Source: Desulfobacteraceae bacterium (lineage in GTDB: Bacteria; Desulfobacterota; Desulfobacteria; Desulfobacterales; Desulfobacteraceae). Taken from it: DNA of 64,000 bases. Numbering within the stretch: position 1 is the first letter of the stretch; every line of letters starts with the position of its first letter. The notes under the pieces are model-generated. The model saw nothing but the letters and a program-made list of their open reading frames with translations, made no database searches and was not told where the DNA came from. The stretch lies in assembly GCA_016743945.1 (NCBI GenBank), contig JADGFI010000003.1, positions 186,001 through 250,000 on the forward strand. The letters run 5' to 3'. Made by a program: the position numbers and the translations under genes. Positions 1 to 64,000 of the stretch are shown piece by piece.

Positions 1-574
1 GGGTTTGGCCGGGCAGTACAAACAAGGCCACAAGGGTGGTAACAAGGATCAGACCAGAGGCGGAAAAAAAAGCATATCGCCAATGAAGGGGGGGATGAAT
101 CCAGCCCCCCAGCAGACGTCCTCCAAGTCCGCCTAAAACGGTCGCAGCCACATAGGTGCCCATGATCACGGAAAGCCTTTTTCCAGGAAGAGTTTTGGAC
201 AGCCAGGCCGCCAGGCTGGTGGTCAGAGCCGGTATAAAAAGGCCCTGGACAAACCGGGCTCCCACCAGCACCCTGAAATCATGGGTCACCGCACAAACCA
301 TCCCAGCCGCGGCAACGCAGATGCCGCCGGTGAGCAGAATGGGGTGAATGGGGACCTTGTCCGACAAATACCCGAAAAAGAGATTAGAGACTACAATCCC
401 CAGGATGACAGCCGACACGGTCAAAGAGACCTGGACCGTACTCACCCCAAATTCTGCCTGGAGTACCGGCAAAATGGGCTGAGTGATGTAGATATTAGTA
501 AAGGAAGCGGTGACAAGGGCCATCACAGCCATCTGCAATTTGAATGTTCCTTTTTCCGTTTGTCTTTTTTCCAT
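1..574 (-). CDS. MFS transporter, N-terminal part (runs off the window start)
   Basis: Reverse complement from ATG at 574 translates to MEKRQTEKGTFKLQMAVMALVTASFTNIYITQPILPVLQAEFGVSTVQVSLTVSAVILGIVVSNLFFGYLSDKVPIHPILLTGG..., typical MFS TM1-TM3 with GYLSDK loop; no stop before the window edge. Confidence 0.85.
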   Translation of the reverse strand, partial: MEKRQTEKGTFKLQMAVMALVTASFTNIYITQPILPVLQAEFGVSTVQVSLTVSAVILGIVVSNLFFGYLSDKVPIHPILLTGGICVAAAGMVCAVTHDFRVLVGARFVQGLFIPALTTSLAAWLSKTLPGKRLSVIMGTYVAATVLGGLGGRLLGGWIHPPLHWRYAFFSASGLILVTTLVALFVLPGQT

Positions 575-779
575 TGGAATGGATTTAAAGTAAAACAAAA
601 TTTTTCGCAATTAAAATATCGTATTTCTCTGAAAAAAACACCCAGGGCAACGTCAAATCCCCGGGCGATAGGATTCTTTCCTTGACTGACAGTGTTAAAC
701 AATGCAAACTGAGAATACGAATCCTGTTAAAATCTCATCAATTTTCGTGTCCAATAAATAGTTTCTAAAGGAGCCAATT

Positions 780-1631
780 ATGGGAAATTTAATTAAAGAA
801 GACGGCGATAAGGGCAGATTGCATATTGATACCCCTTTTTTGGGTGAATCCCTTGTGAGCAAAGAATTTTTAAAAACCACCGAATCCAAGGAATATTTCA
901 GGATGCACCCGGATATCAACATCTTAAAAATCGGTGGTCAAAGCATCATGGACAGAGGGGCCAAGGCCATATTTCCGATTATAGATGAACTGATTAAGAT
1001 CAAAGAAGATTATAAACTGCTGTTGATGACCGGCGGCGGAACCCGGGCAAGACACGTATACAATATCGGTGTGGACCTGGGCATGCCCACAGGGGTTTTA
1101 TCCAAATTAGGAGACAAGGTTTCCTGGCAGAATGCAGAAATGCTCTCGGTACTTCTGGCAAAACACGGGGGGGTCAAGATCGGCCACGGGGACCATCTTG
1201 AGCAGTTGACCATGTTCTGCAAGGAAGGATACCTGCCCATCACCTTTGGCATCCCGCCCTATGGATTTTTTGAACATCCGGCTGAATTTGGCTCCATTCC
1301 CCCCCATCGAACCGACTGCGGCGCCTTTCTTTTGGCGGAAAACATCGGGGCCAGATCCCTTATTTACCTGAAGGATGAACAAGGCCTTTTTGAGAGTGAC
1401 CCGAAAAAGGCAGGAAAGAATGCCAAAAATTTAAAATTTTATGATAAAATTTCCGTTGATGAACTCATTGAATTGGATTTGGATGACCTGATCATAGAGC
1501 GCCCTATTTTAAAAATGTTCAAACAGGCAAAATGTTTAAGAGAACTTCAGATAATCAATGCCCTTGACCATCCGGAATTGATTCGGGATGCTTTGGAAGG
1601 AAAACACGTGGGCACAATCATTTACAAATAA
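780..1631 (+). CDS. Molybdenum storage protein-like subunit (amino acid kinase / UMP kinase-like fold)
   Basis: INILKIGGQSIMDRGAKAIFPIIDEL, TGGGTRARHVY, GVLSKLGDKVSWQNAEMLSVLLAKHG, IPPHRTDCGAFLLAE, LEGKHVGTII resemble Azotobacter MoSto subunits (recalled); RBS AAAGGAG upstream. Confidence 0.8.
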   Translation: MGNLIKEDGDKGRLHIDTPFLGESLVSKEFLKTTESKEYFRMHPDINILKIGGQSIMDRGAKAIFPIIDELIKIKEDYKLLLMTGGGTRARHVYNIGVDLGMPTGVLSKLGDKVSWQNAEMLSVLLAKHGGVKIGHGDHLEQLTMFCKEGYLPITFGIPPYGFFEHPAEFGSIPPHRTDCGAFLLAENIGARSLIYLKDEQGLFESDPKKAGKNAKNLKFYDKISVDELIELDLDDLIIERPILKMFKQAKCLRELQIINALDHPELIRDALEGKHVGTIIYK

Positions 1632-1640
1632 ATCGGTGTG

Positions 1641-1690
1641 TATCCGGTAGGATCTTTTCATTTTATACAATCCTACCGGATATTTTTTTT
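1641..1690 (+). terminator. Rho-independent terminator after the MoSto-like gene
   Basis: Inverted repeat TATCCGGTAGGAT...ATCCTACCGGATA followed by TTTTTTTT. Confidence 0.93.
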
Positions 1691-1898
1691 AACGGGACCC
1701 ATCCTTTTTGCCGGTACCATGTCCGGGCAGATAAACGATGGTTGCGCCTGTTTCAGTTGCAATGGCTTCAATTTCTGCCTTTCTGACATGCTTTGAATAG
1801 AGTTTGAGATCATTTCCACTGACACCCACGATTCTAAGCCTGGGTTTTTTTTCCCCTTTTTCAATCTTCCGTCTTTCCCTTACAAATATTTTACTCAT
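1689..1898 (-). CDS. Small basic conserved-looking hypothetical protein (69 aa)
   Basis: ORF MSKIFVRERRKIEKGEKKPRLRIVGVSGNDLKLYSKHVRKAEIEAIATETGATIVYLPGHGTGKKDGSR; preceded by a purine-rich RBS region. Confidence 0.6.
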   Translation of the reverse strand: MSKIFVRERRKIEKGEKKPRLRIVGVSGNDLKLYSKHVRKAEIEAIATETGATIVYLPGHGTGKKDGSR

Positions 1899-2030
1899 GG
1901 TTTCCCCCTATCGTTATTGTTGACATCTATTTGCCAACGGCTATTGTTGAATTGAAAAATTTTTTATATAATACACATATAATTTATTTAAATATATATC
2001 CTTGAAGGATATATATCAAGGAAAATTTTT

Positions 2031-2399
2031 ATGAACGATAAAAAAATGTCCAAACCCGGTACCAACCGGCAGGAAAGATATATTCAGGCATCTATTCTAA
2101 TGGGGCTGAACGCTGATCCCTCCTATGGGTATGAATTGATTTCCACCATCCAATCCTATGGATTTATCGAGGGAGACGCACCCCCGGGAATGATTTACCG
2201 GCATTTACGCCAGATGGAAGATGATAATTTTGTGCAGTCTGAATGGGAAACAAAACAAGCCGGTGCCGCCAAAAGAATCTACACCATTACCGAGGAAGGA
2301 AAAGAAGTTTTGTCCTACTGGATAAAATTCATGGAGAACAAGGCAAAAAAATTAAATCATTTTGTTCACTTATATAATGAGGCTAAGGATTGCAGATGA
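2031..2399 (+). CDS. PadR family transcriptional regulator
   Basis: YIQASILMGLNADPSYGYELISTIQSYGF...PPGMIYRHLRQMEDDNFVQSEWE...RIYTITEEGKEVLSYW: PadR winged helix. Confidence 0.85.
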   Translation: MNDKKMSKPGTNRQERYIQASILMGLNADPSYGYELISTIQSYGFIEGDAPPGMIYRHLRQMEDDNFVQSEWETKQAGAAKRIYTITEEGKEVLSYWIKFMENKAKKLNHFVHLYNEAKDCR

Positions 2400-2497
2400 A
2401 ATAAAAAATGGGGAAGATTATAAAATTTGCGGTCCTAAAAATAAAATAGGGTAAAAATCCATCCCGGGGGACAAGCAAGACTCCTCCCTGGCCTTTG

Positions 2498-3196
2498 TTA
2501 TGAATTGATCAGCTGAACCATATTATTGACCCAGTTTATTTTCGCTTTTTGAAGGGTGGGGAGGGGATGAAAATATCGATTCTCTGTATCTGGTTTCAAA
2601 AAACCAATCCTGGAAATACCGGTAAGTTTATCCAAACATCTCTCAATCAGCGGGTCCAGATCCGGACTGACACCCCAGGCACATACAACTGGCGAATGGG
2701 ATTTCCGATTGAGATGAGAGGCAAGTTCCCCGGTTCGCTCACCGGAGAAAAGAGAGTGTGCCGTAAATCCAGTCCTATCCTCGATATCACGATACTGGGC
2801 CGCAAACGCTCCCCCCTTGGGATTTCTCAGGTCCGAAAGGTTCAACACCCGGACATGGGACCAGGAACAGTAATGCATGACTCTCATAACTTGATACTGT
2901 GTGGTATCCGGCCTGGTTTTTACCAGAGAGGCGCACATAGCGCCCACCTGTTTCTTTGAGAAAAAATTGTTCGCAGGTTCCAGGGGAAGGGATGACCCCG
3001 GATTCATCATGATAAAAATCGCGTCTGCAGCCCTTTTCAGCAACCGATTGATATCTCTGGGTTTGTCTTTGGTTGTCACAATCTCAAGGACGCTCCGACA
3101 GTCAATCTGTTCGCCTTGGGCAAGGCCTATGGAATAGAAGTGGCCGAACACCTCAAACTTCTTTTTGAGTTTCTCTGCGGGCAAAAATTCAAGCAA
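2498..3196 (-). CDS. DUF1643 domain-containing protein
   Basis: AIFIMMNPGSS...RPDTTQYQVMRVMHYCSWSHVRVLNLSDLRNPKG... matches the DUF1643 pattern. Confidence 0.75.
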   Translation of the reverse strand: MLEFLPAEKLKKKFEVFGHFYSIGLAQGEQIDCRSVLEIVTTKDKPRDINRLLKRAADAIFIMMNPGSSLPLEPANNFFSKKQVGAMCASLVKTRPDTTQYQVMRVMHYCSWSHVRVLNLSDLRNPKGGAFAAQYRDIEDRTGFTAHSLFSGERTGELASHLNRKSHSPVVCAWGVSPDLDPLIERCLDKLTGISRIGFLKPDTENRYFHPLPTLQKAKINWVNNMVQLINS

Positions 3197-3310
3197 TTGG
3201 TGATACTCCTTCTCTGTCAGACAAGCTGCAGCTATTCATAATTTTAATCAATCGCTGAGTATCAATATTTAGAATTTGTGTAAAGGAATTATCCGGTTCG
3301 CCTTTGGGAA

Positions 3311-3493
3311 TCAAAGACAAAGATCAATAACCAGAACCACCAAAGAAAACATGACCCGCCGGCTCAAAGTCCCGGTGGAGTCCTTGGAAACGGAAAGAAT
3401 GCCCTTAAATCCAATTTGCCGATAAACCGCCATGGGAACAAACATGGTATAGGCAACGGCGGCTGATTCCGTGGCCATAAAAACACCGAACAA
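3311..3493 (-). pseudogene. Remnant of a TRAP transporter large permease (DctM-like)
   Basis: FGVFMATESAAVAYTMFVPMAVYRQIGFKGILSVSKDSTGTLSRRVMFSLVV resembles DctM segment GGIFTATEAAAVAVVYAL..VYRELSLKDL..ILLDSA.TTAVVM; only about 60 codons with no neighbouring DctM sequence. Confidence 0.6.
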
Positions 3494-3526
3494 GCCCCCC
3501 CCTGTTTATTGATTCAACATAACAAG

Positions 3527-4003
3527 TCAGCGAGTTTCTTTTCTCAGAGCATTTCTTGACGCTCTATCCACAAGGGTAAAAAGCCTGTCTATCTCATCTT
3601 TTTGATTGGTAACCTTATGCCCGCGCACCTTAATGAATTCACAGTCCATTTGATCTATTCTGCGATAAAATTCCTGGTACAGTTCATAATTGCGAATTCG
3701 TTTTTTTTTCTTTGAGTGATACCTATTTTGCTCAAGGCGATCACGCCTTCCCAACAGCCCGATAATATTTTGAGAATCCGTATACACCACCACCCGGCGC
3801 CCCAATACTTTTGCATCGGCCATTGCCCATAACAGGGTCTGCAATTCCAGCTTTGTTGAAGAGGTGTGCTCAAATCGCCTCAACCGCACCCGGCGTCCCA
3901 GGGAATCCAGGGAAAACCCATTGTCCGCAACCATCAAATAAGCCCCATAGCCGATATTGGAATGCGGGTCCACACTTCCATCTGTAAATATTTTTAAATC
4001 CAT
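3527..4003 (-). CDS. Ribonuclease H-like protein
   Basis: LKIFTDGSVDPHSNIGYGAYL...KLELQTLLWAM...VVVYTDSQNIIGLL...FIKVRGHK: RNase HI carboxylate motifs (DGS, E, TDS). Confidence 0.85.
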   Translation of the reverse strand: MDLKIFTDGSVDPHSNIGYGAYLMVADNGFSLDSLGRRVRLRRFEHTSSTKLELQTLLWAMADAKVLGRRVVVYTDSQNIIGLLGRRDRLEQNRYHSKKKKRIRNYELYQEFYRRIDQMDCEFIKVRGHKVTNQKDEIDRLFTLVDRASRNALRKETR

Positions 4004-4165
4004 AATAAGTTAATGGTGTTATGCCATGGTAAAAATATTTTGCCAATAGGATGTTTTTAGTAGGATAAAATAAATACAAACAAAAAATAACCATTGACAC
4101 GAGGGACCGGATAACCGTATTTTTCAAAAGATTTATTGACAATCCATCATCCCGGAGGACACAAA

Positions 4166-4543
4166 ATGGCGCAAAAAAAAAATAGGAACCTTTCTTTTCT
4201 TTATTTAATTTTTATTTGTTTAATCCTGGCAGGATTATTTCTTGGGCCAATATTAACCTTTGCAGGCGAGCCCCGGGGTCGAGAAGAGATATCGCTTTAC
4301 GGCGGCCGGTCCGGAAACATTCTTTTTCCCCACCATCTGCATCAAAAAGTGGTGACGGACTGCCAGACCTGCCATGTTGATTTTGCCCAGGAAGAAGGGG
4401 CCCTCGAGGCGGCTAAAAAATCAGAGGCGCTCAAAAAAAAACAGGTGATGAACAAGACCTGTCTCAAATGCCATAGGGCTGTAAAAGAATCCGGAGAAAA
4501 ATCAGGGCCCACCAATTGCAAGCATTGCCATACTAAAAAATAG
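4166..4543 (+). CDS. Small periplasmic triheme c-type cytochrome (cytochrome c3/c7-like)
   Basis: Signal-peptide-like N-terminus (LSFLYLIFICLILAGLFLGPILTFAGE); three CXXCH motifs: CQTCH, CLKCH, CKHCH; HHLHQK preceding the first heme. Confidence 0.9.
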   Translation: MAQKKNRNLSFLYLIFICLILAGLFLGPILTFAGEPRGREEISLYGGRSGNILFPHHLHQKVVTDCQTCHVDFAQEEGALEAAKKSEALKKKQVMNKTCLKCHRAVKESGEKSGPTNCKHCHTKK

Positions 4544-4550
4544 CATTGCC

Positions 4551-5315
4551 ATGAAAATACTGATATCTCCGACCAAAACCATGGTCTTTGACATCCCCCC
4601 GACCCGCCTGCAAATGGGGATGAGCCGACCCAGGTTTGAGCGAGAAGCCAATCTCTTGAACCAGGAATTGAAGGCCCTGGATTTTGGGGCCTTAAAAAAA
4701 TTATTTAAAACCAGTGACGCGCTGACCCAGAAGACCCGGGATCAGATCCATGATTTTACCTTGACGGCTCCCGGACCCGCCCTGTTTGTCTTCCAGGGAG
4801 AGGCATTTAAAACCATGAACCCCCGACGATTTGATCCGGATCAGCTGGTGTTTGCAAATAAAACCCTGCAAATTTTTTCCGGATTATACGGGATATTGCG
4901 CCCCATGGACGGCATCAAACCCTACCGCCTGGATTTCAATACCCCCCTTCGCTGGGATTTCAAAGGACTAAAACTATTTTGGCAGAAAAAAATCATCCCC
5001 TATTTTGAAGAGCAAACCCAAAAAGATGAAGTGATTTTAAATCTGGCCTCGGAGGAATATAGCAGCATCCTGGGCCCCAGCCGGTTAAAAGCTCAGGTAA
5101 TCACCCTGCAATTTCGGGAAATGATAAAGGAAAAATTAAAAAATCTGTCTGTCCGGGCAAAACAGGCCAGGGGACTTTTTGCAGGTGAGATCATTCAAAA
5201 AAAAATTACCAATGCCAACGCCATAAAAGAAATCACCCTAGCCGGTTATGAATATAAAAAAAATCTCTCCACCGAAACCGAATGGTTTTTTATTCGCCGG
5301 AATGGAGAAAAATGA
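4551..5315 (+). CDS. yaaA: Peroxide stress protein YaaA (DUF328)
   Basis: MKILISPTKTM start, full-length 254 aa, YaaA pattern (LYGILRPMDGIKPYRLDF..P, LNLASEEY). Confidence 0.93.
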   Translation: MKILISPTKTMVFDIPPTRLQMGMSRPRFEREANLLNQELKALDFGALKKLFKTSDALTQKTRDQIHDFTLTAPGPALFVFQGEAFKTMNPRRFDPDQLVFANKTLQIFSGLYGILRPMDGIKPYRLDFNTPLRWDFKGLKLFWQKKIIPYFEEQTQKDEVILNLASEEYSSILGPSRLKAQVITLQFREMIKEKLKNLSVRAKQARGLFAGEIIQKKITNANAIKEITLAGYEYKKNLSTETEWFFIRRNGEK

Positions 5316-6856
5316 CAAAAAAAAAGCCCCCCCATTTTAAAGACAGGTACAGTCCCTATACCCGACAAAAAAACCAAATTTATCGGATCACTCTGACCCT
5401 GGCCGTTCCCATCATCAGCTTCTTTGGCATTTATAATTTCATGCGCAACAATTTCATTGAACTTCTGATTGATATCCTCATTCTAATTTTGTTTGCCGGA
5501 TGCTTTTTCGGGCTTAAAAAAGGATATGACACCCTGGTTTACAAAACAAGCATCAGCCTTATTGCCCTTGCCGTCCTGATCAATATTGCTGGCGGCACCG
5601 GCGGGATCGCCGCCCTTTTCTGGATGTTCATTCTCCCCCCCATTGCCTTTTTTTTCCTGGGCAGAAAAACCGGTTTTTGGATCATTGCTTTTTCCACACT
5701 GATGTTTGGTGTGCTGATCCTGGAACCTGGCTTTTTAACTACCCATGGGTATGATTTCCACACCAGTCTGCGGTTTTTGAGCACCTATCTTTTTGTGGTC
5801 ATCCTGTCCCTGGCCTTTGAAACGGCTCGGATCCATTATGAGAGGAATCTGGAACACCACCATAACCGGATAAAAGAGCAAAAAGACTTTCTTGAAACCC
5901 TGATGGAAACCCTGCCCAGTCCGGTTTTTTTCAAAGATACCCAGGGGATCTACCAGGGCTGCAACCCGGCATTCGAAAAGATAACCCGCCGCCCAAAAGA
6001 AGAGATCATTGGAAAAACAGTATACGATATGGCTCCCCGGGAAATAGCCGATGAATATCTGAAACAAGACACCCTGTTGTTCAATTCCCCGGGCAGGCAG
6101 ACCTATGAATGGAAGATCAAATCTGACAACAAAATTTGTCAGGTTATCTTCAACAAATCCACATACGCGGACAAGGACGGCAATATCCAGGGTTTGATAG
6201 GGGTGATGACCGACATTACCGAGTTAAAACAAAAAGAGATCATTTTAAAAGAGAACGAACTCCGATTCAGAACCCTGTTTGAAGAAGCAAAAGATGCCAT
6301 TTATCTTTTTGATGGGGCCGGTAATTTTCTAAATGTAAACCAGGCGGCCTGTGATACAAGCGGCTATACCAAAGAGGAACTAATTGGCCTGTCTGTGGAT
6401 CAGCTTGACCGGGAATTTACCCAAAAAAGTGTGCCACAATTGCTTGACCCCATACAACCGGGTCAAACCCTTCAGGTAAACGGAACCCATATCAAAAAAA
6501 ACGGGACCTGTTTCCCCGTCGAAGTGGGAATCAGCTGCTTTACACAAGACAATGCCATTGTATACCTGGGGCATGCCAGGGATATCAGCGAAAGGAAAAA
6601 AGCTGAAGCTGAAAAGGAAAAACTGATCCAGGAACTTGGAAGGGCAATCAAGGAAATCAAAACCCTCAGCGGTATGCTGCCCATTTGTTCTTCCTGTAAA
6701 AAAATACGGGATGATCAGGGATACTGGAACCGGATTGAAACCTATATAGAAAAAAATTCCGATGCTCTTTTCAGCCACAGCATTTGCCCGGAGTGTTCGG
6801 AAAAGCTATACGGGGAAGAATCTTGGTTTAAAAAAAGGAAGGAAAAGAAAAAATAA
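5312..6856 (+). CDS. Membrane PAS-PAS signalling protein with C-terminal Cys-rich motif
   Basis: N-terminal TM helices, two PAS/PAC regions (ITELKQ, ARDISERKKAEAEK), C-terminal LPICSSCKKIRDDQGYWNRIETYIEKNSDALFSHSICPECSEKLYG; start overlaps the yaaA stop as ATGA. Confidence 0.85.
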   Translation: MTKKKPPHFKDRYSPYTRQKNQIYRITLTLAVPIISFFGIYNFMRNNFIELLIDILILILFAGCFFGLKKGYDTLVYKTSISLIALAVLINIAGGTGGIAALFWMFILPPIAFFFLGRKTGFWIIAFSTLMFGVLILEPGFLTTHGYDFHTSLRFLSTYLFVVILSLAFETARIHYERNLEHHHNRIKEQKDFLETLMETLPSPVFFKDTQGIYQGCNPAFEKITRRPKEEIIGKTVYDMAPREIADEYLKQDTLLFNSPGRQTYEWKIKSDNKICQVIFNKSTYADKDGNIQGLIGVMTDITELKQKEIILKENELRFRTLFEEAKDAIYLFDGAGNFLNVNQAACDTSGYTKEELIGLSVDQLDREFTQKSVPQLLDPIQPGQTLQVNGTHIKKNGTCFPVEVGISCFTQDNAIVYLGHARDISERKKAEAEKEKLIQELGRAIKEIKTLSGMLPICSSCKKIRDDQGYWNRIETYIEKNSDALFSHSICPECSEKLYGEESWFKKRKEKKK

Positions 6857-7009
6857 ATTGGATCACCAAACTCCCGCTGATGACGATACAACAGATTTTG
6901 GACGTGGATACACACGTGAGACGGGAAAAATTTGACTATTTTTTTTGATCTGATATACACGTTAAATACCAGATGACAGATATTAAAATTATGATAAAAG
7001 GGGTGGGCT

Positions 7010-8527
7010 ATGGCAAAATATCTTGGGGCAGTTGATCAGGGGACAACCAGTACCCGGTTTATTATTTTTGACAAACACGGGGCCATTATCAGCGCCAGCC
7101 AGATGGAGCACGATCAAATCTGCAAAAAACCCGGCTGGGTCGCCCATGACGGCAATCAAATCTGGAAAAATACAGAAATGGTCATCCGCCAGGCCCTGGA
7201 AAAAGCAGGCATCACAGGACAAGATCTGGCCGCCATCGGCGTGACCAACCAGCGGGAAACCGTCATTGCCTGGGACCGACACACGGGTAAACCACTGAAC
7301 AATGCCATTGTCTGGCAATGCACCCGTTCCCATGAAACCTGCAAGGAACTGGACAAGGTCTATGGCAAGGATAATTTTCGATCCAAAACCGGCCTGCCCA
7401 CGGCCACCTATTTTTCAGGCCCCAAAATCAAATGGATGATGGACCAAATACCAGAGATTAAACAGGCCGTGGATAAAGGGGATGCCATTTTCGGCACCAT
7501 GGACACCTGGATCATCTGGAACCTTACCGGCGGGCCCGGCAAGGGGCGGCATGTCACCGATGTGACCAATGCCTCCCGCACCCTGCTCATGAATCTTTTT
7601 ACCCTGGATTGGGACGATGAAATTTTAGCAATCATGGGGATCCCTAAATCCTGCCTTCCCCAAATCGTCCCTTCCTCCCATCCAACTGCATTTGGGAAAA
7701 CAAGTCGCAACGGCCCCTTCCAAAGCCAGGTGACGGTGGGAGGTGCACTGGGGGACCAGCAGGCCGCCCTGTTCGGCCAAACCTGTTTTGAACCGGGTGA
7801 GGCCAAAAACACCTATGGGACCGGGTGTTTTCTGCTCTTTAACACTGGCAATACCATTAAATTTTCCGACCATGGGCTTTTGACCACGGTGGGGTATCAG
7901 ATCGGCGATCAGGATGCGGTTTACGCCCTTGAGGGATCCATTGCCTATGCCGGTGCCCTGGTCCAATGGGTCAGAGATAATCTGGGGCTTATCCCTTCAG
8001 CTCCTGCAATTGAAACCCTCGCCAATACAGTGGACAACAACGGTGATGTCTATGTTGTGCCGGCCTTTTCAGGCCTGTTCGCCCCCTATTGGCGATCCGA
8101 TGCCAGAGGGGTTATTGCCGGACTCACCCAATTTGCCAACAAGGGCCATATTGCCCGGGCAGTTCTCGAGGCCTGCGCCTACCAGACAAAGGACATTGTG
8201 GAAGCCATAAACCTGGACCTGGGAAAAGGAATTGACTTAAAATCCCTGAAAGTTGACGGCGGCATGGTGGTCAACAAAACCCTGATGCAATTCCAGGCCG
8301 ATATTCTCAATGTATCGGTTACCCGGCCTAAGGTAGCGGAAACCACTGCCCTGGGAGCTGCCTATGCTGCAGGACTTGCCGTGGGGTTTTGGCCGGACAC
8401 GGCAGCCTTAAAAAAAAATTGGCATGTCCATTCCAGCTGGGAACCCGACATGGCCGACACCCAGCGCAATGACCTCTACCGCGGTTGGAAAAAAGCCGTT
8501 CAAAAAACCCTGGCATGGAAAGAATAA
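7010..8527 (+). CDS. glpK: Glycerol kinase
   Basis: [26 protein letters not shown], full FGGY architecture, [18 protein letters not shown]. Confidence 0.97.
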
Positions 8528-8590
8528 GCGGATTTACTTAGATTCCAAAACATGATAGGAACTCCTGAACGAGCGTAAACAGGAGCATAA

Positions 8591-9757
8591 ATGGAAACAC
8601 TGCATAGACCTATAATTGGCGATTCAAGATTCATGGAAGGCCTGCCGGATAATAGCATTAATCTAGTGGTCACGTCTCCGCCCTATCCCATGATTGAGAT
8701 GTGGGACCCGATATTTTCCTCATTCCAACCCACGATAACCACGCTATTGAAAAAAGGGGATGGACCCAAGGCCTTTGAAGCCATGCACAAGATTCTGGAT
8801 AGTGTCTGGAAAGAATGCTACCGGGTTTTAAAACCCGGCGGTTTTGCCTGCATCAATATCGGAGATGCCACACGGACCATAAAAGAACGATTTTCCCTGT
8901 ACACCAACCATGCCCGGATTCTTAACGCCGCCCAAAAAATTGGATTTTCATCTCTCCCCTGTATCCTGTGGCGAAAACAGACCAACGCCCCCAATAAGTT
9001 CATGGGATCGGGCATGCTGCCGGCAGGGGCTTATGTCACGCTGGAGCACGAATATATCCTGATTTTGAGGAAAGGATCCAAAAGGGAATTTGGGCGAGAG
9101 GCTGACAAACAGAACCGCCGGGAAAGTGCCCTGTTCTGGGAAGAACGGAATGCCTGGTTTTCAGACGTCTGGTTTGATATCAAGGGTGCCGTCCAGTCTC
9201 TGGGGGATAAAACCGCCCGAAAAAGAAGCGGGGCCTATCCCTTCGAACTGGCCCATCGACTGATCAACATGTATTCTGTACGGGGCGATCAGGTGCTGGA
9301 CCCGTTCCTGGGAACCGGCACCACCATGGCCGCTGCCATGGCTGCCAACAGAAACAGCGTGGGCTATGAATTGGATGCCAGCCTGGGACCTGCCATATCC
9401 GTCATGGCAGAGACCTTGGATGTTACGGTGGCCCAGGTGATCCGACAACGGTTGATCCGGCATATCACCTTTGTTCTGGAGCACATGGAGACCCGCGGTC
9501 CCCTGAAGCACAACAATCGGCACTATGGATTTCCCGTAATAACCGCCCAGGAACGAGAACTGGTTTTTAACACGCCAATGGCTGTTACCCAGACCCTGGA
9601 CCACCAATACAAGGTCATATATGATCCCCTTCCCCAAAAAGAATTTTGCCAGGACTGGTCCAAGATCCTTGCGACTAAGGAGGCAGCTCAACTGGTCACG
9701 GCCATGGAGAAAGTCAGCACACCCCAAAAAGGATTTAAACAAAAAAAATTATTTTAG
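8591..9757 (+). CDS. Site-specific DNA methyltransferase, probable N4-cytosine/N6-adenine beta class
   Basis: Motif IV VVTSPPYPMIEMWD precedes motif I DPFLGTGTTMAAAMAANRNSVGYELD. Confidence 0.9.
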   Translation: METLHRPIIGDSRFMEGLPDNSINLVVTSPPYPMIEMWDPIFSSFQPTITTLLKKGDGPKAFEAMHKILDSVWKECYRVLKPGGFACINIGDATRTIKERFSLYTNHARILNAAQKIGFSSLPCILWRKQTNAPNKFMGSGMLPAGAYVTLEHEYILILRKGSKREFGREADKQNRRESALFWEERNAWFSDVWFDIKGAVQSLGDKTARKRSGAYPFELAHRLINMYSVRGDQVLDPFLGTGTTMAAAMAANRNSVGYELDASLGPAISVMAETLDVTVAQVIRQRLIRHITFVLEHMETRGPLKHNNRHYGFPVITAQERELVFNTPMAVTQTLDHQYKVIYDPLPQKEFCQDWSKILATKEAAQLVTAMEKVSTPQKGFKQKKLF

Positions 9758-11256
9758 CCTTTTTGATGGTCTTTTCCCAGGTGAAAATTAACCCAGGCGG
9801 AGGTTTTGTCCAACTCCCACATCCGCGGGGGAACAAAATCCCGGCCCAGGGTATGGGCCATTCCACTGTGTTTTAACCGATCATGTGCCCGGACCCAGAC
9901 ACAGCGTCTATCGGTATGTACTTCGCAAAAACCATCCCGGCTGCCGCCACAGGCACCATTCCTTGTATGTTTGGGACAACCTGACTCAGGACATAAGAAG
10001 GCTGTGTGCTGGATGGCGCAATCCCCGCAGCTCTGGCAGGAGAGCATGGGTTTTTTCAGGGGGTCTTCAAGTATCCGTTTCACCAGCCAGGCCTTGTTGG
10101 TCCTTTCCAAAAAGCCTGCTAATTTTCCATAGACCGGTGCCAGCCGGGCGGTTTTATCAAAAAACAATATATGCGCGGTCTTGAGCAGACCATGGGGATA
10201 ATGATCTGTAAGTTTTTCCTTTATCCGGCTGCCTAGGGACATTTTTTCTTGCAAAACAGAGGCTTTGTCATAATGATAATAGACCTTAGCATTGGATTTG
10301 CCCCTGTTGAATTCTTCTATACACTCTTCCCAGGAATCCTCAATTTCATCCATCCGGTCCAGGATCGCCCCAACCGCCTTGAAATTTCTATGAATTCCGC
10401 CGATATGAATGCCTCGGTACCCAAGCCCCTTTAAAATCACCCCGAGTTTGGCGGCCCGGTCAATGGCTGTTTTCAATCCAGACCGGGGGGTGTCACCCCA
10501 CTCTTTTATCACCTGGTCAAAGAGGGTATCTGCCACATGGGCCCCTGGAACCCGCCCTTTGTTCATGGCTCTGGCCGACCGGGGGCTCAATAGATAAACC
10601 GACCCCATCACCGGAGGATTCAACCCCTTTTGATGCAGATGGGTGATCAGCTCTTTAAATTTTTTCACATCATATCCCAGCTGGGTAATGACGAACGAAG
10701 CGCCTGCCGCAAGTTTTTTATCCAATTTTCCGTATTGGGCAAGGGTCTCGGCCTCGGTGGTCTTAAAAGGGGAGACGGCACACCCGGTAAAAAAAAGATC
10801 CGGATCACCGGAGGCCAAAAGCCTTTGATCAAGGGACTTGAGCAGGCTGGTCAAAAGAACGGAATCAAAGTCAAAGACGGGTTTGCCCTGGCCCCCAAAC
10901 CCCTTCCCGGCATAATCTCCGGTCAGGGCCAAAATATTTTTCATGCCCATGCGGGCCAATTGGAGTGCCCGGCTTTCCATGCCCACCCGGTTCATATCCC
11001 GGCAGGTAAAGTGGACAATCACATCCATCCCGCATTTAAAGATTTCATATCCCAGAACATCCGGGCTCAGGGAGGGGTTGCCCCCGGGATTATCTGTTAT
11101 GGAAACCGCCGAAATCCGTCCGTCGCTAAAGGCATCCCTTGCAATCCCCTTTAAGGTATCAATACTTTGGCCACCTGATTCCCGGCCAGGCACCAATTCG
11201 AGGGTAACCACAAAATTTTTTGGGTTTGATATCTCATCACTGAAAATCCGAAGCAT
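9754..11256 (-). CDS. metF: Methylenetetrahydrofolate reductase with C-terminal Cys-rich MTHFR_C-type domain
   Basis: VTLELVPGRESGG, ILALTGDYAGKGFGGQGKPVFDFDS, C-terminal CQSCGDCAIQHTAFLCPESGCPKHTRNGACGGSRDGFCEV. Confidence 0.92.
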   Translation of the reverse strand: MLRIFSDEISNPKNFVVTLELVPGRESGGQSIDTLKGIARDAFSDGRISAVSITDNPGGNPSLSPDVLGYEIFKCGMDVIVHFTCRDMNRVGMESRALQLARMGMKNILALTGDYAGKGFGGQGKPVFDFDSVLLTSLLKSLDQRLLASGDPDLFFTGCAVSPFKTTEAETLAQYGKLDKKLAAGASFVITQLGYDVKKFKELITHLHQKGLNPPVMGSVYLLSPRSARAMNKGRVPGAHVADTLFDQVIKEWGDTPRSGLKTAIDRAAKLGVILKGLGYRGIHIGGIHRNFKAVGAILDRMDEIEDSWEECIEEFNRGKSNAKVYYHYDKASVLQEKMSLGSRIKEKLTDHYPHGLLKTAHILFFDKTARLAPVYGKLAGFLERTNKAWLVKRILEDPLKKPMLSCQSCGDCAIQHTAFLCPESGCPKHTRNGACGGSRDGFCEVHTDRRCVWVRAHDRLKHSGMAHTLGRDFVPPRMWELDKTSAWVNFHLGKDHQKG

Positions 11257-11540
11257 AGATATCCTTTTCTAGGTTTATCTCATTTATGCCAACTGATCTG
11301 TCGTCACCATACCATTATTTTACCCCACCCCACTTGATCTATATCAAAAACCGTTTCCCATTGCGATAAAATCATTTTATAGGGAAAGAAACAAAAAATT
11401 ATTTTCGGCAAAACTAGTTATTTTTTGACATATCTTTGCCTTTGGGATTATTATGATTTAAATATTTGTCTTGCCGCACAGGAAGTCAGGACAGCATTTT
11501 TTTTACGATACCGACTTTATTGATAGAAAGGAAACAATAT

Positions 11541-14500
11541 ATGGGCAGGGGTCATGGGCACTTAAGAATTCGAACAAAGCTTTTCATCACCTATTTTTCA
11601 ATCTTTGTTCTTATGTTGGCAGTATCCTCACTTCTGACCTATTCTCTGGTCAAAAAAAACATTGATGCCAATATCTCCGAACAGATGAACTCATCCCTTG
11701 AATCGATCCACAACATGGTTGTTGGAACCGCAAATCTTGCGATTCAAAGCCACCTCAGAGCGATTGTTGAACGGCAGATCCAGGCCCTTGCCATCCACCA
11801 TGACAATGCACAAAAAGGTTATGTCACGCAAACAGCAGCAAAAAAAATTGCATTCAAGGCGCTGACATCAGAATCCATAGGAACTTCAGGCTATCTTTAC
11901 TGCATCGACTCCAGGGGAATAGTCCTGGCCCATCCAAAACAAGATATGGTTGGCATGGATATTTCATCACAAAATTTTGTCAGAAAACAGGTAAAATCCA
12001 GGACCGGATACCTTGAATATGCGTGGAAAAATCCCGGGGAAAAAAGCCCCAGGCTAAAGGCCCTGTATATGCAAATTTTTGAACCCTGGGACCTGATCGT
12101 CTCTGCCTCAAGTTACAAGGAGGAATTCTCGGATCTGGTCAGGCCAAAAGAATTGTCCAAAACTGTATTTTCCTTCAAATTCGGGAAATCCGGCCATGCC
12201 TTTATCATGGATCAGACCGGCAAGGTAAGTATTCCTGAAAATTTTTCAGGCAATCTGGAGCCAGACCTTTTTTTGTTAAAAAACCCACCCACTCCCAAGA
12301 TACTGGCAACGCCAGAGGGTTTCAACATTACCCGGGCCGGCAAAAGAGAGATAATTTATGCCCACAAACAGATTCCAACCCTCAAGTGGACCATCGTCAC
12401 GGCAGCCTATGCAGATGAGTTTGATTCAACATCCAGACAAATAAAACAGGTCTTCTTGCAGACAGGCATGGCATCAGCCATCCTCATTCTTCTTGCCATC
12501 CTCTGGCTGAGCAATAATCTCAACCGGCCGGTCAAAAAGATGATCTCAAAACTTGAGCAGGGTTCATCCGGCAACTTTTCCGTACGCATCAATGAAGATA
12601 CCGACACCCATGAACTCAATATTCTGGCGCACCACTTCAATTTGTTCATGGAAACCTTTGAACTATACACAAAAGAACTTAATGACAAAATTCTAGCGCT
12701 GAAACAATCCCAAGAGCACATCAGGATTCTGGCTAAATTTCCGGACGAGAGTCCGAATCCCATTCTTCGGGTCTCCCCTGGTTTCACTCTTCTATACCTG
12801 AACCAGGCGGCAAAACTGATCATTTTTGACCCGGATTTTAATATTGGAAAAAAGCTGCCCGTCTACTGGATTCAAAAAATTGAACAGGGCATCAATGAAA
12901 ATGATTCCCATGAATTTGAGATCACCATTGACAACAGGATATTTTCCTTTGCTGCAAACAAAATTTCAGACACAAAAACATTCTACTTTTACGGCAGGGA
13001 AATCACTGAAAAAAAACATTATGAAAACCTTCTACTGCTTTCCGACAGTGTTTTTAAAAACAGTATTGAAGGAATTGTAGTCACCAATGCCGATGCCGTC
13101 ATCGAACGTGTCAACCCGGCCTTTGAAGCCATAACAGGATTCAGCGCCCAGGAGGCCATCGGCCAGAACACCAGGATACTCAAGTCAGACCGCCATTTGC
13201 CTGAATTTTATCAAGACATGTGGAAAAACCTTGAGAAAAAGGGACAGTGGAGTGGAGAAATCTGGAACCGCAATAAAAACGGGGAAGCCTATCCTGAATG
13301 GCTCTCAATCACAGCCATCACAAAAAACAGAAACAAAATTTCAGGCTATGTAGCCGTGTTTCATGATATGACAGAGATCCGGCGCAGCCAGGAAAAGCTC
13401 AAGTTCAGGACATACCACGACGGGCTTACAGGGCTGCCCAACCGCCTGCTCTTTGAAGACCGTCTCGAACGTTCCATAAGCATTGCCCGGAAAAACAAGC
13501 TTTTGGTCGGGATTCTATGTCTGGACCTGGACAATTTCAAACATGTGAACGAAAGCTTAGGCCTTCATATGGGTGACCTGTTCCTACAGGAGGTAGGACA
13601 CAGGATATCCAGATTTTTCACAGACAAAACCACGGTCTCAAGATTTGGCGGAGACCAGTTCAACATCATCCTCAACAGCCTTGGCAATGCACGGGAGGCA
13701 ATGTCAATTGCAACAGATCTTATGGCATTGTTTAAAAAACCGTTCATGGCAAAGAAAAAAGAGATCTATGCCAATGTCAGCATCGGGATCAGCCTCTTTC
13801 CAGCAGATGGTACCACCACGGCCGCTTTGATCAAAAATGCTGAAATCGCCATGCACAGAACCAAGGAATCGGGGAAAAACAGCTACTCCCTCTTTGAAAC
13901 AGCCATGAACAAAAAGATGATCAAACGGATCGAACTGGAGGCTGGATTGAGGCACGGCCTTGAAAAAAACGAATTCAAACTCTTTTACCAGCCCAAGATA
14001 GATCTTACCACAGGAAAGATCTCGGGCATGGAGGCCCTGGTCCGCTGGGACAACCGGGAAAGAGGCCTTGTCTCCCCGGGGGACTTCATCCCCCTTGCCG
14101 AAGAGACCGGTGTGATAGAATCTTTAGGGACTTGGGTGCTCAACGAGGCCTGCATTCAGACAAAAAAATGGCACGACCTGGGATATGGATTTCTAAAGGT
14201 TGCCGTAAACCTCTCGTCTGTGCAATTTAGAAACAAAAATCTTTCAACCAAGGTAGAATCAGCCCTTGAAGATTCCGGACTTGCGCCCTGTTTTCTCAAC
14301 CTTGAAATCACCGAAAGTCTTGTGATGACGGATGTGGAAACGGCCATTGACACCATGAACCAGATAGCAAAAATGGGAGTCGCCTTTTCCATTGATGATT
14401 TTGGAACAGGCTATTCGTCCCTGAGTTACCTGAAACGCTTTCCAGTATCTGTTCTCAAGGTTGATCAGTCCTTTGTCAGAGAGATACCGGCAAGCAAGAA

Positions 14501-14714
14501 CGACATGGCAATCTCACGCACCATATTGTCCATGGCAAAGAGCCTGAACATGAAAACCGTTGCCGAAGGAGTCGAGACCGAAGAGCAGCTTGAATTCATG
14601 CGGGCAAACCTTTGCGATGAGATCCAGGGCTATTATTTCAGTCCCCCGATACCGGCTGACAAATTCCAAATTCTTCTTGAACAAGAAAAGGCAGACATAC
14701 CCTGGTTCCATTAG
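11541..14714 (+). CDS. Cache-HAMP-PAS-GGDEF(degenerate)-EAL protein, c-di-GMP signalling
   Basis: dCache-like extracellular part, HAMP, PAS, GGDEF region with SRFGGDQF, intact EAL domain (GMEALVRWD, IDDFGTGYSSLSYLKRFPV, KTVAEGVET). Confidence 0.92.
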   Translation: MGRGHGHLRIRTKLFITYFSIFVLMLAVSSLLTYSLVKKNIDANISEQMNSSLESIHNMVVGTANLAIQSHLRAIVERQIQALAIHHDNAQKGYVTQTAAKKIAFKALTSESIGTSGYLYCIDSRGIVLAHPKQDMVGMDISSQNFVRKQVKSRTGYLEYAWKNPGEKSPRLKALYMQIFEPWDLIVSASSYKEEFSDLVRPKELSKTVFSFKFGKSGHAFIMDQTGKVSIPENFSGNLEPDLFLLKNPPTPKILATPEGFNITRAGKREIIYAHKQIPTLKWTIVTAAYADEFDSTSRQIKQVFLQTGMASAILILLAILWLSNNLNRPVKKMISKLEQGSSGNFSVRINEDTDTHELNILAHHFNLFMETFELYTKELNDKILALKQSQEHIRILAKFPDESPNPILRVSPGFTLLYLNQAAKLIIFDPDFNIGKKLPVYWIQKIEQGINENDSHEFEITIDNRIFSFAANKISDTKTFYFYGREITEKKHYENLLLLSDSVFKNSIEGIVVTNADAVIERVNPAFEAITGFSAQEAIGQNTRILKSDRHLPEFYQDMWKNLEKKGQWSGEIWNRNKNGEAYPEWLSITAITKNRNKISGYVAVFHDMTEIRRSQEKLKFRTYHDGLTGLPNRLLFEDRLERSISIARKNKLLVGILCLDLDNFKHVNESLGLHMGDLFLQEVGHRISRFFTDKTTVSRFGGDQFNIILNSLGNAREAMSIATDLMALFKKPFMAKKKEIYANVSIGISLFPADGTTTAALIKNAEIAMHRTKESGKNSYSLFETAMNKKMIKRIELEAGLRHGLEKNEFKLFYQPKIDLTTGKISGMEALVRWDNRERGLVSPGDFIPLAEETGVIESLGTWVLNEACIQTKKWHDLGYGFLKVAVNLSSVQFRNKNLSTKVESALEDSGLAPCFLNLEITESLVMTDVETAIDTMNQIAKMGVAFSIDDFGTGYSSLSYLKRFPVSVLKVDQSFVREIPASKNDMAISRTILSMAKSLNMKTVAEGVETEEQLEFMRANLCDEIQGYYFSPPIPADKFQILLEQEKADIPWFH

Positions 14715-14890
14715 CGACAAACTTTCTTCAGATTTTTTCTGACCAAAAGGATTTTTGCAAAACACCGGCAAAAAGATATACCCCCCTTGCAAAATTAATT
14801 ATTTGACAAACCCCTTTTCTCTACTAGAATATCTTTTGGTTATTGACGTCCAAAAATAGCGTGTACAGATACAAAAAACAGGAGATCACA

Positions 14891-15457
14891 ATGAAAGTCG
14901 TTTTATTGCAGGGCAGTGCCAGAAAAAAAGGAAATACTGCAAAGGCCCTTACTTGGGTGGAAGAAGAACTTTTAACCCTTGGCCATGGAGTGGAGTCTAT
15001 CTACCTGAATTCTAAAAATCTCAAAGGGTGCATGGGATGCGCACGCTGCAAAGAACACCCGGATACGGTGGGATGTGTTCAAAAAGATGACATCCAGGAT
15101 ATCCTGGGAAAAATAGTCAATGCCCAGGCGGTGGTATTTGCCTCTCCCCTCTATTTCTGGGGAGTTACCGCCCAGTTAAAGGCGGTTATTGACCGGACCT
15201 ACAGCCTTTATACCAATTATCATAAACCAGGCCATGCCTCCCTGGTTGAGGGACAGCGTCAGGCCCTTCTGGTTACCGGCGGCGGGTCCTGGGACAACAA
15301 TGCTGAAGCCGCATTTACGGCATTTAGCCGTATCCAGAATCCCCACAAGGCGATCCATGCAGGAGAATTATTCATCCCCAATTGTACCACCCCCGGGGAC
15401 ATGGGCGAAGAGGTCCAACAAAAAGTTATGGCCTTTGCCCGAAAAATTGTAACATAA
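14891..15457 (+). CDS. NADPH-dependent FMN reductase / iron-sulfur flavoprotein-like flavodoxin-fold protein
   Basis: VVLLQGSARKKGNTAKAL, CMGCARCKEHPDTVGCVQKDD, ASPLYFWGVTAQLKAVIDRTY; RBS GGAG before ATG 14891. Confidence 0.88.
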   Translation: MKVVLLQGSARKKGNTAKALTWVEEELLTLGHGVESIYLNSKNLKGCMGCARCKEHPDTVGCVQKDDIQDILGKIVNAQAVVFASPLYFWGVTAQLKAVIDRTYSLYTNYHKPGHASLVEGQRQALLVTGGGSWDNNAEAAFTAFSRIQNPHKAIHAGELFIPNCTTPGDMGEEVQQKVMAFARKIVT

Positions 15458-15509
15458 CCCACTGAAACACCCATGGGATAGACCAACTTTATTAACGGGG
15501 AGTTAAAAA

Positions 15510-16088
15510 ATGAAATTTTTAAAATCAAGCCTTTTTATGGTGGCATTTTTACTGATAGCTGGGTCATCCTCTCTGGCATTTGCCGACAGCTATTCAAAGA
15601 CTATTTCTGTCTTCAAGCAGTCCGAAGCTGTCCAGCCCTTTTTTAAAAACTGCTACGGATATGCGGTATTTCCAACGGTGGGAAAAGGGGGCATCGTGTT
15701 TGTAGGAGGTGCCTTTGGGGAGGGTCAGGTATATCGGCAGGGCAATCTCGCCGGCAAAGTCTCTTTGGTCAAATTAAGTATCGGGTTTCAGCTGGGTGGT
15801 CAGGCCTTTTCCGAAATAATTTTTTTCCAGGACAAGCGTTCCCATGACGAATTTATCAGTGGAAATTTTGAATTTGATGCCTCGGTGTCTGCGGTCGCCA
15901 TCACCGCCGGTGTCCAGGCGAAAGCCGGGACAGAAGGGGGAACTGCCAGTGCCACCGCAGGCCCTGCCACAGGCGTCCAGGCAGATACACATTATACCAA
16001 AGGAATGGTCGTCTTTGTCCATGCCAAGGGCGGGCTCATGTATGAAGCGGCCATTGGCGGCCAGAAATTTTCTTACACCCCCCTCTAA
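15510..16088 (+). CDS. SYLF (YSC84-like) lipid-binding domain protein with signal peptide
   Basis: Signal peptide then CYGYAVFPTVGKGGIVFVGGAFGEGQVY...GFQLGGQAFSEIIFF. Confidence 0.88.
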   Translation: MKFLKSSLFMVAFLLIAGSSSLAFADSYSKTISVFKQSEAVQPFFKNCYGYAVFPTVGKGGIVFVGGAFGEGQVYRQGNLAGKVSLVKLSIGFQLGGQAFSEIIFFQDKRSHDEFISGNFEFDASVSAVAITAGVQAKAGTEGGTASATAGPATGVQADTHYTKGMVVFVHAKGGLMYEAAIGGQKFSYTPL

Positions 16089-16103
16089 TTTACCGAACCA
16101 TTC

Positions 16104-16140
16104 AAAGGCCCTGCTCGAAATTTCAGGCAGGGCCTTTTAT
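16104..16140 (+). terminator. Rho-independent terminator after the SYLF gene
   Basis: AAAGGCCCTGC...GCAGGGCCTTTT stem with short T tail. Confidence 0.8.
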
Positions 16141-16240
16141 ACTGCCAAATGGAAGGAGAAAATCTTGACTTGGTGACTGATTTGACTAATAGTGAGCCAA
16201 TGGTTACAATAAAAACGATCGGGCAGATCCGGACATCCCT

Positions 16241-17629
16241 ATGAATGAACACATGATTTACATCTTAATAATCCATTTAAGCGCCATTGTCGCCGATATT
16301 CTGGTATTGAGTGCCCTTGGCCACATGGTGTACCAGCGACGGGAACCCACCAGTATGATTGCCTGGCTTCTGGCCATTATCCTGCTTCCCTATATTGCCG
16401 TGCCCCTCTATTTTGTCTTCCGAAGCCGGAAACGGAAAAAAAAAGCCAAGGCCCCTATTAAACTGGCATGCAGAGGAGAAGTCCCTCCTGAAAATGCCAC
16501 CTCTCTTGATATGATCCTGAGGGGAAACGGAATTGCCGGAGCCACCACAGGCAATGGGTTTGAGTTCTATACCGACGGGGTGGACGCCTATACCGCATTG
16601 ATGACCCAAATTAAACAGGCAAAACGACAAATTCTGATTTCCACCTATGTATTCAGTTCAGATGAAGTGGCCAAATCGATTCTGGCGGCATTAACCCAAA
16701 AAGCCTTGCAGGGAATAAGCGTTAAACTGCTCATTGACAGTATTGGTTCCCTGCCCCTGTATATTTTTCAGAGGCCTTTAAAAGAACTTAAACGAGCCGG
16801 AGGGAAGGTGGCGTTTTATATGCCCCCCTTGACCAGGCCTTTTCAAAATTATATCAACCTGCGAAATCATCGAAAAATTTTTCTATTTGATGGCAAGACC
16901 GTCCTGGCCGGGGGCATGAATCTTTCCGCCGAATATATGGGACCCACCCCCTGTGATGACCGGTGGCAGGATATTCTCTTTTCAATCCAGGGGCCTGGGG
17001 TATTCCATTACCGGGAAATTTTCACACAGGACTGGAACCATACCGCCAAAGAAAAGCTCGATTTACCCGAACAAATGTCAAAGTTCCATGGGAATACCGG
17101 CATACAGGTGGTCCCTTCCGGTCCGGATATTGCCAGCGATGCCTTGTATGAAGCCCTTTTATCCACCGTTTTCACGGCAAAAGAACGCATCTGGATCGTC
17201 ACGCCTTATTTTGTACCGGACAAAAGTCTGATGCAGGCCCTGGTCATTGCCCGACACCGGGGGGTGGATATCAAACTGATCACCCCGGCCAGCTCAAACC
17301 ATTTGATTGCAGACCTGGGTCGGTCCAGTTATATGAGGGAATTGTCTGCCAACGGAATTGAAGTTTGTCTTTTCCGGGCGGGCATGATCCATGCCAAAGC
17401 CATTTTGATCGATACAAGAGAGGTGATGATGGGCTCGGCCAATATTGACCAGCGAAGCCTGTTTTTAAACTATGAGGTGGTCAGCTTTATCTATTCCGAA
17501 GAAATCATTTCTAAAAGTGAAGCCTGGATGAAACACCTCCTTGAAAAATGCCAGGGCCAGATGAAACCTGCCAGTAAATGGCGGAAAATGGGTGAAAATT
17601 TAATGAGCATATTTGCTCCCCTGCTCTAA
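16241..17629 (+). CDS. cls: Cardiolipin synthase, phospholipase D type
   Basis: PLDc motifs LRNHRKIFLFDGKTVLAGGMNL and IHAKAILIDTREVMMGSANIDQRSL, two N-terminal TM segments. Confidence 0.93.
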   Translation: MNEHMIYILIIHLSAIVADILVLSALGHMVYQRREPTSMIAWLLAIILLPYIAVPLYFVFRSRKRKKKAKAPIKLACRGEVPPENATSLDMILRGNGIAGATTGNGFEFYTDGVDAYTALMTQIKQAKRQILISTYVFSSDEVAKSILAALTQKALQGISVKLLIDSIGSLPLYIFQRPLKELKRAGGKVAFYMPPLTRPFQNYINLRNHRKIFLFDGKTVLAGGMNLSAEYMGPTPCDDRWQDILFSIQGPGVFHYREIFTQDWNHTAKEKLDLPEQMSKFHGNTGIQVVPSGPDIASDALYEALLSTVFTAKERIWIVTPYFVPDKSLMQALVIARHRGVDIKLITPASSNHLIADLGRSSYMRELSANGIEVCLFRAGMIHAKAILIDTREVMMGSANIDQRSLFLNYEVVSFIYSEEIISKSEAWMKHLLEKCQGQMKPASKWRKMGENLMSIFAPLL

Positions 17630-17634
17630 CTGCC

Positions 17635-18375
17635 ATGTTAACCCCTGCCACCCCCCTCATACAATCCCCGGTTATGTTTGAAAAAACCGTTATTCCCGAT
17701 GACTTCGGCCTTTTGTGCTGGAACATCCACAAGGAAAACCTGAAAAAAAAATTTCCCGCCCTGATTCAAGAGTGGAAAAAACGATATCGCCTGGACCTGA
17801 TACTTCTCCAGGAGGCCCGATTTTCCCCCTCCCTTCTTTCCATTGCAGGATTTCCCTTTGTCGGGGCCGCCAATATCCGGTTGCCAAGACATTTTTCCGG
17901 CGTGGTGACAGCTGCCGGTGCCGATCCCTTTTCAAGCCAGTTCCAAATGACCCGGGCAAGGGAAGCCATTATCTCCACCCGAAAAAACACATTGATCACC
18001 ATTTATCAATTTCAAAACAAAGAGATGCTAATGGTGGTCAATATCCACGCCATAAATTTCAGATCCCTTGCCTGGTACCAATGGGAGCTGTCCCGGCTCC
18101 ACGACTTGATCAAAGGCCACAAAGGGCCCATGATCCTGGCGGGAGATTTCAATTGTTGGCGGCAAAGCCGGAAAACCATATTAGATGCGTTTACCAATAG
18201 GCTGAATCTTGACCTTGCCCGCCCCCGTCATCCAGAACATGTTAAAGAGTGGTTTGGGTTCCAATTGGACCGGGTATACTCAAGGGCGCTTACATTGGTT
18301 GATATCCAGGCCCTTGACTGCAAATCCTTTTCAGATCACAATCCTATTATCGCCAGGTTTGCCCGCAGTCACTAG
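17635..18375 (+). CDS. Endonuclease/exonuclease/phosphatase family protein
   Basis: LLCWNIHKENLKKKF, LILLQEARF, ILAGDFNCWRQSRK, SDHNPIIARF. Confidence 0.88.
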   Translation: MLTPATPLIQSPVMFEKTVIPDDFGLLCWNIHKENLKKKFPALIQEWKKRYRLDLILLQEARFSPSLLSIAGFPFVGAANIRLPRHFSGVVTAAGADPFSSQFQMTRAREAIISTRKNTLITIYQFQNKEMLMVVNIHAINFRSLAWYQWELSRLHDLIKGHKGPMILAGDFNCWRQSRKTILDAFTNRLNLDLARPRHPEHVKEWFGFQLDRVYSRALTLVDIQALDCKSFSDHNPIIARFARSH

Positions 18376-18496
18376 GAATTGTCTTTCCATTCCCTTGTCT
18401 ACCCTTTTCCCTTGCAATTTTCCTCTAGCCCGCTATGATAATAGGAATCAACCCAATTCATTTTAAATTTCAACAAGGATATAAGGAGTTTATTCC

Positions 18497-18925
18497 ATGA
18501 ACAAGTTTTTTTTTCTTCTGGCCTTATTCTTCGCTATTATTTCATGCACAGCCAGCCGTGAACCCCAGGTTATAACGCGTTTGTCTCTTTTTGATACAAC
18601 ATGGAACCTTGTGGAGATCAACCAAAAAACCATCGATATCGCCAAGGCAACAAAAACACCCCGTATTCAATTTTCAAAGAAAGACATGAAAGCAACCGGT
18701 AACAATGGATGCAACTCATTTTTCGCAAACTTTGACACGGTTGAACAAAGACTGAATTTTGGCCCTGTGGGATCGACCCGGATGGCCTGTCAGAATTGGA
18801 TGGAAAACGAAATGGCATTTTTGGCAATGCTCCAGGCGACACAAGGGTATGCCATAAATGGCTACACCCTTGTTATCATGGATGGAAACGGCCAGGAGAT
18901 AGGAAAGTTCCTATCGGCAAACTAA
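18497..18925 (+). CDS. META (HslJ-like) domain lipoprotein
   Basis: Lipobox-like FAIISC; TTWNLVEIN...TGNNGCNSFFANFD...GPVGSTRMACQNWMENEMAFLAML. Confidence 0.85.
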   Translation: MNKFFFLLALFFAIISCTASREPQVITRLSLFDTTWNLVEINQKTIDIAKATKTPRIQFSKKDMKATGNNGCNSFFANFDTVEQRLNFGPVGSTRMACQNWMENEMAFLAMLQATQGYAINGYTLVIMDGNGQEIGKFLSAN

Positions 18926-18953
18926 AATACCCGGGGCAAGGACAAACCCTGCA

Positions 18954-21122
18954 TCAGTCCCGGACCGGTGAAAATATCTTATACGCCTGGGGGGACAAGG
19001 ATGTAATCCTGACAAGGGCCTCATGGACTGAATCCATGGCCGTTACCTGGACAACCTTTCCATAAAATTCTCCCCCTTCCTTATTTAAAGATTGCTTTGA
19101 ATCGGGCAGATGCACCCGGATATCTTCCCATTGACTGACGGCTTCGGAGAACAAGAGAATGGCTGATGTCTGGGAGGTATGGGTGATTCTCGCTTCTATT
19201 CCCTCGGTACCCACAATTTTTTGGTTCAGACAACTGACTGCAACTTTAATGGGAAATTCCAGGGCAATGGGGATTTCATCGCGTTCCGGCAAAATAATGT
19301 TGTAGGGCCCTTTCATCCCATGGATATCATAGAGATTAACCTTGCCGGGAATCCCTTTCATCTGAAGGTTCAAGATCTCTTTGACCATGGCATGGGGGAC
19401 CACCTTTTCATAGGCAGCTTCGCTGATGAGCACCTGGCCGCCCACGGTATAGGATTCAATCCGGCCGGTAAAGTTCACATCCGATCCCACAGCCCCGTAT
19501 TTAGATCGCTGTTCCGAACCGATATTGCCCACCACAACCGTACCCGTGTGCACGGCCACCCCCATTTCCAGGTGGGCAAGCCCGGCTCGTTCATTCAACA
19601 CATTGATCTTCGCCATGGCCGCCTGCATTTCCAAAGCACAGGCCACGGCCCTGAGGGTATGATCCTCCATGGGTTCCGGGGCTCCGAAAAAGGCAAGGAT
19701 TCCATCCCCGATTATTTCATCAATTACGCCTCTGTGGGCCATGAGAATCTCCACCATACGGCCCAGGTATCGGTTTAAAAAGGAAATAACCGCTTCCGGC
19801 GGCATATGGGCTGTCAGGGCTGTAAATCCCCTTAAATCAGACATCATCAACGTAATTTCCCTTGCTTCCCCGCCCAGTTTCAACCCATCCTTGGACTCGA
19901 GCAGGTTGGCCACCACCTCCTTTGTCAAATAGCGCCCAAAGGTATCCCGGATAAACTCTTTTTGTTTCAACCCTTCCACCATCTCCCCCAGGGAAATCGC
20001 CAGACGTCCCACTTCATCGGTCCTGCGGATATGGGACAGATCCACACAAAGGTCTCCTTTTGCAATCTGTTGGGTGATACCGGCCATGGATATCAAAGGC
20101 TTTGCCAGGGACCTTGCCAGAAGATAACTCATGGCAAGCAGCAAAAAAACCCCGATCACGGCCAGCGCAATTGTTTCCTGCTGCAGACGGTGCAATTGGG
20201 AGAACAATTCACTTTTGAGCAGCACAACGCCCAGGGACCATCCAGTGGAAGGGATTTTGGCAAAGGCCAGAAAGGCTTCTTCTCCGGCCAGTTCCAGGCC
20301 GATGGGCATGAAACCGTCCTGGTTGCGAATCATGGCCCGGCCAATGGTCCGAAGCTCTTTGTGGTTGAGCTTATCTGCAATGGAGAATATGGATTCGTGC
20401 ATAATTCTTTCTTCATTGGGATGGGAAACAAACATACCGGTATCGGAAATAATAAATCCAAACCCGGTTTTTCCCACATGAACAGATTCCACAAGCTCGG
20501 TGAGCCATTTTAAGGAAACATCTGCGGTGACAACGCCCACAAAGCCACCCTCCTCATTCCTCGCTCCGGGCCGGAAAAAAGGAACCGCATAGGTGGCCAT
20601 GAGGATATCCCCGCCGCCTGTATCAAAATAAGGATCACTCCAATGGGGCCGATTCAGCCCCCGGGTAATATAATAAAATTCTTTTTGAAAATAATCATAC
20701 CCTTGGGAGGCCAGTTGACGGTACTTGATTTCATTGTCACTTCGAAAAAAATAGGGTGCCCAGGCATCTTGATTCAGAAAGGACCCATGGGGTTCAAAAA
20801 AAATTCCGCTGCCAAACACCTCGGGATTTTCCACCACACTGCTGTGGAGCAGCGCAAGCAGGGTCGTTTCATCCATGGGTGGAAGTGTGTCTAAATAATC
20901 CGCCAAGCACTCAGGCACTTTTTTTACGGCCCGAAACTCCTGCTCAATTCGCCGGGCAACGGAAAGAGACAGGTTCCTGGCATTGTTTTCAGCCGATTCC
21001 AGGATCATCCTTCGAGAATTGGTATAATTATAAGCCTGGACCAGTGCCATGACAAGGGCTGTACTGCCCAGCACCAGCAGGGTCATTTTGATCACAATAC
21101 TCGCTTTTATGCGTGAAACCAT
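18954..21122 (-). CDS. Membrane class III adenylate/guanylate cyclase: dCache-HAMP-cyclase-C-terminal PilZ-like region
   Basis: dCache, HAMP, cyclase motifs MMSDLRGFTAL, IDEIIGDGILAFFGAP, KYGAVGSDVNFTGRIES; C-terminal extra domain EFPIKVAVSCLNQ... Confidence 0.9.
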   Translation of the reverse strand: MVSRIKASIVIKMTLLVLGSTALVMALVQAYNYTNSRRMILESAENNARNLSLSVARRIEQEFRAVKKVPECLADYLDTLPPMDETTLLALLHSSVVENPEVFGSGIFFEPHGSFLNQDAWAPYFFRSDNEIKYRQLASQGYDYFQKEFYYITRGLNRPHWSDPYFDTGGGDILMATYAVPFFRPGARNEEGGFVGVVTADVSLKWLTELVESVHVGKTGFGFIISDTGMFVSHPNEERIMHESIFSIADKLNHKELRTIGRAMIRNQDGFMPIGLELAGEEAFLAFAKIPSTGWSLGVVLLKSELFSQLHRLQQETIALAVIGVFLLLAMSYLLARSLAKPLISMAGITQQIAKGDLCVDLSHIRRTDEVGRLAISLGEMVEGLKQKEFIRDTFGRYLTKEVVANLLESKDGLKLGGEAREITLMMSDLRGFTALTAHMPPEAVISFLNRYLGRMVEILMAHRGVIDEIIGDGILAFFGAPEPMEDHTLRAVACALEMQAAMAKINVLNERAGLAHLEMGVAVHTGTVVVGNIGSEQRSKYGAVGSDVNFTGRIESYTVGGQVLISEAAYEKVVPHAMVKEILNLQMKGIPGKVNLYDIHGMKGPYNIILPERDEIPIALEFPIKVAVSCLNQKIVGTEGIEARITHTSQTSAILLFSEAVSQWEDIRVHLPDSKQSLNKEGGEFYGKVVQVTAMDSVHEALVRITSLSPQAYKIFSPVRD

Positions 21123-21197
21123 ACAACTTTCCTAGGGTAATAGATTTGAATTAACGCTTCTTCTTTCTATCCAGCAATCTGCTTCCTTGTCAAGAAA

Positions 21198-21237
21198 GAA
21201 AAACAGAGAGCCGATTCAGGCACCCCTGACCGGCTCT
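21198..21237 (-). terminator. Rho-independent terminator of the liv operon
   Basis: Minus strand AGAGCCGGTCAGGGGTGCCTGAATCGGCTCT followed by CTGTTTTTC. Confidence 0.8.
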
Positions 21238-21274
21238 TTGTACAGATGAAACAGTTTTTTCAATGGAGGGCTTT

Positions 21275-21997
21275 TTATTCCCCCAAATAGGCTTCCCGAA
21301 TTTTGGGATTTTTAAGGAGGGAACTGGCCTTGTCTTCCAGGGTAATCTCCCCGGTTTCAACCACATACCCCCGGCTGGCAGCCTGGAGTGCCAAATTGGC
21401 ATTCTGCTCCACCAAAAGGATGGTGGTCCCGTCCTGTTTATTGATATCGGCAATAATATCAAAGATCTGCTGGATAATAATGGGGGCCAGGCCCAGTGAC
21501 GGCTCGTCTAAAAGCAGCACCTTGGGTTTGGTCATCAAAGCCCTTGCAATGGCAAGCATCTGCTGTTCCCCACCGGAAAGGGTTCCCCCGTGCTGCTTGC
21601 GCCGCTCTCCCAGAATGGGGAACAAATCATAGGAATGCTGGATATCCTTGGCAATCTGATCTTTATCCTCCCGGTGAAAAGCCCCCAGAATCAGGTTTTC
21701 CTCCACGGTAAGTCTGGGAAAAATCCGCCGGCCCTCGGGAACCTGACACAGCCCCATGGTGGGCAGTTTTTCAGGGGAGACATTGTTAATCAGTTTGCCT
21801 TCATAGTAAACCTCTCCTCTTTCCACTGGAACAATGCCGCAAATGGTCATCAGGGTTGTGGATTTGCCGGCACCGTTGGCACCGATAATGGCCACGATTT
21901 CTCCGGGCATGACACGCAGGGAGATCCCTTTTAAGGCCTTGATGGACCCGTATCCGGAATGGACATTTTTCAATTCAAGAATGGGTTGATCACGCAT
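21275..21997 (-). CDS. livF: Branched-chain amino acid ABC transporter ATP-binding protein LivF
   Basis: Walker A GANGAGKST, LSGGEQQMLAIARALM, LLLDEPSLGLAPIIIQQIF. Confidence 0.95.
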   Translation of the reverse strand: MRDQPILELKNVHSGYGSIKALKGISLRVMPGEIVAIIGANGAGKSTTLMTICGIVPVERGEVYYEGKLINNVSPEKLPTMGLCQVPEGRRIFPRLTVEENLILGAFHREDKDQIAKDIQHSYDLFPILGERRKQHGGTLSGGEQQMLAIARALMTKPKVLLLDEPSLGLAPIIIQQIFDIIADINKQDGTTILLVEQNANLALQAASRGYVVETGEITLEDKASSLLKNPKIREAYLGE

Positions 21998-22002
21998 GCG
22001 CT

Positions 22003-23229
22003 TTAGCCCTCCTTTTCTTCAGATCTGGTTCCGACCCGCTTGGCCGGTATGAGACCGGAAGGTCTGAAAAGCATCATAATAACCATGGTGGCACCAAAGA
22101 CCAGCATACGATAGGATTCAAACTCCCGAAAAACCTCGGGCAATGCAATCAAGGCGATAACCCCCAAAATTATCCCGGGAATGGACCCCATACCGCCCAG
22201 AACCACCATGCACAAGACCATTGCAGATTCAAGAAAAGTAAAACTTTCAGGCGATACAAATTTCATCCGGGCGGCAAAAAATGCGCCGGCAAGTCCTGCA
22301 AAAGCCGCCCCCATGGCATAGGCCAATAGTTTATAAATAAAGGTATTGACACCCATGAGTTCGGCCGCGGTTTCATCCTCCCGAATGGATTCCCAGGCCC
22401 GTCCCACCCGTGAATAATTCAACCGGCGCACGGCAATGGCGGCGAATATGGCCAACCCCAAAGCAAAATAATAAAAGAGTTGTAATTTTTTGACCCAGAT
22501 ATGCTCAAAGGTGAATCCGTTTTCAAATACCGGGATATAAATCCCAATGGGTTTTATACCCAAAATACCATTGGGACCGTTGGTCAGGGACATCCAGTTG
22601 TTTAGAATGATCCGGATAATTTCTCCAAACCCCAGGGTAACAATGGCCAGGTAATCGCCGCGCATGCGCAGGGTAGGATACCCGACAATACAGCCGGCAA
22701 GACAGGCAAATAAAGCTGCAAATGGCAGGCAAACCCAGAAGGCCAGTCCATAGGTGACATTTAACAGAGCATAGGTGTAGGCGCCGACGCCGTAGAATGC
22801 AATATACCCAAGATCCAGCATACCGGCCAGGCCCACCACCATGTTGAGGCCCAAACCCAGACAGATATAGAGCATAACATTAATGGCCACATCGGTGCCG
22901 TACCGGCCTGCAAACTGGGGATACACCAAGGCAAATCCCAGGATTATAGCTATCCAGACCCAGGAAGGCAGGGCAGTTGCTGCAGACCTTGCACCGCCTG
23001 TCACCCGGGTAAAGGGGGCTGTAATAAATTTTAGAGAGCCGCTGGTTTTCAGCACATAGATCATGAGACAGACCAGTGATCCTGCCAGCAGATAGATCCA
23101 TGCCGTTATGGTTTCCTGGAAAGTCAGGGTTCCGTCGCCATGAATCCCCAATAGCGGCCAGAGCAGCCCTAAAAGCCACAACATGCCGATGGTATATTGT
23201 TTCCAAACTTTCTTAAACTCGTGTATCAT
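22003..23229 (-). CDS. livM: Branched-chain amino acid ABC transporter permease LivM
   Basis: LivM pattern GLAGMLDLGYIAFYGVGAYTYALL, MRGDYLAIVTLGFGEIIRIILNN, GVNTFIYKLLAYAMGAAFAGLAGA. Confidence 0.93.
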   Translation of the reverse strand: MIHEFKKVWKQYTIGMLWLLGLLWPLLGIHGDGTLTFQETITAWIYLLAGSLVCLMIYVLKTSGSLKFITAPFTRVTGGARSAATALPSWVWIAIILGFALVYPQFAGRYGTDVAINVMLYICLGLGLNMVVGLAGMLDLGYIAFYGVGAYTYALLNVTYGLAFWVCLPFAALFACLAGCIVGYPTLRMRGDYLAIVTLGFGEIIRIILNNWMSLTNGPNGILGIKPIGIYIPVFENGFTFEHIWVKKLQLFYYFALGLAIFAAIAVRRLNYSRVGRAWESIREDETAAELMGVNTFIYKLLAYAMGAAFAGLAGAFFAARMKFVSPESFTFLESAMVLCMVVLGGMGSIPGIILGVIALIALPEVFREFESYRMLVFGATMVIMMLFRPSGLIPAKRVGTRSEEKEG

Positions 23230-24124
23230 CGATATTCTCGCCCATAATTCCAGTTGGTTTAAAATAAAGCACCGCAATCAGTATGATAAATGCAAACACA
23301 TCCTTGTACTCGCCGGAAATATAGCCGGCACCAAAAATTTCGACCATTCCGATAATCAAGCCACCGATCATGGCACCGGTAATATTTCCTATCCCCCCCA
23401 GTACGGCTGCAGCAAAGGCCTTGATGCCAGGCACAAATCCCATGTCATATTTGACCGAACCGTAATAAAGGCCATACATGATACCAGCGGCGGCAGCCAG
23501 TCCTGCACCAATGGCAAAGGTCAGGGAAATGATCCGATTGCTGCTAATGGCCACCAGAGAAGACATGGTTTTGTCCTGGGCCGTAGCCCGCATGGCCATC
23601 CCGATTTTAGTCTTGAACACCAGTAAATTTAGTCCCACCAGCAGGATGGCGGTCAGGGAAACTATCAAAATCTGGAGATAGGAGATGGTGATCATGCCAA
23701 AATCAAATCTTCCCTGGAACAACTCACTGGGATACACCTTGTCATATACCCCCTGGGTGAGCATCATCCCGTTGGAAAGAAAGATGGACATCCCAAGGGC
23801 AGACAAAAGCGCCGCCAGCCGGGAATTCTTCCGCAATGGTTTATAGGCGATCTTTTCAACCCCCACGGCAAGATAGGCACAATAGGCCATGGCAATCATA
23901 AAAGAGGCGGTCAGACAAATTATCGGATGGGAATCCATATAACCGATTCCGGCAAAATACGCCAGGGCAATGGCACCCACATATCCGCCAGCGGCAAAGA
24001 ACTCCCCGTGGGCAAAGTTTATGAGCTGGATAACTCCGTATACCATGGTATACCCCAAAGCGATCAATGCATACATCCCGCCCAAAGTGATACCGTTAAT
24101 CAACTGCTGAATAAAATATTCCAT
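23213..24124 (-). CDS. livH: Branched-chain amino acid ABC transporter permease LivH
   Basis: QQLINGITLGGMYALIALGYTMVYGVIQLINFAHGEF. Confidence 0.95.
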   Translation of the reverse strand: MEYFIQQLINGITLGGMYALIALGYTMVYGVIQLINFAHGEFFAAGGYVGAIALAYFAGIGYMDSHPIICLTASFMIAMAYCAYLAVGVEKIAYKPLRKNSRLAALLSALGMSIFLSNGMMLTQGVYDKVYPSELFQGRFDFGMITISYLQILIVSLTAILLVGLNLLVFKTKIGMAMRATAQDKTMSSLVAISSNRIISLTFAIGAGLAAAAGIMYGLYYGSVKYDMGFVPGIKAFAAAVLGGIGNITGAMIGGLIIGMVEIFGAGYISGEYKDVFAFIILIAVLYFKPTGIMGENIDDTRV

Positions 24125-24166
24125 TGTATTTAATTTTTTTACCCTTGCTTCGTGGGTGGACAAAAA

Positions 24167-24198
24167 GATGCGGCCATGACCACGGCCAAGGCCGCATC
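24167..24198 (-). terminator. Intercistronic stem-loop with T-run between livK and livH (partial terminator/attenuator candidate)
   Basis: GATGCGGCC...GGCCGCATC 9-bp perfect arms followed on the minus strand by TTTTT. Confidence 0.7.
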
Positions 24199-24226
24199 AC
24201 TTTTTAACCAAATCAGCCGATCAGAA

Positions 24227-25363
24227 TTATTTAATCAGACCATTGACCGGTTCCCAATAGGGAACAAACTTGCCGTCGACAATCTTGTAAGCAATATAGG
24301 AAGACCCGGAATCGCCATTGGCGGCAAACTTGACTTGTTTTGCAACACCCTTGAAATCCAGTTTCATCAACTGAGCTTTAACTGCCTTGGAATCTGTGGT
24401 GCCTGCAGCCTTGATAGCTTTTAAAAGCGCAGTGGCAGAATCATAGGCATAGGTGGCATAGGCCGCAACCTTTCCATATTTGGGGACGTATCTTTTTTCA
24501 AAATCTTTGTATTCCGGGGTGGTTTCATCTGTAAACCCATAGGTCAGATAAACCCCTTCTGCTGCTTTTTTGGCCACATCCATGAACCGGGGCTGGAACA
24601 TGGCATCATTGGTAACAATCTGGGATTTCATGCCCAGACGTTCTGCCTGGATTGTCATCATGGCAGCAGGAGAAAACCCCTGGAGAGACATGAAAAAGAC
24701 ATCTGCATTGGCCCTTTTGGCCATGGTCAGGATCGCTGAAAAATCTTTGTCACCCTGATTCACATGTTCATGTTTAAGCACTTCCATGCCCATTTCTAGA
24801 GCCGCTTTTTTAACGCCATCGGCCAGTCCCTGGGAATAGGTGGTTTTGTCATCCACAATAAAGAGGGTTTTCGCACCCAGGGATTCTTTAATGAATCTGG
24901 CTGCTGCGGGGGCCTGATCATCATCCCTTCCGCACATTCTGAACACATAGGGAAGACCGCGATCAGTTACTTTTTCGTTGGTGGAAGCAGGGGTGATCAT
25001 GATGATGTCTTCCTCGGCCAACACATCCGAGCCCGGAATGGTGGAAGAGGAACAATAGGCACCCACAACACCGGCAACCTCAAGGTTGAGAAGTTTATTG
25101 GCGGATGCAACGGCCTGTCTCGGGTCACAGGCAGTGTCCTGGGGGAAAAGTTCAATTTTATCATAGCCGGGGATCCCGCCTGCTGCTTCAAACACTTCAA
25201 TGGCCGTCAGGACACCATTTTTAATGTCTGTTCCATCCGAGGCGTAGGGGCCGGTTAAGGGGCTCATGGAACCAATTTTCAAAGTTTTTGCAGAAACAGT
25301 GCACAATAGAAATGGAACCAAAATCAATCCCAGTGCCAAAATTGAAATAATGCGTTTTTTCAT
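24227..25363 (-). CDS. livK: Branched-chain amino acid ABC transporter substrate-binding protein
   Basis: Signal peptide; LKIGSMSPLTGPYASDGTDIKNGV; periplasmic binding protein type 1 pattern. Confidence 0.94.
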   Translation of the reverse strand: MKKRIISILALGLILVPFLLCTVSAKTLKIGSMSPLTGPYASDGTDIKNGVLTAIEVFEAAGGIPGYDKIELFPQDTACDPRQAVASANKLLNLEVAGVVGAYCSSSTIPGSDVLAEEDIIMITPASTNEKVTDRGLPYVFRMCGRDDDQAPAAARFIKESLGAKTLFIVDDKTTYSQGLADGVKKAALEMGMEVLKHEHVNQGDKDFSAILTMAKRANADVFFMSLQGFSPAAMMTIQAERLGMKSQIVTNDAMFQPRFMDVAKKAAEGVYLTYGFTDETTPEYKDFEKRYVPKYGKVAAYATYAYDSATALLKAIKAAGTTDSKAVKAQLMKLDFKGVAKQVKFAANGDSGSSYIAYKIVDGKFVPYWEPVNGLIK

Positions 25364-25381
25364 CTTTTCCTCCTAAAAAAA

Positions 25382-26161
25382 TTATTGGTTAGCGGGCTGA
25401 CCAAGATAGGCCTCAATCACCTTTGGATTATTCTGGATTTCCTGGGAATTCCCTTCGGCAATTTTTACACCATGATCAACACAAACAATATGATCACACA
25501 CGCCCATGACCACTTTCATATCATGCTCCACCAAGAGCACGTCAATACCCAGGTCTTTGATGCGTGAAATGTCTTTCATTAATTCTGAGGATTCGCTGGG
25601 GTTCATGCCAGCAGCCGGCTCGTCCAGCAGCAATACTTTGGGTTCAGACGCAATGGCCCGGGCGATTTCAAGACGTCGCTGAAGGCCGTAGGGAAGGCTG
25701 GAGGCCACGTCATCGGCATATTTCCCCACCCCCATAAATGTCAGGGCTTCCAGAGCTTTTTCCCGTATCCAGGCTTCCTCCCTTCGCTGGGAAGGGGTTC
25801 TTAAAATAGAACCGACGATTCCCTTGCGGGTCCTGCAGTGTCTGGCAACCATGGCGTTTTCAATGGCGGTCATTGCGGAAAAAAGGCGGATATTCTGGAA
25901 GGTCCTGGCAATTCCTCGTTCAAAAATCGTATAGGGCCTGTTGCCAAGGATGCTTTTTCCGTTAAAAACGACATTTCCCGCAGAGGCTTGGTAAACACCG
26001 GTTAAAACGTTAAAAACTGTGGTTTTCCCCGCTCCGTTGGGCCCGATCAACCCCACGATCCGCCCATTGCCGATGGTAAAACTCAAATCGGATAATGCCA
26101 GGAGTCCACCAAACCTTACGCTGATATTTTTTAGTTCTAATTGTGCCATACGAAAGATCAA
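25382..26161 (-). CDS. livG: Branched-chain amino acid ABC transporter ATP-binding protein LivG
   Basis: GPNGAGKTTVFNVLTGVY, LPYGLQRRLEIARAIASEPKVLLLDEPAAGMNP. Confidence 0.95.
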   Translation of the reverse strand: MIFRMAQLELKNISVRFGGLLALSDLSFTIGNGRIVGLIGPNGAGKTTVFNVLTGVYQASAGNVVFNGKSILGNRPYTIFERGIARTFQNIRLFSAMTAIENAMVARHCRTRKGIVGSILRTPSQRREEAWIREKALEALTFMGVGKYADDVASSLPYGLQRRLEIARAIASEPKVLLLDEPAAGMNPSESSELMKDISRIKDLGIDVLLVEHDMKVVMGVCDHIVCVDHGVKIAEGNSQEIQNNPKVIEAYLGQPANQ

Positions 26162-26394
26162 TCCATTAAAATTTTGAAACCTGTCAAACCGCTTAAGAAG
26201 CGCTTCTATAGCCTAATTGTAGCTTTACGTAGCCCATTAAATTTTTATTGTCAACAATAAAAAAGCCTGGCTTACACAATATAACAGCAAAAAACCTGTC
26301 CAGACACGCGGATACAAAGCCGTAATGGTTTAACCATCAAAATCAGCATTTTAATTTGTTCAGGGTCTACCTTTACATAACGTTTACATTTGCA

Positions 26395-26429
26395 TTGACA
26401 TTACCATCAAAATTTGTCACACTGACAAA
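26395..26429 (+). promoter_or_regulatory. Candidate promoter/LexA operator of the lexA-imuB-dnaE2 cassette
   Basis: TTGACA (26395-26400) plus 17 nt to CACACT; perfect inverted repeat TTTGTC-ACACT-GACAAA at 26413-26429 overlapping the -10 region. Confidence 0.5.
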
Positions 26430-26456
26430 AACAAACAGGAGACACGCAAAACGATA

Positions 26457-27101
26457 ATGAGACCAACCCTTACAGAAAAGCAACAAAAACTCTTTGATTA
26501 TCTAAGACAGGCGCTCGCAGGAACCGGCACGACCCCCAGCCTCAGGACGGCAGCCGCAGACCTTGCTATCAGCCATGCTGCAGTGGCTCAGACATTGAAG
26601 ACCCTGGAAGAAAAAAACTATATTCGCCGCCCGGGACGGTACAGCCGAACCATTCATGTCGTTGACCCTTCAGGAGATCTGGATACAAACCTTCGCCAAA
26701 AACAAATTCCCGTCATCGGAAATATCACCGCTGGCCTGCCCATCTATGCCCACCAGGAATGGGAGGGCAGCATCCTGGTAGATGCCGCCCTATATCCCGG
26801 TCAGGACCTGTTTGCCCTTAAAATCCAGGGCCATTCCATGAAGGATGCCGGCATCCTGGACCAGGATATCGCCATCTGCCGCCCCCGGCAATATGCCCAT
26901 AACAAGGAAATCGTCGTGGCCTTGATCCATAACGAAGAAGCCACGGTCAAGCGATTTTTTCTCCATCCCGGGTGTATCGAGCTTCGTCCGGAAAATCCGG
27001 ATTTTTCGCCCCAGACCTACGAATTTGACGAAGTGCTGATCCAGGGAAAGGTTATCGGCATCATCCGCACCCCCCATTCCATGGATCCCGGGCAGGAATA
27101 A
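26457..27101 (+). CDS. lexA: LexA repressor (S24 family)
   Basis: N-terminal wHTH; cleavage-site AG in GNITAGLPIYA; catalytic GHSMKDAGI and EEATVKRFF. Confidence 0.93.
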   Translation: MRPTLTEKQQKLFDYLRQALAGTGTTPSLRTAAADLAISHAAVAQTLKTLEEKNYIRRPGRYSRTIHVVDPSGDLDTNLRQKQIPVIGNITAGLPIYAHQEWEGSILVDAALYPGQDLFALKIQGHSMKDAGILDQDIAICRPRQYAHNKEIVVALIHNEEATVKRFFLHPGCIELRPENPDFSPQTYEFDEVLIQGKVIGIIRTPHSMDPGQE

Positions 27102-27107
27102 TCCCCC

Positions 27108-28292
27108 ATGGAACGGTCCATCATCCACCTGAACATTGCTGATTTTGCAGCATCCGTAGAAATAAATCTTCTGCCCTCACTTAAAGGGTATCCCATTATC
27201 ATCGCCCCCACGGGCACTCCTCGGGCCGTGGTCTACGACATGAATGACCAGGCCTATAAGGAAGGCATCCGCAAAGGCATGCCCCTCGCCCGGGTCAGCC
27301 GAATCAACCGGAAAATCAAAATCATATCCCCCCGATTCAACCGATATGAGCAGATTATGCGGGAAATCTTCAAAACAAGCCTTGCCTATACCCCGGCCAT
27401 TGAATTTGGGCCGTGGGACGGTCATTTCTTTCTGGATATCACCGGAACCCACAGGCTTTTAGGGCCGCCAACGGACGTGGCCTTCCGGCTAAAACGCGAA
27501 ATAAAAAAAAAGCTGGGTCTGGATCCCATCTGGTCAGTGGCCACCAATAAGCTGGTGGCCAAGGTGGCCACCCGAATGGTCAAACCCAGGGGCGAATATA
27601 TTGTTGAGCCAGGAAAAGAAGAGGCCTTTCTTGAACCGCTTCCCATCACCCTTCTCCCTGGCCTGTCCGAAAAAGAGGTCCTTCAGCTGAGAACCTTCAA
27701 CCTCTCGTATATTTTCCAGATACGATCATTGAGCCTTGCACAGCTTTTTGTCCCCTTTAACCACAGGGCCAAGCGCATCCATGATCTTGTCCGGGGTATA
27801 GACGTAACCCCTGTCACCCTTCCAAAAAAGGATGCGCCCCTCCATGGGGACCATGAATTTACCAATGATACCAATGATGCCAACCAATTAAAAAATGCGC
27901 TCTACCTTTTGGTTGAAACCCTGTGCACCTCCCTGCGCAGGCAAGACAGGGTCGCAAGCCAGCTCTGTCTGACCCTCTCCTATTCTGACGGCGGTCAGCA
28001 GACAATCACGGGGAAACTCTGCCCACCCACGGCCAATGAAATGGTCATGTTCACAAAGGCCACGCCCCTCTTATTCAAGGCATGGCGCCGGAGAATCCGC
28101 ATCCGCCATATCCGCCTGACCGGAAAAAAAAGGCTCAGGCCCCAAACCCAGGCCACCTTGTTTGACGAGACCCCCAAGGCGGACAACCAGGAAAAAATTT
28201 TTATGGCGGTGGACGCAATTCGGAAAAAATTTGGCGCCCATGCCGTTGCCACCGGACGCACCCTGGCAACCCCTGCGACCCAAAACTGTTAG
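27108..28292 (+). CDS. imuB: Y-family DNA polymerase-like protein lacking catalytic carboxylates (ImuB-like)
   Basis: IIHLNIADFAASVEI where DinB/UmuC has HxDMDxFFAxVE; WDGHFFLDITGTHRLLG where SIDEAYLDVTG is expected; C-terminal QATLFDE clamp-motif-like and AVDAIRKKFGAHAVATGRTL. Confidence 0.85.
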   Translation: MERSIIHLNIADFAASVEINLLPSLKGYPIIIAPTGTPRAVVYDMNDQAYKEGIRKGMPLARVSRINRKIKIISPRFNRYEQIMREIFKTSLAYTPAIEFGPWDGHFFLDITGTHRLLGPPTDVAFRLKREIKKKLGLDPIWSVATNKLVAKVATRMVKPRGEYIVEPGKEEAFLEPLPITLLPGLSEKEVLQLRTFNLSYIFQIRSLSLAQLFVPFNHRAKRIHDLVRGIDVTPVTLPKKDAPLHGDHEFTNDTNDANQLKNALYLLVETLCTSLRRQDRVASQLCLTLSYSDGGQQTITGKLCPPTANEMVMFTKATPLLFKAWRRRIRIRHIRLTGKKRLRPQTQATLFDETPKADNQEKIFMAVDAIRKKFGAHAVATGRTLATPATQNC

Positions 28293-28299
28293 CCGCACC

Positions 28300-31200
28300 A
28301 TGATCCCCTTGACCCTTCGGTCCCATTACTCCCTGATGTGGGGAACGGCACCGGTAAAACAACTTTGCCGCCAGGCAAAGCAACTTGGATACTCTAAAAT
28401 TGCCCTGACAGACACGGACAATCTCTACGGCATGTGGCCCTTTATTGCCGCCTGCAAAGAAGCGGGTATTACGCCGATTATCGGAGCAGAGATCACCGAC
28501 CCAGTCCTGCCCCTAAGAGCCATCTGCCTGGTTAAAAATAGGGAAGGATACCAGAATCTTACCCGATTGCTGACCGGGCGCCACACAAATAAAAACTTTT
28601 CCCTGGCCCGCTGTCTGCCTCCCCTTGGCAAGGGCTTGGTAATACTCACCCAATCTCCTGCCCTTCTAACCGCCTGGCAGGACCAAGGCCTGGACCTGGG
28701 TGCAGCCCTCCCCAGACACCCCCTTTCCTTGAATCACCCCCTATGCCGGGCGGCCAGGGAACGAGGCATTCCCCTTGTGGCCACCCCGGGCAATTTTTTC
28801 CTGAATCCCGAAGATATACACACCCATGCCATGCGCAGGGCCATTGACAAGAACACCTGCCCCAGCCGCCTGGGTGTAGCTGACCTGGCCCCTTCCACCG
28901 CATTTTTGGCATCTCCCAACCATTATCGCCAAAGGTTTCAACTGCTCCCCCAGGCCATTAAAAATACCTGGATGCTGGCGGAAAAACTGACCTTCAGGGG
29001 TCCTGATTTTGGAACGGTCATGCCGTTGTTCAGGGGAAAAACTGCCCAGGACGCCTGTATCCTGTTGCGGAAAAAAGCCTTTGCCGGCGCCTCAAGACGC
29101 TATGGACAGCCCCTTCCCGGCGAAGTGATCACCCGAATCGAGCATGAGCTGACGATCATTTCACAGAAAAATTTTTGCGGATACTTTCTGGTGGTCCAGG
29201 ATATTGTGCAACGGGCCACAAGGATCTGTGGCCGGGGGTCCGGGGCAGCTTCCATTGTGGCCTATTGCCTGGGGATCACAAATGTCTGTCCCATAAAATA
29301 CAATCTCTATTTTGAGCGATTTTTAAACCCGGGCCGGAAGGACCCACCGGATATTGATGTTGATTTTGCCTGGGATGAGCGGGATGGTGTTTTAAACTGG
29401 GTTCTGTCAAAATTCAAAGGTCATGCCGCCATGGTATCCAGCCATATCCTCTTTCAACCCCGCATGGCAGTCCGGGAGGTGGCAAAGGTCTATGGGCTGC
29501 CGGAAAAGGAAACACAAAAAATCATAAGCCGGCTGCCCTGGTTCTGGAAAATCGATGAAGCAGCCGAAGATCTTCTGAGCCGAATCCGGAAAAAACCGGA
29601 ATTTTACCCTCTTGATTTCCCCAAGCCCTGGCCTGAAATCATGGCCCATGCCCAGGCCATCATCGGGACCCCGAGATACCTGTCGGTTCACCCCGGCGGC
29701 ATTGTCATCACCCCGAATCCCATTAACACCTATGTACCGATAGAAACGGCCCCCAAGGGCATCCCCCTGATCCAGTGGGAAAAAAATGGCGCAGAGACAG
29801 CAGGCCTCGTTAAAATCGACCTTCTGGGGAACAGAAGCCTGGGGGTCATCCGGGACTGCATTGACACCATTGAATCTGCCCCGGGCAACACTGATTTTTC
29901 CAGGCGAGACCCGGAAGATGACCCGGCAACCCAGCAACAGGTAGCCCTGGGAAACACCATGGGCTGCTTTTATATTGAAAGCCCTGCCATGCGCCTGCTC
30001 CAGAAAAAATCCAAGGTCGGAGACTTTTCCCATGTGGTCATTCACACCAGCATTATCCGGCCGGCAGCCAACGAGTTCATTAACGCCTATCTCAAACGCC
30101 TGCACACAGGCGAATGGGACCCCATCCACCCCCTCATGGAAGAGATCCTGGAAGAAACCTTTGGCATCATGGTCTTCCAGGAAGATGTGTCCCGAGTGGC
30201 GGTTCGCCTGGCCGGATTCACCCATGCCCAGGCAGACGACTTAAGAAAAATCATGTCAAAAAAAAACAAGACCCTGGCCCTTAGCGATTATCATACCCGC
30301 TTTGGGAAAGGGGCCGCTCAAAAAGGCGTCGGCAAAGCCGATATCCAGAAAATCTGGGACATGATCATCAGCTTTTCAGGATACTCTTTTTGCAAGCCCC
30401 ACTCCGCCTCCTATACCCGGGTTTCCTTCCAGGCCGCCTATTTAAAAACCCATTACCCGGCCGAATTCATGGCTGCCGTCATCAGCAACCAGGGGGGATT
30501 TTACACCCCCTTTGCCTATGTGTCCGAGGCCCGGCGCATGGGGGTCAAAATACTTGCGCCGGATATTCTTGAAAGCCAAATCAAATGGAAGGGCAAAGGC
30601 GCCCGGCTCAGGGTCGGGTTCATGACCGTTAAACATCTGTCGACTGCCACCATGGCGTCCATTGTAAAGGAACGAAACATTTCACCTTTCCTAGGTCTTG
30701 AAAATTTTTTCAACCGGGTTAGCCCCCGGGAGGAGGAAATCCGAGCGCTTGTCCACAGCGGCTGCCTGGACAGGTTCAAAAAAAACATCCCCCGAAGTGG
30801 CCTCTTGTGGGCATTTGCCGCATGGAAAAAACAAAAGAACAGCCCCAAAAAAGATCCCGGCCTCTTTGACGCGCTCCAGGATCGCGCCCGGAAACCCATC
30901 CCCATCCCACAACTTCCCCCAGATAACCCAACAAATCTTTTAAGACAAGAATTCTCCGTGCTGGGGTTCTTGTGTGCCTGCCACCCCATCCTATTGTTCT
31001 CCCGCCCCATCAAAGAAGCAAAAACGGTAAAGGCAAGGGATCTTTCCCGGCATATCGGCCAAAGGGTTAAATTTGCAGGGTGGCTGATCACGGGAAAAGT
31101 GGTCAACACTAAAAAGGGAGAGCCCATGAAATTTCTTACCTTTGAGGATGAAACCGGGATGTTGGAAACCGTCTTTTTTCCCAGGGCCTATGCAAAATTC

Positions 31201-31323
31201 TGTCACACTCTGGAGTATGGAAAGCCCTATTTTCTTTTTGGCAAACTTGAATCTGACTTTGGAGCCATCACCATGACCGTTGAAACCACCCAACAGGTTC
31301 GGCACAAAAACACAAAAGTGTAA
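28300..31323 (+). CDS. dnaE2: DNA polymerase III alpha-type error-prone polymerase (DnaE2)
   Basis: PHP domain LRSHYSLMWGTAPVKQL...ALTDTDNLYGMWPF, palm PPDIDVDFAWDERD and GLVKIDLLGNRSLGVI, C-terminal OB-fold; third gene of the lexA-imuB cassette. Confidence 0.9.
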   Translation: MIPLTLRSHYSLMWGTAPVKQLCRQAKQLGYSKIALTDTDNLYGMWPFIAACKEAGITPIIGAEITDPVLPLRAICLVKNREGYQNLTRLLTGRHTNKNFSLARCLPPLGKGLVILTQSPALLTAWQDQGLDLGAALPRHPLSLNHPLCRAARERGIPLVATPGNFFLNPEDIHTHAMRRAIDKNTCPSRLGVADLAPSTAFLASPNHYRQRFQLLPQAIKNTWMLAEKLTFRGPDFGTVMPLFRGKTAQDACILLRKKAFAGASRRYGQPLPGEVITRIEHELTIISQKNFCGYFLVVQDIVQRATRICGRGSGAASIVAYCLGITNVCPIKYNLYFERFLNPGRKDPPDIDVDFAWDERDGVLNWVLSKFKGHAAMVSSHILFQPRMAVREVAKVYGLPEKETQKIISRLPWFWKIDEAAEDLLSRIRKKPEFYPLDFPKPWPEIMAHAQAIIGTPRYLSVHPGGIVITPNPINTYVPIETAPKGIPLIQWEKNGAETAGLVKIDLLGNRSLGVIRDCIDTIESAPGNTDFSRRDPEDDPATQQQVALGNTMGCFYIESPAMRLLQKKSKVGDFSHVVIHTSIIRPAANEFINAYLKRLHTGEWDPIHPLMEEILEETFGIMVFQEDVSRVAVRLAGFTHAQADDLRKIMSKKNKTLALSDYHTRFGKGAAQKGVGKADIQKIWDMIISFSGYSFCKPHSASYTRVSFQAAYLKTHYPAEFMAAVISNQGGFYTPFAYVSEARRMGVKILAPDILESQIKWKGKGARLRVGFMTVKHLSTATMASIVKERNISPFLGLENFFNRVSPREEEIRALVHSGCLDRFKKNIPRSGLLWAFAAWKKQKNSPKKDPGLFDALQDRARKPIPIPQLPPDNPTNLLRQEFSVLGFLCACHPILLFSRPIKEAKTVKARDLSRHIGQRVKFAGWLITGKVVNTKKGEPMKFLTFEDETGMLETVFFPRAYAKFCHTLEYGKPYFLFGKLESDFGAITMTVETTQQVRHKNTKV

Positions 31324-31390
31324 ATTTATCCCCGTCCTATCCTGAAAGCTGTGCCAAAACAGGAATGGTACAAGATTTGCTAAATCTATA

Positions 31391-31501
31391 TTGATCTTTG
31401 TCACCAAACTCATCACCAACGGCATTCGGGTGGAAAAGGACGATGAACTGGCAGGCCTTGACAATGCCCTCCACGGAGAACGGGCCTTTGAAATCGAATA
31501 A
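31391..31501 (+). pseudogene. C-terminal remnant of an ammonium transporter (Amt)
   Basis: Frame reads LIFVTKLITNGIRVEKDDELAGLDNALHGERAFEIE*, resembling the cytoplasmic Amt tail GLRVSEEEE.AGLD...HGE.AYEI; no Amt membrane domain upstream. Confidence 0.6.
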
Positions 31502-31583
31502 TTAACTGGGGTTATCAAAAAATCAGCCCACCCCAGACGAAACCCAGGCCACAGATTGATTCAGGCCAAATTGACAAAAGACA

Positions 31584-32618
31584 TCAATCCCGGTCCGGGT
31601 GGAAGGAAGTTTTCAGATCAATTGCAATTTCATCCAATGCTTCCCGGGCTTGGTTTAATACCCTGTCCGCACTGACAAAAGCGTGTATCATGCCCCTGAA
31701 GCAGTGATAGTTTGTCACAACACCTGCCGTTTTGAGTTTGTCGGCATATAGTTTCCCATCGTCTCTCAGGGGGTCCATTTCAGCGGTGATAATGGTGGCA
31801 GGCGGAAGATTGCTGTGATCTTTTGCCAACAGGGGGGAAACATAGGGATTTGTCCAACTATTCTTATCGGGAAGGTAAAGCCCCCGAAACCACTCCATAT
31901 CCTTTTTAGTCAGCATAAACCCCTTTCCAAAATGGCTGTATGACTCCGTATTCAGGCTGCCGAGGTCGGTTGCCGGATAAACCAATACCTGCCGTGTTAT
32001 CTTGGGTCCATTTCTGTCCCTTGCCATTAAAGCGACAACAGCAGAAAGGTTTCCCCCGGCACTATCCCCCATCACCGCTATTTTCTTTGGATCTCCCCCA
32101 AATAAATTTGCATTTTTGGCGACCCATACCAGAGCTGCATAGGCATCCGCAAGCCCTGCCGGAAAAGAATTTTCCGGGGCAAGCCTGTAATCTACGGAAA
32201 CAACAGCAGCCTGGGAAGCCAGGGCCAGATAACGGCAAAGAGTATCATGGGACTCCAAACTCCCCTGTACCCATCCGCCCCCATGGTAAAAGATGACAAC
32301 GGGAAGAGGTTTGTTCTCCGAGGGAATATAAATTCGAACCGGGATGTCTGCTGCGGGCCCTGGAACGGTCTGATTTAAAACTTTTTTTAATGGAACCGGA
32401 TCACTGGAAAATTTTTTTGCTTTTTGGGTCAACGCCCTTCTGCTTTCCACAACAGAAAGTCTGGCCTTGTTTTCAGAAAACCGCATGAGGTTTAAGGCAA
32501 TGGCAACTTTGGTGTTTAACCTGCCATGGCCGGTATCAACCCAATGGTTAACAAGAAGCCCCCCCATTAAAAACAATATTATCAAGAGTGCCAACATCCA
32601 GGTCAAAAAATTTTTCAT
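31584..32618 (-). CDS. Alpha/beta hydrolase (HSL-type esterase/lipase)
   Basis: [28 protein letters not shown]-terminal membrane anchor. Confidence 0.9.
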
Positions 32619-32763
32619 ATTTTTTCCTCAAACAAAATAAATTATTTTTACCCTGTCATTACATAGGTAATGTAAAATCAAAAGCAAAGAAAAAATTTTC
32701 AAATCAAATGTAAAAACGCTTTTTCCAGTTGACGCCCATGGCAAAATTTCCTATCAACCAAGG

Positions 32764-34005
32764 ATGATGAATAAAAAACCCCTGGATGCCGGTAAAAAAC
32801 TGGATGCCGGTAAAAAATTACGACCACAAAAAAATCATCCAGACCCATATCGGAAACTGCAACAACACCTGGACAAACAACCCGTGGGATTTCCCGCCAC
32901 AAGCTCTGGTGCGGAAATCAGAATCCTGCGACACATATTCACCCCGGAACAGGCCGGTATTGCCACCTGTCTCACCCACCGGCCGGAACCCCTTGCCACC
33001 GTCTATGCCAGGGCAAAAGATCAAGTTCCATCTCTTCAAAACCTTGAGACTCAACTGGCGGCAATGGTTAAAAAAGGCGGCATTGAGATTCAAAAAAAAA
33101 AAGATCAGATCCTTTACGCCAGCGTCCCTCTGGTGGTGGGCATGTACGAATTCCAGATTGACCGGCTTACCCCCGAATTTATTGCAGATTTTAAAACCTA
33201 TAGCGCAGATAAAAAATTTGGTCTCTCTTTTTTAGGCACACGCCTTCCCCAGATGCGTACCATCCCCATAAAAAAAAGTATCCAGTCCCACACCCAGGTC
33301 AGCACCTTTGATGAGATCAATATTCTTCTACAAAATGCCCAAGGCCCCTTTGTGATCCTGGCCTGTATCTGTCGGGAAAAAAAGGCGCTCCAGGGAATGC
33401 CCTGCAAGGTGACCCACCGCTCGGAAACCTGCATGGCCCTTGGCAGCATTGCTGAATCGGTCCTTGAAATGGGAGTGGGCCGAAAAATTTCCAGACAAGA
33501 GGCCATGGCCATCATGGACGAAAACCAAAAGGAAGGCCTGGTACTTCAGCCGGCCAATGCAAAAACACCTGATTTCATCTGTTCCTGCTGCGGTTGTTGC
33601 TGTGGGATGCTGGACATCCAGAAAAGTCTGCCGGTGCCGGTGAATTTCTGGGCATCCAACTTCCAGGCCACCCTGGATCCAACCACCTGCATTGGATGCG
33701 GGATCTGCAAAAACAGATGCCAGGTAGATGCAATTTTTATCCCCCCCTTATCCGAAAAAAAAGAAACCAGGATCGCTGCCGTGGACACGAACAGATGCAT
33801 TGGATGCGGCGTTTGTGTTCCCACCTGCCCGGCCAATGCGATCACCCTGACGCCCAGGCCAGATCAAACCCAGCCGCCTGACACGCGACAAGCACTTTAT
33901 GAGAGTCTCCTGGCAGGGAAAAAAGACCGACTGGGCAAGGTCAAGCTATATGGCAAACTGGCAAGGGATATCATTCGCACACGAGACCTTCGGCTTTTAA
34001 AATAA
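32764..34005 (+). CDS. 4Fe-4S binding protein
   Basis: Ferredoxin motifs CIGCGICKNRC and CIGCGVCVPTCP; upstream CSCCGCCCGM cluster. Confidence 0.88.
   Translation: MMNKKPLDAGKKLDAGKKLRPQKNHPDPYRKLQQHLDKQPVGFPATSSGAEIRILRHIFTPEQAGIATCLTHRPEPLATVYARAKDQVPSLQNLETQLAAMVKKGGIEIQKKKDQILYASVPLVVGMYEFQIDRLTPEFIADFKTYSADKKFGLSFLGTRLPQMRTIPIKKSIQSHTQVSTFDEINILLQNAQGPFVILACICREKKALQGMPCKVTHRSETCMALGSIAESVLEMGVGRKISRQEAMAIMDENQKEGLVLQPANAKTPDFICSCCGCCCGMLDIQKSLPVPVNFWASNFQATLDPTTCIGCGICKNRCQVDAIFIPPLSEKKETRIAAVDTNRCIGCGVCVPTCPANAITLTPRPDQTQPPDTRQALYESLLAGKKDRLGKVKLYGKLARDIIRTRDLRLLK
32782..32817 (+). repeat. Perfect tandem duplication of an 18-bp unit
   Basis: CTGGATGCCGGTAAAAAA x2, encoding LDAGKK LDAGKK near the ferredoxin protein N-terminus. 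Confidence 0.95.
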
Positions 34006-34023
34006 AAATCCTATCATCTTATT

Positions 34024-35037
34024 TCATACACGAAAAATTATGTTGCCCGGCACCTGGGAGACTGCTTTAACACCGGTCAGCACCATGGCCTGTTCCAGCT
34101 CTGTTTTAATCTTATCAATATAGGATTCCACCCCGGCTTGCCCCCCCCCCACAGCCGCCACAGAAAAAGGCCTGCCAATCATGACGGCGTCGGCACCCAG
34201 GGCAAGCAATTTCAAGACATCCCCCCCGGACCTCACCCCGCCGTCTGCCAGAATGGTCACCTGACCCTTGACAGCATCACAAATAGCACCAAGAACACTG
34301 GCGGTTCCGGGAAGATGGTCCAAAACCCGCCCGCCGTGATTGGAAACCACAATGGCATCAGCTCCTGCTTCCAAAGCGGCGTTGGCATCCTGAACCGTCA
34401 TCACCCCTTTAAGGATGAATTTCATGGCGGCTTTTTGAATAATTTTCCCCAATTTTTCAATCCCCCGGGGAAAAACCGGACGCCCCATTTTTTTCAGGGT
34501 GATCAACCCGGCTGCATCAATATCAATGCCCATGATGTCCGCCCCGGCATCCCTGACCTTTTGAATTTTCTCAAGCAATTCCCTGTCTTCCCAGGGTTTG
34601 ATAAAGGGGATCCCATGGCCATGGGCAGCTTTTATCTCCTTTAACCCGGTTTCATGGATAAAGTCCGGGACCCCGTCCCCGGTGCATCCGATGATCCCCT
34701 TTTCCTTGCACCCCCTCACAATGGCCCGAATATAATCTTCCTCGGACATCTGGCCCCCCATATTGAAAGAAACTCCACCAATGGGGGCTGCCATGAGGGG
34801 CAAGGTCATCTGCCTGCCCAGCAGAGAAATGGACATATCCGGTTCTGTCACATCATGGATCAGCCGCATATTAAAGCGAATCTTCCCCAGAGCGGTTACA
34901 TTTTCTTTAAAGGAGGTTGCCGTTCCCAGCCCCCCCATGCCCGGAACTTCTCCCGCACAGGCATTTCCATTGCATTCGGGGCAAACCCGGCAATATCCTT
35001 TCATTAACTTTCTGGCAGTATCATATGTTTCTTTCAT
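34024..35037 (-). CDS. FMN-dependent alpha-hydroxy-acid oxidizing protein (LldD/lactate oxidase-like)
   Basis: LPLMAAPIGG, AIVVSNHGGRVLDHLPGTASVL, ILADGGVRSGGDVLKLLALGADAVMIGRP; N-terminal CRVCPECNGNAC. Confidence 0.9.
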   Translation of the reverse strand: MKETYDTARKLMKGYCRVCPECNGNACAGEVPGMGGLGTATSFKENVTALGKIRFNMRLIHDVTEPDMSISLLGRQMTLPLMAAPIGGVSFNMGGQMSEEDYIRAIVRGCKEKGIIGCTGDGVPDFIHETGLKEIKAAHGHGIPFIKPWEDRELLEKIQKVRDAGADIMGIDIDAAGLITLKKMGRPVFPRGIEKLGKIIQKAAMKFILKGVMTVQDANAALEAGADAIVVSNHGGRVLDHLPGTASVLGAICDAVKGQVTILADGGVRSGGDVLKLLALGADAVMIGRPFSVAAVGGGQAGVESYIDKIKTELEQAMVLTGVKAVSQVPGNIIFRV

Positions 35038-35145
35038 GGTGTGTCTCCTTATAATTTATATGAAACTCCGGGCAAGACATTACAATTAGAAAAGTTTCAT
35101 TTTTCGTTGTGGCCAGGTGCAAATACCATGCTCCGGCCATGCCGG

Positions 35146-37071
35146 TTATACGGATCTGGCAATCTCTTCGGCTTCAGAAATGCAATACATCAAATGCCTT
35201 GGGGATTTGGCATCCCCAATAAAATAAAATTGTGCGTTGGTGTTCGTTACCAGCTTCTTGGCATCCCGGATAGACTGCTGCTTTTCAGAAATAACCACCG
35301 TGTCAAATTTTGTAAGCGTGAGGGTCTGTCCATTGGATTTAAACACGGCCCCATCATCGGTAAATGCCTGGATTGCCACATTTTTATACAGGTCAACCTT
35401 CCCTTTTTTCAAGCGCTCCCTTAAATAGTAGCGATCATTACTGGACATCTCTTCGGCAAAACTCTTTTTCCGATTCAATACCACCACTTGTTTTCCCTGG
35501 TCTGCCAGGAAATCAGCCGTAATCAAACCGGTCATTCCACCCCCCAAAACAATTACCCGATCCCCGGCTTTTTCCCTGCCCTTGAGCAGGTCCACATTGG
35601 TGATCAACCCCATGGCTGTCTGGAACAACCCTTTTATCACCGGCATGTCCGGCAGGGAACCGGTGGCAAGGATAACCTTATCCGGCTTAATCTCATTCAA
35701 AAGATCCCTGGACAAGGGGGTGTCATATCGGGTTTCAACCCCCAGACGCTCCATCTCCTCTTTAAAAAAATGGAGGATATCCCCAAGTTCTCCCCTGCCG
35801 GGAGCCTTGGCGGCCAGAGCCAAAAGGCCACCGGAATCAGATTCTCGTTCACAGATCAGGGGTTCATGTCCCTTGAGTGCAAACATTCTGGCGGCTGCCA
35901 TGCCAGCAGGACCGGCCCCCACCACCACCACCTTTAAAGGGGTTTGAGAAGCGGCCTCTTCCTTGATTTTATATTCCCGGCCCACATCGGGGTTCACCAC
36001 ACAGGATCCCGGCTCCTTTGCCAGGACAGCATGGATGCAGCCAAGGCAACACCCCACGCAGGGCCGGATCTGGGAAAACTTGCCTTCTCTTGCCTTCCGA
36101 GGATACTGGGGATCTGCCAGAAAAGACCGGCCCATGGAAACCATGTCTGCTTTTCCATCTTTCAGGATCTGGTTGGCATGTTCTGGATCCTTGATCCTGC
36201 CCACGGTGATCACCGGAATGTCCACCACCTTTTCCACGGCTTCGGCCAGATGGACAAAACACCCCTGGGGGGTGTACATGGACGGGATGGTCAGCTCCGT
36301 GGATCCATAGACCCCGCCGGAGATATGGAGATAGGCCACCCCGGCCTTTTCCAGCAGGGGCGCAAGGCGCACCGTGTCCTTAAGCTCCCAGCCGTTTTCA
36401 ATATAATCGTTCCCGTTGATCCGAATGCCCAGGGGAAACTCTGTTCCGGCTTGTTCTTGGATGGCCTCAATGATTTCAAATAAAAACCGGGTCCGGTTCC
36501 CAAAGGACCCGCCATATTCGTCTATTCTGATATTGGAGTTGGGTGCCATGAACTGGTTGATCAAATACCCGTGGGCCCCATGGATTTCGATAAAGTCAAA
36601 TCCTGCTTCCCGGCACCGCCTTGCAGAATCGCCAAAACAGGCGACCAATTCCTTTATTTCTTTCACTTCAAGGGCCCGGACCTCACCTTTAACAACTGCC
36701 GGAGCCGGTATGGCAGATGGGGCCACCTTTATGGGGAGATAGGATTGACGCCCCCCGTGCATGAGCTGGACCCCGAAGCGGGTATCATAACGTTTGACCC
36801 GCTCCACCATCTTTTTTAACGAAGGAATACACGAATCATCGTACATCTGGGGAAGATCCGGCAGTTCCTGGCCCCCCGGGTGAACACTGCCTCCCCCCAC
36901 CAGCATCATGCCCACTTCCCCCCGGGCCCGCTCCACAAAATATTCAATGAGTTGATCCGTAACATGGCAACGCTCATCCACCCCGAAATTAATACTCATG
37001 GCAGACATCATCAGCCGGTTCTTTACGGTCATATTTCCTATTTGGATCGGGTTAAAAAGGTGCGATAACAT
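35146..37071 (-). CDS. NADH:flavin oxidoreductase / 2-enoate reductase-type OYE-FeS-FAD protein
   Basis: OYE domain (NRLMMSAMS..., EIHGAHGYLINQFMAPNSNIRIDEYGGSFGNRTRF), CVGCCLGC FeS motif, VVVVGAGPAGMAAARMFALKGH. Confidence 0.93.
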   Translation of the reverse strand: MLSHLFNPIQIGNMTVKNRLMMSAMSINFGVDERCHVTDQLIEYFVERARGEVGMMLVGGGSVHPGGQELPDLPQMYDDSCIPSLKKMVERVKRYDTRFGVQLMHGGRQSYLPIKVAPSAIPAPAVVKGEVRALEVKEIKELVACFGDSARRCREAGFDFIEIHGAHGYLINQFMAPNSNIRIDEYGGSFGNRTRFLFEIIEAIQEQAGTEFPLGIRINGNDYIENGWELKDTVRLAPLLEKAGVAYLHISGGVYGSTELTIPSMYTPQGCFVHLAEAVEKVVDIPVITVGRIKDPEHANQILKDGKADMVSMGRSFLADPQYPRKAREGKFSQIRPCVGCCLGCIHAVLAKEPGSCVVNPDVGREYKIKEEAASQTPLKVVVVGAGPAGMAAARMFALKGHEPLICERESDSGGLLALAAKAPGRGELGDILHFFKEEMERLGVETRYDTPLSRDLLNEIKPDKVILATGSLPDMPVIKGLFQTAMGLITNVDLLKGREKAGDRVIVLGGGMTGLITADFLADQGKQVVVLNRKKSFAEEMSSNDRYYLRERLKKGKVDLYKNVAIQAFTDDGAVFKSNGQTLTLTKFDTVVISEKQQSIRDAKKLVTNTNAQFYFIGDAKSPRHLMYCISEAEEIARSV

Positions 37072-37097
37072 CTCAATTAGACTCCCTGTATTTATGA

Positions 37098-38522
37098 TTA
37101 AATTTCTTGGTTGGCAATTTTTTCCAACAAGGATTCCACCAGAACAGCAAACTCGGGTATGGCCTTTTTCCCCTTGATAATTCTTTTACCGCTGACAGAC
37201 TTGAAAAACCGGGTGCAGATGTTGCGCTGGCCTGGGGAAAGTGCTGCCGAAATGCCCATTTTGGAATTGCCAGCCTTTGGGTCCGACCCGAGGGATGTAA
37301 GATCCCGGCGGCCATGGGCCCGATTCATCATATGGGCATAATAGATCAGGGCCCGGTCCATGAGAACGTAGAGAAATTGGAGGTTTTCATTGGGCCCCAC
37401 CTGGAGGCGATCCCCTCCAAGCTGGAGGGTCTGACCGGTTTTTTGAGCGATTTTTTTGCCGCTCCAAATGGCAGACCCGGCCCCCAATAAACCTCCGATG
37501 GCGGTGAACACCCCAAATGTCAGACCGCCTGCCGCCGTGTCCATGACAAGTCCCATGGTGCCGCCCAGAACAGCCCCGGCTGCGGCCAGTTGTTTTTGGG
37601 TCAATCCCAGCAGTTCCCAGGTCTGTTTTGCGAACAAATCATGTTGGAGAAGGGAATAGTCGGGCAGGGGATAGTCATATAGATTGTGCTTAAACAGGGA
37701 CTTAATCTGTGTGAACATCTCTTGTTCAATCCCCCGGACCCCTTTTTGAAAAGAAAGATTGAGTCGTTCCCTGGCCCGGACCGGGTCGGAGGTTAAGGAA
37801 AGACGTTCAGACACAGAAAACCCGAGACTTTTTTCCAGGGCAAGGGTGATATAGGCACAGGCCAGGCGATTTCGTTTTTTCCATTCCCCCTTAAAGGCCA
37901 AAATCACCTTTGAAAGGGAGTCTTCCCATTCCTGATCAATGGATTTCAGGCTTTCCAGCATGCGGATGCGCTCCTTGAAATCAGCCGTATTGGAATTAAA
38001 CACCCGGATGGAATTAAAATATTTGCGGAACTCCAGTTTCCACTCCCGGGTATAATCCTTGTCCATTTGCTTGGAATTAATGATGGCCATGCGGGGCCTG
38101 CCCGTGAGCCTCAATATTTCCATTTCAGCAATATCGTCGTCCCGGACCGGCCTTGCGCCGTTCACCACATAAATAATACCCGCCCCCCTGGCAACCGGTG
38201 CCATGAGTTCACACTCATCGGCAAAAAAAGGATCATCATGAAAGGTTGCAATAAAATGTTCCAGGATCTTTTCCGAATCACCCTGGGCCCGAAACCAGGC
38301 CAGGGTCTGCCGGGGCGCCTGGAACCCGGGGGTATCCACGAACCGGATAATTTTTTTCTTGTCAATTTCAACGGTATAGGTCCGGGAAACCGTGGTCTCG
38401 CCAGGCACCGGGCTGACCCGGATCTGATCGTCCTCGGCAAGGGTGGAAACCACGGAGGACTTGCCTTCATTGGGATGGCCCAGAACCGCAAATTCCGGAA
38501 TATTAAGTGGCGACGTTCTCAT
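37098..38522 (-). CDS. GTPase with DUF3482 C-terminal region
   Basis: G1 GHPNEGKSS, G3 DTPGF, later Ala/Gly-rich membrane-type segment AAAGAVLGGTMGLVMDTAAGG. Confidence 0.85.
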   Translation of the reverse strand: MRTSPLNIPEFAVLGHPNEGKSSVVSTLAEDDQIRVSPVPGETTVSRTYTVEIDKKKIIRFVDTPGFQAPRQTLAWFRAQGDSEKILEHFIATFHDDPFFADECELMAPVARGAGIIYVVNGARPVRDDDIAEMEILRLTGRPRMAIINSKQMDKDYTREWKLEFRKYFNSIRVFNSNTADFKERIRMLESLKSIDQEWEDSLSKVILAFKGEWKKRNRLACAYITLALEKSLGFSVSERLSLTSDPVRARERLNLSFQKGVRGIEQEMFTQIKSLFKHNLYDYPLPDYSLLQHDLFAKQTWELLGLTQKQLAAAGAVLGGTMGLVMDTAAGGLTFGVFTAIGGLLGAGSAIWSGKKIAQKTGQTLQLGGDRLQVGPNENLQFLYVLMDRALIYYAHMMNRAHGRRDLTSLGSDPKAGNSKMGISAALSPGQRNICTRFFKSVSGKRIIKGKKAIPEFAVLVESLLEKIANQEI

Positions 38523-40181
38523 TTATACACCCTTTCCACGATACACCCTTTCCAGCAAGATATCGGGGTTGCCCAATTGATGGATGGCCCGTTTCCAGAC
38601 CTTAAAATTTATGTCCTCCCCGTCCACGACCCAAGGGTCCGCCCCAGGGGTCTGGGTCAAAAGGATATACATAGGCCTGTCCGTAAAAATTTGAGTTTTA
38701 AGCTGAACAAAATAGTGAAGAAGTCCCCGGATGGGGGGCTGCCACGCTTCCTGGAGCAGGATAACCGGATCTTTCGACGCCTTGGCCAGGGAGAAAAGCA
38801 ACTCTCGGTCCTGTGAATAATCAAAGGAGAGGGAAATCATTGAGCGAACACCCAGGAACAAATTTTGCCGGACAGCCTCTTGGACAGCCCCGAAATTTTC
38901 CTGGCCATATACGCTCCCCGACACCAGAACCACGGCATGGGAACTGTTTGATTGCGTCTGTTTTGCCGAAGGCATTTCAGGCCCCGGCCCACCCGATCCC
39001 AACGAATCAGGCTCAAGGAAATCAGCACCAGATGGATCCGCCAGAAAATTATTTTGTCGGCCGGCAAGGTTTACCGGCGTCTCATCAAACCGGATATCCA
39101 TTATGGGTGACTTCATTCGGACCAGCAGTTTTTTAAACCGGGGTCTTTCAAAATCAAATTGGCCCACTGCTCGTCGCTGGGCCATGAAACTTACCATGAT
39201 CAGCATAAGGCGCGGCAGAACCGCATAGAAAAATATGCCCAAGCAAAGAAATGGCCACCAGGATACCAGATCCTTTGTGGCAAGTGTGGAAATTCCCTCC
39301 TTTAACAGGATCCTTGACCCTTCTATTTGTTCAAGGCTTGGATGGGCAAAGCTTCCCGGCACAAACCAGGACCAGGGAAAAGAGATCACAGACAATGCCC
39401 CATGGATACGGTCACTGGCCGCAATAAGGGTGGATTGCCAGCCAAAGGCCATGTCACTGACCGCCACCCGAAACAGGGTCCCCCCCAGGGCGCCTGCGGA
39501 AAAGGCGGCTGCGAAAAAAGAAGAGAGCACAAAAAAGGGCCAGAAAAAAACAAGCCGGTATTCCCTGTTTCTCATCCGGATCAGGGAGGCGGTATATTCA
39601 ATGGTCGCAATTCCCTTCTCCCCCAGGGGCCGGCCTATTTTTTTTAAAATCCCGGGAAACCCCTTAAAGAAAAAGACAGACAACAGGGTATGGACAGTGG
39701 AATAATGGGGTTCTCCATTTCCCGTCCTTCCCTTAAAAAACCGACCCGCCAGCACAAACAAGGTGAGAAAAAACAGCAGGACATGGAAAAAAATAAACAC
39801 CGCAAAGAAAATCGTCACATTTATGGGCCGGGTCCCGTGGTAGGCCAGAAAGGAATAGGCCATGGAGATGCCGGATAAAACCCCTGTGATCACCAGCACA
39901 TAAACAATCCAGCGGTACAGGGAGGAAAACACCCTTCCCGGCAGCAGGGCACTTGGCCCTTCACCGGCCTCGTGAAAAAATACCAGCCGCCGGTATTCAA
40001 GCCATGAAAAAAGCAGGGCGGGCGCCTCCATATCCCCTGCATCCAGGCCCGTCTGATCCAGCTGGGTGAAAATTTCCCGGTCCCTTGCAAGGGTCTTTTC
40101 TTTCTCTTCCACGGAATCCCTTTGGTCGTCCAGGCTTAAAAGGTAATCCAGGTCAATGATATCCTTCAAATAAATGGTCAT
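38523..40181 (-). CDS. DUF2868 domain-containing membrane protein
   Basis: Multiple TM segments, immediately upstream of and abutting the DUF3482 GTPase; DUF2868-type layout. Confidence 0.75.
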   Translation of the reverse strand: MTIYLKDIIDLDYLLSLDDQRDSVEEKEKTLARDREIFTQLDQTGLDAGDMEAPALLFSWLEYRRLVFFHEAGEGPSALLPGRVFSSLYRWIVYVLVITGVLSGISMAYSFLAYHGTRPINVTIFFAVFIFFHVLLFFLTLFVLAGRFFKGRTGNGEPHYSTVHTLLSVFFFKGFPGILKKIGRPLGEKGIATIEYTASLIRMRNREYRLVFFWPFFVLSSFFAAAFSAGALGGTLFRVAVSDMAFGWQSTLIAASDRIHGALSVISFPWSWFVPGSFAHPSLEQIEGSRILLKEGISTLATKDLVSWWPFLCLGIFFYAVLPRLMLIMVSFMAQRRAVGQFDFERPRFKKLLVRMKSPIMDIRFDETPVNLAGRQNNFLADPSGADFLEPDSLGSGGPGPEMPSAKQTQSNSSHAVVLVSGSVYGQENFGAVQEAVRQNLFLGVRSMISLSFDYSQDRELLFSLAKASKDPVILLQEAWQPPIRGLLHYFVQLKTQIFTDRPMYILLTQTPGADPWVVDGEDINFKVWKRAIHQLGNPDILLERVYRGKGV

Positions 40182-40189
40182 ATTTTTTT

Positions 40190-41086
40190 TTAACAGATCA
40201 CAGCATTTTTAACAATTGCCTTTGAGAATTCATCCAACAGTCGCGAACTTAAATTCCACCTGTGCCAATAAAGATCCACCCCGATACGGGACCCCGGCGC
40301 CAGGTCCACAAAACGGCCGGTTTTAATATGGACACCTCCCTGGAGATCCGGAACCATGCCATAGGCAATCCCATCCAGAATAAGGTCGACAAATTTTTCC
40401 GAAGAAGGAACATAATGAATCGGAATTTTTTGGATCCATTTTGGATGGACGGAACCTTGAAAATATGTTTTTAAAAACCGGGCATGGAGATCGTCCCTGC
40501 GATTGTATATGACGGCGGGTGCTGTTTCCAGGCAATCCTTTGCAAGCCCCCGGGGAAAATGTGTGCTTGCAAATTCAGAGGCGGCAACCATTCGATAGGT
40601 CATGGTCCCAATGGGAATGACAGAACACCCTTGAACCGGTGTTTTTTCGGAGCTGATACAGCCCGCCACCTCCCCGTTTCTGAGTAATTTATGGGTTTTC
40701 TCCTGGTCATCCACCTTTAGATCCAGCAGTACTCGGTTTTCCCCCAAAAAAGAAGTGATTGCCGGGAGAAACCAGGTGGCAAGGCTGTCTGCGTTAATCC
40801 CCAGGGCAAACACCTGGGACGCCTCCCGGGCCAAGGGGTTTAAGCTTTGTTCAAGGTCTGCCTCAAGGCTTTGGACCTGGATATAATGTTTGAGCAAATT
40901 TTTCCCTTCAGGGGTGGGCGCCGGCGGAACCGTCCGGGTCACCAAAAGTGTTCCCAATTGATCTTCCAGGAGTTTTATCCTCTGGGAAACGGCGGACTGG
41001 GTGATATTCAACCGTTGGGCTGCCTTATCAAACCCGCCTTCCTGAATGACGATGGCCAGGGCCTGCAATAATTTATAATCCAACAT
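40190..41086 (-). CDS. argP: LysR family regulator, ArgP (IciA)-like
   Basis: MLDYKLLQALAIVIQEGGFDKAAQRLNITQSAVSQRIKLLEDQLGTLLVTR. Confidence 0.88.
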   Translation of the reverse strand: MLDYKLLQALAIVIQEGGFDKAAQRLNITQSAVSQRIKLLEDQLGTLLVTRTVPPAPTPEGKNLLKHYIQVQSLEADLEQSLNPLAREASQVFALGINADSLATWFLPAITSFLGENRVLLDLKVDDQEKTHKLLRNGEVAGCISSEKTPVQGCSVIPIGTMTYRMVAASEFASTHFPRGLAKDCLETAPAVIYNRRDDLHARFLKTYFQGSVHPKWIQKIPIHYVPSSEKFVDLILDGIAYGMVPDLQGGVHIKTGRFVDLAPGSRIGVDLYWHRWNLSSRLLDEFSKAIVKNAVIC

Positions 41087-41110
41087 GGGGGTTTATTACC
41101 ACAAACCGTG

Positions 41111-41476
41111 TCACCCTTGCATTAAAAAACAGAATTCTCCCATAAAAATATGCGGATTCTCGCCCCTCTTCTCCCCAAAAAAATAAGCCCCCTTCCCGGC
41201 ATCTTTGATACGGGTCAGGTGCATCTCACCGGTTTCATCCAGCCCATTGAAGGGTCAGCTCATCAAACACGGCATCATTTTCATCAATCCAGAAATTTTT
41301 ATCCAGGCCATAGGCTGCCAGTTCTCCAAATACGGTTCCCCATACCGGTGCTTGGATATCCTCTGGAGTTCCATCCACATCCAAAAATTTGAATTCTTGT
41401 GTAATTTGCTGCTGGCTGGTTTCAAGATAATTTCTTGACGAGAAAAGGTCTAAATTGAAAGTATCAATATCAGCCT
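41111..41476 (-). pseudogene. Frameshifted remnant of a calcium-binding/VCBS-type protein C-terminus
   Basis: Two minus-strand frames join to ...DGTPEDIQAPVWGTVFGELAAYGLDKNFWIDENDAVFDELTLQWAG / LDETGEMHLTRIKDAGKGAYFFGEKRGENPHIF; frame break near 41240-41250. Confidence 0.5.
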
Positions 41477-41495
41477 CCTTTTAACAGAAAAATGA

Positions 41496-41538
41496 AAAAT
41501 ACCGGGAAAAAGAAGGATTCTTTTCCCCGGTATTTTTT
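41496..41538 (-). terminator. Terminator hairpin downstream of the chemoreceptor gene (potentially bidirectional)
   Basis: AAAATACCGGG...CCCGGTATTTTTT. Confidence 0.85.
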
Positions 41539-41592
41539 GCCGGGCAGTCGTCATTTTTTCCATTTAATATCAGTTTTTTAAAACTATATTCT

Positions 41593-43602
41593 TTAACCCT
41601 TTTTCTTTTCAGATACTTTAAAAACACTGATCATGTTTTTCAGAGTTGTTGATAGGGTAGAAAGATCCCCTGCGCTTTTTTCCATTTGGGAACTTTTCTG
41701 GAACATGTTGTCGGCAACAGAGTTCACCTCTGCAATATCCTTTGCTATCTCAGTGGAAACATGGGAACTCTGGGCAACATTTTCATTGACTTCACCAATA
41801 CCCGTGGAAGCCTGGTTGACATTATCAGCCACCTCGGCTGCTGCTGTGGACTGCTCTTCAATAGCAGCAGCAATGCTGGTGACAATTTCATTCATTTCTA
41901 TAATGACTTTAGAAATATTGCCCACCTCATGCACTGTCTCATCTGTGGAATTCTGGATCCCTTGGATTTTTTCTCTGATATTGAGAGTCGCATCTGTTGT
42001 CTGGGCTGCAAGGCCTTTGATTTCACCGGCGACAACAGCAAAGCCCCTGCCGGACTCGCCTGCCCTTGCCGCTTCAATGGCAGCGTTCAGGGCAAGAAGA
42101 TTGGTCTGTTCTGCAATTTCTGTTATCACTTCTGTCACTTTGCTGATTTCCTTTGCCGCCTCACCCAGGAGTTTCACCTTGCCTGAAGCACTCTCAACCC
42201 CTACACTGGCATTATCGGATATCCCCCTGGCCTTGTCACAATTTTGGGCAATTTCACCGAGAGTCATCTTCATCTGACCGGCGGCACAAGAAACGCTGTT
42301 CACATTGGTGGCGGCCTGCTCGCTGGCGGCTGCGACTGAATCCATATTGGAACTCATTTCCTCGGTTGCCGCTGCCACGGTATCGGCCCGTTCAGAAAGA
42401 TTCTTGGACTCTTCACTCATTTGACCTGCAACCAGAAGAACATCTCCGGATGCCGCAGTAACGGTTCCGGCATTGGTGCCGATATCCACAATGATGTTGT
42501 TTAGCCTTTCAAGAAAGGCATCAAACCAGTTTGCAAGGGTTCCGATCTCATCCTGCCTTTCAGAGGCAAGGCGTTTGGTAAGGTCCCCTTCCCCCTGGGC
42601 TGTGTCCTTGAGACCCTCTGAAATCACCTTGATGGGATTGATCACCATAAACTGCAGCAAAAAACCGATAAGGACAAGGATAAAAACGGAGCAAACAATT
42701 CCCACAACAATGATCACCTTTTTTATGCTGGAATTTACAGCAGAAGCCGATGCATTCAATATGGCTCCCGTCCGTTTGATGGCCTCGGCATTTTCCCGAG
42801 TGACCTCATGGAGACCCTTTTTCATTTCTGCCCTCAAGTTGGCTGACCCGGAATCAATTTCCTGGTTTATTTGGGTGCCGTTGCTCTGGTTCAGCGTTTT
42901 AAAACGCGAGGAGAGCTGTTGGATCTCTTTGGTCACCGAGTCCTTGCTAATACAGATGATCATTTTTCCCTGGGGTGTTCCAAAATATTCAATGGGCTGT
43001 TCTAATATAATAACACCCGGATCATTTTTTGACTGGGAAACCACCGTCTGGATGCTGTTTTTGCTTTCTTCACTTTCAAGATATCTTTTAATCCTGTCGT
43101 CCTTGTAATTAAGAGAGCCGGGCAGGGAATTCCCGTCCGTGTCAAAGAAAAGGGTATAGACAATTTCCTTTGTCTTGGCAGCGGCCTTGCTGTATTTAAT
43201 AAGCTCTGGATAATTTTTGTTCATGATGGTGGCTGGCGTAACACTGTTGAGCAATGCTGTAATCCCTTCGGCATTTTTCAAAAGAAGGGCTTCCATCCCT
43301 TTTTGAACCTGCTTCTCTTCTTCCATCAGGGCCTTCTGGGTTGCCTGGGAAAGATTTGCCGACGTTGTTTCCTTCATTGCGGCAAGTAATTTATCCACAT
43401 GGGTTTCCAGTCCGTCAAACGATTGGCGGGCCTCCTTTCCCGTATTTTGTAAAGCCGTTTCAACACTGACACGCATCTCCTTTAAAAGCGCGCTCTGTTT
43501 TTTCAGGATGGAAAAAGAAAGGCCGATAAAGGTGACGGCAAGAACGAGGACTAAAATCAACAAAAGCTTAAGGCTTAAATTTTTCTTTATGAACGAGAAC
43601 AT
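41593..43602 (-). CDS. Methyl-accepting chemotaxis protein
   Basis: TM, HAMP, signalling hairpin EIAEQTNLLALNAAIEAARAGESGRGFAVVAGEIKGLA. Confidence 0.95.
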   Translation of the reverse strand: MFSFIKKNLSLKLLLILVLVLAVTFIGLSFSILKKQSALLKEMRVSVETALQNTGKEARQSFDGLETHVDKLLAAMKETTSANLSQATQKALMEEEKQVQKGMEALLLKNAEGITALLNSVTPATIMNKNYPELIKYSKAAAKTKEIVYTLFFDTDGNSLPGSLNYKDDRIKRYLESEESKNSIQTVVSQSKNDPGVIILEQPIEYFGTPQGKMIICISKDSVTKEIQQLSSRFKTLNQSNGTQINQEIDSGSANLRAEMKKGLHEVTRENAEAIKRTGAILNASASAVNSSIKKVIIVVGIVCSVFILVLIGFLLQFMVINPIKVISEGLKDTAQGEGDLTKRLASERQDEIGTLANWFDAFLERLNNIIVDIGTNAGTVTAASGDVLLVAGQMSEESKNLSERADTVAAATEEMSSNMDSVAAASEQAATNVNSVSCAAGQMKMTLGEIAQNCDKARGISDNASVGVESASGKVKLLGEAAKEISKVTEVITEIAEQTNLLALNAAIEAARAGESGRGFAVVAGEIKGLAAQTTDATLNIREKIQGIQNSTDETVHEVGNISKVIIEMNEIVTSIAAAIEEQSTAAAEVADNVNQASTGIGEVNENVAQSSHVSTEIAKDIAEVNSVADNMFQKSSQMEKSAGDLSTLSTTLKNMISVFKVSEKKKG

Positions 43603-44212
43603 TCAGTGCTCCTTTATTATTTTCCCAGGGAGAAACCCGCCTGGGCCATTGTTTCGGTTGTGCATACCCTCTCTAAGGGGACAGACTATACTAGTTTATA
43701 TCTCTAAAATCAACGACGAATTCAGTAAAAATATTCATGGCAAAAACGATTCGGAATACAAAAACGACAAAGGAATTAACGGACAGGTCAAAAAGCAGTC
43801 CGGCCTTTTTATTGTTATTTTTCCCTTTTTATTGGAAGAAAAACATATAGAAATTATTCGACTTTTTTTAAAAAAAATAGCTCTTTCCCATTTCATGTGT
43901 TCAAGTCATTTTATTACTTAATCGCCACATTCGGGTTTAATGCTTTAAACTTCAAATCGTCGATTCGTAAATAAAACCACCATTCTGAAATTTCGAAAAG
44001 CGCTAATTCCCCTTGCTTTTGATCTATCGGCTTGGACAAAGGGATTAAGACCCTCAGGAGCTGAGGGTCAAATGGACAGAGCCAATAAGCACCATGGAAC
44101 CCAGGTGAAAACCATACGGGGATATCCACTGGTAAAAAATGCTGCTTACCAACTCAGGAAGGGCGATAGATGGGTATGAACCCTGGCTATACTGGTTAAC
44201 CGTCGCTCTTTT

Positions 44213-44857
44213 CTATTCTGGTCTGTCATGTGTCAAATTTGTGCCAAATCCATATTTTACAACCATTTTTTCCAAAATCTCATGGGTCTGGGCTCCCACC
44301 AGCCGGTCCAGCCCCATGATAAAGGTGGGAACGGCCATGATTCCCTTTGTCCGGGCCAATTCCCAATCTGCGTCCACGGCGTCCTTAAATATCCGCTGAT
44401 CAATAACGGCTTCCCCTTCCACGGGATCAAGCCCTACAGACCGGATCAAGGCCAGCAGCACCTCTTTTTTTGCAAGGTTATGGCCCGCCACAAAATAGGC
44501 GTTAAAGGCAGCCATGTGGAAGGCATGCCCCCTTCCCTTTTCCTCTGCCCAGAGGCCCACCTCCTGGGCAAGACGGCTGTTATAGGTCATTTTCCGATCC
44601 CCCATGGGAAGATCAAATTTTGCAGCCGTGGCCTGAAGCTGGGCCACAATCTTGTTCACATCGGAAAAGATTCCTTTTTTGGCAAACAACTCTTCCAGGG
44701 AAAAACCCTGGTCCGGGGTGTCCGGATGAAGGGGAAAGGCCCGCCATTTTACATAAATTCCATACTCTTTCTCTAAGCGTTCAATACTCCCGGTAATGAA
44801 ATAGCACCAGGGTCAAACATAGTCTGAAAATATTTCAAGCACCAAATCTGTGGTCAT
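44213..44857 (-). CDS. DsbA-family (FrnE/COG2761-like) oxidoreductase, candidate selenoprotein (UGA at 44813-44815 read as Sec)
   Basis: From ATG 44857: MTTDLVLEIFSDYV-U-PWCYFITGSIERLEKEYGIYVKWRAFPLHPDTPDQGFSLEELFAKKG..., then in-frame with the 158-aa ORF; UGA occupies the first Cys of the CPWC motif. Confidence 0.85.
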
Positions 44858-44953
44858 TTTATTTTCCTTTAATCAATAGTTAAGAGATTTAACAGATTTA
44901 TTTTTCATCAGAAAAGGCAGAGCAGATATGTTCGGAATCTATAATAAACCATA

Positions 44954-45757
44954 TCATTCATCTGCTTCCAGGTCTGTAATCATCAAATGCCCTTCTTTAT
45001 TTTTTTTGGTTTTAAGCCAGCCTCTGGTTTCAAACTCTTTTGCAAGCATGGCCATTTTCTTATAACTGGTATTTCGAATCTTAAAGGATTTATCCAATTG
45101 TCTCATCTTGTTGGCAATTCCATTTAATAAATGATTTTCACTTGGGTCAAGACGAACCAACACCTTCATAAATAATTCTTTGGCAATTTTATCCTTACCA
45201 TCCGCTTCGATGGTCTCCTTTGTATTCCCTGTTGTTTGAATTTTTACCGCTGCTGGCTTTTGTTTTGGCGCAATTTGTTCTTCTGTTTGAGAAACGGATT
45301 TCCTACGGGGAATTACAATGATGTTGTCCGTACAATTTCGAAAAATAGGTCTTTGTTCATCCCCCTCCTGGGTGATGAGCCACACTTCTTTTCCATATTT
45401 TCGCAAAACATCCATAATGACAGAAAAATCAGAATCCCGGGTAACAAAGACGAAACGGTCAATTGAGGGTTTTTCAAGGTATAGTTTTTCAAATGCATCC
45501 AGGCTGATGATTAAATCAGCGCGGTTTTTTTTGCCGGTGACATGGGGGGCTTCCCGGATTTCAAAATTATAATTAATGAGTTGATCTCTAAGTTTTGTTA
45601 TGGAATTGGTATTTCCACAAGCAAACTTAACAGCGAACACATAATCTTCTGAATCTTCTTTGTTCTCTTCAAGAATAATATCCTGGATCATGACATCCAA
45701 ATCTAAAATTCCGGCAACATTTTCAAGGTCAATGTAGACTGCGATAAATTTTTTCAT
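44954..45757 (-). CDS. NYN/LabA-type (DUF88) nuclease-fold protein with C-terminal OST-HTH/LOTUS-like domain
   Basis: VYIDLENVAGI, KNRADLIISLDAFEKLY, FVFVTRDSDFSVIMDVLRKYGKEVWLI; C-terminal FKIRNTSYKKMAMLAKEFETRGWLKTK. Confidence 0.85.
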   Translation of the reverse strand: MKKFIAVYIDLENVAGILDLDVMIQDIILEENKEDSEDYVFAVKFACGNTNSITKLRDQLINYNFEIREAPHVTGKKNRADLIISLDAFEKLYLEKPSIDRFVFVTRDSDFSVIMDVLRKYGKEVWLITQEGDEQRPIFRNCTDNIIVIPRRKSVSQTEEQIAPKQKPAAVKIQTTGNTKETIEADGKDKIAKELFMKVLVRLDPSENHLLNGIANKMRQLDKSFKIRNTSYKKMAMLAKEFETRGWLKTKKNKEGHLMITDLEADE

Positions 45758-45895
45758 TTATGGTATTTGTTTCCTTTCATTTATGAAAATGTTCCAAGCC
45801 AATTATATCAATGAGCTGAAAATTTTCCATTGGGGTCAAGAATAGAACAGGGTCATTTTCCCCTCGTTGATACACACCCTCCTATATACTTACTG

Positions 45896-45918
45896 CACCG
45901 ATATCAAAAATATCGGTG
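45896..45918. promoter_or_regulatory. Operator-like perfect inverted repeat in the NYN/MarR-GNAT divergent intergenic region
   Basis: CACCGATAT-CAAAA-ATATCGGTG. Confidence 0.5.
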
Positions 45919-46109
45919 ACACACAATCTTATTTATTACCCGTCTAAAAAACCATCCTCTTTAGAAAAAAGATCCCGATTACCCGCTAGCCCTATCTGAT
46001 TGTTGAATATGGGACCGGAGGTCAAGATTTCGAACAATTCATCTTGACATATAGATAGGCGCCGTACTATTAGGGGGCTAACTATATGTTTTACCAAAAG
46101 GGAGACACT

Positions 46110-47123
46110 ATGTTTTTTTTGATGGATACGCCCAACCAAAAGCAATTTGAGGACCTGGCCCGACGATACGACAGGATGGATGCCCTGTCTGTTCAGGCCT
46201 TGGTCAAACTGTTGAGAACCGGCAGTGACCTGTTGACCGGATTTGAAAAAATATTGGGAACCTATGGGCTTTCCCAGGGACGTTTTTTGATCCTGGTTAT
46301 CTTGAACCGTACTCCGGATATCCCCCTTACCCCCTCGGGGCTGGCAGAAAAACTCGGCGTAACCCGGGCCACCACGACCGGACTTGTCAATGGGCTTGAA
46401 AAAGCCCAGTTGATTACACGGCAGGCAGATTCCGTTGATAAAAGAAAAATATATATTCGATTAACGGCCAAGGGTATTCACCGCCTTGAATCCATACTGC
46501 CGGATTATTATGATAGAATTAATGGCCTGATGCAGGGGCTGACCCTGAATCAGAAAACAACTTTAATTTCCCTGCTTGAAATTGTTGATACCGGTATCCC
46601 CAACCTGACTGGAGACAAAAGAGAGCACACACAAAATAGTATGGAGATACGTTCCTATGCCCCTGGCGACAAGGACCAGGTGATTGCCCTTATTCTCAAG
46701 ATACAGCAAAAAGAATTCAACATCCCCATCACAGCCCAAGACCAGCCGGATCTTGGCGATATCCCTAGGTTTTACCAGCAGGGAATCGGCAACTTCTGGG
46801 TTGCCGTAAATGACGGCCTGGTTGTCGGGACCCTTTCCCTGAAGGATATTGGCAATTGCCAGGCAGCATTGAGAAAAATGTTTGTACACCCGGATTTCAG
46901 AGGACCGGCCTTTGGGACAGCCAAGGAATTATGGGGTGTTGCCCTTGAATGGGCCAGACGAAAGAACATCTCCGAAATTTTTCTGGGTACCACTGAAAAA
47001 TTTACAGCAGCCCATAGATTCTATGAAAAAAACGGCTTTGTTTCCATTAAAAAAAAGCGTCTGCCCCTCAGCTTCCCCTTCATGACCGTGGACACGAAGT
47101 TTTATACCTACCCGGTTATTTAA
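46110..47123 (+). CDS. MarR family regulator fused to a GNAT acetyltransferase
   Basis: MarR wHTH (LTPSGLAEKLGVTRATTTGLVNGLEKAQLITRQADSVDKRKIYIRLTAKG) followed by GNAT (FWVAVNDGLVVGTLSL...LRKMFVHPDFRG...AHRFYEKNGF). Confidence 0.9.
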   Translation: MFFLMDTPNQKQFEDLARRYDRMDALSVQALVKLLRTGSDLLTGFEKILGTYGLSQGRFLILVILNRTPDIPLTPSGLAEKLGVTRATTTGLVNGLEKAQLITRQADSVDKRKIYIRLTAKGIHRLESILPDYYDRINGLMQGLTLNQKTTLISLLEIVDTGIPNLTGDKREHTQNSMEIRSYAPGDKDQVIALILKIQQKEFNIPITAQDQPDLGDIPRFYQQGIGNFWVAVNDGLVVGTLSLKDIGNCQAALRKMFVHPDFRGPAFGTAKELWGVALEWARRKNISEIFLGTTEKFTAAHRFYEKNGFVSIKKKRLPLSFPFMTVDTKFYTYPVI

Positions 47124-47256
47124 TGGCCCGGTAATAAAACCCTTCTGCTCAAAATTAATAATTTTAATATTTCATAAAATATATTAATTTTACTTCTTTC
47201 AATCCTTTGGGTATCCTGCACCTCATTTAAAATTGCAAAAATCAAAAGGATAAAAA

Positions 47257-47871
47257 ATGCTGCTGACATTTTTAAAGGGTATGGGAACCGGCGGCGGCCT
47301 GATCATCGCCATTGGCGCCCAGAATGCCTTTGTATTAAGTCAGGGGGTCAGAAAAAACCATGTCATTGTGATCCCATTGATCTGCGCCTTGTGTGATGCC
47401 ATCCTGGTGACCATTGGGGTTGCCGGTTTTGGAAGCTTCATTGCCTCCAGCAAGGTATTGTCCCAGGTGGCGGGCATTGGCGGAGCCCTGTTTTTATTTT
47501 GTTACGGAATCGCTTCCTTTCGATCTGCCTTTAAAGGCCAGCAGCTGGATGCGGATCAAAATGGGGAAACCTCCTTAAAAACTGCGGTTCTATCCACCCT
47601 GGCCGTCACCCTGCTCAACCCCCATGTGTATATTGATACCATTTTGCTTTTGGGCAGTATTGCCAGTCAGTTCCAGGACCCGGGACATCTGGTCTTTGGT
47701 GCCGGGGCAGCCACGGCATCCTTTGTCTGGTTCTTTGTTTTAAGCCTGGGCAGCAGTCTTCTGGCACCATTTTTTAAAAAAAAGCTATCCTGGCGGATTC
47801 TGGATACCCTTGTGGGAGTTATCATGTGGAGTGTTGCCTTTTCCGTTCTCAGGGGAAATTGGGGAGGCTGA
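47257..47871 (+). CDS. argO: LysE/ArgO family amino acid exporter
   Basis: GLIIAIGAQNAFVLSQGVRKNHVIVIPLICALCDAILVTIGVAG. Confidence 0.93.
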   Translation: MLLTFLKGMGTGGGLIIAIGAQNAFVLSQGVRKNHVIVIPLICALCDAILVTIGVAGFGSFIASSKVLSQVAGIGGALFLFCYGIASFRSAFKGQQLDADQNGETSLKTAVLSTLAVTLLNPHVYIDTILLLGSIASQFQDPGHLVFGAGAATASFVWFFVLSLGSSLLAPFFKKKLSWRILDTLVGVIMWSVAFSVLRGNWGG

Positions 47872-47881
47872 CGGAGCTGGT

Positions 47882-48541
47882 TTATGGTGTGAGGGGATGC
47901 CCCATGAGCAAACGGTTTTTAGGGGTTATGGTGTCTGGAATTTTTTGGGTGGTGATCACATATCCCTTTGATGCAAGCCCAAGGGCCCGGACCGTGTCAA
48001 TGGCCAGTGACCCATCCATCCAGTTGGAAAGGTTTCCCGTTGAACCGGTTTTTAAATTATGGCAGCAGGGCAAAACCGCCACCCGGGCACGGGCCTCAAC
48101 AGCCTTGTCAATCACCAGGTCGGTGAGACTGCCGCAGGCATGGGCAGAGACCACCAGGTCTCCTGGATAAATTTGAACCTCCTGGATACGCATTTGTCTG
48201 TAATGAATCCTGTTTTCAAGGCGGGGCCAGGTCTCCAACAGGGAGTGTGAAAGTGCACGGGCATTTTCAGGAATCTTTGTATCAATTGCCAGGGCCTGTG
48301 ATCCATTGTCCAGGATCAGCAATATATGGGCCAAAAGGCCATGGCCACAGGCAAGATCCACCACCCGGCCGCCTCGGTATTTACGCCGAATCCGCCTGGC
48401 TGTTTCCCAGGATTCATAGAGTTCTTTCCGGGGCAGGGTACCGGCACGGCAGACAGCCCCGGCAATCTTGTCAAACAGGCTCTCGGTCTTGAATAGGGCT
48501 GCATGCCGGGGCATCAGTCGATTTCTGCTGGATTTTTCCAT
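47882..48541 (-). CDS. Class I SAM-dependent methyltransferase-like protein
   Basis: GRVVDLACGHGLLAHILLIL, VVSAHACGSLTDLVIDKAV, AVLPCCH. Confidence 0.8.
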   Translation of the reverse strand: MEKSSRNRLMPRHAALFKTESLFDKIAGAVCRAGTLPRKELYESWETARRIRRKYRGGRVVDLACGHGLLAHILLILDNGSQALAIDTKIPENARALSHSLLETWPRLENRIHYRQMRIQEVQIYPGDLVVSAHACGSLTDLVIDKAVEARARVAVLPCCHNLKTGSTGNLSNWMDGSLAIDTVRALGLASKGYVITTQKIPDTITPKNRLLMGHPLTP

Positions 48542-48548
48542 TGACCCC

Positions 48549-48752
48549 TTAACCCTTTTGAAGGATGATTTCCTTGACCCGGCCCACTATCCCGGACTCA
48601 AGCCTGACCTTAATGCCATGGGGATGGGTCTTTGAGTTGGTGAGGATATCCTTTACCACTCCCCGGGTGAGCTGTCCGGTTCTCTGGTCTTGTTTCTGCA
48701 CAATATTTACGTCCAATCCTTTTCGGATATCGGCCCGTTTTTGTCCATCCAT
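48549..48752 (-). CDS. YwbE family protein
   Basis: RADIRKGLDVNIVQKQDQRTGQLTRGVVKDILTNSKTHPHGIKVRLESGIVGRVKEI. Confidence 0.9.
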   Translation of the reverse strand: MDGQKRADIRKGLDVNIVQKQDQRTGQLTRGVVKDILTNSKTHPHGIKVRLESGIVGRVKEIILQKG

Positions 48753-48976
48753 CTGTCTTGTTTCCTTGTGGTTGCTTCGTTAATATTTTTGTGGCCAACA
48801 CTTATGTGATTGTGCCAATATAACCACAAATTATGAGTTTGACAAATTTTGCTGCCCCCTGTTTTGCATTTGCCGGAATTTCATGTATAATATATTTTTT
48901 ACTCAAGGTCCGCAAAAAAAGTATTATGCTAATAAGTGGCGTGTCTTAAAATTGTGACGCCATGAGGGTATAAATA

Positions 48977-50593
48977 ATGAAAAAAATCCTAGGGCTGTTC
49001 TGGTTGTTGAGCAGTTGCCTTTTTATGGAAGCCTTTTATTTTAATCCCCCCTGCAAGGCGGCTCAATCAGGAGGGGTGCTCAGATTTGGCGTCCAGGTAT
49101 CTGCCATGGGAAATCTGGATCCCCATTTTGCAGCAGCCTCCCAGGACCGGGCCTTGGCAGATATGGTCTTTAACGGATTGCTGCGGTATGTTCCGGGAAA
49201 TGCGCCACAAATAGAACCGGACCTTGCAGTGGACATGCCTGATTTTAGGATGGAAAAAGGCAAACAGGTCTGGACAATAAACCTGCGCAAAGGCGTTTAC
49301 TTTCACCCGGGTCCTGCCACCCCGGCCCATGAGATGACAGCAGATGATGTCATTTTTTCCATCAAAAAATCAGCCGACAAAAAATTTTGTGCCTATGCCG
49401 GGGAATATGCCGGCATGGCTGTCAAAAAACGAGGTGATTATGGCCTGGAAATCACCCTTGAAAAACCAATTTCTTCCATTTTATTCTTTCCCAAATTAAC
49501 CAATTATGGCGGTGGTTTCATTGTCAGTAAACAGGCCGTTGAAACCATGGGATATGAACGTTTCAAATCCCACCCCATTGGTACCGGGCCCTTTGCCTTT
49601 CAAAAATTATTGCCCGGCCGGAAACTCAGTTTAAGGGCAAACAGTCAATATTTTCGAGGGATACCCAAACTTACCGGGGTTGAAATCCTGTTCATCCCCG
49701 GGTTGAAAGACCGGGAGGATGGGTTAAGGCAAGGCCGGCTGGATGTGATCACCGGGTCTGCTGAAAAGGGATGGATTGATGCCATGGAAAAAGAGAATTC
49801 CATCATCGTTGATACCCATGGCGTAGGGGAAGTGGGCACCCTTCATCTAAACACCCAGATGAAACCCACAGATGACATCCGGGTTCGAAGGGCCATTGCC
49901 TATGCCCTGAATCGGAATGGTTTCCTCTCCACCACAAGTCCCCTGCTATCAGGCCCTGTTTTTTCACCGGTACCTGCCCAATTTCTGCCCGGCGGATTAT
50001 CGAAAAAAGATGCCAGAATATTGAAGTTGGATTATCCCCAGGATTTGGGCAAGGCAAAAAAATTATTAATCGAGGCCGGGTATCCCCATGGATTTTCCCT
50101 GGATCTTATCACCTCGGAAAAGCGGGTGTATAAAAACTATTATTTTGTAATGAAAAATCAATTGGCCAAAATAGGGATCACCTGTAATATCACCATTGAC
50201 ACCCACGCCAATATGCACAAAAAAATCCGGAATCATCCCCAACCCCTTGTCATTTATCCGGCCTGGCGCCCCAATGCCGATGCGTATCTAACCCGGTTTT
50301 TTCACTCAGACGCCATTATTGTCAAAGGTTCCAGTCCTGACACCAATTTTTCCCATTATGACAAAATCGATAAACTCATTGAAGCTGCCCGGCTGACCAT
50401 TGACCCGGTTACCCAGGTGAATCTGTGGATTCAGACACAGATTCGAATTTTAGATGAGGTGGCGGCCTTTCCCATCATGTTTACCCGGCAGTGCTATGCC
50501 AGAAAAATTGATGTGGATTACGGTCATCGTCTGGTTTCCACCATGGCCCTTTATCCCCAGTTTACGGAAAACACATGTATAAAACACGAATGA
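48977..50593 (+). CDS. ABC-type peptide/nickel family 5 extracellular solute-binding protein
   Basis: Signal peptide, GGVLRFGVQVSAMGNLDPHFAAASQDRALADMVFNGLLRY, SBP_bac_5 layout. Confidence 0.9.
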   Translation: MKKILGLFWLLSSCLFMEAFYFNPPCKAAQSGGVLRFGVQVSAMGNLDPHFAAASQDRALADMVFNGLLRYVPGNAPQIEPDLAVDMPDFRMEKGKQVWTINLRKGVYFHPGPATPAHEMTADDVIFSIKKSADKKFCAYAGEYAGMAVKKRGDYGLEITLEKPISSILFFPKLTNYGGGFIVSKQAVETMGYERFKSHPIGTGPFAFQKLLPGRKLSLRANSQYFRGIPKLTGVEILFIPGLKDREDGLRQGRLDVITGSAEKGWIDAMEKENSIIVDTHGVGEVGTLHLNTQMKPTDDIRVRRAIAYALNRNGFLSTTSPLLSGPVFSPVPAQFLPGGLSKKDARILKLDYPQDLGKAKKLLIEAGYPHGFSLDLITSEKRVYKNYYFVMKNQLAKIGITCNITIDTHANMHKKIRNHPQPLVIYPAWRPNADAYLTRFFHSDAIIVKGSSPDTNFSHYDKIDKLIEAARLTIDPVTQVNLWIQTQIRILDEVAAFPIMFTRQCYARKIDVDYGHRLVSTMALYPQFTENTCIKHE

Positions 50594-50636
50594 ATTCTCC
50601 CTTCCTGCCCACAAATCACCCTAGAAAGGTTTTTCC

Positions 50637-52928
50637 ATGAATACCTACTCAAAAATATTGGTGACCACCCTGCCCCTGGTCCTTTTTTTCCTTTTTGCAA
50701 CCGTGGGAACCACCTATCATTTTTCCAAAAAGGCCTTGATTGATCTGGGGGGGACCTGGCTGGATACACGGTTGTCAGAAGCCCTGGACATCGCCGGAAC
50801 CCAGGAAAACATGCTTCATGAATATGGGCTTGAAAAAATTGCTGCCAGTATTGCAAAGGCAAAGCTGGATGCCGCAACGGAAATTTCTGTTATCGGAGTG
50901 GGAAAACAAGGATATATATTTGCCGTAGACAACAACGGCTCCATCATATTTCACCCCAATAAATATCTGGTTGACACGGATGTCAGTTCGAAAAAATGGT
51001 TTAAGCAACTAGGATCCAATGCCGGACGCCTGATCCTGAATATGGATGGAAAAAAAAGCCTGGCAAGGGTTAAAGCCTTCAAACAATGGAACTGGTTTAT
51101 TTTGGCGGTGGACCCCATGGAGGAGGTATACGGGACAGTCAATCGGATGACGCCCTACCTTGTTTATCTTGGTATTTTTGCCGCCATTATTATTTCCCTG
51201 GCCTTGATGATCTTGACCCGGCGCCTGACGCGTCCCCTTGAAGAACTGGTGCAAGGAGCTGAACAAATCGGGAAGGGAAATCTTGCCACCCGAATTCCCG
51301 TCCATGCCAAGGATGAATTCGGCCATCTGGCTAAGGAATTCAACCAGATGGCCTTCCGGCTCCAGGAAACTCTGACGGCCATGAAATACAGCGAGGAACA
51401 TTTTCGAGCCCTCATTGAAAATGCCAATGACCTTATCTGGATTGTGGATGCACAGGGTACGTTTACCTATGCGAGCCCATCCACCCAGCGAATATTAGGG
51501 TATTCACCGGAAGAGCTAATGGGTATAAATGCCTTTGATTTTGTTCACCCAGACGATAAAGAGACCCTTTTCCATCGATTTAATCTCAGAAGCAAATCCA
51601 CTGTCACGGCCCAGCCCACAGAACATCGTTTCAGGCATAAAGAAGCGTATTGGTGCACCCTGGAATCCATCAGCCAAAACCTTTTGAGACACCCGTCCAT
51701 AAAAGGGATGGTCATCAACTCCCGGAATATCAACAAGCGGAAACTGGCTGAGAAAGCCCTGAAACGATCCCACCAGGAACTTGAAAACCGGGTAGAAGAA
51801 AGAACCAGCGAACTTCTTGTCCTAAATAAAACACTGAACACTGAAATTTTGATACGAAAAGAAAAAGAACGCCAACTGGAAGAAGCCAACCAGGCAAAAA
51901 GCGATTTTCTGGCCAATGTGAGCCATGAAATCAGAACCCCGCTAAACTCCGTCATTGGATTCAGCGAACTGCTGTCCACAATGATCTGGGACAAGCAACA
52001 ATCCGGTTACCTGACTGCTATTACCAATTCCGGGAAAAACTTACTCAACCTGATCAATGGTATCCTGGATTTATCAAAAATGGAGGCAAAAAAACTTAAA
52101 CTTCATCGGATTCCGGTTTCCCTGGATATACTCTTCAATGAAATCCACCATCTGTTCAATATCAAGCTCCAGGAAAAATCCCTGGAATTTACTGCACAAA
52201 TTGATACCCGCCTTCCAAAATTTCTTTTCCTGGATGATCTGCGGTTTCGCCAAGTATTGATCAACCTCATTGACAACGCCATCAAATTCACCGATACCGG
52301 CCAGGTCCATATGATTGCTAAAGCCAAACCACCACACGCTAAGAAAGAAGGGGTCGTTCACCTTCTCGTTCAAATAGAAGACACCGGTATCGGGATCCAA
52401 CCGGACAAGACCGATATCATTTTTGAATCCTTTCAACAAGAATCCGCGGGCACCAGCCGGAAATTTGGCGGCACAGGTCTTGGACTATCCATCTGCAAAC
52501 AGCTGATAACCCTGATGGGGGGAAGCATATCCGTGACCAGCACCCCGGGAAAGGGGAGTCGGTTTGACCTTTCTTTGCCCGGGGTTGAAATCAGCCAGAC
52601 GCTGCCCGGCAAAAAAAACAAAAACCCTATCCTCCCCAACAAAATCAATTCCAACATTTTGAACAAAAACCTAACACCTGAAATAAAATCCCGATTAAGG
52701 AATCAGATTTTACCCCAGTTGCCAAAACTCCAGGAAGGCATGAAAATATCTGATATCCAAACAATAGCAAAAAAAATCATAACACTGGGCAACCAATACC
52801 AGATCACAGCATTTGAAGACTTCGGCAAGGAATTATTCCATCACACAGAATCCTTTGATATTGAAAGCATCCGTCTCGCCTTGAAACAACTCGCCAATGC
52901 CATGGAAAAACTGGGCCAGATCGATTAA
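50637..52928 (+). CDS. Cache-HAMP-PAS sensor histidine kinase with C-terminal helical extension
   Basis: HAMP, PAS, FLANVSHEIRTPLNSVIGFSELL, NLIDNAIKFTDTG, FGGTGLGLSICKQLI. Confidence 0.93.
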   Translation: MNTYSKILVTTLPLVLFFLFATVGTTYHFSKKALIDLGGTWLDTRLSEALDIAGTQENMLHEYGLEKIAASIAKAKLDAATEISVIGVGKQGYIFAVDNNGSIIFHPNKYLVDTDVSSKKWFKQLGSNAGRLILNMDGKKSLARVKAFKQWNWFILAVDPMEEVYGTVNRMTPYLVYLGIFAAIIISLALMILTRRLTRPLEELVQGAEQIGKGNLATRIPVHAKDEFGHLAKEFNQMAFRLQETLTAMKYSEEHFRALIENANDLIWIVDAQGTFTYASPSTQRILGYSPEELMGINAFDFVHPDDKETLFHRFNLRSKSTVTAQPTEHRFRHKEAYWCTLESISQNLLRHPSIKGMVINSRNINKRKLAEKALKRSHQELENRVEERTSELLVLNKTLNTEILIRKEKERQLEEANQAKSDFLANVSHEIRTPLNSVIGFSELLSTMIWDKQQSGYLTAITNSGKNLLNLINGILDLSKMEAKKLKLHRIPVSLDILFNEIHHLFNIKLQEKSLEFTAQIDTRLPKFLFLDDLRFRQVLINLIDNAIKFTDTGQVHMIAKAKPPHAKKEGVVHLLVQIEDTGIGIQPDKTDIIFESFQQESAGTSRKFGGTGLGLSICKQLITLMGGSISVTSTPGKGSRFDLSLPGVEISQTLPGKKNKNPILPNKINSNILNKNLTPEIKSRLRNQILPQLPKLQEGMKISDIQTIAKKIITLGNQYQITAFEDFGKELFHHTESFDIESIRLALKQLANAMEKLGQID

Positions 52929-52941
52929 GGGGCACAAGGTA

Positions 52942-53667
52942 TTATTGATTTTTTTTTTTAGGGAATAGACAGGACCTGATCCACCCCCACAGCGTATTTC
53001 CATCCAGGGACTCTCGTTCAGCGGTATTCAAAAGATGGGTCATTTGTTCGGTGTCTGAATACCGATCCTTCCGGGTAATGATCTCCTTGTCCGGGTCCAA
53101 TTTTTTTATAACCCTGGCAGGATTTCCAACAGCAACCACATTGGCAGGGATATCAGAGGTAACCACAGCCCCGGCACCAATAATGCTGTTTCGTCCAATG
53201 GTAACACCCTTGCATACAATGGCTGAATCCCCAATCCAGACATTTTCCTCCAGCACCACCCGACTCACTTCTTTAGGGGGCAGAGACCTGTCATAGATAC
53301 CGTGCCAGTCGGAATCGGTGATATAGGCATGGCTGGCAAGCATGCACGAATCCGCAATGGAAATACTGTTGGCGGCAGAGATCCTTACCCCCGGGGAAAT
53401 CAATACATGGTCACCAATGGTGATGCCGTCAATCCCCGGGCGATCCGACCAGACCGTCAGCCGTGTTTTTTTATCGGAACATCCCAAAAGGGTAATATGG
53501 CTTCCAATGCGCACGGGTCCGCCAAACACCTCAATATGCCAGGGCTTGACAATAAAAGAATGGGAACCTAACCCGGCAAGCTGGGGAGCCAGATAATGGC
53601 GGACATAAAAATCTTGAAACCGATACCAGGCTTTTTTAATATAAAAAGGTCTATTGTCTTTTATCAC
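52942..53667 (-). CDS. Hexapeptide-repeat acyltransferase (WbbJ-like)
   Basis: Left-handed beta-helix repeats: ITIGDHVLISPGVRISAANSISIADSCMLASHAYITDSD, SAIVCKGVTIGRNSIIGAGAVVTSDIPANVVAVGNPARVIK. Confidence 0.9.
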   Translation of the reverse strand: MIKDNRPFYIKKAWYRFQDFYVRHYLAPQLAGLGSHSFIVKPWHIEVFGGPVRIGSHITLLGCSDKKTRLTVWSDRPGIDGITIGDHVLISPGVRISAANSISIADSCMLASHAYITDSDWHGIYDRSLPPKEVSRVVLEENVWIGDSAIVCKGVTIGRNSIIGAGAVVTSDIPANVVAVGNPARVIKKLDPDKEIITRKDRYSDTEQMTHLLNTAERESLDGNTLWGWIRSCLFPKKKNQ

Positions 53668-54713
53668 TTGGGGAACCCCAGGTATTGATGGCCCTGCCAG
53701 GCGGAATGATCAAAGAGCCTTGCCGCCGGGGTCAAATGATACAGCGCATCCGCTGCCATGAGGGCAACTGCATTGGTCCAGGAAATTTTTTCCTCGGGCC
53801 AAACCACCATGTCGGGATAGGTATAGCCGCACCAGAATGTTTTGTCCGCATAAACCCGGTCCTGGATCCATGAAAAAACCAGTCGGGCTTTCTGGGTATT
53901 GCCCATGGCGTTCAGGGCAAGTACCAGCTCCGCTGTCTCTGCAATGGTCACCCAGGGCTGATCAGACACACATCTGGTCCCCTGACCTTCAATCATATAC
54001 TTATGCCAATACTTGTCAATACGGACCTGGGCTTTCTCTCCTTGAAGGGCTCCACTTAAAATGGGATAAAACCAGTACATGGAAAACCGAGATTTGCTGA
54101 CATTGTAGACATGGAGGTTTTCCTGGATAGAAGCGCCCAACCGCTCAAAGGCATGTTCCCAGTCTTTTTTTTCCCGGCCGAGCACAGCGGCAATGGAAAG
54201 AGCGCACTTAAGACTCATGAAAATGGAGCTGGCCCCTGCCAGCAGGGACATGGGATCGACCTTTCCCTCGGGACTTTTGGCCCAGTATATTTCTCCTGTG
54301 GCGGTTTGAAGACTTAAAGCAAAGGAGATCCCTCGTTCCAGGGCGGCCCAATATTGCTCAAGCAACAAGATATCACGGGTAATCAAATAGGAATGAAAAA
54401 GCCCCACCGCAATGTAACAGGCCATATGAGTTTCACAGGTTCTGTCTTCGGGTTCTCCGTCCACATAGGAAGAAAACCACGATCCATCCGGATTCTGATT
54501 TGCGTCCAGCCATTGAAAGGCCAATCTGGATTCCGGGTAACGTCCCCCGATATTCAGTCCCATTATGGATTCAACCAAATCCCAGGGATCGGTTTTCCCA
54601 TCAATATGCCAGGGGATGTCCCCGGAGCGTTTCTGAAGGTTTGCAATCATGCCTGCAACTGAGTCGATGTTCAGAACAGAAAACGGCCTTGCTTTTGCTG
54701 GTGTTTGGGACAT
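53664..54713 (-). CDS. Prenyltransferase/terpene-cyclase-like alpha/alpha-barrel protein
   Basis: ESRLAFQWLDANQNPDGSWFSSYVDGEPEDRTCETHMACYIAVGLF and repeated helical barrel pattern; overlaps the acyltransferase start by 4 bp. Confidence 0.65.
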   Translation of the reverse strand: MSQTPAKARPFSVLNIDSVAGMIANLQKRSGDIPWHIDGKTDPWDLVESIMGLNIGGRYPESRLAFQWLDANQNPDGSWFSSYVDGEPEDRTCETHMACYIAVGLFHSYLITRDILLLEQYWAALERGISFALSLQTATGEIYWAKSPEGKVDPMSLLAGASSIFMSLKCALSIAAVLGREKKDWEHAFERLGASIQENLHVYNVSKSRFSMYWFYPILSGALQGEKAQVRIDKYWHKYMIEGQGTRCVSDQPWVTIAETAELVLALNAMGNTQKARLVFSWIQDRVYADKTFWCGYTYPDMVVWPEEKISWTNAVALMAADALYHLTPAARLFDHSAWQGHQYLGFPK

Positions 54714-54806
54714 TGGCGTCTCTCCAGTTTAGTAATACCCTTTAAAGATTGAAGGGTACCGTATCAAATCTTAATTTTTAATTCAAGGAGCAAGAGGTTT
54801 TATTCA

Positions 54807-54824
54807 TGAATGATAATTCATTCA
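54807..54824. promoter_or_regulatory. FadR(TetR)-like operator candidate 1 upstream of fadBA
   Basis: TGAATGA-TAAT-TCATTCA perfect inverted repeat. Confidence 0.6.
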
Positions 54825-54979
54825 ATGTTTTTTTTGAATAAACAGAATTATCCCAAGATGTTTATATCCTGGGCTTTTCACCTAAATCTCTGAAATTGAA
54901 TGATATTTTATCCGGACTTCCCGGGAATTCCCTAAAATATTTTTCCTTGACAACCCCCTTGTTTTTCTGGTAATCAAAA

Positions 54980-54995
54980 ATGAATACTCATTCAT
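54980..54995. promoter_or_regulatory. FadR(TetR)-like operator candidate 2, just downstream of a candidate promoter (TTGACA at 54947)
   Basis: ATGAAT-ACTC-ATTCAT perfect inverted repeat. Confidence 0.6.
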
Positions 54996-55034
54996 AAGTG
55001 ATGTGATGCATACTCATAATAGTAGGAGGAAATC

Positions 55035-57443
55035 ATGGTAAGAAAAATCAGAAAGGCTGCAGTCATCGGGTCCGGAATCATGGGAGGTGGTATTGCTGCT
55101 CTTCTTGCCGGTGCCGGTGTAAATGTACTGCTCCTGGACATTGTCCCTTTTGACTTAAAAGATGAAGAAAAAGATGATGCCGCTGCCAGGAATAGACTTG
55201 TAAAAGCCGGTATGGATGCAGCACTGGCCTCAAGCCCCTCTTTATTTTTCAACAAAAAAGATGCGGCTCAGATTGCCATTGGCAACCTGGATGACGACAT
55301 TGAGAAATTGGCCCAATGTGACTGGATCATTGAGGTTGTGGTTGAAAACCTGGGAATCAAAAGAAACCTTTTTGAAAAGGTTGCAAAGGTAAAAAAAGCC
55401 GGTGCCATCGTTTCCACCAACACGTCTGGTATTCCCCTCAAAGATATCTGTGAGGGATTTTCCAAAGAGTTTAAAGAACATTTCATGGGCACCCATTTCT
55501 TTAACCCGGTCCGCTACATGCACCTGCTGGAATTGATTCCCGGGGCAGATACCCTTCCTGAAATCCTTAAATTTATCGCCGGTTTTGGTGAAAAAAATCT
55601 GGGCAAAGGAATTGTCTGGGCAAAGGATACCCCCAACTTTGTGGGCAATAGAATCGGTATCCAGGGTATTGGCGCCTGTATGAAATTCATGATGGAAGAT
55701 GATATGTCCATCCCTGAAGTAGATGCCCTTTTCGGCCCTGCCCTGGGGCGCCCCAAAACGGCCATATTCAAAACCACTGACCTGGTGGGCCTGGATACCA
55801 TGGCCCATGTGGCCAAGAACTCCTTTGAGCTGTGCCTGGATGACGAGCAGAGAGACTCCATGGATCTGCCGGATTTCATTAATAAAATGGTAGAAAAAAA
55901 CATGCTGGGTAACAAGACCCAGGGCGGTTTTTACAAAGCGGAACTGACACCTGAATGGAAAAAAATCCGCAAAGTCCTCAATATCAAAACCCTTGAATAT
56001 GAAGACCTTGTAAGACCCAGTTTTCCCTGTCTGGATGCGGCCAAAAAGAAAAGCAGCCTGACGGAAAAACTTGCCTGTGTTCTCAAGGGTGATGACCGTG
56101 GCGCCAAATTTGCCTGGCGCTGTGTGGTAAATGCCTTCCAGTATGCTGCCAACCGGGTGCCGGAAATCGCCGACACCATCGTTGAAATCGACAACTCCAT
56201 GAAATGGGGTTACAATTTTGAGATGGGTCCCTTTGAAGCATGGGACGCCTACGGCGTGGCCGAATCGGTTGAAAGAATGACCGCCGAAGGCCTGGATATC
56301 CCCGCCAATGTGCGAGCAATGCTGGATGCAGGCAACACCTGTTTTTACAAACTTGAAAACGGCGTCAAGTATTTTTATGACTTCGCAGCAAGTGATTACA
56401 AAGCGGTTCCCGTCTCCAAATCCATGGTCTCCATTGCGGCGGCAAAGGGCAACAACAAGACTGTTTTGTCGAATGCCTCGGCCAGTCTCGTGGATATTGG
56501 AGATGATGTTTTCTGCATCGAATTCCATACAAAAATGAATGCCTTGAATGCAGAGATCATCGATACCATTGGTGAAGCCCTTGCTTATGTGGACAAAAAC
56601 GGGGCAGGCCTTGTCATTGGAAATGAAGCCGGCGGCATGCCAGGCGCCTTTTCCGCCGGTGCGGATCTGTCCCAGGTTTCCAAGCTCTGCCATGACAAAA
56701 AATATGCGGAGATTGAAGCCTTCATCAAAAAAGGCCAGGATGGAATCCAGGCCACCAAGTATTCAGCCTTTCCTGTTGTGGCTGCCCCCTACGGTATGGT
56801 TCTGGGCGGTGGATGCGAAACCTGTCTGGGTGCCGACAGAATGGTGGCCCACTCAGAACTCTACATGGGACTTGTTGAAATCGGTGTGGGTCTCTTGCCT
56901 GCGGGCGGAGGCTGCATGAACCTGTGGAAAAAATATATCAATGCCCTTCCTGCCAAAACAGCCAAGGACATGGATCTGGCCAAACTTTTCATTCCCGCAT
57001 TCATGAAAGTTGCCATGGCGGCGGTTTCCATGTCAGCAGCCCAGGCCCAGGGCAATGGTTTCCTCGGACTGGCCGACCGGATCGTGTTTAACCGTGACAA
57101 CCTCATCGGTGAAGCCAAAAAAGAAGTCTTAAAAATGGTGGATGACGGATATGTTCCCCCGACCAAAAAACCTCTGATTGTTATGGGTAATGGCGGCCAA
57201 GGAATGGTAAATGCAGAAATTTACAATATGCTTAATGGAAAATTCATGAGCGAACACGATGCATTCCTTGCCAAACGAATTGCATTTGTTATGAGTGGAG
57301 GAGATGTAAAATCCGGCAGCGAAATAGATGAAGATGTCATCCTGAAACTTGAACGGGAAGCCTTTGTTGATTTCTGTAAAGAAGACTTGACCATTGCAAG
57401 GATCGACCACATGCTTAAAACCGGAAAACCGCTCAGAAACTAA
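55035..57443 (+). CDS. fadB: 3-hydroxyacyl-CoA dehydrogenase / enoyl-CoA hydratase fusion (FadB/FadJ-like)
   Basis: AAVIGSGIMGGGIAALLAGAGVNVLLLDI (NAD fold), THFFNPVRYMHLLELI, C-terminal crotonase-like VIGNEAGGMPGAFSAGADLSQ and VLGGGCETCLGADRMVAH. Confidence 0.95.
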   Translation: MVRKIRKAAVIGSGIMGGGIAALLAGAGVNVLLLDIVPFDLKDEEKDDAAARNRLVKAGMDAALASSPSLFFNKKDAAQIAIGNLDDDIEKLAQCDWIIEVVVENLGIKRNLFEKVAKVKKAGAIVSTNTSGIPLKDICEGFSKEFKEHFMGTHFFNPVRYMHLLELIPGADTLPEILKFIAGFGEKNLGKGIVWAKDTPNFVGNRIGIQGIGACMKFMMEDDMSIPEVDALFGPALGRPKTAIFKTTDLVGLDTMAHVAKNSFELCLDDEQRDSMDLPDFINKMVEKNMLGNKTQGGFYKAELTPEWKKIRKVLNIKTLEYEDLVRPSFPCLDAAKKKSSLTEKLACVLKGDDRGAKFAWRCVVNAFQYAANRVPEIADTIVEIDNSMKWGYNFEMGPFEAWDAYGVAESVERMTAEGLDIPANVRAMLDAGNTCFYKLENGVKYFYDFAASDYKAVPVSKSMVSIAAAKGNNKTVLSNASASLVDIGDDVFCIEFHTKMNALNAEIIDTIGEALAYVDKNGAGLVIGNEAGGMPGAFSAGADLSQVSKLCHDKKYAEIEAFIKKGQDGIQATKYSAFPVVAAPYGMVLGGGCETCLGADRMVAHSELYMGLVEIGVGLLPAGGGCMNLWKKYINALPAKTAKDMDLAKLFIPAFMKVAMAAVSMSAAQAQGNGFLGLADRIVFNRDNLIGEAKKEVLKMVDDGYVPPTKKPLIVMGNGGQGMVNAEIYNMLNGKFMSEHDAFLAKRIAFVMSGGDVKSGSEIDEDVILKLEREAFVDFCKEDLTIARIDHMLKTGKPLRN

Positions 57444-57457
57444 AGGAGGACGCAACA

Positions 57458-58636
57458 ATGAGAGATGCATATATCGTACAATCGGTCCGAACACCGGGCT
57501 GTAAACAAAAAAGAGGTCTGTTCAACCAGACCCGGCCCGAAGAGCTTGCTTCATTTATCATGAAGGAAGCTGTTGAAAGAACCCCGAATTTATCATTTGA
57601 AGATGTGGAAGATGTCATGCTGGGCTGTGCCTTTCCCGAAGCAGAGCAGGGACTGAACCTGGGCCGGGTTGCCGCTCAAATGGCAGGTTTTTCCTACAAG
57701 GTTTCCGGGGCTGTTGTCAACCGCTTCTGTGCCTCGGGCCTTGAAGCCATCGCCCTGGCATCTGCCCGGGTACAGATGGGCTGGTCAGAAATCACCATGG
57801 GTGCCGGCTGCGAATCCATGACCTTTGTCCCCATGGGGGGCAATGTTCCCCGTCCCCATCCCGAATATTCCAAAACCAATCCTGAAAACTATATTTCCAT
57901 GGGTATTACCGCAGAAAATGTGGCCAACCGGTACAATGTCTCCCGGGAAGACCAGGACGCATTTGCTGCTAAATCCCAGGCCAAAGCAGTTGCTGCCAGG
58001 GATAATGGCAAGTTTACAGAAATTGTTCCCACCCCTGCCTTCAAATTTGTAAAACAGGCAGACGGCACCTATAAAAAAGAATCTTTTCTGGTGGAACACG
58101 ATGACGGTATCCGCGCATCCACCCCTGAAGGCCTTGCCAAGCTTCGGACCGTCTTCTCGGCGGTAGGGTCTGTGACGGCTGCCAACTCCTCCCAGACAAC
58201 CGATGGTGCTGCTGCCACCATCATCGCATCCAAGGAAAAATGCGATGAACTGGGACTTACCCCCATCGGAAGATTGGTTTCCTACGCAACCGTGGGCTGT
58301 AAATCAGATGAAATGGGAGTTGGACCCCGGTATGCCATCCCCAAGGTGCTTGAGCAGGCCGGAATGACCATTGATGACATCGATATCTATGAAATCAATG
58401 AAGCCTTTGCGTCCCAGGCCATCTACTGCATCCGGGAACTGGATCTTGAAAAATATATGGAAAAAATCAACATCCACGGCGGCGCCATTGCCCTGGGGCA
58501 CCCATTGGGATGTACCGGTGCAAAACTGACCGCCACCTGCCTTGCCAACCTCAAAGAGGTAAAGGGAAAATATGGAATCGTTTCCATGTGTATCGGCGGC
58601 GGGATGGGTGCGGCTGCTATTTTTGAAAGATTTTAG
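57458..58636 (+). CDS. fadA: Acetyl-CoA C-acyltransferase (thiolase)
   Basis: VVNRFCASGLEAIALA, EAFASQAIYC, NIHGGAIALGHPLGCTGAKL, MCIGGGMGAAAIFE. Confidence 0.96.
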   Translation: MRDAYIVQSVRTPGCKQKRGLFNQTRPEELASFIMKEAVERTPNLSFEDVEDVMLGCAFPEAEQGLNLGRVAAQMAGFSYKVSGAVVNRFCASGLEAIALASARVQMGWSEITMGAGCESMTFVPMGGNVPRPHPEYSKTNPENYISMGITAENVANRYNVSREDQDAFAAKSQAKAVAARDNGKFTEIVPTPAFKFVKQADGTYKKESFLVEHDDGIRASTPEGLAKLRTVFSAVGSVTAANSSQTTDGAAATIIASKEKCDELGLTPIGRLVSYATVGCKSDEMGVGPRYAIPKVLEQAGMTIDDIDIYEINEAFASQAIYCIRELDLEKYMEKINIHGGAIALGHPLGCTGAKLTATCLANLKEVKGKYGIVSMCIGGGMGAAAIFERF

Positions 58637-58677
58637 TTTGATTTAGTCCTGTTTTTTGTTTAAAATTGTTCGTTTAG

Positions 58678-58723
58678 AAAAAGCTGTTCTCCTTTACGAT
58701 AAAGGAGAACAGCTTTTTTTTTT
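58678..58723 (+). terminator. Strong Rho-independent terminator of fadBA
   Basis: AAAAAGCTGTTCTCCTTTA-CGA-TAAAGGAGAACAGCTTTTT followed by T-rich tail. Confidence 0.97.
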
Positions 58724-58808
58724 ATTCAAGCCAAGTGCTCCTTGATCATTCACCCCTGGTAACCATATAGAAATGAAGAGATAACTGAAGTATGCCACAA
58801 AATAGAGA

Positions 58809-58902
58809 GGCCTTCTCGAATCCGTAAGTCCGTGGACAGAGAAGGCCATACCGAAACCCACTTTTTCAAAGGGGTGGCGGTAACGGTAACGATAACGTTA
58901 CC
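58809..58902. other. Intergenic cluster of inverted repeats, possible structured RNA or regulatory element
   Basis: GGCCTTCTC...GAGAAGGCC (58809-58847) and GGTAACGGTAACG-ATAA-CGTTACC (58879-58902). Confidence 0.45.
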
Positions 58903-59057
58903 TCTTCACCGAACACCTAACGCCAAATTAACCCCAGACCGCTATCTTTAACACCATGCTGACGATATAAACCCTGGCACATTTTTTGTATAATATTTCC
59001 ATGGTCGTCAAAACGACTTCCCTAATTCAAACCGCTTGAAAAACAAAGGAGAAATAG

Positions 59058-60404
59058 ATGAACAAGGGAGATACGCTTGTTGTTGTTGGTTGCAGTGGTG
59101 CGGGTGGACCGGCCGCACTAATGGCAAAAAAACTCATGCCCGAAGTTGAAGTGATCGTCATCAGAAAAGAACCTCATTTCATAGTACGCTGAGCCCTTCC
59201 CCATGTCGTGGCCGGTCTGGCTGCCAGTGAATCAATTATCATACCGGATTCCAAGCTTGAAGGAGCAGGAATCAAAATTATTGTGGGTAATGTAACCCGG
59301 ATTGCCCCCCAGGCAAAACAGGTAACACTGGAAAATGGCGAATCCATTGCCTATTCAAAATTATTCCTTGCCACAGGGTCCAGTTCATTCATGCCCCCCA
59401 TACCGGGCAATGATCTGGAAGGGGTTCTGACCCTCAGGGGCGCCCAGGATGCAGATAAAATCAAAGCATTTCTCTCCGAGAAAAAACCGCGAAAACTCGT
59501 CTTTGTGGGTGCCGGGTTTATAACAATGGAAATTGCATCATTGCTGGCCCAGGCCGATAATCAGATTGAAATATCCATTGTCGAACTTTTGGACAGGCCC
59601 CTGCCTGTCATGCTTGATAAAGATATGGCAGACTCTGTGAGCGAATATATCACCCAAAAGAATATACACCTTATGACCGGACGCAAACTTGAAAGAATAA
59701 TGGGGTCCAAGGGCCGGGTGAAAGCTGTGGAGCTGGATTCCAGAGAGACCCTTGAGGCGGATCTCGTGTTTATCAATGTCGGGGTAAGACCGAACATTGA
59801 CCTGGCCCGGGCCGCGGGTCTTGAAATGGGAGATTTCGGTATAAAGGTCAACCCCTTCCAGGAAACCTCAGACCCTGATATCCTGGCAGGGGGGGACTGC
59901 GTTGAAAAAATCAATCTTGTAACGGGGTACCCCGACACCGGATACCTGAGAGGCCCGGCTGTCATGCAGGGTAGACTGGCCGCCAAACGACTGGCAGGAT
60001 ACAATATCCCCTTTCCAGGAGTCCTCAATGCAGGGGGCTGCCAGCTCTTTGATCTTGCTGTGACCGCAACAGGCCTCACGGAAGAGGCGGCAAAGGCAAA
60101 CGACTATGACACCGTCTGTGCCATTGTTGAATCCAGGACAAAACACGGGATGATTCCCGGTGTAAAACCCTGGAAGATCAAACTTGTGTTTGACCGGCCG
60201 ACAAAGAGGCTCCTCGGCGGTCAGATTATCAGCCACGGGATAGGACCTGCTCGGGAAATAGATGCCGTCAGTGCATTTATCATGGGCAAAAAAACCATTG
60301 AGGATCTTGTGGTTTTCACCTCTGCCTGTAATCCGGATATTTCATCGGAACCAAGCATGGAACCCATTACCATCGCTGCGGAACAGGCATTGCAAAAATT
60401 ATAA
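59058..60404 (+). CDS. FAD-dependent NADH oxidase/CoA-disulfide reductase-like protein, candidate selenoprotein (UGA at 59190-59192 read as Sec)
   Basis: From ATG 59058 (RBS AAAGGAG): MNKGDTLVVVGCSGAGGPAALMAKKLMPEVEVIVIRKEPHFIVR-U-ALPHVVAGLAASESIIIPDSKLEG..., continuous with the 398-aa ORF; UGA at the active-site Cys position. Confidence 0.85.
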
Positions 60405-60410
60405 ACCATA

Positions 60411-60444
60411 AGCGGGCATGTTTTTAACAAAAAACATGCCCGCT
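60411..60444. repeat. Perfect 15-bp inverted repeat downstream of the flavoprotein gene
   Basis: AGCGGGCATGTTTTT-AACA-AAAAACATGCCCGCT. Confidence 0.85.
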
Positions 60445-60598
60445 AACAATAACAATAGTACGCTTTTTCCAGCCTTGGACCAAAAATCCCAGGGCAACTT
60501 GCCTTACCCATGGACATATGGTAAAAACCTTTGATTTTATATGTTAAAAATCAAACACTCATACCATTCATATGGTTACAAAATAGCAGGAGGGCATG

Positions 60599-61336
60599 AT
60601 GTCCTGGGAATATAGTTATGCCGCACTGGTGATTTTGGGTGCCGGCGTCATCAGAGGATACTCCGGATTCGGCTTTGCCATGATTTCGGCCATTTCCCTT
60701 TCATTCATCTTTCCCCCCTCCCAGGTCACACCGGTTATTTTATGCCTGGATATCGCTGCCAGTTCCTGGCTGTTTTACAAAGTCAGACGAGAAATTGACT
60801 GGAAGGGGCTTAAATTAATTATGTCGGGCGCTTTCCTGACCCTGCCCCTGGGGACCCTGGCCCTGGTGGTGATACCCGTCAATGCCATGCGCATCTTTAT
60901 TTCCCTGGTGATCATCTGCCTTTGCATTGGCCTGCTGGGGAAAAAAAAACAGATAAAATCAACCCATCCGGTTACCACGGTTGGGGTGGGCATGTTATCT
61001 GGATTTTTATCTGGGGTGGCTGCCATCGGCGGACCGCCGTTGATCCTGTTTTATTTTTCTTCGGACAGGTCGGTCTGTGTATCCAGAGCTTCCATGATCG
61101 CTTTTTTTCTAATAGTGGATGGCCTGGCCATTGTTTCAAGTCTTTGCTACGGCCTGATTGACCGCCAGACACTCAGTCTGTCCCTGGGACTTTTTATCCC
61201 CCTGGGCATGGGCATATGGATGGGCAATTTTCTCTTTGGAAAATTTTCAAATGACGCCGCCTTCAGAAAGCAGGTAATTTTTCTTCTCATGGCAATTGCC
61301 CTTGTCTCCCTGGTAAAATTTTCCATTGCCCCCTGA
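60599..61336 (+). CDS. TSUP (TauE/SafE) family sulfite/sulfonate permease
   Basis: LVILGAGVIRGYSGFGFAMISAIS, GMLSGFLSGVAAIGGPPLILFYFSS. Confidence 0.9.
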   Translation: MSWEYSYAALVILGAGVIRGYSGFGFAMISAISLSFIFPPSQVTPVILCLDIAASSWLFYKVRREIDWKGLKLIMSGAFLTLPLGTLALVVIPVNAMRIFISLVIICLCIGLLGKKKQIKSTHPVTTVGVGMLSGFLSGVAAIGGPPLILFYFSSDRSVCVSRASMIAFFLIVDGLAIVSSLCYGLIDRQTLSLSLGLFIPLGMGIWMGNFLFGKFSNDAAFRKQVIFLLMAIALVSLVKFSIAP

Positions 61337-61352
61337 GTCCTTGGAAACGCCT

Positions 61353-64000
61353 CTAAAGAACCGCCTTTAGGTACCGACCTGTATGGCTTTTTAAAACCTT
61401 GGCAACCTGTTCCGGCGGTCCGGCTGCAATGATCTCCCCACCGCTGCTGCCGCCTTCGGGGCCCAGATCAATCACCCAGTCACAGGTCTTGATCACATCC
61501 AGGTTGTGCTCGATGATGATCACGGTATTTCCAGCATCTGTCAGGCGCTGGAGCACGGTTAACAACATTTTCACGTCCTGGAAGTGAAGGCCTGTGGTGG
61601 GTTCATCCAGAATATACAGGGTTTCCCCGGTACCCCGTTTGGCCAGTTCCCGGGCCAATTTAATGCGCTGGGCCTCTCCACCGGACAGGGTGGTGGCGGC
61701 CTGACCCAGTTTGATATAGCCAAGTCCCACATCCATGAGGGTGTCCAGAATATGGACAATCTTCGGATGGGTTTCAAACAATTGTCTGGCCTGGACAACC
61801 GATAAGTCCAGAACATCGGCAATGGAATGGTCTTTATAAGCGATCTCCAGGGTGGAACGGTTAAACCGTTTACCGGCGCAGACCTCACAGGGAACAAACA
61901 CATCGGCCAGAAAATGCATTTCCACCTTGATATACCCGTCGCCTCTGCAGGCTTCGCATCGCCCCCCCTTTACATTAAAGGAATACCGCCCTTTTTTGTA
62001 TCCCCTGGCCTTGGATTCGGGCAGCATGGCAAAAAAGTCCCGAACATGGTCAAAGACCTTGGTGTAGGTGGCAGGGTTGCTCCTTGGGGTACGGCCAATG
62101 GGTTTTTGATCAATATTGATGATTTTATCGATATGTTCAAGTCCGATGATTTTTTCATGGGCGCCCACACTCAGCTGGGAGTTATGGAGGGCCACGGACA
62201 GGGCCGGATAGAGAATCTGGTTGATCAGGGTGGATTTGCCGGCCCCGGAAACTCCTGTGACGGCCACCAGCAGTCCAATGGGAATTTTAGCACTAACCTC
62301 TTTGAGATTATTTTCCGATGCCCTGACAATGGAGATCCAGTGTTTGCCTTTATCGGCATGGCGTCTTCTTTTTTTGGGGACATCAATCTTTTCTTTGCCC
62401 GTGAGAAATTTCCCCGTGATGGAGGCGGGATTGGCCTTGATTTGATCAGGGGTTCCCTGGGCCACGATCTGGCCTCCCAAATGTCCTGCCCCGGGACCGA
62501 TATCCACGATCCAATCCGCTTTTTCCATGGTTTCCTGGTCATGTTCCACAATGATCAGGGTATTGCCGATGTCCCGCAAATGGTGGAGGGTAGATAAAAG
62601 CTTAAGATTGTCCCGCTGGTGGAGGCCGATGGAGGGTTCATCCAGGATATACAACACCCCGGTGAGTTCACTGCCCACCTGGGATGCCAAGCGGATGCGC
62701 TGGGATTCTCCCCCGGACAGGGTGGGACCGCTGCGGTCCAGGGAAAGATAATCCAGGCCCACGTTAACCAGGAACCCAAGCCGGTCGGAGATCTCCTTGA
62801 GAAGTTCTTCGGCAATAAGTTTTTGATTGCCCATTAGATCCAGGGACCCCACAAATTCATGGGCCTCCCGAACCGTCATCCCGGTAAGATCAATAATGGA
62901 GCGTTCCCGGATCAAAACGTGGAGCACCTCTTCTTTAAGCCGTTTGCCATCACAGCTGGTACAGGTACTGGACGTCATAAAAGCGGCATAATATTTTTTT
63001 TGGCTTTCGGACTGGGTGTTCCGATACCGCCGCATCAGGGTGTGGACCAGCCCTTCATGGGTCCGGGTAATCTCTGCCTGGATTTTGGCTGAATTCCAGT
63101 TAACCGTCATCTCCTTGCTCTTGGAGCCAAAGAGCAGTAATTGCTGCTGCTCTTTGGGCAAATCCTGCCAGGGCGTATCAAAATCAATGCCCCATTGGTC
63201 TTCCATGGCCAAAAGCTGGCCCATGCCCCAGGAATTGTCATTCTGATACCTCGGATTTTTAAGAAAATAATTTTTCCAGGGAAGCACAGCCCCCTGGCGG
63301 ATGCTTAAGCTTTTGTCCGGCACCACCTTGTCCGGATCTATGGCCAAAAGGGTCCCGATACCGTTGCAGTCCGGGCACATGCCCAAAGGGGAATTAAAGG
63401 AAAAAATCTGGGGAATGAGCTCTGGATAGGCAATGCCGCAGCAGGACCGGGCTTCACTCATTTTCAAATCTTCCCTTCCCTCCATGTGAACAATAATCTG
63501 ACCATGGCCCAGTTTAAGGGCGGTTTCCACCGAATCGGTAAGGCGTTTTTCAAGTGCGGTATCCCGGCGTATCACCAACCGGTCCACCACCACCTCAATG
63601 TGATGTTTCTTGTTCCGGGCCAGGGTCTGGACATTTTCAAGGGCCTGGACCACTCCGTCCACCCGGACCCGGGCGTACCCGTCTTGTTTCAACTCGTCCA
63701 GCAGTTCTCTGTGCTCCCCCTTCCGATTTTCCACAATGGGGGCCAGAATCAATATTTTAGAGGCGGCGGGCAAAGCATAAATCTGGGAAACCATGGACTG
63801 GGCATGACCCCGGCCCACTTTTTCCCCGCATTTACAACAGTATTGGGTGCCCACCCGGGCAAACAATACCCTCAGATAATCATAGATCTCCGTGATGGTT
63901 CCCACGGTGGACCTGGGATTTTTACTGGCAGCCTTCTGCTCAATGGCAATGGTGGGGGACAGGCCCCGGATGGTATCGTACTTGGGTTTTTCCATCTGTC
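61353..64000 (-). CDS. uvrA: Excinuclease ABC subunit UvrA (N-terminus beyond the window)
   Basis: YCCKCGEKVGRG, TLSGGESQRIRLASQVGS, GVSGAGKSTLINQILYPAL, CEACRGDGYIKVEMHFL, TLSGGEAQRIKLARELAKR; open at the window end. Confidence 0.97.
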   Translation of the reverse strand, partial: QMEKPKYDTIRGLSPTIAIEQKAASKNPRSTVGTITEIYDYLRVLFARVGTQYCCKCGEKVGRGHAQSMVSQIYALPAASKILILAPIVENRKGEHRELLDELKQDGYARVRVDGVVQALENVQTLARNKKHHIEVVVDRLVIRRDTALEKRLTDSVETALKLGHGQIIVHMEGREDLKMSEARSCCGIAYPELIPQIFSFNSPLGMCPDCNGIGTLLAIDPDKVVPDKSLSIRQGAVLPWKNYFLKNPRYQNDNSWGMGQLLAMEDQWGIDFDTPWQDLPKEQQQLLLFGSKSKEMTVNWNSAKIQAEITRTHEGLVHTLMRRYRNTQSESQKKYYAAFMTSSTCTSCDGKRLKEEVLHVLIRERSIIDLTGMTVREAHEFVGSLDLMGNQKLIAEELLKEISDRLGFLVNVGLDYLSLDRSGPTLSGGESQRIRLASQVGSELTGVLYILDEPSIGLHQRDNLKLLSTLHHLRDIGNTLIIVEHDQETMEKADWIVDIGPGAGHLGGQIVAQGTPDQIKANPASITGKFLTGKEKIDVPKKRRRHADKGKHWISIVRASENNLKEVSAKIPIGLLVAVTGVSGAGKSTLINQILYPALSVALHNSQLSVGAHEKIIGLEHIDKIINIDQKPIGRTPRSNPATYTKVFDHVRDFFAMLPESKARGYKKGRYSFNVKGGRCEACRGDGYIKVEMHFLADVFVPCEVCAGKRFNRSTLEIAYKDHSIADVLDLSVVQARQLFETHPKIVHILDTLMDVGLGYIKLGQAATTLSGGEAQRIKLARELAKRGTGETLYILDEPTTGLHFQDVKMLLTVLQRLTDAGNTVIIIEHNLDVIKTCDWVIDLGPEGGSSGGEIIAAGPPEQVAKVLKSHTGRYLKAVL

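Follow-up and report, generated by a model that had tools for sequence, protein, structure and literature searches.

The 64,000-nt window analysed here (Desulfobacteraceae bacterium, assembly GCA_016743945.1, contig JADGFI010000003.1, positions 186,001 to 250,000) carries a three-gene cassette that probably represents an autoregulated SOS mutasome operon of the DnaE2B-iPolY-RecA type, in which an inactive Y-family polymerase (iPolY) would serve as the scaffold for the clamp, RecA and DnaE2B. This explanation is preferred because of the conservation of the cassette (order and phylum), the motif statistics, the match to the RecA N-terminal (RecA-NT) motif, the Y-family fold, the DnaE and Y-family trees, the lack of ImuA, ImuB and ImuB-C, the purifying selection, the conserved promoter element and the existence of a published system of the same composition. 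The operon is real and conserved, and probably a working mutasome of an already predicted kind. Its composition has been published and the pairing of a dead helper with an error-prone polymerase has been described before; new here is the partnership of the cassette with a DUF72 gene in relatives. A DnaE2 together with a dead PolY and without ImuA is so far a predicted complex, and the lineage offers many natural replicates of it among anaerobic bacteria, each with a single LexA, iPolY and DnaE2.

The cassette is arranged in the order lexA - iPolY - dnaE2, with all window ORFs concerned on the + strand and intergenic gaps of 6 and 7 bp. The SOS repressor gene lexA (26457..27101) leads the operon, followed by the gene for the 394-aa iPolY (27108..28292) and by dnaE2, assigned to group B by tree, which encodes 1007 aa from an ATG start codon at 28300 (28300..31323). 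The coordinates and spacing of three tightly packed genes, as well as the position of the operon's own LexA as the first gene, were already given in the initial annotation and are confirmed. The source contig measures 333 kb and belongs to an assembly of 6.8 Mb with a completeness of 98.3% and a contamination of 7.2%, whose nearest named relatives are Desulfobacteraceae, e.g. a Desulfobacula sp. MAG and Desulfospira joergensenii. A PADLOC run gave no match.

The middle protein matches the Pfam domains IMS and IMS_C, and its AlphaFold model (pLDDT 80.5) matches DinB and Dpo4 structures; as the pTM is 0.54, the domain placement in this model is uncertain. Its catalytic motifs are replaced: HLNIADF (27126..27146, + strand) stands in place of HxDMDxF and WDGHFFLD (27414..27437, + strand) in place of SIDEAYLD. 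Across the 93-member iPolY clade, the first catalytic Asp has given way to Asn (90/92) and the Asp-Glu pair to Gly-His in every member (93/93); the dNTP-binding Tyr is changed to Glu or Asp (86/93) and the dNTP-binding Arg to Tyr or Phe (93/93). Six active Y-family proteins, used as controls, retain D, D, D-E, Y and R in these columns. These column counts bear out the proposed loss of the catalytic carboxylates. The iPolY gene diverges from same-genus copies with a dN of ~0.19-0.23 against a dS of 0.67-0.86 (dN/dS ~0.25-0.29) and is therefore under purifying selection. Judged from the aligned columns, the loss of the active-site residues is a conserved state, which is due neither to chance nor to decay. 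It is very unlikely that iPolY still polymerises via a rebuilt active site, for instance one using the Asp of 'DGH'. This residue can be aligned to the second catalytic Asp via a one-residue gap, and the PolB2 polymerase was earlier wrongly called dead (PMC11791011). However, it is an Asp in only 63/93 relatives and thus gives no rescued catalytic site, and near-fixed residues stand in for the first Asp and the catalytic Glu as well as for the Tyr and Arg that bind the dNTP.

The Y-family tree separates three ImuB proteins from all other sequences (100/100, with long branches) and gives the window protein a separate clade (87/100) that adjoins active DinB and is distinct from it (100/100). This clade also takes in members from complete and near-complete genomes of a second family. 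The only other Y-family gene of the genome encodes an active DinB in which the DMD and DE motifs are intact. Assignment of iPolY itself to active DinB (Pol IV) was rejected, since the catalytic Asp and the Asp-Glu pair are replaced; the NCBIfam DinB models match it far below their cut-offs. A Pol V-like protein of the UmuC/UvrX type was likewise rejected, as the UmuC model reaches 32.5 bits against a cut-off of 431, and a UmuD/YolD partner gene was not found in the operon. Based on tree position and domain searches, iPolY is best described as a DinB-related inactive PolY that is not ImuB-like by descent. The initial label 'ImuB-like' does not hold in this respect, with the protein in a separate clade of the Y-family tree and no match to ImuB-C (DUF6504) in the genome; the accompanying suggestion of a lineage distinct from textbook ImuB agrees with the tree. 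The reported absence of imuA extends from the operon to the assembly, in which a genome search with the ImuA model matched only RecA and RadA, far below the cut-off. A genuine ImuB-DnaE2 cassette from which imuA was lost would explain a dead Y-family gene beside dnaE and lexA by the logic of imuA-imuB-dnaE2. It is nevertheless highly improbable, given that the window protein falls outside the ImuB clade (the 100/100 split, with the caveat of long branches), that the ImuB-C domain is missing, that DnaE lies outside the ImuAB-linked group and that an imuA relic was not found in the assembly. Of the mutasome logic originally proposed, the combination of a dead Y-family protein, a DnaE2-type polymerase and LexA stands; the two proteins themselves fall outside ImuB and the ImuAB-linked DnaE2 group.

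Further support for the DnaE2B-iPolY-RecA explanation comes from the C-terminal part of iPolY. The clamp-binding motif QATLF (residues 348-352; 28149..28163, + strand), noted from the outset, is present and retains its Q in 91/93 and its F in 87/93 relatives. It is followed by a tail that contains AIRKKFGAHAVATGR, with a Gly kept in 91 of the 93 clade members, and that carries a motif resembling the RecA-NT oligomerisation motif (residues 358-381; 28179..28250, + strand). Comparison of a profile of 91 tails with 20 RecA N-termini gave an hhalign probability of 91.7 and a score of 25.1, which was reached by 0/300 column-shuffled controls (shuffle maximum 17.1). In searches with the tail HMM against single RecA sequences, a weaker test than the profile-profile comparison, the organism's own RecA did not rise above the shuffles. 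The putative RecA-NT resemblance is thus visible profile against profile only. UmuC/UvrX-like ends have been described as homologous to the RecA N-terminal oligomerisation motif (Timinskas and Venclovas). The UmuC/UvrX-like tail that had been recognised before is indeed a shared tail, and the description was incomplete in that the resemblance is to the RecA-NT motif. Clamp and RecA-like motifs without catalysis would fit the role of a competitor no less than that of a scaffold, and iPolY might mainly be a regulator that restrains RecA or DnaE2 or displaces DinB from the clamp. Such a role is considered unlikely, because most of the relatives examined encode iPolY in one operon with an active DnaE2, and in view of the precedent of ImuB, which has a positive role (PMC6511836).

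The third gene encodes a DnaE2 with the Pfam domains PHP, DNA_pol3_alpha (palm), fingers, HHH_6 (HhH) and OB, in which a C-terminal tau-binding domain was not seen by Pfam. The palm motifs PDIDVDF (29347..29367, + strand) and KIDLLG (29812..29829, + strand) are both present, as initially annotated, and the metal ligands of the PHP domain are degraded relative to the organism's own DnaE1. The DnaE phylogeny, an unrooted tree with few references, unites the window protein with DinB-adjacent DnaE2 from Bacteroidota plasmids and separates this group from DnaE1 and the ImuAB-linked DnaE2A (100/99). The phylogenetic check proposed for this gene hence places its product outside DnaE2A.

LexA matches TIGR00498 (168.3 bits, cut-off 110.95), Peptidase_S24 and LexA_DNA_bind, and by eye its Ala-Gly cleavage site and the Ser and Lys residues are kept. 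A second LexA was not found in the assembly; since the other S24-peptidase match is a phage-type repressor, the one in the cassette is apparently the only LexA. Upstream of lexA, candidate operator/promoter direct repeats with a period of 11-12 bp, TTTACATA, TTTACATT and TTGACATT, occupy 26372..26402 (+ strand) and are conserved in the family. The element TTTACATT-N3-ATTGACATT overlies the cassette promoter, with the -35 hexamer TTGACA within its second half and overlapped by the final repeat TTGACATT. TACATT and TTGACATT are invariant among 12 aligned family members, and the strict direct-repeat pattern is found 5' of lexA in 47/78 cassettes. The striking conservation of the tandem repeats TTTACAT/TTTACATT/TTGACATT at this position is apparent across the family. 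LexA may bind the direct-repeat element. The exact pattern has one occurrence genome-wide, at the cassette, and no copy of the candidate operator was seen 5' of recA or other SOS genes. Therefore, the regulon may be small, and the direct repeat was rejected as a genome-wide LexA box. One copy with two mismatches sits 5' of a short ORF whose product looks membrane-protein-like by eye. A perfect palindrome, TTTGTCA-CAC-TGACAAA (26413..26429, + strand, 0 mismatches), is a possible second operator, and 12 sites with up to three mismatches occur in the window against 4.9 expected. It is a weak operator candidate, as its conservation stops at the closest relatives, and TTTGTCA-N3-TGACAAA was also rejected as a genome-wide LexA box because the other near-perfect copies examined sit inside ORFs.

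Taken as a DnaE2B-iPolY-RecA system, the operon would be repressed by its own LexA until, upon DNA damage, RecA filaments trigger LexA self-cleavage and, with it, expression of all three genes. Unable to polymerise, the dead Y-family protein would then act as a scaffold that holds the clamp via QATLF and RecA through its C-terminal RecA-NT motif, RecA thereby replacing ImuA. It would also hold the active, error-prone DnaE2B, which would copy past the lesion. Both the formation of this complex and lesion bypass by it are inferred, as is the binding of LexA to the promoter element.

DnaE2B-iPolY-RecA has been predicted to be a mutasome in genomes without ImuA or ImuB, and one of its forms, whose iPolY falls in the G. 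bemidjiensis DinB2 group, is widely spread (PMC12926913). The complexes are supported by AlphaFold (PMC12926913, Timinskas et al. 2026), and lexA is often part of the operon in such systems (PMC6511836, 2019). The window cassette resembles this gbDinB2-like form in its inactive Y-family protein with clamp and RecA-NT motifs, its DnaE2 outside group A, the lack of ImuA, ImuB and ImuB-C, and lexA in the operon. All features examined are found in it, namely the dead site, the RecA-NT motif, QxxLF, a group B DnaE2 and the absence of ImuA, ImuB and ImuB-C. Its assignment as gbDinB2-like is derived from these features and from the DnaE and Y-family trees, with the type sequence ACH37529.1 outside the comparison. 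The composition is equal, and most relatives of the window cassette add DUF72. The ImuA-ImuB-DnaE2 mutasome shares the LexA-linked operon, the dead Y-family subunit and DnaE2, whereas the window has neither ImuA nor ImuB-C and belongs to another Y-family clade and another DnaE2 group. The Streptomyces scDinB2-DnaE2B system, likened here by description, has the same predicted composition and is published as a different iPolY group (PMC12926913); for dnaE2 of S. coelicolor, which has a similar iPolY system, the lack of a mutagenesis phenotype is cited in PMC3919608. This result speaks against the preferred explanation, as do the negative tail HMM search and the missing operator copies at recA and other SOS genes. 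The lexA-imuB-C-polY operon of Geobacter sulfurreducens, also from the former Deltaproteobacteria, is likewise lexA-led and damage-inducible with a Y-family gene, but its PolY is described as active and is paired with a standalone ImuB-C and no DnaE2 (PMC6511836). The PolB2 mutasome loci are comparable to the window relatives in the enrichment of DUF72 near a damage-response polymerase and differ in their B-family polymerase with iRadA, which is unrelated to DnaE2 (PMC11791011).

Orthologous cassettes were detected in 22/57 relatives searched, and a scan of named genomes, some of them overlapping, returned 80 loci. The cassette comes with a DUF72 (PF01904) gene in 48/58 named loci with enough flank, in 45 of these 48 in the order lexA-DUF72-iPolY-dnaE2. 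Examples of the gene between lexA and the inactive polymerase are L055:2315-3157 and the copy in Desulfospira joergensenii DSM 10085. Nine named loci lack it between lexA and iPolY, as does the window, whose genome contains no DUF72 gene anywhere. The part that is missing in comparison to close relatives is therefore the DUF72 gene and not imuA. Among eleven genomes with a DUF72-less cassette, eight are without any DUF72, and of the remaining three, two have copies at other sites and the third retains a fragment; six genomes with the four-gene form each carry exactly one DUF72, the cassette copy, which in one case has an in-frame stop. This in-frame TAA, in a same-genus relative, gives the impression of a gene being lost. 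The neighbours of the window in the trees are a relative that has DUF72 and another that lacks it, a placement with weak support. The loss of DUF72 here and the stop codon in the same-genus relative would also fit a decaying remnant in which the Y-family gene is the next to go. This is extremely improbable, as the dN of iPolY is about a quarter of its dS, the reading frames are open at full length and the replacement residues are invariant.

The cassette DUF72 protein resembles TM1631 (TIM barrel, E 9e-40). Members of the family have been observed near polB2 in archaea and bacteria, and a structural relationship to UV-damage endonuclease has been reported (PMC11791011). DUF72 is not mentioned in the main text of PMC12926913, and a literature search, which did not cover Erill et al. 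2006 on cassette dispersal, found no link between DUF72 and DnaE2; a match to 'DUF72 plus dnaE2' in the DNA-damage literature was rejected as a word-match artefact of DUF721 (Rv0004). As a tentative extension of the DnaE2B-iPolY-RecA explanation, doubtful at present, the ancestral arrangement may have been lexA-DUF72-iPolY-dnaE2, with DUF72 as a lesion-binding or lesion-incising fourth component that a few lineages lost and with the direct repeats as an undescribed LexA operator. If DUF72 were a working part, a widespread family of unknown function would gain a role, and lesion recognition would be tied to error-prone synthesis.

The four-gene cassette lexA-DUF72-iPolY-dnaE2 is also carried by a plasmid of Desulfosarcina ovata (NZ_AP021877.1; 136 kb, mobilizable), where it lies near an IS200/IS605 transposase gene, which indicates that the cassette can move. 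In one relative, DUF72 and iPolY are separated by ~2.4 kb containing, by sequence, a universal-stress/CBS-domain-like gene. Other families of the phylum have a second tier of dead Y-family proteins encoded next to lexA and dnaE; most of these have PGHxxxD, and they are 29-35% identical to the window protein. Elsewhere in the window, a uvrA-like gene is located on the opposite strand at 61353-63995, ~30 kb downstream of the cassette, and two adjoining genes of unknown function at 37101-40181, encoding a DUF3482 GTPase-like and a DUF2868 protein, likely form a pair.
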